Assembly (NCBI GenBank): GCA_902168195.1
Contig: CABHOJ010000100.1
Span: forward strand, 1 to 40,146
DNA length: 40,146 nt
From: an uncultured Methylotenera sp.
Lineage (GTDB): Bacteria > Pseudomonadota > Gammaproteobacteria > Burkholderiales > Methylophilaceae
Reading direction: 5' to 3'
The notes below the pieces were generated by a model that made no database searches, was not told where the DNA came from, and saw only the letters and a list, made by a program, of their open reading frames with translations. Of the stretch, positions 1-40,146 are shown piece after piece (within the stretch, counting starts at the first letter, position 1; each line of letters begins with the position of its first letter). The position numbers and the translations under genes were made by a program.

Positions 1-1380
1 GCCTCTTCCGGATACCTTGCCGGCATCCTCCGCCGGGGGGATATGAGCGGCAAGCTGGGCAGTACCTTGCTGCTGCACAGCGTGCCGGGCACCATGACAG
101 ATCGCGTACTGCTGGTCGGGCTCGGTAAGGAACGCGAGTTCGGCGAGCGTGAATATCGTCAGGCCGTGCGTGCTTCGTTGAAGGCGCTCAGTCATTCCGG
201 CGCGGCCGATGTGGCCAGCTTCCTCGCTGAACTACCGGTCAAGAAGCATAGCATCGAGTGGCGTGTCGCCCATCTCGCCGAGGTGGCGAGCGATGTCTTC
301 TATCGTTTCGACCGCATGAAGAGCAAACCGGCAGACACGGACAAGGGTGTCCGCCGACTGGTGATCAATGTCCCGCAACGCAACGACCTCAAAGCCGGCG
401 AGTCCGGCCTGAAGCAAGGCCTGGCGATCGGGGCTGGTGTCAGTTTCACCAAGGACCTCGGCAACCTGCCGCCGAACTATTGCACGCCGACTTATCTTGC
501 CGATCAGGCCAAGGAGCTGGGCAAGACTTACGGCATCCAGGTGGAAGTGCTGGAACGCGCCGATATGGAGAAGCTCGGCATGGGCTCTTTCCTCGGTGTC
601 GCGCAGGGCGCGGTGACCCCGCCGAAGTTGATCGTCATGCAGCACAAGAAAGGCAAGAAGAACCAGAAGCCGGTCGCGCTCGTGGGCAAGGGCATCACCT
701 TCGATACCGGTGGCATCTCCCTGAAGCCGGGCGCCGACATGGACGAGATGAAATACGACATGTGTGGTGCGGCGAGCGTGCTCGGGACGTTCAAAGCCAT
801 CGCCGAGATGGATTTGCCGCTCAATGTGGTCGGCATTATCCCGACTTGCGAGAACATGCCCGATGGTAACGCCATCCGTCCGGGCGATGTGCTGACCAGC
901 ATGTCCGGACAAACCATCGAAGTACTCAATACCGATGCCGAGGGCAGACTGATCCTATGTGACGCATTGACTTACGCCGAGCGCTTCGAGCCGGATGCGG
1001 TGGTCGATATCGCCACCCTGACGGGTGCCTGCGTGATCGCACTGGGCCATCACGCCAGCGGGTTGTTCAGCAATAAGGATAGCCTGGCCAAGGAACTGCT
1101 GCAGGCGGGCGAGCATGCCATGGATCGTGCCTGGCACATGCCGATGTGGGACGATTATCAAGGCCAGCTCGACAGTAACTTTGCTGACATGGCCAATATC
1201 GGCGGGCGTGCCGGCGGCAGTATCACAGCTGCCTGTTTTCTCTCCCGTTTCGCCAAGAAGTTCGACTGGGCCCATCTGGATATCGCGGGCACTGCCTGGA
1301 AATCCGGCAAGGAGAAGGGCGCCACCGGTCGTCCGGTGCCCTTGCTGACGGAATTCCTCATGCGTCGCGTCGGTGAATAG
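1..1380 (+). CDS. pepA: Leucyl aminopeptidase (M17 family), 5' truncated by window start
   Basis: The frame is open from base 1 (ASSGYLAGILRRGDMSGKLG...). M17 signature NTDAEGRLILCDAL and GKGITFDTGGISLKPG metal-binding region. Confidence 0.95.
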   Translation, partial: ASSGYLAGILRRGDMSGKLGSTLLLHSVPGTMTDRVLLVGLGKEREFGEREYRQAVRASLKALSHSGAADVASFLAELPVKKHSIEWRVAHLAEVASDVFYRFDRMKSKPADTDKGVRRLVINVPQRNDLKAGESGLKQGLAIGAGVSFTKDLGNLPPNYCTPTYLADQAKELGKTYGIQVEVLERADMEKLGMGSFLGVAQGAVTPPKLIVMQHKKGKKNQKPVALVGKGITFDTGGISLKPGADMDEMKYDMCGAASVLGTFKAIAEMDLPLNVVGIIPTCENMPDGNAIRPGDVLTSMSGQTIEVLNTDAEGRLILCDALTYAERFEPDAVVDIATLTGACVIALGHHASGLFSNKDSLAKELLQAGEHAMDRAWHMPMWDDYQGQLDSNFADMANIGGRAGGSITAACFLSRFAKKFDWAHLDIAGTAWKSGKEKGATGRPVPLLTEFLMRRVGE

Positions 1381-1386
1381 GCATCA

Positions 1387-1815
1387 ATGACACGCGTTGA
1401 GTTCTTCTTCAATGTCGAGGACAAGCTGCAGAAAGTCGCGGAACTGACGGGGCGTGCGGTCGGCAAAGGTCGCCGTCTGCATGTGTTCACGCCCGACGAG
1501 GCGACCGCTGAAACCCTCGGGCGCAAATTATGGACAGACCCTGCCTTGTCTTTCCTCCCGCATTGCGGACCCGACAACGCGCTGGCGGAGATGACACCCG
1601 TCATCATCGACAGCAGGGGGGAGTTGCTGCCGCACGACGATGTCCTCATCAATCTCAGGCCGGCATATCCTCCCTTCTTTAGTCGTTTTCGTCGCCTGAT
1701 CGAGATCGTGGGGCAAGACGAAGCGGATAAGGCGGAAGCGCGTCAACGTTTCCGCTTCTACCGCGATCGCGGTTACGAGATCAAAGCCTTCGATGCCAAC
1801 GGAGCCAGTCTATGA
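1387..1815 (+). CDS. holC: DNA polymerase III chi subunit
   Basis: MTRVEFFFNVEDKLQKVAELTGRAVGKGRRLHVFTPDEATAETLGRKLW matches the HolC N-terminus; immediately downstream of pepA, a common arrangement. Confidence 0.9.
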   Translation: MTRVEFFFNVEDKLQKVAELTGRAVGKGRRLHVFTPDEATAETLGRKLWTDPALSFLPHCGPDNALAEMTPVIIDSRGELLPHDDVLINLRPAYPPFFSRFRRLIEIVGQDEADKAEARQRFRFYRDRGYEIKAFDANGASL

Positions 1816-2240
1816 CCGACAAACCTCAGGAAGGCCACGATCTGGCGCAAGTGCTGAGCCGCATCAATGCCCTGACCAAGAACCAGCCGGCGGACAAAGC
1901 GCTACCGCAGTTCGACGAAGGTATCCCGCTGCTGACGGAGGTCTACGAAGGGACAGCGCCTAGCTTGTCCGCGCGGCCCGATTTCCTGCCGCAAGCCACC
2001 CGCGTCTTCCCCAGCCTGAACCAGATCCGGGTCAGCGAAGCGGAAGCACAGGCACTCTCCCCAGTGTTGATCGAGCGATTGATGACGGAGATGACCCCCT
2101 TGATCGAGGAGGCCGTGAAGAAGGCGGTCAAGGCTGAACTGAAATCAGCACATGACGCCTTGAATACCCGGCTGGAAGCCGAACTGGTGCAGACCCTGCG
2201 ACTGAAGCTGCAAACGGCCTTGAGTGAAACCTCGGAATAG
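1812..2240 (+). CDS. Conserved hypothetical protein, translationally coupled to holC
   Basis: 142-aa ORF overlapping the holC stop by 4 bp (ATGA); helical, charged C-terminal half; no family recognised. Confidence 0.75.
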   Translation: MTDKPQEGHDLAQVLSRINALTKNQPADKALPQFDEGIPLLTEVYEGTAPSLSARPDFLPQATRVFPSLNQIRVSEAEAQALSPVLIERLMTEMTPLIEEAVKKAVKAELKSAHDALNTRLEAELVQTLRLKLQTALSETSE

Positions 2241-2277
2241 ACTGGCGCGCATCGGCCGCAAGAGGGACTCAGCGGCG

Positions 2278-2661
2278 CTATTGCTGGCCCAGTAGGGTTT
2301 CGTAGCCTTTGGCGTCCAGCAGCTTGGCGGCGTCAGCCGCATCGCTGGGGCGATATTTGAAGATCCAGCTGGCGTAAGGTTTGTCGTTGATGTGTTCCGG
2401 ATTGCCTTGTAACACCTCGTTGATCGCCACCACCTCACCATCCATCGGCGCATGCAGATCGGAGCCGGTCTTGACCGATTCCACCAGGCCGCAGGGTTTA
2501 CCCGCTTCAAGCCGACTACCCACAGGCGGCGCTTCGACGAAGACGATGTCCCCGAGCAGGTCCTGGGCGTAATCGGTGATCCCGGCGAGCCAGGTGCCAT
2601 CCTCGGCCGGCTGGGTCCACAAATGTTCATCGGTGTAATGGAGTTCGGTTGGTATACGCAT
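2278..2661 (-). CDS. gcvH: Glycine cleavage system H protein
   Basis: Lipoyl domain with GLVESVKTGSDLHAPMDGEVVAIN (lipoyl-Lys in ESVK) and N-terminal HYTDEHLW. Confidence 0.95.
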   Translation of the reverse strand: MRIPTELHYTDEHLWTQPAEDGTWLAGITDYAQDLLGDIVFVEAPPVGSRLEAGKPCGLVESVKTGSDLHAPMDGEVVAINEVLQGNPEHINDKPYASWIFKYRPSDAADAAKLLDAKGYETLLGQQ

Positions 2662-2738
2662 GTTGGGTAAAGCCTCTGTCAGTTCAGACGATATTCTCGC
2701 ACAAATATGGACTGTGTTCTTTTGGCAACAATCTCAGA

Positions 2739-2752
2739 TACTTTATAAAGTA
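2739..2752. promoter_or_regulatory. 14-bp perfect palindrome TACTTTATAAAGTA in the divergent gcvH / endopeptidase intergenic region
   Basis: Read directly; self-reverse-complementary in an AT-rich intergenic region. Confidence 0.4.
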
Positions 2753-2828
2753 ATGCACGTATGTTGATGACAAATAGAATTAATTTGGCTAGTATTCAAT
2801 CGAATGTTCCTGAAGGGTGGGCCGTGCA

Positions 2829-3827
2829 ATGCTACGAAAATTGATGACAGTGTGTATCGCATTGAGTCTGGTCGTCCCGCCGTTCGTCGCCGAAGCAGGC
2901 CAGAAATCGCACAAGAAGGTCTCGGCATCCAGCAAACATAAAGCCGCCACCAGCCGCAAGATCATTCGCACCATCCGCTCCGACCGCAAGTACCGCGTCC
3001 AGAACGTCAATTACAACCGCAACGCCAGCGTCTTCAATGAAGAGCTGGACAGCACAGGCATCCTGCAACTGGCCTCGTCCAAGGCCTTGATCGTCAACCA
3101 GGAGACCGGCGAGACGGTGTATGCCAAGAGCACCAACATGCCGACCCCGATCGCGTCGGTGACCAAGCTCATGACGGCCATGGTCATGCTGGACGCGCGC
3201 CTGCCCATGGACGAGATGTTGACCATCTCCGAAGGGGATGTCGATATGCTGAAGGGCACCAGTTCGCGCCTCAGGCTGGGCACAGAACTGACACGCGCAG
3301 AATTGTTACAGCTGGCACTGATGGCCTCGGAGAACCGGGCCGCATCGGCGCTGGGCCGAAATTATCCCGGAGGCCTGACCTCCTTTATCGCTGCGATGAA
3401 CATCAAGGCGATCCAGTTGGGCATGACCAATACCCATTTTGTTGATCCGACCGGCCTCAATAGCGAGAACGTCTCGACCGCAGAGGATCTGGTCAAGATG
3501 GTGCGTGCCGCCTACCAGTACCCGGAGATCCGTCAGGTCAGCACCTCCGCTAACATGGAAGTGCCGGTGCGCGGGCTGCGCAACCCAGCCAATTTCGTCA
3601 ATACCAACATCTTGGTGCGCAACAGCGACTGGGTCATCGGCCTTTCCAAGACTGGCTATATCAACGAGGCGGGTCGTTGTTTGGTGATGCAGGCCGAGAT
3701 CGCAGGTCAGCCGATGATCATCGTGCTGCTCGACTCCTGGGGCAAGTATTCCCGTATCGGCGATGCACAGCGTATCCGTAAATGGATCGAGAGCAACAAC
3801 ATCATGACCACAGGCGTCTCAGGCTGA
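2829..3827 (+). CDS. D-alanyl-D-alanine endopeptidase (PBP7/S11 family)
   Basis: Signal peptide; S11 motifs SVTK, SEN (MASENRAASALGRNYPGG) and KTG (LSKTGYINEAGRC). ATG at 2829 preferred over GTG at 2817. Confidence 0.92.
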   Translation: MLRKLMTVCIALSLVVPPFVAEAGQKSHKKVSASSKHKAATSRKIIRTIRSDRKYRVQNVNYNRNASVFNEELDSTGILQLASSKALIVNQETGETVYAKSTNMPTPIASVTKLMTAMVMLDARLPMDEMLTISEGDVDMLKGTSSRLRLGTELTRAELLQLALMASENRAASALGRNYPGGLTSFIAAMNIKAIQLGMTNTHFVDPTGLNSENVSTAEDLVKMVRAAYQYPEIRQVSTSANMEVPVRGLRNPANFVNTNILVRNSDWVIGLSKTGYINEAGRCLVMQAEIAGQPMIIVLLDSWGKYSRIGDAQRIRKWIESNNIMTTGVSG

Positions 3828-3839
3828 TGACTGATACAC

Positions 3840-3878
3840 GACAATAAAAAAGCGGCCATGGGCCGCTTTTTTATTGTC
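3840..3878. terminator. Bidirectional intrinsic terminator between convergent endopeptidase gene and topA
   Basis: 18-bp perfect inverted repeat gacaataaaaaagcggcc-atg-ggccgcttttttattgtc with A- and T-tracts. Confidence 0.92.
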
Positions 3879-3901
3879 TCTATGAATTGAAGTAGCGCCG
3901 A

Positions 3902-6496
3902 TCAGCTGCTTGCCGATTTTTTCACGGCTGGTTTTTTGGCGCTTGCCTTCTTCTTGACGGGTTTTTTGGCTGCTGGTTTTGTTGCCGTGGCTTTTTTCAC
4001 AGCAGGCTTTTTAGCTGCTGCCTTTTTCCTGGCAGGTGCCGCCTGCTTGGCAGGCGCTTCCTTGGCGGCCTTAGCACTCAGTAGCTCCAGCGCTTCGTCC
4101 ATGGTCAGGGTCTCAGGTTCCTGGCTCTTGCCCAGGGTCGCACGCAGTTTGCCATGCTGTACATAAGGACCATAACGGCCGGAATAGACGGCGATGGTGC
4201 CGTCTTCCGTAGGATGCTTGCCGAGATCGCGCAGCGGTGCCGGGCCTGAATTCGCTTGTGCCAGCAATTCGACGGCGCGTTCGAGGCCGATATCGAACAC
4301 GCTGTCGCTACGCGGGATGGACTTGAACTTGCCGTCATGGTTGACGTAAGGGCCGAAGCGGCCAAGATTGGCGACGATCTTCTTGCCGGTCTCGGGATGC
4401 TGGCCGAGGTCGCGTGGCAAGGCGATCAGTTTGAGCGCGACTTCCAGATTGACGTCAGCCAAGGCGATATCCTTAGGGATACTGACGCGTTTCGGTTTCT
4501 TTTTCTCGCCTTCCACCGCCTGGCCCAGTTGTAAGTAAGGACCGTAAGGCCCGTTGAGCAACAGGATGTCCTTCTGCGATTCCGGTTCCACGCCGATCTT
4601 GGTCGGTTCGGCGCGAGCGTCGCCGTTGCTGTTCAGGTTACGGATGTAATCGCATTCCGGATAAGCGGTACAGCCGATGAACATGCCGAACTTGCCGAGG
4701 CGCTTGGAAAGCGGTTTGCCGCATTTCGGACAATCCTCACCCGTGAGTTCGTGCGTCATCTCTGCACGGTCGATATTGGCCTTGGCGTTGATCTGTTGGT
4801 TGAAGCCTTGCCAGAACTCGTCCAGCACCGGCACCCATTCCCGTTCGCCTTCGGCGATATCGTCGAGCTCGTTCTCCAGGTTGGCGGTGAAGTCGTAATC
4901 GACGTAGCGTGTGAAGTGCTCGGTCAGGAACTTGTTCACGACGCGGCCGACATCGGTCGGCGTGAAGCGCTTCTTGTCGAGCACGACATACTCGCGGTCC
5001 TGCAGTGTCGAGATGATGCTGGCGTAGGTCGACGGGCGACCGATACCGTATTCCTCCAATACCTTGACCAGGCTGGCTTCACCGTAGCGTGGAGGCGGCT
5101 CGGTGAAATGCTGTTCGCCGAAGATCTTCTGCACGTCGAGGACTTCGCCCGTCTCCAGTTGCGGTAGCTTGCTCTCGCCTTCTTCTTCGGCGTCGTCCAC
5201 GCCTTCCATGTAGACGGCGATGAAACCGGCGAAGATCATGGTCTGGCCGGTCGCACGGAACAGGTTGGCTTCGGAGCCCACGGCGAGGTCGACACTGACG
5301 GCATCGAACTTGGCCTGGGCCATCTGGCACGCGAGCGAGCGTTTCCAGATCATCTCGTACAGTGAAAATTGTTCGGGCGTGAGGAACGCGCGCACACTGG
5401 CCGGGGTGCGCGTGATGTCGGTCGGGCGGATCGCCTCGTGAGCCTCTTGTGCGTTCTTGGCTTTGGTCTTGTACATGATGGGCGACTTCGGCAGATAGTC
5501 GGCCTCGAAATGCTTCTTGATGTAGTCGCGGATCTGCATCACGGCTTCGGTCGCCAAACTCATGGAGTCGGTACGCATGTAGGTGATGAGACCGACCGTA
5601 CCGGCACCGACGTCGATGCCTTCGTACAGCTGCTGTGCGATACGCATGGCGCGGCTGGTGGTGAAACCCAGCTTGCGCACGGCTTCCTGTTGCAGGGTCG
5701 ATGTCGTGAAAGGCGCAGCGGGGCTGCGGCTCTTTTGCTTCTTCTCGACACGTGAGACGGTCGCCTTGCCGGCACTGGCGAGTAGTAGCTTGCCGACGAT
5801 CTCGCGTTCCTGCTCCTGCGTGGTGATGGTGAACTGCTCCACCTTGTTGCTATCCAGCTGTACCAGGCGGGCATCGAAGGCATGCTGGTGCTTGCGCGAT
5901 TCGAGATGGATGGTCCAGTATTCCTGGCGCTTGAAGGCTTCGATCTCCAGCTCGCGCTCGACGATGAGGCGCAAGGCTGGGCTTTGTACACGCCCGGCGG
6001 ACAAGCCGCGGCGGATCTTCTTCCACAGTAGCGGCGACAGGTTGAAACCGACCAGGTAATCCAGCGCGCGACGCGCCTGCTGCGCGTTGACCAATGGCAT
6101 GGAGATGTCGCGCGGCGAAGCGATGGCCTCGTTGACCGCGCTCTTGGTGATCTCATGGAAAACCACGCGCTTGAGGATCTTGTCCTTGACCAGTTTCTTG
6201 TTCTTGAGGATCTCGGCGATATGCCAGGAGATGGCCTCCCCCTCGCGGTCCGGGTCGGTCGCTAGGTAGATGGCGTCGGCGACTTTCACCGCCTTGGCGA
6301 TGGCATCCACATGTTTCGCGTTGCGGTCGATGATCTCGTATTTCATCGCAAAATCGTTATCCGGATCGACGGCGCCGGTCTTGGGGACAAGGTCGCGTAC
6401 ATGCCCGTACGAAGCCAGCACTTCGAAATCCTTGCCTAGGTATTTCTTCAGTGTCTTGGCTTTGGAAGGGGATTCAACGATCAATAGTTTGGACAT
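3902..6496 (-). CDS. topA: DNA topoisomerase I with Lys/Ala-rich C-terminal tail
   Basis: MSKLLIVESPSKAKTLKKYLG (Toprim), YMRTDS active site, C4 zinc finger CPKCGKPL...CTAYPECDY. Start assigned to cat at 6494-6496. Confidence 0.96.
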   Translation of the reverse strand: MSKLLIVESPSKAKTLKKYLGKDFEVLASYGHVRDLVPKTGAVDPDNDFAMKYEIIDRNAKHVDAIAKAVKVADAIYLATDPDREGEAISWHIAEILKNKKLVKDKILKRVVFHEITKSAVNEAIASPRDISMPLVNAQQARRALDYLVGFNLSPLLWKKIRRGLSAGRVQSPALRLIVERELEIEAFKRQEYWTIHLESRKHQHAFDARLVQLDSNKVEQFTITTQEQEREIVGKLLLASAGKATVSRVEKKQKSRSPAAPFTTSTLQQEAVRKLGFTTSRAMRIAQQLYEGIDVGAGTVGLITYMRTDSMSLATEAVMQIRDYIKKHFEADYLPKSPIMYKTKAKNAQEAHEAIRPTDITRTPASVRAFLTPEQFSLYEMIWKRSLACQMAQAKFDAVSVDLAVGSEANLFRATGQTMIFAGFIAVYMEGVDDAEEEGESKLPQLETGEVLDVQKIFGEQHFTEPPPRYGEASLVKVLEEYGIGRPSTYASIISTLQDREYVVLDKKRFTPTDVGRVVNKFLTEHFTRYVDYDFTANLENELDDIAEGEREWVPVLDEFWQGFNQQINAKANIDRAEMTHELTGEDCPKCGKPLSKRLGKFGMFIGCTAYPECDYIRNLNSNGDARAEPTKIGVEPESQKDILLLNGPYGPYLQLGQAVEGEKKKPKRVSIPKDIALADVNLEVALKLIALPRDLGQHPETGKKIVANLGRFGPYVNHDGKFKSIPRSDSVFDIGLERAVELLAQANSGPAPLRDLGKHPTEDGTIAVYSGRYGPYVQHGKLRATLGKSQEPETLTMDEALELLSAKAAKEAPAKQAAPARKKAAAKKPAVKKATATKPAAKKPVKKKASAKKPAVKKSASS

Positions 6497-6617
6497 GTAC
6501 ACACGATTTGTGGGATGCAGGAGCGGCAGATAATAAGAGTAAATCACTGCCATTAGCAAGAAACCTCTGAAATAAGAGTGGTTTGGCGTCAACTGGTTCG
6601 CCAGTTATGATGCCTGC

Positions 6618-8486
6618 ATGAAATTATCTGGTCTCTCTCGCTATTTCGTCATCGCATGCACGGTCGCGGCCCTGTTGCTGATCGAAACGCAATGGTTGCA
6701 CGGCCTCCAGTCGTTGGAGAACCGCTTGTCCGATGCCATGATTCGGCAATTCGCGCTCAACAGCCGCCCTGACCCCGCCATCGTCATCGTCGATATCGAT
6801 GAGCGCAGCCTGGCACTGATGGCGGAATCGGTCGGCCGCTGGCCCTGGCCGCGCGCCATGCATGCCGAACTGGTTGAGGGGATATCCCGTCAGCAGCCCA
6901 AGGCCATCGTCTTCGATATCCTGTTCAGCGACCCTGACCTGACGCGTCCGCAGGATGACCAGTACTTCGCGGAGGTCATCGGGCGACTCGACCACCTCTA
7001 CTTCCCGATGCTGTTGCTCGATAACGAGGACGCGGGGAAAGGCATCCCCCTGAGCGAATACGCCGGACGACTCGGCATCAGCCCCGGCCCGGCCGCCAAC
7101 CAAGAGGCGACGGTGAGCCTGGTGTTGCCATTAGCGGCGATGCTGGAGACCGGGCGCATCGGTACGCATAACGCGATCGCCGATAAGGACGGCGTGGTAC
7201 GCAGCTATCCTATATATATGAATAGCAGCGGCTGGCAGGTGCCGTCTCTGCCCGCGCGCCTGGCGGTAGACCTTGGCTACCCGGTGCCGCAAAGCCAGAA
7301 CCTGCTACTCAACTGGCACGGCGGTGCCCTGGCGTATCAGCGGGTCAGCTATGCCGATGTTTACGCGGATCTTCAGCGTAGCCAGCCGCAGCGACCGACC
7401 GATGAGTTCAAGGATAAGCTCGTCATCGTTGGCGCGACCGCCACCGGCTTGCATGACGTGCGCGCGACGCCGGTGGATGGGTTCTATCCGGGTGTAGAGA
7501 TCCTCGCGACCGCGATGGACAACCTGAAGAACGGCGACAGCCTGCACAGGCTGCCTCATCTGTGGTCGGCGATCAGTGGCATCCTGCTCATCGGCCTGCT
7601 GGCATGGGGATTTGTCGCACGCCGGCAAGTACTGAGCTTGGGCATCGCACTCGGGGCGGTCTCGGCGGTCACCCTACTGGGGGCTTACCAGGCCCTGCAT
7701 GCCAGTTTGGTGCTGTGGGTACTGTCGCCGCTCGTTTTCGCATGGCTATATTTCCTGGTAGCCGCCTTCATGGAATACCTGGAAGAGCGCAAGGCGCGTG
7801 AACGTGCCGTCGCCACGTTCAGTCGCTTTCTTGATCCGCGCGTGGTACAGGCGCTGGTCGCCAAGGGTGTGACCCTGGCATCGCTAAGCGGCAAAAGCCG
7901 CCAGATCAGCGTACTGTTCTCCGATATTCGCGGCTTCACCACACTGTCCGAAGGCAGTACGCCGGAAGAGGTGGTTGAGTTGCTGAATGCGTATTTCACG
8001 CTGCAGGCGGAAGCGGTGTTCCAGCAGCAAGGTACGCTGGACAAATATATCGGCGATGCCATCATGGCTTTCTGGGGTGCGCCGACCGAACAGCCGGACC
8101 ATGCCTTGCGGGCGGTGGCCGCCGCTATGGACATGAGTGACAAGCTGGAACAGTTCCGCGAACAACTGGTGCAACAGGGCAAACCGGTGGGACAAAGCCT
8201 GGAGATCGGAATCGGCGTGCACAGCGGTCCGGCCGTGGTCGGTTTCATCGGCTCGCCCAATAAACAGGAGTACACGGCCATTGGCGATACGGTCAACCTG
8301 ACCAGCCGTATCGAGGGCCAGACCAAGGGGATCAGTCGTGTGCTGGTCTCGGAAGATACGCGCCAGCTATGCGAGTTGCAGGCCAACGGACATTGCCCGT
8401 ATGATTTTATCGATCACGGCAGTTATGAAGTCAAAGGGCGAAGCCGGGCAGTACGCCTGTACGAGCCCAAAAGAAGAGTCGCCTGA
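6618..8486 (+). CDS. CHASE2-domain class III adenylate/guanylate cyclase
   Basis: N-terminal CHASE2-like region (DPAIVIVDIDERSL...GRWPWPR), transmembrane segments, catalytic FSDIRGFTTLSE...DKYIGDAIMAFWGAP...GIGVHSGPAVVGFIGS. Confidence 0.93.
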   Translation: MKLSGLSRYFVIACTVAALLLIETQWLHGLQSLENRLSDAMIRQFALNSRPDPAIVIVDIDERSLALMAESVGRWPWPRAMHAELVEGISRQQPKAIVFDILFSDPDLTRPQDDQYFAEVIGRLDHLYFPMLLLDNEDAGKGIPLSEYAGRLGISPGPAANQEATVSLVLPLAAMLETGRIGTHNAIADKDGVVRSYPIYMNSSGWQVPSLPARLAVDLGYPVPQSQNLLLNWHGGALAYQRVSYADVYADLQRSQPQRPTDEFKDKLVIVGATATGLHDVRATPVDGFYPGVEILATAMDNLKNGDSLHRLPHLWSAISGILLIGLLAWGFVARRQVLSLGIALGAVSAVTLLGAYQALHASLVLWVLSPLVFAWLYFLVAAFMEYLEERKARERAVATFSRFLDPRVVQALVAKGVTLASLSGKSRQISVLFSDIRGFTTLSEGSTPEEVVELLNAYFTLQAEAVFQQQGTLDKYIGDAIMAFWGAPTEQPDHALRAVAAAMDMSDKLEQFREQLVQQGKPVGQSLEIGIGVHSGPAVVGFIGSPNKQEYTAIGDTVNLTSRIEGQTKGISRVLVSEDTRQLCELQANGHCPYDFIDHGSYEVKGRSRAVRLYEPKRRVA

Positions 8487-8539
8487 TACCGCCACGCAAA
8501 AGTATGACGACGGAAGTCTTGATTAAGGGGAATCATCAC

Positions 8540-9082
8540 ATGAAACATCACCTACTCCTGCTCGGGCTGCTCTTGCTCCCCATGAGTGTGCTGGCTGGCG
8601 ACCCCGGCCAAACCCTGATCGCGGCCGATCTAAAGCAGGAGCCGTTCGCGGATGCCAAGACCGTGAGTAGTTTGCCTGCGGGTAGCGTGCTCGATGTCGT
8701 CAAACGCCAAGGCGGCTGGATGCAGGTGAAAGCGGCGGATGGCAGCGAGGGCTGGCTCAAGATGACCAGCATCAAGCTCGGTACGGGGACCGCAGCCAAG
8801 GGCGAGAGCGGGCTTGGCTCATTGCTCAATGTGGCGCGTAGCGGACGTTCCGGCAATACCGGGGTCACCGTCGCCACCGGTGTGCGCGGCCTCAGCGCCG
8901 AAGAGCTGAAGAACGCAAAACCGGCCCCCGACGCCGTGAAAAAACTCGATGGCTTCCCCAGCGGCAAACGCGAAGCGGAAAGCTTTGCCAGCGGTGCAAA
9001 GCTACAAAGCCAGAAGGTCGAATATCTGGGTATGTCGCAGGCGGCGACCAATAACAGCAGCACGTTCGGCGGAGGGCGTTGA
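8540..9082 (+). CDS. Exported SH3-domain (SH3b) protein
   Basis: Signal peptide MKHHLLLLGLLLLPMSVLAGD; SH3b-like LPAGSVLDVVKRQGGWMQVKAADGSEGWLKMTSI; AGGGG-like RBS upstream. Confidence 0.8.
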   Translation: MKHHLLLLGLLLLPMSVLAGDPGQTLIAADLKQEPFADAKTVSSLPAGSVLDVVKRQGGWMQVKAADGSEGWLKMTSIKLGTGTAAKGESGLGSLLNVARSGRSGNTGVTVATGVRGLSAEELKNAKPAPDAVKKLDGFPSGKREAESFASGAKLQSQKVEYLGMSQAATNNSSTFGGGR

Positions 9083-9084
9083 TC

Positions 9085-10005
9085 ATGAAAAGATGGATGA
9101 TCATGCTGGTCCTGTTCGCAGCCTCAGGCTCGTCGCAGGCGTTCGAGCTCAGCATCAACAAACTGGTGGATGCCATCGGCAAGGTCAAGGACTTGAAGAC
9201 GGTGGATGACAAAGGCGAAGCCGAGATCGGTCAGGGTGTCGCGGCCAACCTGCTCGGCGCGGCACCGCTGGTGCAGGACGACAAGTTGCAGGCCTATGTC
9301 AGCCGCCTGGGCTGGTGGCTGGCGATGCAGACGGAGCGCCCGGACCTGCCTTGGCGCTTCGGCGTACTCGATAGCGAGAACGTCAATGCCTTCGCGGCAC
9401 CCGGCGGATACGTCTTCATCACCAAGGGCTTGTTGTTGCGGATGCGTAACGAGGCCGAGTTAGCAGGCGTGCTCGCGCACGAGATGGCGCATGTATTGCA
9501 ACGGCATCATCTCAATGCCATCCAGAAGAACGCCCGTACCGGCCTCATGGCGGATCTCGCCAGCATCGCTGTCGGTAGTAGCGAACATGCGGCATTGGCC
9601 GAGAAGGCCATCGGCGCAGGTACCGAGCTTTACGCCCGTGGCCTCGACAAGGACGACGAATTCGAGGCCGACCGCATGGGCGTGGTCATTGCCGCACGTG
9701 CCGGATATGACCCTTATGGTTTGCCGGCCGTGCTGCAGACGCTAGAAGCGGCCAATGCGCAGGATAGTCATCTTGCCTTGATGTTCAAGACACATCCCGC
9801 GCCGCAGAAACGTCTGGAACTGCTGGACGGCCTGATGACCGGCACCATGGATCCCTATGCCGGCCAGCCCATATTGGCGGACAGGTTCATGAAAGTAGTT
9901 GGGGATTACGCCAAGAAGTGGCGTGCAGGCACGCTGACGACAAAAAGCCCGCAGCTGCGGGCTTTTTCATACTGGAGCGCTGGTCTCAAGCCGCGTTGCG
10001 CTTGA
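9085..10005 (+). CDS. M48-family metalloprotease
   Basis: HEMAH zinc motif ([20 protein letters not shown]) and downstream EFEADRMG glutamate. ORF extends through a terminator palindrome. Confidence 0.9.
9942..9967. terminator. Rho-independent terminator embedded in the 3' end of the M48 protease ORF
   Basis: 26-bp perfect palindrome aaaaagcccgcagctgcgggcttttt. Confidence 0.85.
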
Positions 10006-10897
10006 ATTCGATGCGGGTGCCTTCTGCGCTCGCCAGGCTCAATGCCGCGTTGTCTTCCTTGGCGATGTCCCCGAACAACGGGTCCTCGTCCGTCGCCAGT
10101 GCCTGGCTCATGCCCTTGAAGTCATAAAGCTCGGTGTCGGCCAGATGCGAAGGCTCGACATTGGTCATGGCGCGGAAGATGTTGTTGATGCGTCCGGGCT
10201 GCTCACGTTCCCAGGCTTGCAGCATGTCTTTCACTTTCTGCCGTTGCAGGTTCTCCTGCGAGCCGCAGAGGTCGCACGGGATGATGGGGAATTCCATGGC
10301 ACGGGCGTAGGCGGCGATATCCTTCTCCGTACAGTAAGCCAGCGGGCGGATGACGATGAGCTGGCCGTCGTTGGCAGAGAGCTTGGGCGGCATGGCCTTG
10401 AGTTTGGCGCCGAAGAACATGTTGAGGAACAGTGTCTCGACCATGTCGTCCCGATGGTGGCCGAGGGCGATCTTGTTGGCGCCGAGTTCCTTTGCCGTGG
10501 TGTAGATGACACCACGACGCAGGCGCGAGCACAGCGAGCAGGTGGTCTTGCCTTCAGGGATCTTCTCCTTGACGATGGAGTAAGTGTCGGCCTCGACGAT
10601 GCGATAGTCCACGCCCAGTTTCTTCAGGTATGCCGGCAGGATGTGCTCGGGGAATCCCGGCTGCTTCTGGTCGAGATTCATGGCGATGAGCTTGAAGTCG
10701 ATCGGCGCCCGTTCCTGGAGCGCCAGCAGGATCATGAGCATGGCATGTGAGTCCTTGCCGCCGCTCATGCAGACCAGCACCGTGTCGCCTTCCTCGATCA
10801 TGTTGTAATCGCCGATGGCTTTACCAGTCGCGCTGATGAGGCTATTGCGCAGTTTGATGAAGTTGCCGGAGGCGTTGTCGGGAAGGTGCTTGATCAT
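9986..10897 (-). CDS. ttcA: tRNA 2-thiocytidine biosynthesis protein TtcA
   Basis: PP-loop [20 protein letters not shown] and [12 protein letters not shown] cysteine motifs. Confidence 0.95.
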
Positions 10898-10907
10898 GGA
10901 GTACAGC

Positions 10908-11660
10908 CTATAGGTTGAGCGAGCGCCCACCATCGACGGCGATGACCTGGCCGGTGATGAAGGGGGCGTCCTGGATCAGGAAGCGCACCGCCTTGGCGAC
11001 GTCGTCACCTTCACCGATGCGCTTGAGCAGGGTTTGCGAGATGACGCGTTGACGATATACCTCGTCGAATTGGGGATTATCCTCCGGCCAGAGCACCGGT
11101 CCGGGTGCGACGGCATTGACGCGTACATCCGGCGCGAGATCCAGTGCCAGCGATTTGGTCAGGGTCATCAGTCCGGCCTTGGCCACGCTATAAACGATGT
11201 AGCCTTTCTTCGGACGTTCCACATGCATGTCGGTGATGTTGACGATGCTGCCGTGCTGCTTGCGTAGCTCGCTCGCTGCTGCTTGCGCGAGGAACAAGGG
11301 GGCCTTGAGGTTGGAACCCATCAGGTCTTCCCACTGGGTATCGTCGATCTCGCCGATCTCTGTCGGATAGTAGCTGGAGGCATTGTTGATCAGCACATCC
11401 AGTTTGCCGAAATGACCGATCGTCTCTTGCACCAGGCTTGGCAGGATGGCGAGGTTGAGCAGGTCGCCCTGGATGATGGCAGCGGAATTCGGGCGTAACA
11501 GGTTGAGTTCGGATTGCAATGCACGTGCCTCGCCTGCCGAACTGCGATAGTGGATCATGAGTTTCGCGCCGCCGGCGTGCAGCAGCCGACAAATGGAAGC
11601 GCCTACGCGCTTCGCGCCACCGGTGATCAAGACGACCTTGTCTTCCAAGCCAGAATTCAT
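10908..11660 (-). CDS. SDR-family pteridine reductase / FolM-like
   Basis: [20 protein letters not shown] nucleotide-binding motif, YSVAKAGL catalytic YxxxK, C-terminal [14 protein letters not shown]. Upstream in-frame ATG at 11672 is possible. Confidence 0.85.
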
Positions 11661-11695
11661 GCGGGTTTCCATCCAAGTATTATAATCTATTCAAC

Positions 11696-12844
11696 ATGAC
11701 ACCAATGCCCATTCCAGATGCGGAGGCACTGCGCCACAGCCAATCCCTGGCCGCACATATTCGAGAGGAGATCGCCCGGGCGGGTGGCTGGATCGATTTC
11801 GCGCGCTATATGCACCTTGCGCTCTACGCGCCGGGACTTGGTTATTACAGCGGCGGCGCGCAAAAGTTCGGGGGCGCCGGAGATTTTGTCACCGCACCCG
11901 AGCTCTCGCCGCTGTTCGCCCAGTGCCTGGCTCGACAAGCGGCACAGGTCATCGGTGAGTCTGAGGGTGATGTCCTGGAGCTCGGGGCGGGCACCGGACG
12001 GCTGGCTGCCGAGCTGCTACTCGAGCTGCAACGGCTGGAGACGGTGCCTCATCGTTACTTGATACTGGAAGTGAGCGCCCATTTGCGTGCTGTGCAGCTG
12101 CAGACCTTGTCACAACGGTTGCCGCCGGAACTGTTCGCCAAAGTCGAGTGGCTGGATGCGTTGCCGGACAGCTTCCGCGGTCTGGTGCTGGCTAACGAAG
12201 TGCTGGATGCATTGCCGGTACATATCGTCGGCCGTCATCAAGGCGTCTTCGAGCGCGGCGTGGCCTCTCAGGGCGAGGCTTTCGTCTGGGCGGATCGGGA
12301 TGGCATCGCGTCGGTATCGGCGATGGTGGTCGATACCTTGGGCCTGCCGGAGAATTACCTGACGGAGGTCTGTCCATCGGCGTCCGCCTTGATCGGCAGC
12401 CTGGCGGAAATGCTACAGAGCGGCCTGATCCTGCTGATCGATTATGGCTTCCCGAGACGCGAGTATTACCACCCCCAGCGGGACCACGGCACGTTGATGT
12501 GCCATTACCGCCATCATGCGCATAACGATCCTTTCCTCTATCCCGGTTTGCAGGACATCACGGCCCATGTGGATTTCACCACGGTCGCTGAAGCGGGCGT
12601 GGCGAAAGGCATGCGCTTGTCCGGCTATACCACCCAGGCGCAATTCCTCATCAACTGCGGTATCACCGATCTACTGAGTCGCGTACCCGCCGACTCGACC
12701 GCCTATCTGCAACTGGCATCGCAAGCGCAGAAACTCCTGTCGCCTGCAGAGATGGGAGAGCTGTTCAAGGTGCTTGCCCTGGGCAAGCGTCATGACGCAC
12801 CGTTGCTGGGTTTCGTCCAGGGCGATAAATCCCGCGCGCTCTGA
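11696..12844 (+). CDS. SAM-dependent methyltransferase, MidA/COG1565 family
   Basis: GDFVTAPELSPLFAQCLA, VLELGAGTGRLA, LANEVLDALPVH, GLILLIDYGFPRREYYHPQRDHGTLMCHYRH. Confidence 0.93.
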   Translation: MTPMPIPDAEALRHSQSLAAHIREEIARAGGWIDFARYMHLALYAPGLGYYSGGAQKFGGAGDFVTAPELSPLFAQCLARQAAQVIGESEGDVLELGAGTGRLAAELLLELQRLETVPHRYLILEVSAHLRAVQLQTLSQRLPPELFAKVEWLDALPDSFRGLVLANEVLDALPVHIVGRHQGVFERGVASQGEAFVWADRDGIASVSAMVVDTLGLPENYLTEVCPSASALIGSLAEMLQSGLILLIDYGFPRREYYHPQRDHGTLMCHYRHHAHNDPFLYPGLQDITAHVDFTTVAEAGVAKGMRLSGYTTQAQFLINCGITDLLSRVPADSTAYLQLASQAQKLLSPAEMGELFKVLALGKRHDAPLLGFVQGDKSRAL

Positions 12845-12904
12845 GGCGTCGCTTGAGCAAGTGACTCCGCTATAATCCCGCCTTTGCCTTTCAAAGCCCC
12901 ATCC

Positions 12905-13606
12905 ATGCAAGATCAAGACAACAACGAGCAGTTACGGAATCGCCCGATCCGGAGTTTCGTGCTGCGCCAGGGCCGGCTGACGGTCGCCCAGGAGCGTGCC
13001 CTGGAGACCGGGATGCCGGTATTCGGTGTGCCTTATCAGCCGGATATCCCGCTGGATCTGGCGGCCCTGTTCGGCAGGAAAGACAGCCTGAAGATCCTGG
13101 AGATCGGTTTCGGCATGGGTGAGAGTACGGCGAAGATCGCACAAGGCCAGCCGGAACGGGATTTTCTCGGTATCGAGGTCCATACGCCCGGAGTGGGGAG
13201 CCTGCTCAAGCAGATCCAGGAGTTGGGCCTGAGCAATCTGCGCATCATCCAGCATGATGCGGTGGAAGTGCTGAATCACATGATCGCGGATGGGAGCCTG
13301 GATGGCGTGCATATCTTCTTCCCCGATCCCTGGCACAAGAAACGACATCACAAACGCCGCCTCATCCAGGCCGGCTTCGTGCAGCTGCTATGCCGCAAAC
13401 TGAAAGCGGGCGCTTACCTGCACGTGGCGACCGACTGGCAGGAATACGCGGAGTGGGTGCTGGAGATACTGAAAGCCGAACCGATGCTGGAGAATACTGC
13501 TGCTGAGTATGCAGATAAGCCGGATTATCGCCCGCTGACCAAGTTCGAGAACCGCGGGATCAAGCTAGGCCACGGTGTCTGGGATATCCTTTTTAAACGC
13601 ATGTGA
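12905..13606 (+). CDS. trmB: tRNA (guanine-N7)-methyltransferase
   Basis: [44 protein letters not shown]. Confidence 0.96.
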
Positions 13607-13697
13607 GCCTCGAGCAGGCGAATACCGACTTGGCGTGCGTAGTTACTCGCGTATTCATCGTACCGTCTCGTATCCAGCGCGCTTAGCGCCGCAGGCT

Positions 13698-14315
13698 TTA
13701 TTCCGCTTGATCGCCCACGTCGGCTTGGAATAGCCATTTTCCGATGATGGCTTCAGCCTCCTCCACGCCTTGTTTCTTCAGGCTGGAGAAGAGTTGTACG
13801 GTGCAGTTACCCCAGATCTCGTTGATCTCCTTGCGCACGGCGAGGAGGGTCTGGCCTGCCGCGCTGCGAGACAGCTTGTCGGATTTGGTCAACAACACAT
13901 GCACGGGTTTCCCGCTGGGGCAGAACCAATCCAGCATCTGCCGGTCAAGGGGAGTGAGCGGATGACGGCAGTCCATCACCAGCACCAGGCCGTTGAGGCT
14001 GGTGCGATGGCTGAGATAGTTCGATAGGGTCATCTGCCAATGTTGGCGCATGGCTTCCGGCACTTTGGCATAGCCGTAGCCCGGTAGGTCGACCAGATAA
14101 CGGTCGCCGCCCAGCTTGAAGAAGTTGATGAGCTGGGTACGCCCCGGTTGTTTACTGACATAGGCCAGGCGATTGTGATTGGCCATGGTGTTCAGGGCGC
14201 TGGATTTACCCGCGTTGGAACGTCCGGCAAACGCGACTTCCAGGCCGGTCGCAGGCGGCAGGTCGCGCAGGTGATGCGCGGAAATGTAGAATTCGGCGTT
14301 CTGGAAAAGCGGCAT
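13698..14315 (-). CDS. engB: Ribosome biogenesis GTP-binding protein YihA/YsxC (EngB)
   Basis: G1 [14 protein letters not shown]3 [11 protein letters not shown]4 LTKSDKLS. Confidence 0.95.
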
Positions 14316-14347
14316 TGGGCGTGATCTCGGAATAGGCCGAAAATGCT

Positions 14348-14363
14348 ACCACGATATCGTGGT
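14348..14363. promoter_or_regulatory. 16-bp perfect palindrome ACCACGATATCGTGGT upstream of the cytochrome c4 gene
   Basis: Read directly; about 20 bp upstream of a TATATA/TATATT -10-like element (14385-14392). Confidence 0.5.
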
Positions 14364-14426
14364 TTTCGATAAAATGGCGTGCTTTATATATTCAGCATCA
14401 ATCGATTTTGTATTCAGGAGCAGGGT

Positions 14427-15035
14427 ATGAATTTCCGTAACATCGCATTGGCGGCAATCGGTCTCTTTCTCGCCACCTCAGCACAAGCCGCCGGCGACCC
14501 AGCCAAGGCGACCACGATCGCTAACCAGGTCTGCGCAGCCTGTCACGGCGCAGATGGCAACAGCATGATCCCGCTCTACCCTAAACTGGCTGGCCAGCAT
14601 CCTGAGTACATCACCAAACAGCTGAAGAATTTCAAATCGGGCGAGCGTAATAACGCCATCATGGCCGGCATGGTTGCGACCCTGACCCCGGAAGACATGG
14701 ACAACCTGGGCGCCTACTTTGCGACCCAAGCCGCCAAGGGTGGTACCGCCAAGAGCAACGGCAAGGGATCCGTGGGCGAGAAGATCTACAAGGGTGGTAT
14801 CCCGGGTGTCGGCGTGCCGGCCTGTGCATCCTGTCACGGTCCGGCCGGTGCTGGCATTCCCGTGCAGTTCCCGCGTCTCGCCGGTCAGCATGCGGATTAC
14901 ACGGTTGCGCAACTAAAGAGCTTCCGTGCTGGTCAACGTGCTAACGACGCCGCCAAGATGATGCGTTCTGTCGCTGCCAAGCTTTCCGATGAAGATATGG
15001 CCGCCGTTGCCGACTACATCCAAGGCCTGAAGTAA
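14427..15035 (+). CDS. Cytochrome c4 (diheme)
   Basis: Signal peptide ending AQA; two CXXCH motifs (CAACHGADGNS, CASCHGPAGAG). Confidence 0.95.
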   Translation: MNFRNIALAAIGLFLATSAQAAGDPAKATTIANQVCAACHGADGNSMIPLYPKLAGQHPEYITKQLKNFKSGERNNAIMAGMVATLTPEDMDNLGAYFATQAAKGGTAKSNGKGSVGEKIYKGGIPGVGVPACASCHGPAGAGIPVQFPRLAGQHADYTVAQLKSFRAGQRANDAAKMMRSVAAKLSDEDMAAVADYIQGLK

Positions 15036-15064
15036 GCGGACAGCCCATTCGTAATTTGGTGCAT

Positions 15065-15096
15065 TTAAGGGTGGCGTGACCACCCTTAATTTTTTC
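15065..15096 (+). terminator. Intrinsic terminator downstream of cytochrome c4
   Basis: ttaagggtgg-cgtga-ccacccttaa followed by a T-run. Confidence 0.85.
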
Positions 15097-15107
15097 CAGA
15101 GCCAGCT

Positions 15108-17081
15108 TTGAAGCCAGCCATTACCACCTCCAAGCAATTCTACGAGCTTCTGAGTTCGATGCGTTTCGCTGTCAGCCTGCTGACGGTGATCGGTATCGCA
15201 TCCATCATCGGCACCGTGCTCAAGCAGAACGAGCCTTACGCCAACTACATCATCCAGTTTGGCCAGTTCTGGTTCGACTTCTTCGAGATGCTGGGACTTT
15301 ACGACGTTTACCACAGCGCCTGGTTCCTGCTCATCCTGTTGTTCCTGGTGATCTCTACCAGTTTGTGTATCTATCGCAACAGTCCGCTGATGCTGAGCGA
15401 GCTCAGGACTTACCGCGAGACAGCCACGGAAAAATCCCTGCGGGCCTTCAGCCACAAGCACGCGTATCAGTCGGTGCATAGTTTCGACGATACCTGCCAG
15501 AATCTGCAACAGTTCCTAACTTTGCGAGGCTTCCGTTTCAAAACGGTCCGCCATGCGGATGGCGGTGAACTCATCGCGGCCAAGGCTGGGAGCTACCAGC
15601 GTCTCGGCTATATCTTCACCCATGCCGCGATCGTCATCATCTGCGTCGGCGGGTTGCTGGACGGCAATGTGCCGTTCAAGGTGCAGGAGTTGCTCGGCTA
15701 CAAGAAAGTCGAAACGCTAGACATCCCAGAATCCGAGGTGCCTGCTGTCAGTCGCTTGAGCATCGCCAACCTGTCGTTCCGTGCCAACATGACCCTGCCT
15801 GAGGGCACCAGTTCCGATGTGGCCTTCCAGCGCATGCGCGACGGCTACCTGGTGCAGGAGCTGCCGTTCCGCATCGAGCTCAAGGATTTCCGTATCGAGC
15901 ATTACGCGACTGGCCAGCCTAAATCCTTCGAAAGTGACTTGCTGATCATCGATCCGGAGCTGAAAGAGCCACTGGCCCATACGATCAGTGTCAATCACCC
16001 GCTGATCTACAAGGGCGTCGCCATCTACCAGTCCGATTTCCAGGATGGCGGCACCAAACTCAAGCTGAACGTCTGGGGCTTGTTCAGCACCCAGTCGAAG
16101 CCGCTTGAAGTTGATGGCACGATCTTCAAGAAGGCCAAGCTAGGCGAAGGCGATGATGCGCTTACACTGGAGTTCAACGACTTCCGTATGTTCAACATCC
16201 TCAATCTCACCGGGGACGGCAAGGGGAAACCGCAGAATGTCGGCCCGAATGTCACATTTAAGGTGCGCGACACCCAGGGGCAGGCCAAGGAATATGTGAA
16301 CTACATGCAGCCATTGCTGCTGAGTGGCCGTCCCTATTTCGTCTCAGGCATGCGCGAGACGCAGCAAGAGGATTTCCGTTACCTGCGTATCCCGGCAGAC
16401 GAGGACTTCACTATCGATGGCTTCATGCGGTTGCGGACCACCTTGTTCGATGAAAGCCAGCATGCCGAGATCGCCAGAAGATTCGCAAAAGTGGCGTTCG
16501 GTGAACGATCTTCAGGTGACTTGACGCAGCAGAAGTTCGAGGCCAGCGTGGTGCAGCTGCTCGACGCGTTCGCCAAGGGAGGGTATACCCGTGTTGCGGA
16601 TATGATTGAGAAATCCGTGCCGGAAGCGGAACGCGAAAAAGCGGCGCAGACCTATCTCAAGATCGTCAATGGCGCAGCGTTCGAAGCCTACAACCTGAGC
16701 CGCGAACGCAGCGGTAAGCAAGCGGAAAGCCCGAATGAGGAGAACCAGCAATTCCTGCAGGAGAGCCTCAACGCCATCAGTGACCTCTATTTCTATGGCG
16801 CGCCGTTCTATCTGCAGCTAACGCAATACGAGCATCGGGAGGCGAGCGGTCTGCAGCTGACCAAGTCGCCGGGCAAGAATCTGGTTTATTCTGGTTCTGT
16901 GTTGTTGGTCCTGGGCATCTTTGCGATGATCTATATCCGTGAACGCAGAATCTGGCTGTTGGTCAAACCCCAGACGAACGAGGTATTGTTTGCCATGTCA
17001 GCCAACCGCAAGAACCGTGATCTTGATGTTGAATACGAACGTTACAAGGCGCAGCTTGATAAAGTGTTGCGCACCCGTTGA
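15108..17081 (+). CDS. resB: Cytochrome c biogenesis protein ResB/CcsB (System II)
   Basis: FYELLSSMRFAVSLLTVIGIASIIGTVLKQNEPYANYI N-terminus, large periplasmic region, C-terminal TM. TTG start. Confidence 0.93.
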   Translation: MKPAITTSKQFYELLSSMRFAVSLLTVIGIASIIGTVLKQNEPYANYIIQFGQFWFDFFEMLGLYDVYHSAWFLLILLFLVISTSLCIYRNSPLMLSELRTYRETATEKSLRAFSHKHAYQSVHSFDDTCQNLQQFLTLRGFRFKTVRHADGGELIAAKAGSYQRLGYIFTHAAIVIICVGGLLDGNVPFKVQELLGYKKVETLDIPESEVPAVSRLSIANLSFRANMTLPEGTSSDVAFQRMRDGYLVQELPFRIELKDFRIEHYATGQPKSFESDLLIIDPELKEPLAHTISVNHPLIYKGVAIYQSDFQDGGTKLKLNVWGLFSTQSKPLEVDGTIFKKAKLGEGDDALTLEFNDFRMFNILNLTGDGKGKPQNVGPNVTFKVRDTQGQAKEYVNYMQPLLLSGRPYFVSGMRETQQEDFRYLRIPADEDFTIDGFMRLRTTLFDESQHAEIARRFAKVAFGERSSGDLTQQKFEASVVQLLDAFAKGGYTRVADMIEKSVPEAEREKAAQTYLKIVNGAAFEAYNLSRERSGKQAESPNEENQQFLQESLNAISDLYFYGAPFYLQLTQYEHREASGLQLTKSPGKNLVYSGSVLLVLGIFAMIYIRERRIWLLVKPQTNEVLFAMSANRKNRDLDVEYERYKAQLDKVLRTR

Positions 17082-18241
17082 TGGAGAATGCTTCGATGAA
17101 CACCGCAATCCTGGATGATGTGCCTGTCCCTCTCTTGAAGCGGCTGAGCTGGCAGGATTGGCTCTATTCGCTGATATTGGTTATAGGGGCCGTCTTTGCC
17201 TATGTGCAATACGGCAACTATATGGATGTCTACGAGAAGAGTTTCCTGTTCGGTGCGGCAGCGGTCTTCAGCTGGCTGGGCTGGCAATGGAAACCTTTGC
17301 GCATGCTGGTGATCGGCGTCGGTGCGATCAGCCTGTTCGCCATCAGCCTCTATGACGCTGATCTGGGTCGCGCCAACCAGGCCTTCCTGCTCAAATACCT
17401 GATCTCCAGCCAATCGGCCGTCATGTGGATGAACGTATTGTTCGTCCTGGCGATGCTGATCTACTGGTTCGCGATGTTCACCCGGTCGGAATTCGCCGGT
17501 AAATTCGCTTCCAGCATGACTTGGGCAGCCGTGCTCATGGGCTTGGTCGGTCTGATGGTGCGCTGGTATGAGTCCTACCTTATCGCGCCGGAAGTTGGGC
17601 ACATCCCGATCAGCAACCTGTATGAAGTGTTCATCCTGTTCTGCCTGATCACAGCCTTGCTCTATCTGTACTATGAACAGCGCTATAACACGCGTCAGCT
17701 CGGCGGCTTCGTCCTGCTGGTGGTCAGTGCGGCAGTAGGCTTCATCCTCTGGTATACCTTCGATCGCCAGGCCCATGAGATCCAGCCGCTGGTACCTGCC
17801 CTGCAGTCTTACTGGATGAAGATCCATGTGCCGGCGAATTTCGTCGGCTACGGTGCATTCTCGCTTGCCGCCATGGTCGCGCTGGCTTACTTGCTGGCGG
17901 AACGCGGCATCCTGGCAACAAAACTTCCGGCACTGGATACCTTGGATGATGTGATGTACAAGGCCATCGCGGTCGGATTCGCGTTCTTCACGATCGCGAC
18001 CATCCTCGGTGCCATGTGGGCGGCTGAAGCCTGGGGCGGTTACTGGTCGTGGGATCCGAAAGAGACCTGGGCACTGATCGTCTGGCTGAACTACGCCGCT
18101 TGGTTGCATTTGCGCATGGTCAAGGGCTTGCGCGGCCCGATCCTCGCGTGGTGGTCGCTGGTCGGGCTATTGGTGACGACGTTCGCCTTCCTCGGCGTCA
18201 ATATGTTCCTGTCGGGCCTGCATTCCTACGGAGCGCTATAA
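17081..18241 (+). CDS. ccsA: Cytochrome c biogenesis protein CcsA/ResC (System II heme handling)
   Basis: WWD-type motif WAAEAWGGYWSWDPKETWALIVWLNYAAWLH; multi-TM; overlaps the resB stop. Confidence 0.94.
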   Translation: MENASMNTAILDDVPVPLLKRLSWQDWLYSLILVIGAVFAYVQYGNYMDVYEKSFLFGAAAVFSWLGWQWKPLRMLVIGVGAISLFAISLYDADLGRANQAFLLKYLISSQSAVMWMNVLFVLAMLIYWFAMFTRSEFAGKFASSMTWAAVLMGLVGLMVRWYESYLIAPEVGHIPISNLYEVFILFCLITALLYLYYEQRYNTRQLGGFVLLVVSAAVGFILWYTFDRQAHEIQPLVPALQSYWMKIHVPANFVGYGAFSLAAMVALAYLLAERGILATKLPALDTLDDVMYKAIAVGFAFFTIATILGAMWAAEAWGGYWSWDPKETWALIVWLNYAAWLHLRMVKGLRGPILAWWSLVGLLVTTFAFLGVNMFLSGLHSYGAL

Positions 18242-18268
18242 GCCAAACGTCAGCAGCAGCCCAATATC

Positions 18269-19963
18269 TCAGGATTGATTCACACTTTCCAGTCGGAAAC
18301 GTACCGCGCCATCCCGATTGTCAGCCAGGCTCAGGCGATAGCCGGCTTGTGCAGATTGTCTATGCGCGTGGTACAAGCCGATCCCCAGGCCCGTCTCTGA
18401 ACTCACATTCTTCTTGAACAGCTGTTCGGCGACCGCCGCCGGCATGGCGGCTCCCGTGTCCACGACGTCGATACAGAAACGGTCGCTTCCGGATACGGCG
18501 CACTGAATGGTGATGCCTGGCTGCTGTTTGGACTTTGCGATGGCATTTTGGATGAGGTTATCCACCACGCTATCCAGTACTTCGGCATCGACCTCGATGT
18601 TGGCGAGCTCCGGGCTGCCGAAGGTGAGATTGCCAACCTGACTGTAACGCTGTTTCAAGCTCGTCCACCAGTAGGCGACATCCATCATGCGAACGCCTTC
18701 CTTGCGCGGCGCCTGTAATTTATCCAATGTCAGGGCGAGCCGTTGGTTGAGTTGCGGCAGCTGTCTGCGCATCAATGCCAGCAAGCGGTCACTCTCGTTA
18801 TCCGGGGTTTGTTCGGCCGCACTGCATAATGCGCTCATCGATTGGATCAGGTTCTTGATGTCATGCGTCAGACGCGCGCCGGTCTCATAGACCGCCTGCA
18901 TATAGGCAGACTGCCGCATCGTCTCCTCACGTCGTTTGGCTTCATAGAACTCTCCGACGATCTGGGTCAAGAGCTTGACGTGGATGGTCAACGCGGGCGT
19001 CAGCGGCCATTTCGTGTACAGCGACAAATGAAAGTTATGGAATTCGAAATCCGCCCGATGACTGCCTTTGTATCCATAGGTACCGTGGCTATCATCCGTG
19101 ATCCAGCTCAGCCCGCTGACCCAGGGCAACGTGGAGATCTCCAGCATCGCTGATTGCGTGAATTGTTCCGCGCTCGATTCCTGCTCAGCATGTTCCGCGA
19201 TGTTGCGTACCCATTTCTCAAACGGCATCCCTACACTGAGCAAATAGCGGGACAGTAATTGCCCAAGGCCGGCGAAGCCCGCACGCGGGTTCCATAGCCA
19301 GCTGATCGTCAGCAAAGTGAAGGCTAATCCAAAGATCACTTTCAGGATGACTTCAGCATAATTGGACGAACTCGATGCCTGGATGGCGAAGCTGCCTAGT
19401 ACCAGGATCACCGCAAGTAGCATCAGCAGAAGGGTGTAGAAGAAATCCAGGATCGGAGGCTGGTCGGCTTCCTCGGGTTCGCGGAACGTCAGCAGGATGC
19501 CCAAAGGCAATGTCGGCAATAAGTAGGTGACGACGAAATGGGTGGCTGCGATGTCTTCGGATGCGTCTAATAGTTTTGGCACCACCCACATGATGAGCAC
19601 CGAGAGCAGGTAACCCGCCGCCAATAGATAGCCGATGCGCGTGGAACGTGCGCGCGATGAGAATACCCGGCCACCCAATAAACCGAACAGGCCGGTCAGC
19701 CAGAGGGCCAACAACCACCATCCTGCGAAAAAGATCAGGCTGACCCCAGCGATGAGGAACAGGATGGCAGCTGGTGGCGAGAGCTTATCGTTAGTACGCC
19801 AGATGGGTTGCCATAAGAGAAACAACCCATAGTGACAAAGGATGATGGCGCGATCGACGATATCGTTGAACCCGAAAAGGAGGACGACATGCAATGAAAG
19901 CAGCATGAGCGCGAGTTCCCATTGGCGCTCTTTGAAGTGTTTGATGCTTGATGGCAGCTTCAT
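18269..19963 (-). CDS. Multi-TM sensor histidine kinase (PrsK-like C-terminal kinase domain), no adjacent response regulator
   Basis: Several N-terminal TM helices; H-box-like TGARLTHDIKNLIQ; N-box DNLIQNAIAKS; DTGAAMP; GLGIGLYHAHRQ. Confidence 0.85.
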   Translation of the reverse strand: MKLPSSIKHFKERQWELALMLLSLHVVLLFGFNDIVDRAIILCHYGLFLLWQPIWRTNDKLSPPAAILFLIAGVSLIFFAGWWLLALWLTGLFGLLGGRVFSSRARSTRIGYLLAAGYLLSVLIMWVVPKLLDASEDIAATHFVVTYLLPTLPLGILLTFREPEEADQPPILDFFYTLLLMLLAVILVLGSFAIQASSSSNYAEVILKVIFGLAFTLLTISWLWNPRAGFAGLGQLLSRYLLSVGMPFEKWVRNIAEHAEQESSAEQFTQSAMLEISTLPWVSGLSWITDDSHGTYGYKGSHRADFEFHNFHLSLYTKWPLTPALTIHVKLLTQIVGEFYEAKRREETMRQSAYMQAVYETGARLTHDIKNLIQSMSALCSAAEQTPDNESDRLLALMRRQLPQLNQRLALTLDKLQAPRKEGVRMMDVAYWWTSLKQRYSQVGNLTFGSPELANIEVDAEVLDSVVDNLIQNAIAKSKQQPGITIQCAVSGSDRFCIDVVDTGAAMPAAVAEQLFKKNVSSETGLGIGLYHAHRQSAQAGYRLSLADNRDGAVRFRLESVNQS

Positions 19964-19989
19964 GATCTATCGCTTTGCAAGTGTTGAAT

Positions 19990-20027
19990 ATGTCGAATTT
20001 TTGGCAATATTGACGTATTTTCGACAT
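19990..20027. promoter_or_regulatory. Inverted repeat ATGTCGAA-N22-TTCGACAT, candidate activator binding site upstream of the pilin gene
   Basis: Half-sites at 19990-19997 and 20020-20027; centre-to-centre 30 bp, about three helical turns. Confidence 0.45.
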
Positions 20028-20099
20028 CATTCATTTGAAATTTCAATCAATTCAGCTCAAAAATCGTTCGAATCCGGCGCTTATAGCGGGATTTCAAAC

Positions 20100-20115
20100 T
20101 GGCACAAAAAATGCA
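20100..20115 (+). promoter_or_regulatory. Candidate sigma-54 promoter (-24/-12) of the pilin gene
   Basis: TGGCAC-AAAAAA-TGCA; GG (20101-20102) and GC (20113-20114) separated by exactly 10 nt as in the RpoN consensus. Confidence 0.75.
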
Positions 20116-20186
20116 GATGACTCTTTGCGCTAATCTCGTTTGCGTAACTATCAACCATTCAGCGCCATGGGGCGAAGGATAACATA

Positions 20187-20840
20187 ATGAAAAAGCAGGT
20201 TGGTTTCACCCTGATTGAACTGGCGATCGTGTTGGTCATCATTGGATTGCTATTGGGCGGCGTGCTCAAGGGGCAGGAGTTGATCAATAGTGCCAAGGTC
20301 AAGAATATGGCGACTGATTTTAAGAATATCCAGGTCTACATCTATGGATATCAGGATAAGTTCAAGGCGCTCCCGGGTGACGATGCTGCCGCTGTGGCCC
20401 ATGTGACCGGCACCTTGGCTACTACGCCAGGTACTGCAGGCAACGCCATCATCGAAGGTGCCTGGAATTCAACCACGGTGACCGACGAATCCTATCTTTT
20501 CTGGCAGCACGTGCGACTGGCTGGCCTGGCTGCAGGCAGTACCGATGCAACTACGCCAGCGACCTACGTGCCACGCAATGCGGATGGCGGACGTATCGGG
20601 GTTCAAAGCGTCAGTGGGTTCACTGCAGTTTCTGTCCTCCCGACCGCTGGTGGTATCTCTGGTGCGTATGTCATTTGTTCTGACGGTATCCTGGGTAAAT
20701 TCGCCAAGCAACTCGATACGACGCTGGATGACGGTATCGGCAGCACAGGCTCGATGCGTGTCGTCGTAAATGGCACACCGAGTATCGGTGTCGCCGCTCC
20801 TGTGGATTCCACAACCTATCTGGTGTGTCTGGCGTTCTAA
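20187..20840 (+). CDS. Type IV pilin/pseudopilin-like prepilin
   Basis: Class III signal MKKQVG^FTLIELAIVLVIIGLLLGG; two C-terminal-half cysteines (VICSDG, YLVCLAF). Confidence 0.92.
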   Translation: MKKQVGFTLIELAIVLVIIGLLLGGVLKGQELINSAKVKNMATDFKNIQVYIYGYQDKFKALPGDDAAAVAHVTGTLATTPGTAGNAIIEGAWNSTTVTDESYLFWQHVRLAGLAAGSTDATTPATYVPRNADGGRIGVQSVSGFTAVSVLPTAGGISGAYVICSDGILGKFAKQLDTTLDDGIGSTGSMRVVVNGTPSIGVAAPVDSTTYLVCLAF

Positions 20841-20851
20841 TCTGAATAGTT

Positions 20852-20878
20852 AAAAAGCCCGCTCAGGCGGGCTTTTTT
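20852..20878 (+). terminator. Intrinsic terminator downstream of the pilin gene
   Basis: aaaaagcccgc-tcag-gcgggcttttt followed by T. Confidence 0.9.
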
Positions 20879-20960
20879 ATTGCTGGCGTTGTACGTAAAG
20901 TTATGTTCAGGCGCTGATTTGCATTAGAATAAGCCGCTGAATAAAACTGACCAGATCAAC

Positions 20961-21767
20961 ATGTCTGACAACATCGTCGAAATCGACAATCTATCATTTG
21001 GCTACAAGGGTCGCTTGCTGCACAAAGGCATTAATATGTCTTTCCCGCGCGGCAAGGTTGTCGCCATCATGGGCGGCAGCGGTAGCGGCAAAACGACCTT
21101 GTTGCGGTTGATCGGCGGACAGCTGAAGCCGACGCACGGAAAAGTACTGGTTGACGGTAAGGTCGTGCATGAGCAGGATCGTCACGGGCTATACTTGCTG
21201 CGTCGCAAGATGGGCATGCTGTTCCAGTTCGGTGCCTTGTTCACAGACCTTTCGGTCTACGAAAATGTGGCCTTTCCTATTCGCGAGCATACGGATCTTC
21301 CGGAAACCATCATCCGCGATCTGGTGATGATGAAGCTCAATGCCGTCGGTTTACGCGGCGCCCGCAATCTCATGCCTACAGAACTGTCAGGCGGCATGGC
21401 CCGCCGAGTCGCTTTGGCGCGGGCGGTGGCGCTGGACCCCGAGATTGTCATGTACGACGAGCCGTTCACTGGTCTCGATCCGATCTCCATGAGCGTCACC
21501 TGCAACCTCATCAAGAAACTGAACGACGCGCTGGGTGCGACCTCTATCGTCGTCACGCACGACGTGAAAGAGGCATTCGCCATCGCCGATTACGTCTACA
21601 TCGTGGCCAACGGTGTGGTGGAAGCAGAAGGGACGCCGGACGGCCTGCGTCAGTCGACCGAGCCCTTCGTGCATCAGTTCGTGCATGGCGACGTCGATGG
21701 TCCGGTCCCTTTCCATTATTCAGCACCTGATTACAGGAAAGATATGTTGAGAGGCCATGATGCTTAA
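20961..21767 (+). CDS. mlaF: Phospholipid ABC transporter ATP-binding protein MlaF
   Basis: Walker A GGSGSGKTTLLR, signature ELSGGMARRVALARA, Walker B IVMYDEPFTGLDP; followed by mlaEDCB. Confidence 0.95.
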   Translation: MSDNIVEIDNLSFGYKGRLLHKGINMSFPRGKVVAIMGGSGSGKTTLLRLIGGQLKPTHGKVLVDGKVVHEQDRHGLYLLRRKMGMLFQFGALFTDLSVYENVAFPIREHTDLPETIIRDLVMMKLNAVGLRGARNLMPTELSGGMARRVALARAVALDPEIVMYDEPFTGLDPISMSVTCNLIKKLNDALGATSIVVTHDVKEAFAIADYVYIVANGVVEAEGTPDGLRQSTEPFVHQFVHGDVDGPVPFHYSAPDYRKDMLRGHDA

Positions 21768-22548
21768 CGCGATTGCAGGTAAGTTACGTGGCATTGGCCA
21801 TCGCATTATCGATCGCCTCTGGCGCCTGGGGGCTGCAGTCCGGTTCTTCGGTTACACGCTCATCTATTCTGGGGAAAGCTTCCGTCGCCTGCATCTGACG
21901 ATACGCGAGATCTATTTCACAGGCGTCATGTCACTGGTCATCATCCTGGTATCGGCGTTCTTTGTAGGCATGGTGCTGGCTCTGCAAGGCTACAACACGT
22001 TGCAGAAATACGGCTCGTCCGAAGCCATTGGCGTGCTGGTGGCGCTGTCGCTGGTACGTGAACTTGGACCTGTGGTGACGGCCCTCTTGTTTGCCGGTCG
22101 TGCCGGTACGGCGATCACCGCGGAGATCGGTCTGATGAAGACGACCGAACAGTTGTCAGCCATGGAGATGATGGCCGTGAGCCCTATTGCGCGGGTGGTG
22201 GCGCCACGTTTCTGGGCCGGTGTGATCTCCATGCCTTTGTTGGCGGCCTTGTTCTCGATGGTCGGTATCCTGGGTGGTTACCTGGTCGCGGTCCCGCTGA
22301 TCGGTGTCGATCACGGAGCCTTCTGGTCGCAGATGCAGGCGAATGTCGATTTTCAGGCGGATATCGTCAACGGTGTCATCAAGAGTGCCGTCTTTGGCGT
22401 TGCTTGCACCATGATCGCATTGTTCGAAGGTTTTGACGCGCCGCCGACGGCTGAAGGCGTGAGCCGGGCCACCACGCGTACTGTAGTGAATTCATCATTG
22501 GCTGTATTAGGCCTGGACTTTGTTTTGACCTCGTTCATGATCAGCTGA
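21757..22548 (+). CDS. mlaE: Phospholipid ABC transporter permease MlaE
   Basis: MlaE/YrbE permease features: GLVREL-like VALSLVRELGPVVTALLFAGRAGTAITAEIGLMKTTEQLSAMEMM. Confidence 0.95.
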   Translation: MMLNAIAGKLRGIGHRIIDRLWRLGAAVRFFGYTLIYSGESFRRLHLTIREIYFTGVMSLVIILVSAFFVGMVLALQGYNTLQKYGSSEAIGVLVALSLVRELGPVVTALLFAGRAGTAITAEIGLMKTTEQLSAMEMMAVSPIARVVAPRFWAGVISMPLLAALFSMVGILGGYLVAVPLIGVDHGAFWSQMQANVDFQADIVNGVIKSAVFGVACTMIALFEGFDAPPTAEGVSRATTRTVVNSSLAVLGLDFVLTSFMIS

Positions 22549-22566
22549 ACACACTGAGGAGTAGAA

Positions 22567-23046
22567 ATGGAACGCACGACGATCGATCTATGGGTAGGCA
22601 TCTTCGCCGCCGCTGGCGCAGCAGCCTTATTGGGGCTGGCCATGAAAGTGGGGAATCTCACGTCCAGCGATATCGGTGAGACCTACACCGTGACAGCGGC
22701 ATTCGAAAATATCGGCGGTCTGAAGCCACGCGCCCCGGTCAAAAGTGCGGGTGTCGTCGTGGGCCGGGTCGATGCCATTCAGTTCGATACTGAAACTTAT
22801 GAGGCAAAGGTGACCCTAAAGGTAGACAAGCGCTACCCCTTCCCCAAGGATACGTTTGCCAATATCTATACGGCTGGCCTGTTGGGCGAGCAATACGTCG
22901 GTCTTGAGGCCGGCGGTGACGAAGCGAGCCTGCAGAATGGTGATAAAATCACGCACACTCAGGACGCAGTGGTACTGGAAAAGATGATCAGTCAATTCCT
23001 CTACAACAAGGCTTCCGAATCCAATGACAAGAAAGAGACGGAATAA
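22567..23046 (+). CDS. mlaD: MCE-domain phospholipid-binding protein MlaD
   Basis: Single N-terminal TM; MCE domain YTVTAAFENIGGLKPRAPVKSAGVVVGRV; GLLGEQYVGLEAGG. Confidence 0.95.
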   Translation: MERTTIDLWVGIFAAAGAAALLGLAMKVGNLTSSDIGETYTVTAAFENIGGLKPRAPVKSAGVVVGRVDAIQFDTETYEAKVTLKVDKRYPFPKDTFANIYTAGLLGEQYVGLEAGGDEASLQNGDKITHTQDAVVLEKMISQFLYNKASESNDKKETE

Positions 23047-23049
23047 AGC

Positions 23050-23646
23050 ATGAACAGCATCATCAAGTGTTTGTTGGGTATCATGTTGATGGCTTCTACG
23101 CAGCTGGCGCTGGCTGCCATCGGCCCCGATGAGCTGGTCAAGAGTACCGCGGAAGACGTGCTGACCATCATCAAGAAGGACAAGGATATCCAGAACGGCG
23201 ATCAGAAGAAGGTGTTCGCGCTGGCTGAAGAGAAGATCCTGCCCAACTTCAATTTCGATCGCGTCTGCCGCATGGTGCTGGGTAAGCACTGGCATCGCGC
23301 CACCAAGGAGCAGCAAGCCGCTTTCCAGCAAGAGTTCCGTAGCCTGCTGTTGCGGACCTACGCGACCGCCTTGTCCAAGTACCGTAACCAGACCATCGAA
23401 TACAAGCCATTGCGCAGCCAGCCTGGCGATACCGATGTCACGGTCAAGACCGAGATCGTACAGCCAGGTGGTCAGCCTGTGGCAGTCGACTATGCCCTCG
23501 AAAAGAACGGTGACAGCTGGAAGGTCTACGACATCGTCATCGAAGGCGTGAGCCTGGTGACCAACTATCGCAGCCAGTTCAGCAATGAGATCAAGCAGTC
23601 CGGCATGGACGGCCTGATCGAGAAGCTCGCAACCAAGAACAAGTAA
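23050..23646 (+). CDS. mlaC: Periplasmic phospholipid carrier MlaC (Ttg2D family)
   Basis: Signal peptide; NFDRVCRMVLGKHWHRATKEQQAAFQQEFRSLLLRTYATAL. Confidence 0.95.
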   Translation: MNSIIKCLLGIMLMASTQLALAAIGPDELVKSTAEDVLTIIKKDKDIQNGDQKKVFALAEEKILPNFNFDRVCRMVLGKHWHRATKEQQAAFQQEFRSLLLRTYATALSKYRNQTIEYKPLRSQPGDTDVTVKTEIVQPGGQPVAVDYALEKNGDSWKVYDIVIEGVSLVTNYRSQFSNEIKQSGMDGLIEKLATKNK

Positions 23647-23656
23647 GCGTAATCAA

Positions 23657-23950
23657 TTGGCCCAGATCACCTTACAAGGCAATCGCTGGTTGGTCAGTGG
23701 TGACATCACCGCTGACCACATCTGCGACCTGTTGTCCGAGAGTGCTGCGCTCGGTAACGCGCAGAACGTCGAGATCGACCTGGCTGAAGTGTCTGATGTG
23801 GATACTGCCAGCATCAGTCTGATGTTCGAATGGTTGCGCCAGGCGCATGCCAGTAAACATAAAGTCACCTTCGCCAATCTGCCGAAGAACCTGTTGAGCC
23901 TGGCCACGCTATATGGCGTGCTAGAGCTGATCCCACAAACTTCCCATTGA
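23657..23950 (+). CDS. mlaB: STAS-domain protein MlaB
   Basis: STAS-like fold VEIDLAEVSDVDTASISLMFEWLRQA; positioned after mlaC; TTG start. Confidence 0.85.
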   Translation: MAQITLQGNRWLVSGDITADHICDLLSESAALGNAQNVEIDLAEVSDVDTASISLMFEWLRQAHASKHKVTFANLPKNLLSLATLYGVLELIPQTSH

Positions 23951-23981
23951 GTATCGGGGCAATGACCCCATACCAGACCCT

Positions 23982-24881
23982 ATGATTCCCGCGATTCAAC
24001 TCGAGCAGGTCCAAAAGCATTTCGGTGGCTTGGCAGCACTGAAAGGGGTGGATCTGACCATCGAACAAGGTGAGTTCTTTGCCTTGCTCGGGCCTAACGG
24101 AGCCGGCAAATCCACCCTGATCAACCTGCTAGCTGGTTTGCTGAAGCCGACGAGCGGCAAGTTGTCGGTGCTGGGTTTCGATGTACAGGCGCAATATGCC
24201 GACGCACGGCGTGCCCTGGGTGTCGTGCCGCAGGAACTGGTATTCGATCCGTTCTTCAACGTGCGCGAGATGCTGCGCTTCCAGGCTGGTTATTTCGGCC
24301 GTGGTCGGGAGAACGATGCCTGGGTCGATGAGATCATCGAATGCCTGGGACTGACGGATAAAGCCCATACCAATATGCGAAGATTGTCGGGCGGCATGAA
24401 GCGCCGTGCATTGATCGCACAGGCGTTAGCGCACAAGCCGCCCGTGATCGTGCTGGATGAGCCGACCGCCGGTGTCGACGTCGAATTGCGCCAGATGTTG
24501 TGGGAATTCATCAAACGCCTCAATCGCGAGGGTCACACTATCATCCTCACCACGCACTACCTTGAAGAAGCGGAGACCCTGTGCTCTCGCGTGGCGATGA
24601 TGAAACAGGGCGAGATCGTCGCGCTCGATAGCACGCAAAACCTGCTGAATCGCCTGCCGGGCAAGAATCTGCAGCTCAAGCTCGCTGACGCTTTGCCGAC
24701 CAGCCTGATGGATCTGGTCAAGTTCGCAGATGGTCTGGACTACACGCTGGCGCTCAATGAGGTGGCGCAGGTCGAGTTCGTCCTGACCGAGTTACGTGCC
24801 GCCAATGTGGCCGTCGTCGACATGCAGCTGATTGAAGCCGATCTGGAAGATGTGTTCGTCAACTTGGTGGGGCGCGCATGA
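23982..24881 (+). CDS. ABC transporter ATP-binding protein (YadG-like)
   Basis: GPNGAGKSTLINLL, RLSGGMKRRALIAQAL, VIVLDEPTAGVD. Confidence 0.92.
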   Translation: MIPAIQLEQVQKHFGGLAALKGVDLTIEQGEFFALLGPNGAGKSTLINLLAGLLKPTSGKLSVLGFDVQAQYADARRALGVVPQELVFDPFFNVREMLRFQAGYFGRGRENDAWVDEIIECLGLTDKAHTNMRRLSGGMKRRALIAQALAHKPPVIVLDEPTAGVDVELRQMLWEFIKRLNREGHTIILTTHYLEEAETLCSRVAMMKQGEIVALDSTQNLLNRLPGKNLQLKLADALPTSLMDLVKFADGLDYTLALNEVAQVEFVLTELRAANVAVVDMQLIEADLEDVFVNLVGRA

Positions 24882-25642
24882 TGGCGAATCTTCGCGGGCC
24901 TTGGACTTTGTTCAAAAAGGAATTGCTGCGTTTCTGGCGCGTCAGTTTCCAGACAGTCGCTGCACCGGTGATGACCGCCTTACTTTATTTACTGGTGTTC
25001 TCGCATGTGCTGGAAGGACGGGTCCAGGTGCATGGTGTCAGCTATACGACGTTCCTGATCCCGGGCTTGATCATGATGTCCGTGTTGCAGAATGCCTTCG
25101 CTAACAGCTCTTCCAGTCTGATCCAGTCCAAGGTCATGGGCAATCTCGTGTTTGTGCTGTTGACGCCGATCTCCTATCTGCAGTTCTTCCTGGCTTTCCT
25201 CGCGGCTTCCGTGATCCGCGGCTTGGTCGTCGGCCTGGGCATCTACCTAGTCGCCATTCTGTTCGTCGATCTGCCCATCACCTATCCTTGGTTGATCCTG
25301 GCGTTCGCCATCACCGGCAGTGCCTTGCTGGGTGCGTTCGGTATCGTGGCTGGCATCTGGGCTGACAAGTTCGACCAGATGGCAGCATTCCAGAATTTCA
25401 TCATCATGCCGTTGTCTTTCCTGTCCGGTGTGTTCTATTCGATCCATTCCCTGCCGCCATTCTGGCAGACCGTGTCGCATTTCAACCCGTTCTTCTACAT
25501 GATCGACGGGTTCCGCTACGGCTTCTTCGGTACAGGGGATATTTCCCCTGCCATCAGCTTAAGCGTTGTCGCTGGTAGCTTTTTTGTCCTATCATGGCTG
25601 ACTTTGAAAATGCTGAAATCCGGCTATAAATTACGGGGTTAG
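24878..25642 (+). CDS. ABC-2 type permease (YadH-like)
   Basis: Six-TM ABC-2 membrane protein; stop/start overlap with the ATPase gene. Confidence 0.92.
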   Translation: MMANLRGPWTLFKKELLRFWRVSFQTVAAPVMTALLYLLVFSHVLEGRVQVHGVSYTTFLIPGLIMMSVLQNAFANSSSSLIQSKVMGNLVFVLLTPISYLQFFLAFLAASVIRGLVVGLGIYLVAILFVDLPITYPWLILAFAITGSALLGAFGIVAGIWADKFDQMAAFQNFIIMPLSFLSGVFYSIHSLPPFWQTVSHFNPFFYMIDGFRYGFFGTGDISPAISLSVVAGSFFVLSWLTLKMLKSGYKLRG

Positions 25643-25671
25643 CCCAAAGGACTAACCTCAAGGACTAACCC
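25636..25671. repeat. 13-bp-period direct repeat AAGGACTAACC x2 with competing inverted GGGTTAG
   Basis: AAGGACTAACC at 25647-25657 and 25660-25670; GGGTTAG at 25636-25642 can pair with either CTAACC copy. Confidence 0.6.
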
Positions 25672-25685
25672 AAGACAGGATCGAT

Positions 25686-25934
25686 ATGCTGCGCGCGGCT
25701 GAATTACGGGATTACATCATGCAGGGCTTGCCCTGCGACCACGTGCAAGTGCTTGGCGACGATGGCCAGCACTTCGAGGCTGTTATCGTCAGTGCGCAAT
25801 TCACGGGCAAGAACATGGTGCAGCAACATCAATTGGTCTACCAGGCATTGGGCGACCGCATGCGTGAAGAGATCCACGCCTTGTCCATGCGCACCTTCAC
25901 CCCAGAGGCCTGGGCCAAGTTCGCGGACAAATAG
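25686..25934 (+). CDS. BolA family protein (IbaG/YrbA-like)
   Basis: DHVQVLGDDGQHFEAVIVSAQFTGKNMVQQHQLVYQALGDRMREEIHALSMRTFTPEAW. Confidence 0.92.
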   Translation: MLRAAELRDYIMQGLPCDHVQVLGDDGQHFEAVIVSAQFTGKNMVQQHQLVYQALGDRMREEIHALSMRTFTPEAWAKFADK

Positions 25935-25985
25935 GGCGCCGAGCCGTCATCGGCTACAACGAATCACGATATGGAGAGTAATGAA

Positions 25986-26303
25986 ATGGATACACAAGAG
26001 ATCATCAAGAATCAGATCAAGGCCAATCCGGTCGTGCTCTACATGAAGGGCAGCCCCAAGTTCCCGCAATGCGGGTTCTCGGGCCTGGCGGTACAGATCC
26101 TGCAAGCCAGTGGTGTGAAGGATTTTGTCGCTGTCGATGTCTTGGCCGATCCGGCCATCCGTGACGGCATCAAGGTCTATGCCAACTGGCCGACCATCCC
26201 GCAGCTCTACATCAAGGGCGAATTCATCGGTGGCGCCGATATCATGCGCGACCTTTACGAGCAGGGCGAATTGCAGAAACTGCTGCAGGAAGCGGCCGCC
26301 TAA
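25986..26303 (+). CDS. grxD: Monothiol (CGFS) glutaredoxin
   Basis: Active site FPQCGFSG; NWPTIPQLYIKGEFIGGADIMRDLY. Confidence 0.95.
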   Translation: MDTQEIIKNQIKANPVVLYMKGSPKFPQCGFSGLAVQILQASGVKDFVAVDVLADPAIRDGIKVYANWPTIPQLYIKGEFIGGADIMRDLYEQGELQKLLQEAAA

Positions 26304-27572
<1,269 letters not shown>

Positions 27573-27585
27573 TACAGAGGATCTT

Positions 27586-28230
27586 ATGATCACCATCGCC
27601 TTATCCAAAGGCCGAATCTTTGAGGAGACGACCCCGCTGCTGGCAGCGGCCGGCATCACTGCGCTCGAGGCGCCCGAGTCCTCGCGCAAGCTGATCCTGC
27701 CTACCAACCGCGATGACGTTCGCCTGATCATCGTCCGTGCCAGCGACGTCCCCACCTATGTGCAATACGGCGCAGCCGACCTTGGGATCGCCGGCAAGGA
27801 TGTATTGAACGAACATGGCGGAGCCGGACTCTATCAGCCGCTGGATCTCAAGATCGCCCGGTGCAAGATGATGGTGGCGGTGCGCGACGATTTCGATTAT
27901 TTCGGATCTATCCGTCGCGGTGCACGCCTGAAGGTGGTGACCAAGTATGTGCAGACGGCACGCGAGCACTTTGCCGACAAGGGCATGCATGTCGACCTGA
28001 TCAAGCTTTACGGCTCGATGGAACTCGGGCCGCTGGTCGGGTTGGCCGATGCCATCGTCGATCTCGTAAGCACCGGCGGTACCTTGCGCGCCAACAACCT
28101 GAAAGCCGTGGAAGAGATCGCCGACATCAGTTCGCGCCTGATCGTCAACCAGGCTTCACTCAAACTGAAACGCGATGCCTTGCAACCTATCATGGATAGT
28201 TTTGCCAAAGCGGTCGCAGACAACAACTAG
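27586..28230 (+). CDS. hisG: ATP phosphoribosyltransferase, short form (HisG-S)
   Basis: [37 protein letters not shown]; 214 aa, without the C-terminal regulatory domain. Confidence 0.96.
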
Positions 28231-28238
28231 GTTCATTT

Positions 28239-29537
28239 ATGGATATTCGACGTTTATCAACTGCCGACGTAGGGTTCGAGCAAGCGCTCAAGGACCTGCT
28301 GGCCTTCGAAACGGCGCAGGATGACAAGATCGATCAGGTCGTGGCCGATATCCTGCGCGATGTCAAAACCCGCGGCGATGCCGCGGTGCTGGAATACACC
28401 CATCGTTTCGATCGTTTGCAAGCCGCGACCATGGCCGAACTGGAGCTGTCCCAAAAGGAACTCAAGGCAGCGCTCGATAACTTGCCTGCCGAACAGCGTA
28501 AGGCCCTCCGCGAGGCGGCGGACCGCGTGCGTAGCTATCATGAGAAGCAACTCATGTCGTCCTGGACCTATACCGAGGACGACGGCACGTTGCTCGGTCA
28601 GCAAGTGACTTCACTGGACCGCGTCGGCCTCTATGTGCCGGGCGGCAAGGCGGCCTATCCTTCCTCGGTGTTGATGAACGCCATCCCGGCCAAGGTCGCG
28701 GGCGTGCAAGAGCTCATCATGGTGGTACCGACACCTGACGGCGAGAAGAACGCGTTGGTGCTGGCTGCGGCGGCCGTCTGCGGTGTCGATCGCGTATTTT
28801 GTATCGGTGGTGCACAGGCGGTGGGTGCGTTGGCGTACGGTACCCAGACCGTGCCGCAGGTCGACAAGATTGTAGGTCCGGGTAACGCCTACGTCGCAGC
28901 AGCCAAGCGTCGCGTGTTTGGTGTGGTCGGTATCGATATGGTGGCCGGCCCTTCGGAGATCCTGGTGATCTGCGACGGCAAGACCGACCCGGACTGGATC
29001 GCCATGGATCTCTTCTCACAGGCAGAACACGACGAATTGGCACAAGCCATCCTGCTCTCCCCTGATGCTGATTTCCTCGACAAGGTGGCCGCGAGCATTA
29101 ACCGCCAGGTGGAAGAGATGCCCCGCAAGGAGATCATTCGCACCTCGCTTGAAAGTCGAGGCGCTCTGATTCAAGTGCGCGATCTTGAAGAAGCTGCCCG
29201 TCTCTCCAATTACATTGCCCCGGAGCATTTGGAGCTCTCTGTCGACGATCCGCTCGCGTTCAGCAAGAAAATCAAGCATGCCGGCGCCATCTTCATGGGT
29301 CGCGATACCTGCGAATCCCTGGGCGATTACTGTGCAGGACCTAATCACGTGTTGCCGACTTCCCGTACGGCACGATTCTCGTCGCCATTGGGCGTCTATG
29401 ACTTCCAGAAGCGTTCCAGCCTGATCATGGTCTCCGCCGATGGCGCCCAGAAGCTGGGGCGGATCGCCGCCACACTCGCGTATGGCGAAGGTTTGCAAGC
29501 CCACGCGCGCTCCGCTGAATACCGCCTGAAGGACTGA
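28239..29537 (+). CDS. hisD: Histidinol dehydrogenase
   Basis: [51 protein letters not shown]. Confidence 0.97.
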
Positions 29538-29538
29538 C

Positions 29539-30609
29539 GTGAGCAAATACTGGAGCCAGGTCGTGCACCAGCTGACGCCCTATGTCCCGGGCGAGCAGCC
29601 GAAGATCGACAATCTGGTCAAGCTCAACACCAATGAAAACCCCTATGGCCCTAGCCCAAGGGTGCTTGAAGCCTTGGAGCGCGAGGTCGGCGATAGTCTG
29701 CGCCTGTATCCTGATCCGAACGCCGACCAACTGCGCGCGGCCATCGCCGACTTCCATGGGCTGAAACCGCAACAGGTGTTCGTCGGCAACGGCTCGGACG
29801 AAGTGCTCGCGCATGTCTTCCAGGCCTTGCTGAAGCATGACGCACCCTTGCTGTTCCCGGACATCACCTACAGCTTTTACCCGGTCTATGCCGGGTTATA
29901 TGACATTGATTACCTGACCGTGCCGTTGACCCAGGATTTCCAGATCGATATCGACGACTATCTGCGGCCAAACGGCGGCATCATCTTCCCTAACCCTAAT
30001 GCCCCCACAGGGTGCCCATTGGCCCTGTCCGAGATCGAGCGCCTGCTCGAAGCGAATCCCGATAGCGTTGTCGTGGTCGATGAGGCGTATGTAGACTTCG
30101 GTACGGAATCGGCGGTCGGCCTGGTCGATCGCTTCCCCCAGCTTCTGGTCACCCATACCTTATCCAAGGCCCGCTCGCTAGCAGGCTTGCGCGTTGGCTA
30201 TGCCATCGGCCATCCGACGTTGATCGAGGCGTTGGTGCGGGTCAAGGACAGTTTCAATTCCTATCCACTGGATCGCTTCGCGCTCGCCGGCGCGACTGCC
30301 GCGATGAACGATCGCGCCTATTTCGAAGAGACCTGCGGCAAGGTGATCGCGACACGTAGCTGCTTGGTGGAAGCCTTGCGCACGCTCGATTTTCATGTGT
30401 TGCCATCGGCCGCCAACTTCATCTTCGCACGCCATGAGACTGCCGACGGTGCCTGGCTTTCCGCCCAATTGCGCGAACGCGGCATCATCATCCGTCACTT
30501 CAAGCAACCGGCGCGCATCGCGCCGTATCTGCGCATCACCATCGGCACTGATGCCCAATGCCAGCTACTGGTGGAGGCTTTAAAGGATATCCTTGCGTCG
30601 GGTAACTGA
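29539..30609 (+). CDS. hisC: Histidinol-phosphate aminotransferase
   Basis: [18 protein letters not shown]-Lys region [19 protein letters not shown]. Confidence 0.96.
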
Positions 30610-30614
30610 TTGTC

Positions 30615-30720
30615 TAACCGCGGTAAAAGCAGTAAAGTGCGGGCGTGATGGAAGTAAACGTCTGAAAGTTAAAACCAACTTCCACTAAAATGCAGAAAAA
30701 ATGTATGATAACGCGGTTAT
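30615..30720 (+). promoter_or_regulatory. Candidate hps promoter/operator region
   Basis: TAACCGCGGTAA (30615-30626), AAGTT-AAAACC-AACTT inverted repeat (30666-30681), TATGAT -10-like (30704-30709), ATAAC-GCG-GTTAT inverted repeat (30708-30720). Confidence 0.5.
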
Positions 30721-30769
30721 TTACAGCATAACCCTATAACCTTGTAACTGATTGAGTGGAGGATGTATC

Positions 30770-31450
30770 GTGGCACAAACCCAAATGGCATTAGATTCGC
30801 TGGATTTCGACGCAACCGTGGCCCTGGCCGAAAAGGTTGCTCCGCATGTGGACATCCTGGAGATCGGTACTCCATGCATTAAGCACAATGGTATCGAACT
30901 GCTGAAGACCCTGCGCGCCAAGTTCCCTAAGAACAAGATTCTGGTCGACCTGAAGACCATGGACGCTGGTTACTACGAAGCTGAGCCTTTCTACAAGGCC
31001 GGCGCTGACATCTGCACCGTTCTGGGTACCGCTGACCTGGGCACCATCAAGGGTGTGGTCGATGTCGCCAACAAGTACGGCAAGGAAGCACAAGTCGACC
31101 TGATCAACGTAGCCGACAAAGCAGCGCGCACCAAAGAAGCTGCCAAGCTGGGCGCACACATCATCGGCGTGCATACCGGTCTGGACCAACAAGCTGCTGG
31201 CCAAACCCCATTCGCTGACCTGGGTCTGGTCGCTAGCCTGAACACAGGCCTGAAGATCTCTGTGGCTGGTGGTGTCAAGCCAGCGACTGTAGCTCAAGTC
31301 AAAGATGCTGGCGCTGACATCATCGTCGCTGGTGCCGCGATCTATGGCGCCGCTGACCCAGCTGCAGCTGCAGCTGAAATCACCGCGCTGGCACGTGGCG
31401 GTAATTCCGGTGGTGGCGTATTCGGTTGGCTGAAGAAGCTGTTCAGCTAA
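30770..31450 (+). CDS. hps: 3-hexulose-6-phosphate synthase (ribulose monophosphate pathway)
   Basis: VDILEIGTPCIKHNGIELLKTLRAKFPKNKILVDLKTMDAGYYEAEPFYKAGAD; AGGVKPATV; GTG start preceded by GGAGG-type RBS. Confidence 0.93.
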   Translation: MAQTQMALDSLDFDATVALAEKVAPHVDILEIGTPCIKHNGIELLKTLRAKFPKNKILVDLKTMDAGYYEAEPFYKAGADICTVLGTADLGTIKGVVDVANKYGKEAQVDLINVADKAARTKEAAKLGAHIIGVHTGLDQQAAGQTPFADLGLVASLNTGLKISVAGGVKPATVAQVKDAGADIIVAGAAIYGAADPAAAAAEITALARGGNSGGGVFGWLKKLFS

Positions 31451-31474
31451 TTCGTTTTACTCGTCGTACCCTCG

Positions 31475-31514
31475 AACCGCCGCAAGACGATCAAAAGTTT
31501 TGCGGCGGTTTTAG
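31475..31514 (+). terminator. Candidate intrinsic terminator downstream of hps
   Basis: aaccgccgcaa (31475-31485) pairs with ttgcggcggtt (31500-31510), followed by a short T-rich tract. Confidence 0.75.
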
Positions 31515-31547
31515 TTTGTTCTATCAATTAGTAGTAAAATTAAAATT

Positions 31548-32135
31548 ATGCGCACCGCCGAAGTCAGTCGTAACACCTTAGAAACCCAGATTTCCGTTTC
31601 CATCAACCTGGATGGCACAGGCGTATCCAAGCTTTCCAGCGGCCTCGGCTTCCTTGATCACATGATGGATCAGATCGCTCGTCATGGCATGATGGATATC
31701 AGCGTCGAAGCCAAGGGCGATTTGCATATCGATGCGCATCACACGGTTGAGGATATCGGTATCACGCTGGGCCAGGCATTCACCAAGGCGCTTGGTGACA
31801 AAAAGGGCCTGCGTCGTTATGGCCATGCCTATGTGCCGCTGGATGAGGCGCTGTCTCGTGTCGTGCTGGACATCTCCGGCCGACCTGGTCTGGAGTTTGG
31901 TGTCGAATTCACGCGTGCGCGCATCGGTGATTTCGATGTCGACCTGATCCACGAATTTTTCCAGGGCTTCGTCAATCACGCCCTGGTGACTTTGCACATC
32001 GATAACCTGCGTGGGGACAATGCCCACCATCAGGCTGAGACGATCTTCAAGGCGTTCGGTCGTGCCCTGCGTGTAGCGGTCGAGATCGATTCGCGCATGG
32101 CCGGCATCATGCCTTCAACTAAGGGCTCGCTATAG
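31548..32135 (+). CDS. hisB: Imidazoleglycerol-phosphate dehydratase
   Basis: [50 protein letters not shown]. Confidence 0.97.
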
Positions 32136-32158
32136 TCTTTTCGGTTTTCTGATCGCTC

Positions 32159-32797
32159 ATGATAGATATCGCAGTGGTTGATTACGGCATGGGCAATTTA
32201 CGTTCCGTGTCCAAGGCGCTGGAGCATGTGGCTCCAGAACGCTCCGTGCTGGTCACCAGTGATCCGCACCAGATCGCGGCTGCTGAACGGGTGGTGTTCC
32301 CGGGTCAAGGGGCAATGCCGGACTGCATGCGCGAACTCGAGTCTCGTGGGTTGCGACAGGCCGTGATCGACGCGGCAGCCAGCAAACCGTTCCTGGGGAT
32401 ATGTATCGGGCTGCAATTACTGTTCGAACACAGTGAAGAAGGCGACGCCGCAGGGCTCGGCATCCTGCCGGGCAAAGTGGTTCGTTTCACAGCCAGTGAC
32501 ATGCATGACGCGACGGGCGCCAAACTTAAGGTGCCGCATATGGGGTGGAACGAGGTCTACCAGACGCAAGCACATCCGCTATGGAACAAGATCGACGATG
32601 GTGCGCGTTTCTACTACGTTCACAGCTATTTTGTGGTCCCTGATCAACCTGCGATCGAAGCCGGTTACACCGAATACCCCAAGCGCTTTACCTGTGCGGT
32701 AGCCAAGGATAATATTTTCGCTGTGCAGTTCCACCCTGAGAAGAGCCACCGGGATGGCCTTCAATTATTGTCAAACTTTGTGCAATGGGCGCCTTAG
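32159..32797 (+). CDS. hisH: Imidazole glycerol phosphate synthase, glutaminase subunit
   Basis: DYGMGNLRSV; GICIGLQLLFE; VQFHPEKSHRDGL. Confidence 0.97.
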   Translation: MIDIAVVDYGMGNLRSVSKALEHVAPERSVLVTSDPHQIAAAERVVFPGQGAMPDCMRELESRGLRQAVIDAAASKPFLGICIGLQLLFEHSEEGDAAGLGILPGKVVRFTASDMHDATGAKLKVPHMGWNEVYQTQAHPLWNKIDDGARFYYVHSYFVVPDQPAIEAGYTEYPKRFTCAVAKDNIFAVQFHPEKSHRDGLQLLSNFVQWAP

Positions 32798-32846
32798 CTC
32801 GCACCAAAAACGTTCTTACAAGCCTACTTAACCTACAATAAATACC

Positions 32847-33593
32847 ATGCTGATTATTCCTGCCATCGATCTCAAGGACGGACACTGCGTCCGTCTAAAA
32901 CAAGGCCTGATGGAGGACGCGACAGTGTTCTCCGAGGACCCGGGCGCCATGGCGCGCCACTGGGTGGATCGTGGTGGCAAGCGCTTGCATCTGGTCGACC
33001 TCAACGGTGCATTTGCCGGAAAGCCAGTCAATGAAGGAGCGATCAAGGCCATCGTGGATGCCGTGGGTGGGGAGATTCCGATCCAGTTGGGCGGCGGCAT
33101 CCGTGACCTGGAAACCATCGAGCGCTACCTGGATGACGGTATCAGCTACGTCATCATCGGCACGGCTGCGGTGAAGAGCCCAGGCTTCCTGCACGAAGCC
33201 TGTTACGCCTTCCCCGGACAGATCATGGTCGGCCTTGACGCTAAGGATGGCAAGGTCGCAGTCGATGGCTGGTCGAAACTGACCGGACATGACGTCATCG
33301 ATCTCGCCAAGAAATTCGAAGATTACGGTGTTGAGGCTGTGGTCTATACCGACATCGGACGTGACGGCATGCTCACAGGTGTCAACATCGAAGCGACCGT
33401 CGCGCTGGCGCAGGCGTTGACCATCCCGGTGATCGCTAGCGGCGGTATCACCAATCTGCAAGACGTCGAACGCCTCTGTGCCGTCGAGGCCGAGGGCATC
33501 ATGGGCGCCATCACGGGTCGCGCCATCTACGAGGGGACGCTGGATTTTGCCGCTGCGCAAAAACTGGCCGATGAACTGAATGGCGCTCGCTAA
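32847..33593 (+). CDS. hisA: Phosphoribosylformimino-5-aminoimidazole carboxamide ribotide isomerase
   Basis: [31 protein letters not shown]-type barrel motifs; [13 protein letters not shown]. Confidence 0.97.
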
Positions 33594-34338
33594 GCGCATC
33601 ATTCCATGTCTGGACGTGACCGATGGTCGCGTCGTCAAGGGCGTCAATTTCCTTGAGTTGCGAGATGCAGGCGATCCCGTCGAGATCGCCAAGCGCTATG
33701 ACGATCAGGGCGCTGACGAGCTGACCTTCCTCGACATCACGGCCAGTTCCGATAACCGTGGCCTGCTACTGGAGATCATCGAGCAAGTCGCTTCACAGGT
33801 ATTCATCCCATTGACCGTCGGCGGTGGCGTGAGGGAGGTCGACGATGTGCGTCGCCTACTCAATGCCGGGGCCGATAAAGTCAGTATCAACACATCAGCC
33901 GTATTGAACCCGCAACTGGTGGCCGATGCGGCCAGTCGTTTCGGCTCACAATGTATCGTCGTCGCCATCGACGCCAAGCAAGTGGGCGACCACTGGGAAG
34001 TCTTCACACATGGCGGCCGCAAGGCGACAGGTATCGACGCCGTGGAATGGGCGCGCAAGATGGTGGCGCTCGGTGCAGGGGAGTTGCTGGTCACCAGCAT
34101 GGATCGTGACGGGACCAAGATCGGCTTCAACTTGCCGCTCAATCGCGCGATCAGCGATGCGGTGGATGTCCCCATCATCGCTTCCGGTGGCGTCGGCAAT
34201 TTGTTGCACCTGGTCGAAGGGGTACAGGAAGGCGGTGCCGATGCGGTGCTGGCGGCCAGTATCTTCCACTATGGGGAGTTCACCGTGCGCCAGGCCAAGG
34301 AATACATGCGCGATCACGGTATCGAGGTCAGGCTATGA
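33580..34338 (+). CDS. hisF: Imidazole glycerol phosphate synthase, cyclase subunit
   Basis: [48 protein letters not shown]. Confidence 0.97.
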
Positions 34339-34736
34339 ATTCCCCAGACCAGCCCGCATGGCTGCATAAGGTCCAGTGGACGGCCGAAGGGCTTGTGCCG
34401 GTGATCGCCCAGGAATATGGTAGCGGCAAGGTGCTGATGTTCGCCTGGATGAACCGGGAGGCGCTGAAGCTTACTGCGGACACCGGCACAGCGGTTTATT
34501 GGTCACGCTCGCGCAACAAGCTCTGGCACAAGGGCGAAGAGTCCGGCCATGTGCAAAAAGTGCATGAGATCCGTCTGGATTGCGATGAAGATGTGCTCTT
34601 GCTGACAGTCGAGCAGGTCGGTGGCATCGCCTGTCATACTGGCCGTCATAACTGCTTTTTCCAGAAGCTGAATCAGGGTGAGTGGGTGACGGATCAACCC
34701 GTGCTCAAAGACCCCAAAGAGATCTATCATGAATGA
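34335..34736 (+). CDS. hisI: Phosphoribosyl-AMP cyclohydrolase
   Basis: [44 protein letters not shown]. Confidence 0.97.
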
Positions 34737-35046
34737 TGTGTTGACCCGTTTGGCGGAGTTGCTGGAACAGCGTAAAGGCGCAGACCCGCAGTCATCCTAT
34801 GTCGCCAAGCTCTACGCTAAGGGCATGGATGGCATTTTGAAGAAAGTCGGCGAAGAGGCCGCAGAAACGATCATTGCCGCCAAAGACGGCGACCCGCAAA
34901 AGATCGTCTACGAGACGGCCGACCTCTGGTTCCATACCTTGGTCATGCTCGCGCAGGCCGGATTGAGTCCCGATGATGTGCTGAAAGAACTGGCGCGTCG
35001 CGAGGGATTGTCAGGCCTGGATGAGAAAGCTAGCCGCAAGGAGTAA
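34729..35046 (+). CDS. hisE: Phosphoribosyl-ATP pyrophosphatase
   Basis: [46 protein letters not shown]. Confidence 0.96.
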
Positions 35047-35050
35047 GCCG

Positions 35051-35389
35051 GTGAGTGAAGACTGTATCTTTTGCAAGATTGTCAAAGGCGACATCCCTTC
35101 GAAGAAGGTGTACGAAGACGAGGAACTGATCGCGTTCCACGATATCCGTCCGATCGCCCCAGTGCATTTCATGATCGTGCCCAAGGAGCATGTGGCCGGC
35201 TTGAATGATTGCCGCCCTGAGCATCGCGATCTGCTGGGGAGGATCCTGTTGCTGGCACCGAAGCTGGCAGCGGAGCAGGGGCTGAAGGGATTTCGTACGA
35301 TGATCAATACCGGCCGGGAGGGCGGGCAGGAGGTGTTCCATCTGCATGTCCATGTCTTCGGCGGTGGCAGTACTTTACCTAAAACCTGA
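35051..35389 (+). CDS. HIT-family (histidine triad) nucleotide-binding protein
   Basis: CIFCKIVKGDIPSKKVYED; histidine triad HLHVHVFGG. GTG start after the hisE stop. Confidence 0.95.
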   Translation: MSEDCIFCKIVKGDIPSKKVYEDEELIAFHDIRPIAPVHFMIVPKEHVAGLNDCRPEHRDLLGRILLLAPKLAAEQGLKGFRTMINTGREGGQEVFHLHVHVFGGGSTLPKT

Positions 35390-35414
35390 TTGAGCAAGAC
35401 TCAAGGAGCACCAC

Positions 35415-35630
35415 ATGGGTTCATTTAGCATTTGGCATTGGTTGATCGTTCTGCTGGTGGTCGTCCTGATCTTCGGTACCAAGAAACTGCGCAATATCGG
35501 TAGCGATGTCGGCGGCGCCGTGAAGAACTTCAAAGACGCCATGAAAGAAGAGAAAAGCAGTCCCAAACTGGACGACACTTCTACAAGCCAGACCGTAGAA
35601 GGCGAAGTGACTGAAAAAACCAAGCAGTAA
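35415..35630 (+). CDS. tatA: Sec-independent translocase subunit TatA
   Basis: [42 protein letters not shown]. Confidence 0.96.
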
Positions 35631-35639
35631 TCGCCTGCT

Positions 35640-35984
35640 TTGTTTGACGTTGCCTTTTCCGAACTGATCGTCATCGCGATCGTCGCGCTGATCGTCATCG
35701 GGCCTGAACGGTTGCCTAAGGTCGCACGCACCCTGGGTGCACTTGTCGGTCGAATGCAGCGCTATGTCGGGCATGTGAAGGCGGATATCGAGCGTCAGAT
35801 GCAGTTTGAAGACTTGCAGAAGCTGCAGCAAGAGATCAAGCAGGGTGCAAACACCCTGCAAAGCGGCGTACAGCAGACGCAGACCGAGCTGTTCCAAGGA
35901 CAACAGGAGATGCAGCGCAGCCTGAAAGACGGCCTAGCTGATCAGCCGTTGCCCAAGCAGCCGCCCACTGAAGACCCTAAGTGA
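35640..35984 (+). CDS. tatB: Sec-independent translocase subunit TatB
   Basis: MFDVAFSELIVIAIVALIVIGPERLPKVARTLGALVGR; TTG start. Confidence 0.95.
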   Translation: MFDVAFSELIVIAIVALIVIGPERLPKVARTLGALVGRMQRYVGHVKADIERQMQFEDLQKLQQEIKQGANTLQSGVQQTQTELFQGQQEMQRSLKDGLADQPLPKQPPTEDPK

Positions 35985-36718
35985 CCTTGACCCCCACCGA
36001 CACCTTCATCTCCCACCTGATCGAGTTGCGCGACCGCCTGTTGCGCATCGTCGTTGGGCTGCTGGTCGTCTTCGTCGCCCTGTTCCCGTTCGCCAACGAT
36101 ATCTACACCTTGCTAGCGGAGCCCTTGCTGGCTGCATTGCCCAGCGGCGGACAGATGATCGCTACGGCCGTGACCACGCCGTTCTTCATCCCGATGAAAG
36201 TGGCGATGCTGGCGGCTTTTGTCATTTCGCTACCGCACACGCTCTATCAGATGTGGGCCTTTGTCGCTCCCGGCTTGTACGCACACGAGCGCCGCTTCGT
36301 CATACCGTTGGTGTTCTCCAGCACCCTGCTTTTCCTCGCGGGGATGGCGTTCGCTTATTTCCTGGTATTCCCAGTGGTCTTCGGCTTCATCGCTGGCGTG
36401 GCGCCGCAGGGCGTAGCGGTGATGACGGATATCGGCAATTATCTCGATTTCGTCATGACGCTGTTCATGGCGTTCGGACTGGCCTTCGAGGTACCGGTGG
36501 CGGTGGTGCTGCTGGTGCATTTCGGCATGGTCAAGGTGGAGACCTTGCGTGAAGGCCGCTCTTACGTGATCGTAGGGGCCTTCGTACTTGGCGCGATCTT
36601 CACGCCTCCCGACGTGATCTCGCAATTCATGCTGGCGATACCACTCTGGTTGCTCTACGAGCTGGGTATCGTGGTTTCAACATTCCTCAATACCAGAACG
36701 CCCAGGATCGCCGAGTAA
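35981..36718 (+). CDS. tatC: Sec-independent translocase subunit TatC
   Basis: SHLIELRDRLLRIV; YQMWAFVAPGLYAHERR; six TM. Confidence 0.97.
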   Translation: MTLTPTDTFISHLIELRDRLLRIVVGLLVVFVALFPFANDIYTLLAEPLLAALPSGGQMIATAVTTPFFIPMKVAMLAAFVISLPHTLYQMWAFVAPGLYAHERRFVIPLVFSSTLLFLAGMAFAYFLVFPVVFGFIAGVAPQGVAVMTDIGNYLDFVMTLFMAFGLAFEVPVAVVLLVHFGMVKVETLREGRSYVIVGAFVLGAIFTPPDVISQFMLAIPLWLLYELGIVVSTFLNTRTPRIAE

Positions 36719-36727
36719 CCCTGGCGG

Positions 36728-37879
36728 TCACTCAAGTTTTGCAAGTTGCGGTTTCGGACGTTTCCCTATGGTCACCGTGACCTGGATCTCCTGCTGATTG
36801 CGCAGGATCTTCAACGTGGCCTTGCGTTCCGGTTTCAATCCTGAGATCAACGTGAGCATGGTCGAACTGTCGAGCACTTCACGTCCATCGATCTCAAGTA
36901 GGACATCCCCTGGCCGCAACCCGGCACGCTGTGCGGGACTGTTGGGCAGAATGCCTGCGATCAGCGAGCCACTGGTGCGTTTCAGGCGGAACGACTCCGC
37001 CAGTTCAGGCGTGATATCTTGCGCTTCGATCCCGATCCAGCCACGGGTGACGCTACCCTGGCGGATGATCTGCTCCATGATCTGCTTGGCGAGGCTGACG
37101 GGGATCGCAAAGCCGATACCCATGGAGCCGCCGCTGCGGGAATAGATCGCGCTGTTGATGCCGACCAGGTTGCCTTCCGCATCGATCAAGGCCCCTCCTG
37201 AATTACCTGGGTTGATGGGGGCATCGGTCTGGATGAAATTCTCGAAGGTATTGATCCCCAGATGGTTACGTCCCACTGCACTGATGATGCCTTGAGTCAC
37301 GGTCTGGCCCACACCGAAGGGGTTGCCGATGGCCAGCACCACATCACCGACGTTGACTTCTTCTGCGCGTGCCAAGGTGATCGCGGGTAGATCTTTCACA
37401 TCGACCTTGAGCACGGCCAAATCCGTTTCTGGGTCGGTGCCGACGACACGCGCGGGCATGGTTCGACCATCCGCCAAAGCCACTTCGATCTCGTCCGCCG
37501 ATTCGATGACGTGATGGTTGGTCAGGATCAGGCCCTGGCTACTGACGATCACGCCAGAGCCGAGACTGTTCTCGCGCTGCGGTTGGTCCTCGAACTGGTC
37601 GCCGAAGAAGTGTCTGAACAAGGGGTCGTCCATGAACTGCTGATGCGGGTTCGCAGCCGCTTTCTTGCTGGTGAAGATGTTCACGACAGCTGGCATGGCC
37701 TTCTTCGCCGCCTGGCTATAGGAGCCGACGACCGGCCCGGCGCGGCTGGGTTCGGCTTCCTGCACGACAACCGTCTTGTCCTGTCTAGGCAACAGGTTCG
37801 GGTAGAAGGTCTGGGCGACGAACAAGACACCAAGACTGATGGTGACCGTCTGTGCAAAAATGAGCCAAAGTTTACGCAT
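36728..37879 (-). CDS. Membrane-anchored trypsin-like serine protease, single PDZ (DegS/AlgW-like HtrA family)
   Basis: N-terminal TM; triad regions TNHHVIESADEIEV, DLAVLKV, PGNSGGALID; one PDZ (GSLIAGILPNSPAQRAGLRPGDVLLEIDG). Confidence 0.92.
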   Translation of the reverse strand: MRKLWLIFAQTVTISLGVLFVAQTFYPNLLPRQDKTVVVQEAEPSRAGPVVGSYSQAAKKAMPAVVNIFTSKKAAANPHQQFMDDPLFRHFFGDQFEDQPQRENSLGSGVIVSSQGLILTNHHVIESADEIEVALADGRTMPARVVGTDPETDLAVLKVDVKDLPAITLARAEEVNVGDVVLAIGNPFGVGQTVTQGIISAVGRNHLGINTFENFIQTDAPINPGNSGGALIDAEGNLVGINSAIYSRSGGSMGIGFAIPVSLAKQIMEQIIRQGSVTRGWIGIEAQDITPELAESFRLKRTSGSLIAGILPNSPAQRAGLRPGDVLLEIDGREVLDSSTMLTLISGLKPERKATLKILRNQQEIQVTVTIGKRPKPQLAKLE

Positions 37880-37930
37880 GTGGGATAGTGGGATCCGAAT
37901 GGATATGACGGTTCGATATATGGGTGGAAG

Positions 37931-38680
37931 ATGATGAAATTACAAGAGTTAATCGATTATACCGGACAAGTTCTGCAGGTAGAGCGCTTCCGTGATTATT
38001 GTCCCAACGGCCTGCAGGTCGAGGGCAGGCAGTCGATCAGGAAGATCGTGACAGGCGTCACGGCCAGTATGGACTTGCTGAAAGCTGCGCATGCGCAGGG
38101 GGCGGATCTCGTCCTTGTGCATCATGGCTATTTCTGGCGAAACGAGGACCCCACGATCGTGGGCATCAAGCAAAAGCGCATCCGCTTCCTGCTGCGGCAC
38201 GACCTGAATCTCGTCGCCTATCATTTGCCGCTGGATGCCCATCCGGAATTCGGCAACAACGTCCAACTGGGTCGCAGGATGGGTCTCGAGATCCGGCGCT
38301 GGGTAGGCGACCCGGCGATCGTGGCGGTTGCGGAACTCGAGCAGGCGGTGACGTTGGAGGCCTTAGCCCAGCGCATCTCGGAAGCCTTGCATCGTACGCC
38401 CATGGTGATCGGCAAGAGTGACGCCAGCGTCAGGCGTATCGCATGGTGCACAGGGGCGGCGCAATCATCCATGGAACTTGCCATCAGGGAAGGCGTCGAT
38501 GTCTTCGTCAGTGGCGAGATATCAGAGCAGACGGTGCATCTGGCACGGGAGTCGGGAGTGGCCTACATCGCGGCAGGGCATCATGCTACCGAACGCTATG
38601 GGGTGCAGGCGCTGGGTCAGCATCTGGCCGATCGATTCGACCTCGAGCACGTGTTCATCGATATCGATAACCCGGTATAA
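37931..38680 (+). CDS. Nif3-like dinuclear metal centre protein (YbgI family)
   Basis: DYCPNGLQVEGRQSIRKIVTGVTAS; DLVLVHHGYFW; YIAAGHHATERYGVQAL. Confidence 0.92.
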   Translation: MMKLQELIDYTGQVLQVERFRDYCPNGLQVEGRQSIRKIVTGVTASMDLLKAAHAQGADLVLVHHGYFWRNEDPTIVGIKQKRIRFLLRHDLNLVAYHLPLDAHPEFGNNVQLGRRMGLEIRRWVGDPAIVAVAELEQAVTLEALAQRISEALHRTPMVIGKSDASVRRIAWCTGAAQSSMELAIREGVDVFVSGEISEQTVHLARESGVAYIAAGHHATERYGVQALGQHLADRFDLEHVFIDIDNPV

Positions 38681-38685
38681 ATAGC

Positions 38686-38733
38686 GTTTAAGACCAAACA
38701 CCTGTTTAAGTTTTACTGGGGAAAAGGTAAAAT
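38686..38733 (+). promoter_or_regulatory. Candidate petA promoter with 18-bp-period GTTTAAG direct repeat
   Basis: GTTTAAG at 38686-38692 and 38704-38710; second copy overlaps a -35-like TTTAAG placed 17 nt from TAAAAT (38728-38733). Confidence 0.4.
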
Positions 38734-38783
38734 GCCGGGTTTGAATTAATCAACATCAATTGCATCAAATTTAAGGGAATGTG

Positions 38784-39380
38784 ATGGCAAATCAACCAGT
38801 GGACCAAGGTAAGCGACGATTCCTCGTTGCGGCCACCACGGTCGTAGGCGGTACGGCCGCCGCCGCAGTTGCGGTACCTTTCGTGTCCAGCATGATGCCT
38901 AGCGAGCGTGCGAAAGCCGCTGGCGCGCCAGTCCAGATCGATATCAGCAAGGTTGAGCCGGGCGCCATGGTCACCGAAGAATGGCGCGGCAAGCCGGTCT
39001 GGATCATCAACCGCACGCCTGAGATGCTGGCTAACCTGGCCGCCCACGATGACAAGCTGACGGATCCAAAGTGTACCGTCGTCACGCAGCAGCCGACCTA
39101 CTGTAACAACCCCTCCCGCTCGATCAAGCCCAACCTCATGGTATTGGTTGGCATCTGCACCCACCTGGGTTGTTCGCCCTCGCCGAAGCTCCAAACGAAC
39201 GGCGACATGGGTGCTGACTGGCCTGGCGGTTTCTTCTGCCCATGCCATGGTTCCAAGTTTGACCTTGCTGGTCGCGTGTTCAACGGTTCACCAGCCCCGA
39301 TCAACCTGGTAGTGCCGCCACACAAGTATCTCAGCGATACCATGTTGTTGGTCGGTGAAGATGACAAAGGGGCTGCATAA
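38784..39380 (+). CDS. petA: Ubiquinol-cytochrome c reductase Rieske iron-sulfur subunit
   Basis: Tat-like [18 protein letters not shown]; Rieske motifs CTHLGC and CPCHGS. Confidence 0.96.
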
Positions 39381-39382
39381 CC

Positions 39383-40146
39383 ATGGCCAATAACTTGCAA
39401 AAATATGCGACTGGTGCGCTGGGCTGGATCGACGAGCGTTTTCCGCTAACGGCCAACTGGAAAGCCCACCTCTCCGAATACTACGCGCCCAAGAATTTCA
39501 ACTTCTGGTATTTCTTCGGTTCGCTGGCGCTGCTGGTGCTGGTATTGCAGATCGTCACCGGTATCTTCCTCACCATGCATTACAAGCCTGATGCCGAGCT
39601 GGCATTCGCGTCGGTCGAATACATCATGCGCGATGTCTCCTGGGGTTGGCTCATCCGCTACATGCACTCCACCGGCGCTTCGATGTTCTTCGTGGTGGTC
39701 TACCTGCATATGTTCCGTGGACTGATCTACGGCTCCTATCGCAATCCGCGAGAGCTGATCTGGCTGTTTGGTGTAGCGATCTTCCTGGCGCTCATGGGCG
39801 AAGCGTTCTTCGGTTACCTGTTGCCTTGGGGTCAGATGTCCTACTGGGGGGCGCAGGTGATCGTTAACCTGTTCGCCACCATCCCGTTCATCGGGCCGGA
39901 TGTGGCCGAATGGCTGCGTGGCGACTTCCTGGTCTCCGACGCCACCCTCAACCGCTTCTTCGCTTTCCACGTGATTGCGCTGCCACTAGTGTTGTTGGGC
40001 TTGGTGGCTGCACATATCGTTGCCTTGCATGAGGTCGGCTCAAACAATCCTGACGGTGTCGAGATCAAAAAGAAGAAAGATCCCAAGACCGGCATCCCGC
40101 TGGACGGCATTCCCTTCCATCCCTATTACACGGTGAAGGATATCGT
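39383..40146 (+). CDS. petB: Ubiquinol-cytochrome c reductase cytochrome b subunit, 3' truncated by window end
   Basis: Open frame from ATG 39383 to the window end: MANNLQKYATGALGWIDERFPLTANWKAHLSEYYAPKNFNFWYFFGSLALLVLVLQIVTGIFLTMHYKP...GYLLPWGQMSYWGAQVI. Confidence 0.97.
   Translation, partial: MANNLQKYATGALGWIDERFPLTANWKAHLSEYYAPKNFNFWYFFGSLALLVLVLQIVTGIFLTMHYKPDAELAFASVEYIMRDVSWGWLIRYMHSTGASMFFVVVYLHMFRGLIYGSYRNPRELIWLFGVAIFLALMGEAFFGYLLPWGQMSYWGAQVIVNLFATIPFIGPDVAEWLRGDFLVSDATLNRFFAFHVIALPLVLLGLVAAHIVALHEVGSNNPDGVEIKKKKDPKTGIPLDGIPFHPYYTVKDI

Follow-up and report, generated by a model that had tools for sequence, protein, structure and literature searches.

The pilin gene and its sigma-54 promoter

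The window, i.e., the whole 40,146-nt stretch of Methylotenera DNA that was analyzed, contains on its forward strand a gene (20187–20840) for a 217-aa prepilin, which probably serves as major pilin in an MSHA-type pilus. The only Pfam domain detected in this protein was the N-terminal methylation motif (N_methyl, above its cut-off). It has the features of type IV pilins, including the GFTLIE prepilin signal, a conserved glutamate and a long N-terminal helix (9–59 in an AlphaFold model with a pLDDT of 91), and G6, F7 and E11 were invariant in a 58-member alignment. The best partial matches in NCBIfam were the N-termini of GspH and GspG, which fell below the cut-off. A fold search yielded the type IVb pilins CofA and TcpA as the best, but weak, matches (TM ~0.45), and because of this weak similarity a type IVb assignment was dropped. 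Several relatives have tandem pilin copies (L189:1-2000; also G075, G095 and G107).

The gene is followed on the same strand by its own intrinsic terminator (20852–20878; folding energy -19.2 kcal/mol, z -4.85), as had been proposed. A simple terminator scan did not pick up this hairpin, probably because no T tail remains once its A/T flanks have paired.

Upstream of the pilin gene, a -24/-12 (sigma-54) promoter element, TGGCACAAAAAATGCA, is located on the forward strand at 20100–20115, 87 nt ahead of the ATG at 20187. Its GG (20101–20102) and GC (20113–20114) are separated by exactly 10 nt, and the element thus has the GG-N10-GC core of the TGGCAC-N5-TTGC consensus. From promoter geometry alone, transcription is predicted to start at 20126 on the forward strand, 12 nt 3' of the GC, which would give a leader of 61 nt. 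A good match to a ribosome-binding site, GAAGGA, is present at 20174–20179 (forward strand). The geometry therefore agrees with the original prediction, which described an RpoN-type element, a start near 20126 and a leader of about 60 nt.

It was also proposed there that the motif be sought upstream of orthologs and across the genome. The element was found in 56 of 76 pilin upstream regions (our own and those of relatives), with GG and GC in every one, compared with a mean of 1.5 and a maximum of 6 in shuffled sequences. Its distance to the start codon in these 56 regions varied from 54 to 128 nt. Our element deviates from the consensus at a single position (T12 to A), where it differs from 53 of the 56. 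G094 was an apparent exception; its nearest pilin carries TGGCACACTTCTGGCG. In the whole assembly, the degenerate consensus TGGCAYRNNNNWTGCW had 16 matches, several of which precede glnA-, nrtA- and nasT-like genes (the downstream ORFs were named by eye), and its reversed control had none. The genome does encode rpoN, whose absence would have spoken against the idea, and only one sigma-54 is present.

The motif is not rare by itself. The strict TGGCAC-N5-TTGC pattern had no match within the window, and 19 window sites, including that of the pilin, scored at least 18.5 with our own weights, 2 of the other 18 equaling or exceeding the pilin site. A chance motif would not be ruled out by such a single-sequence score. 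It is ruled out by conservation across upstream regions, and it is for this reason that the promoter is convincing. Thus, the data strongly support 20100–20115 as a real sigma-54 promoter, with the start site and rpoN dependence as predictions, and they strongly support the view of the pilin as a sigma-54-controlled, monocistronic gene. As a separate observation, a sigma-54-like site, TGGCACGGCAATTGCT, occurs on contig C78 of the same assembly (L045:1501-1516), 5' of a glutamate-cysteine-ligase-like gene (named by eye).

Putative activator sites and a divergent histidine kinase

Two putative activator sites of the TGTC-N8-GACA type, assigned to neither strand, were detected further upstream: a distal site, TGTCGAATTTTTGGCA (19991–20006), and a proximal site, TGACGTATTTTCGACA (20011–20026), 20 bp from it. 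The pair is located about 75–110 bp 5' of the -24 element, in agreement with the range of roughly 80–150 bp 5' of the start expected for sigma-54 activators. Allowing at most one mismatch, TGTC-N8-GACA was present in 32 of the 37 motif-positive upstream regions of our own family (shuffled sequences: mean 1.4, maximum 5) and in none of the 15 own-family regions lacking the promoter motif. It was often doubled, with 20-bp spacing, between kinase and promoter. At the order level the pattern was less clear (7/19 upstream regions). A degenerate pattern of the paired site matched only once, at 19991–20026, in our own assembly (1.68 Mb, 77% complete).

The divergent gene (18269–19963, reverse strand), on which the original prediction was silent, encodes a 564-aa membrane histidine kinase. 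Domain searches, alignment and a structure model suggest about eight N-terminal membrane helices followed by an H367 box and an ATPase domain. The phosphoacceptor histidine and the ATP-binding motifs are in place: H367, N469/N473, D502/G504 and G525/G527/G529 were invariant in 25 aligned kinases. The model was of moderate quality (pLDDT 76, pTM 0.43) and was used only to count helices. Among named relatives, there was one useful match, a kinase from a Methylotenera metagenome-assembled genome (54%). The paired sites are 28–63 bp 5' of the kinase start codon, and it is possible that they also mediate feedback on the kinase gene.

An NtrC-type regulator at the head of an MSHA-type cluster

Four strong matches to NtrC-type activators were found in the genome, whose assembly is fragmented: a GlrR-like protein, NtrC, a PilR-like protein beside a PilS-like kinase, and a protein encoded by the first gene of a pilus cluster on contig C51 (L065:11589-13025). 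In this cluster, the regulator gene is followed by MshM-, MshL-, MshN-, MshE- and MshG-like genes. The secretin MshL scored 271 bits against a TIGR02519 cut-off of 250, the MshE-type ATPase has an MshEN domain and the MshG-like inner-membrane protein has a T2SSF domain, which characterizes the cluster as MSHA-type. Contig C107 (L062:2241-3352), on which a prepilin gene is followed by a moeB-like gene, an order shared with G001 and G010, probably continues the C51 cluster (L065:1-13025).

The kinase and the regulator are on separate contigs in our assembly, and in our own family the pilin and the kinase are flanked by ccs and mla genes and are separate from the assembly cluster. In G116, which belongs to another family of the order, the regulator, mshM-L-N-E-G-like genes, prepilins, kinase and pilin form a single locus of ~18 kb. 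The absence of pilus assembly genes near the pilin, noted previously, holds for the genes scanned in the window but not for the system, whose assembly genes are on other contigs. Another gene in the window, at 6618–8486, encodes a CHASE2-adenylate/guanylate cyclase.

Regulator upstream regions mostly lacked both the promoter element and the sites (1/30 each), which led us to reject self-control of the regulator operon via the same sites and makes the pilin the likely target. Since the head of the assembly operon has no TGTC-N8-GACA sites, the pilin subunit would be the switched component. From these comparisons, the likely cognate regulator of the kinase is the NtrC-type activator heading the C51 cluster, and the two probably act as a dedicated pair.

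Co-occurrence of kinase, regulator and promoter

We combined 58 promoter-positive and 19 promoter-negative genomes in a single table. The kinase was present in 55 of the 58 and in none of the 19 (G022, in which it is a remnant, was entered as kinase-less), and the regulator in 56/58 versus 0/19. Fisher values, which ignore the relatedness of genomes, were 3e-15 for the kinase, 4e-16 for the regulator and 0.058 for PilR. On the pilin tree, whose weak support precludes a formal test, no row showed a mismatch between promoter and regulator labels; of the 12 inferred changes, only 2 were on well-supported branches, and the 2 supported independent pairs were both concordant. Kinase, regulator and promoter are gained or lost together, with almost perfect tracking across the 77 genomes.

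MshL was detected in all 58 promoter-positive genomes and in 13 of the 19 promoter-negative ones. Thus, the pilin is not solitary, as originally described, but co-occurs with an MSHA-type assembly cluster. The other 6 promoter-negative genomes have the pilin without MshL, which shows that the link of the pilin to the MSHA machinery is not strict. One might argue from such genomes (G003, G019, G028 and G048), and from the GspH/GspG matches, that it belongs to the ordinary type IVa pilus, or is a pseudopilin, and is not specifically linked to MSHA. We consider this unlikely in view of the MshL distribution and the single locus in G116; moreover, the pilin is broken in two MshL-negative genomes, G041 and G051, small genomes whose copies (G041:C76, G051:C29) contain stop codons, an apparent decay. 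Co-occurrence and the G116 layout instead suggest that the pilin is probably the main subunit of the MSHA-type pilus.

Another explanation is that the kinase does not act via the C51 regulator and that the two are merely lost together with one shared island. Island loss by itself would yield co-occurrence, and the two genes occupy different contigs in our assembly; in G010 and G052, about 200 kb separates them. However, in our own family they co-occur although unlinked, and MSHA-type clusters can persist without either gene. Such clusters (MshL about 50% identical), with neither kinase/regulator nor pilin promoter, were observed in G017, G018, G035, G065, G025, G002 and G024, and possibly represent another cluster lineage under other control.

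G042 and G109 also bear on this question. No kinase ortholog was found in either genome, and their activators (L185:3394-4461 and L187:14221-15297) have the AAA+ and Fis-type DNA-binding domains but no receiver (Pfam). In G042, no kinase gene separates ccsB from the pilin, the regulator ORF, preceded by three tRNA genes, starts just ahead of the AAA+ domain, and the pilin promoter and both TGTC-N8-GACA sites are kept. In G109, TGGCATGATTCTGGCA is located 109 nt ahead of the pilin start. Loss of kinase and receiver with retention of the promoter would be expected of a kinase that acts on the receiver and an activator that acts on the pilin promoter. These genomes may be viewed as a natural experiment that supports a chain from kinase to receiver to sigma-54 to pilin, and they help make the shared-island explanation improbable.

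Finally, control by PilS/PilR, suggested in the original prediction by analogy with pilA of Pseudomonas, where PilR and sigma-54 bind together at the pilA promoter, is very improbable and was rejected on co-occurrence: a PilS/PilR-like pair is indeed encoded elsewhere in the genome (L058), and the hallmark elements of PilR sites, NifA-like TGT-N11-AGA and GTCT (PMC6058289), are not unlike TGTC-N8-GACA, but PilR was found in 15 of the 19 promoter-negative genomes versus 55 of the 58 promoter-positive ones, being absent from G008, G040 and G042, and the PilS-like kinase is not the one encoded adjacent to the pilin.

Proposed mechanism and comparison with known systems

We consider it quite likely that a dedicated kinase/NtrC-type regulator pair drives the sigma-54 promoter at 20100–20115 of an MSHA-type major pilin gene. 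In this scheme, the membrane kinase (18269–19963) would phosphorylate the regulator encoded by the first gene of the MSHA cluster (G000:C51), the phosphorylated regulator would bind the paired sites at 19991–20026, and its AAA+ domain would open the sigma-54 holoenzyme at the promoter, so that only the pilin subunit of the pilus would be switched. We infer phosphotransfer, DNA binding, transcription and the major-pilin role by comparison. A more tentative idea is that the pilin is the sole target of the switch, that the kinase might gauge the membrane pilin stock as PilS does for PilA, and that kinase and receiver might have been lost together repeatedly, leaving an unphosphorylated, constitutive activator.

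The PilS/PilR system of Pseudomonas also combines a polytopic membrane kinase, an NtrC-type regulator and a sigma-54 promoter of the major pilin (PMC6058289). However, the kinase and regulator described here are not orthologous to PilS/PilR, whose look-alikes are encoded separately; the kinase is divergent from the pilin, the regulator heads the assembly genes, and the cluster is MSHA-type rather than PilB/Q. PrsK/PrsR–sigma-54 control of PEP-CTERM genes was, like the present system, discovered by phylogenetic profile (PMC1569441), and RpoN1 dependence of pepA was shown (PMC9850573). An activator motif, a -24/-12 element, a large intergenic region and a monocistronic surface-protein gene are common to both systems. 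The kinase C-terminus and the regulator are distantly related to PrsK and PrsR and score far below the respective cut-offs (65.5 versus 300 bits for TIGR02916; 357.5 versus 502.6 bits for TIGR02915), and the target is a pilin instead of a PEP-CTERM gene. With the Vibrio cholerae MSHA system it shares MshL above the curated cut-off, an MshE-type ATPase with a c-di-GMP-binding domain and an MshG-like protein; it differs in the dedicated kinase/NtrC-type regulator and the sigma-54 pilin promoter, and the pilin resembles MshA at the N-terminus only. A literature search, in which subscription journals were thinly covered, found no paper on a kinase/sigma-54 switch of an MSHA-type pilin.

Thus, the general logic is known from PilS/PilR and PrsK/PrsR, whereas the paired putative activator sites, the divergent kinase and the link to an MSHA-type cluster are new. 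An orphan-looking pilin is linked in one step to a pilus, to a kinase/regulator pair and to a putative binding site, and this applies to other families of the order as well as to our own, which is probably Methylophilaceae, judging from the Methylotenera match and from small, streamlined relatives. Ascribing sigma-54 pilin promoters to PilR by default should be avoided. The lineages lacking kinase and receiver make the signaling chain testable, and the prediction is that in these bacteria the output of the MSHA-type pilus would be set by transcription of its subunit alone.
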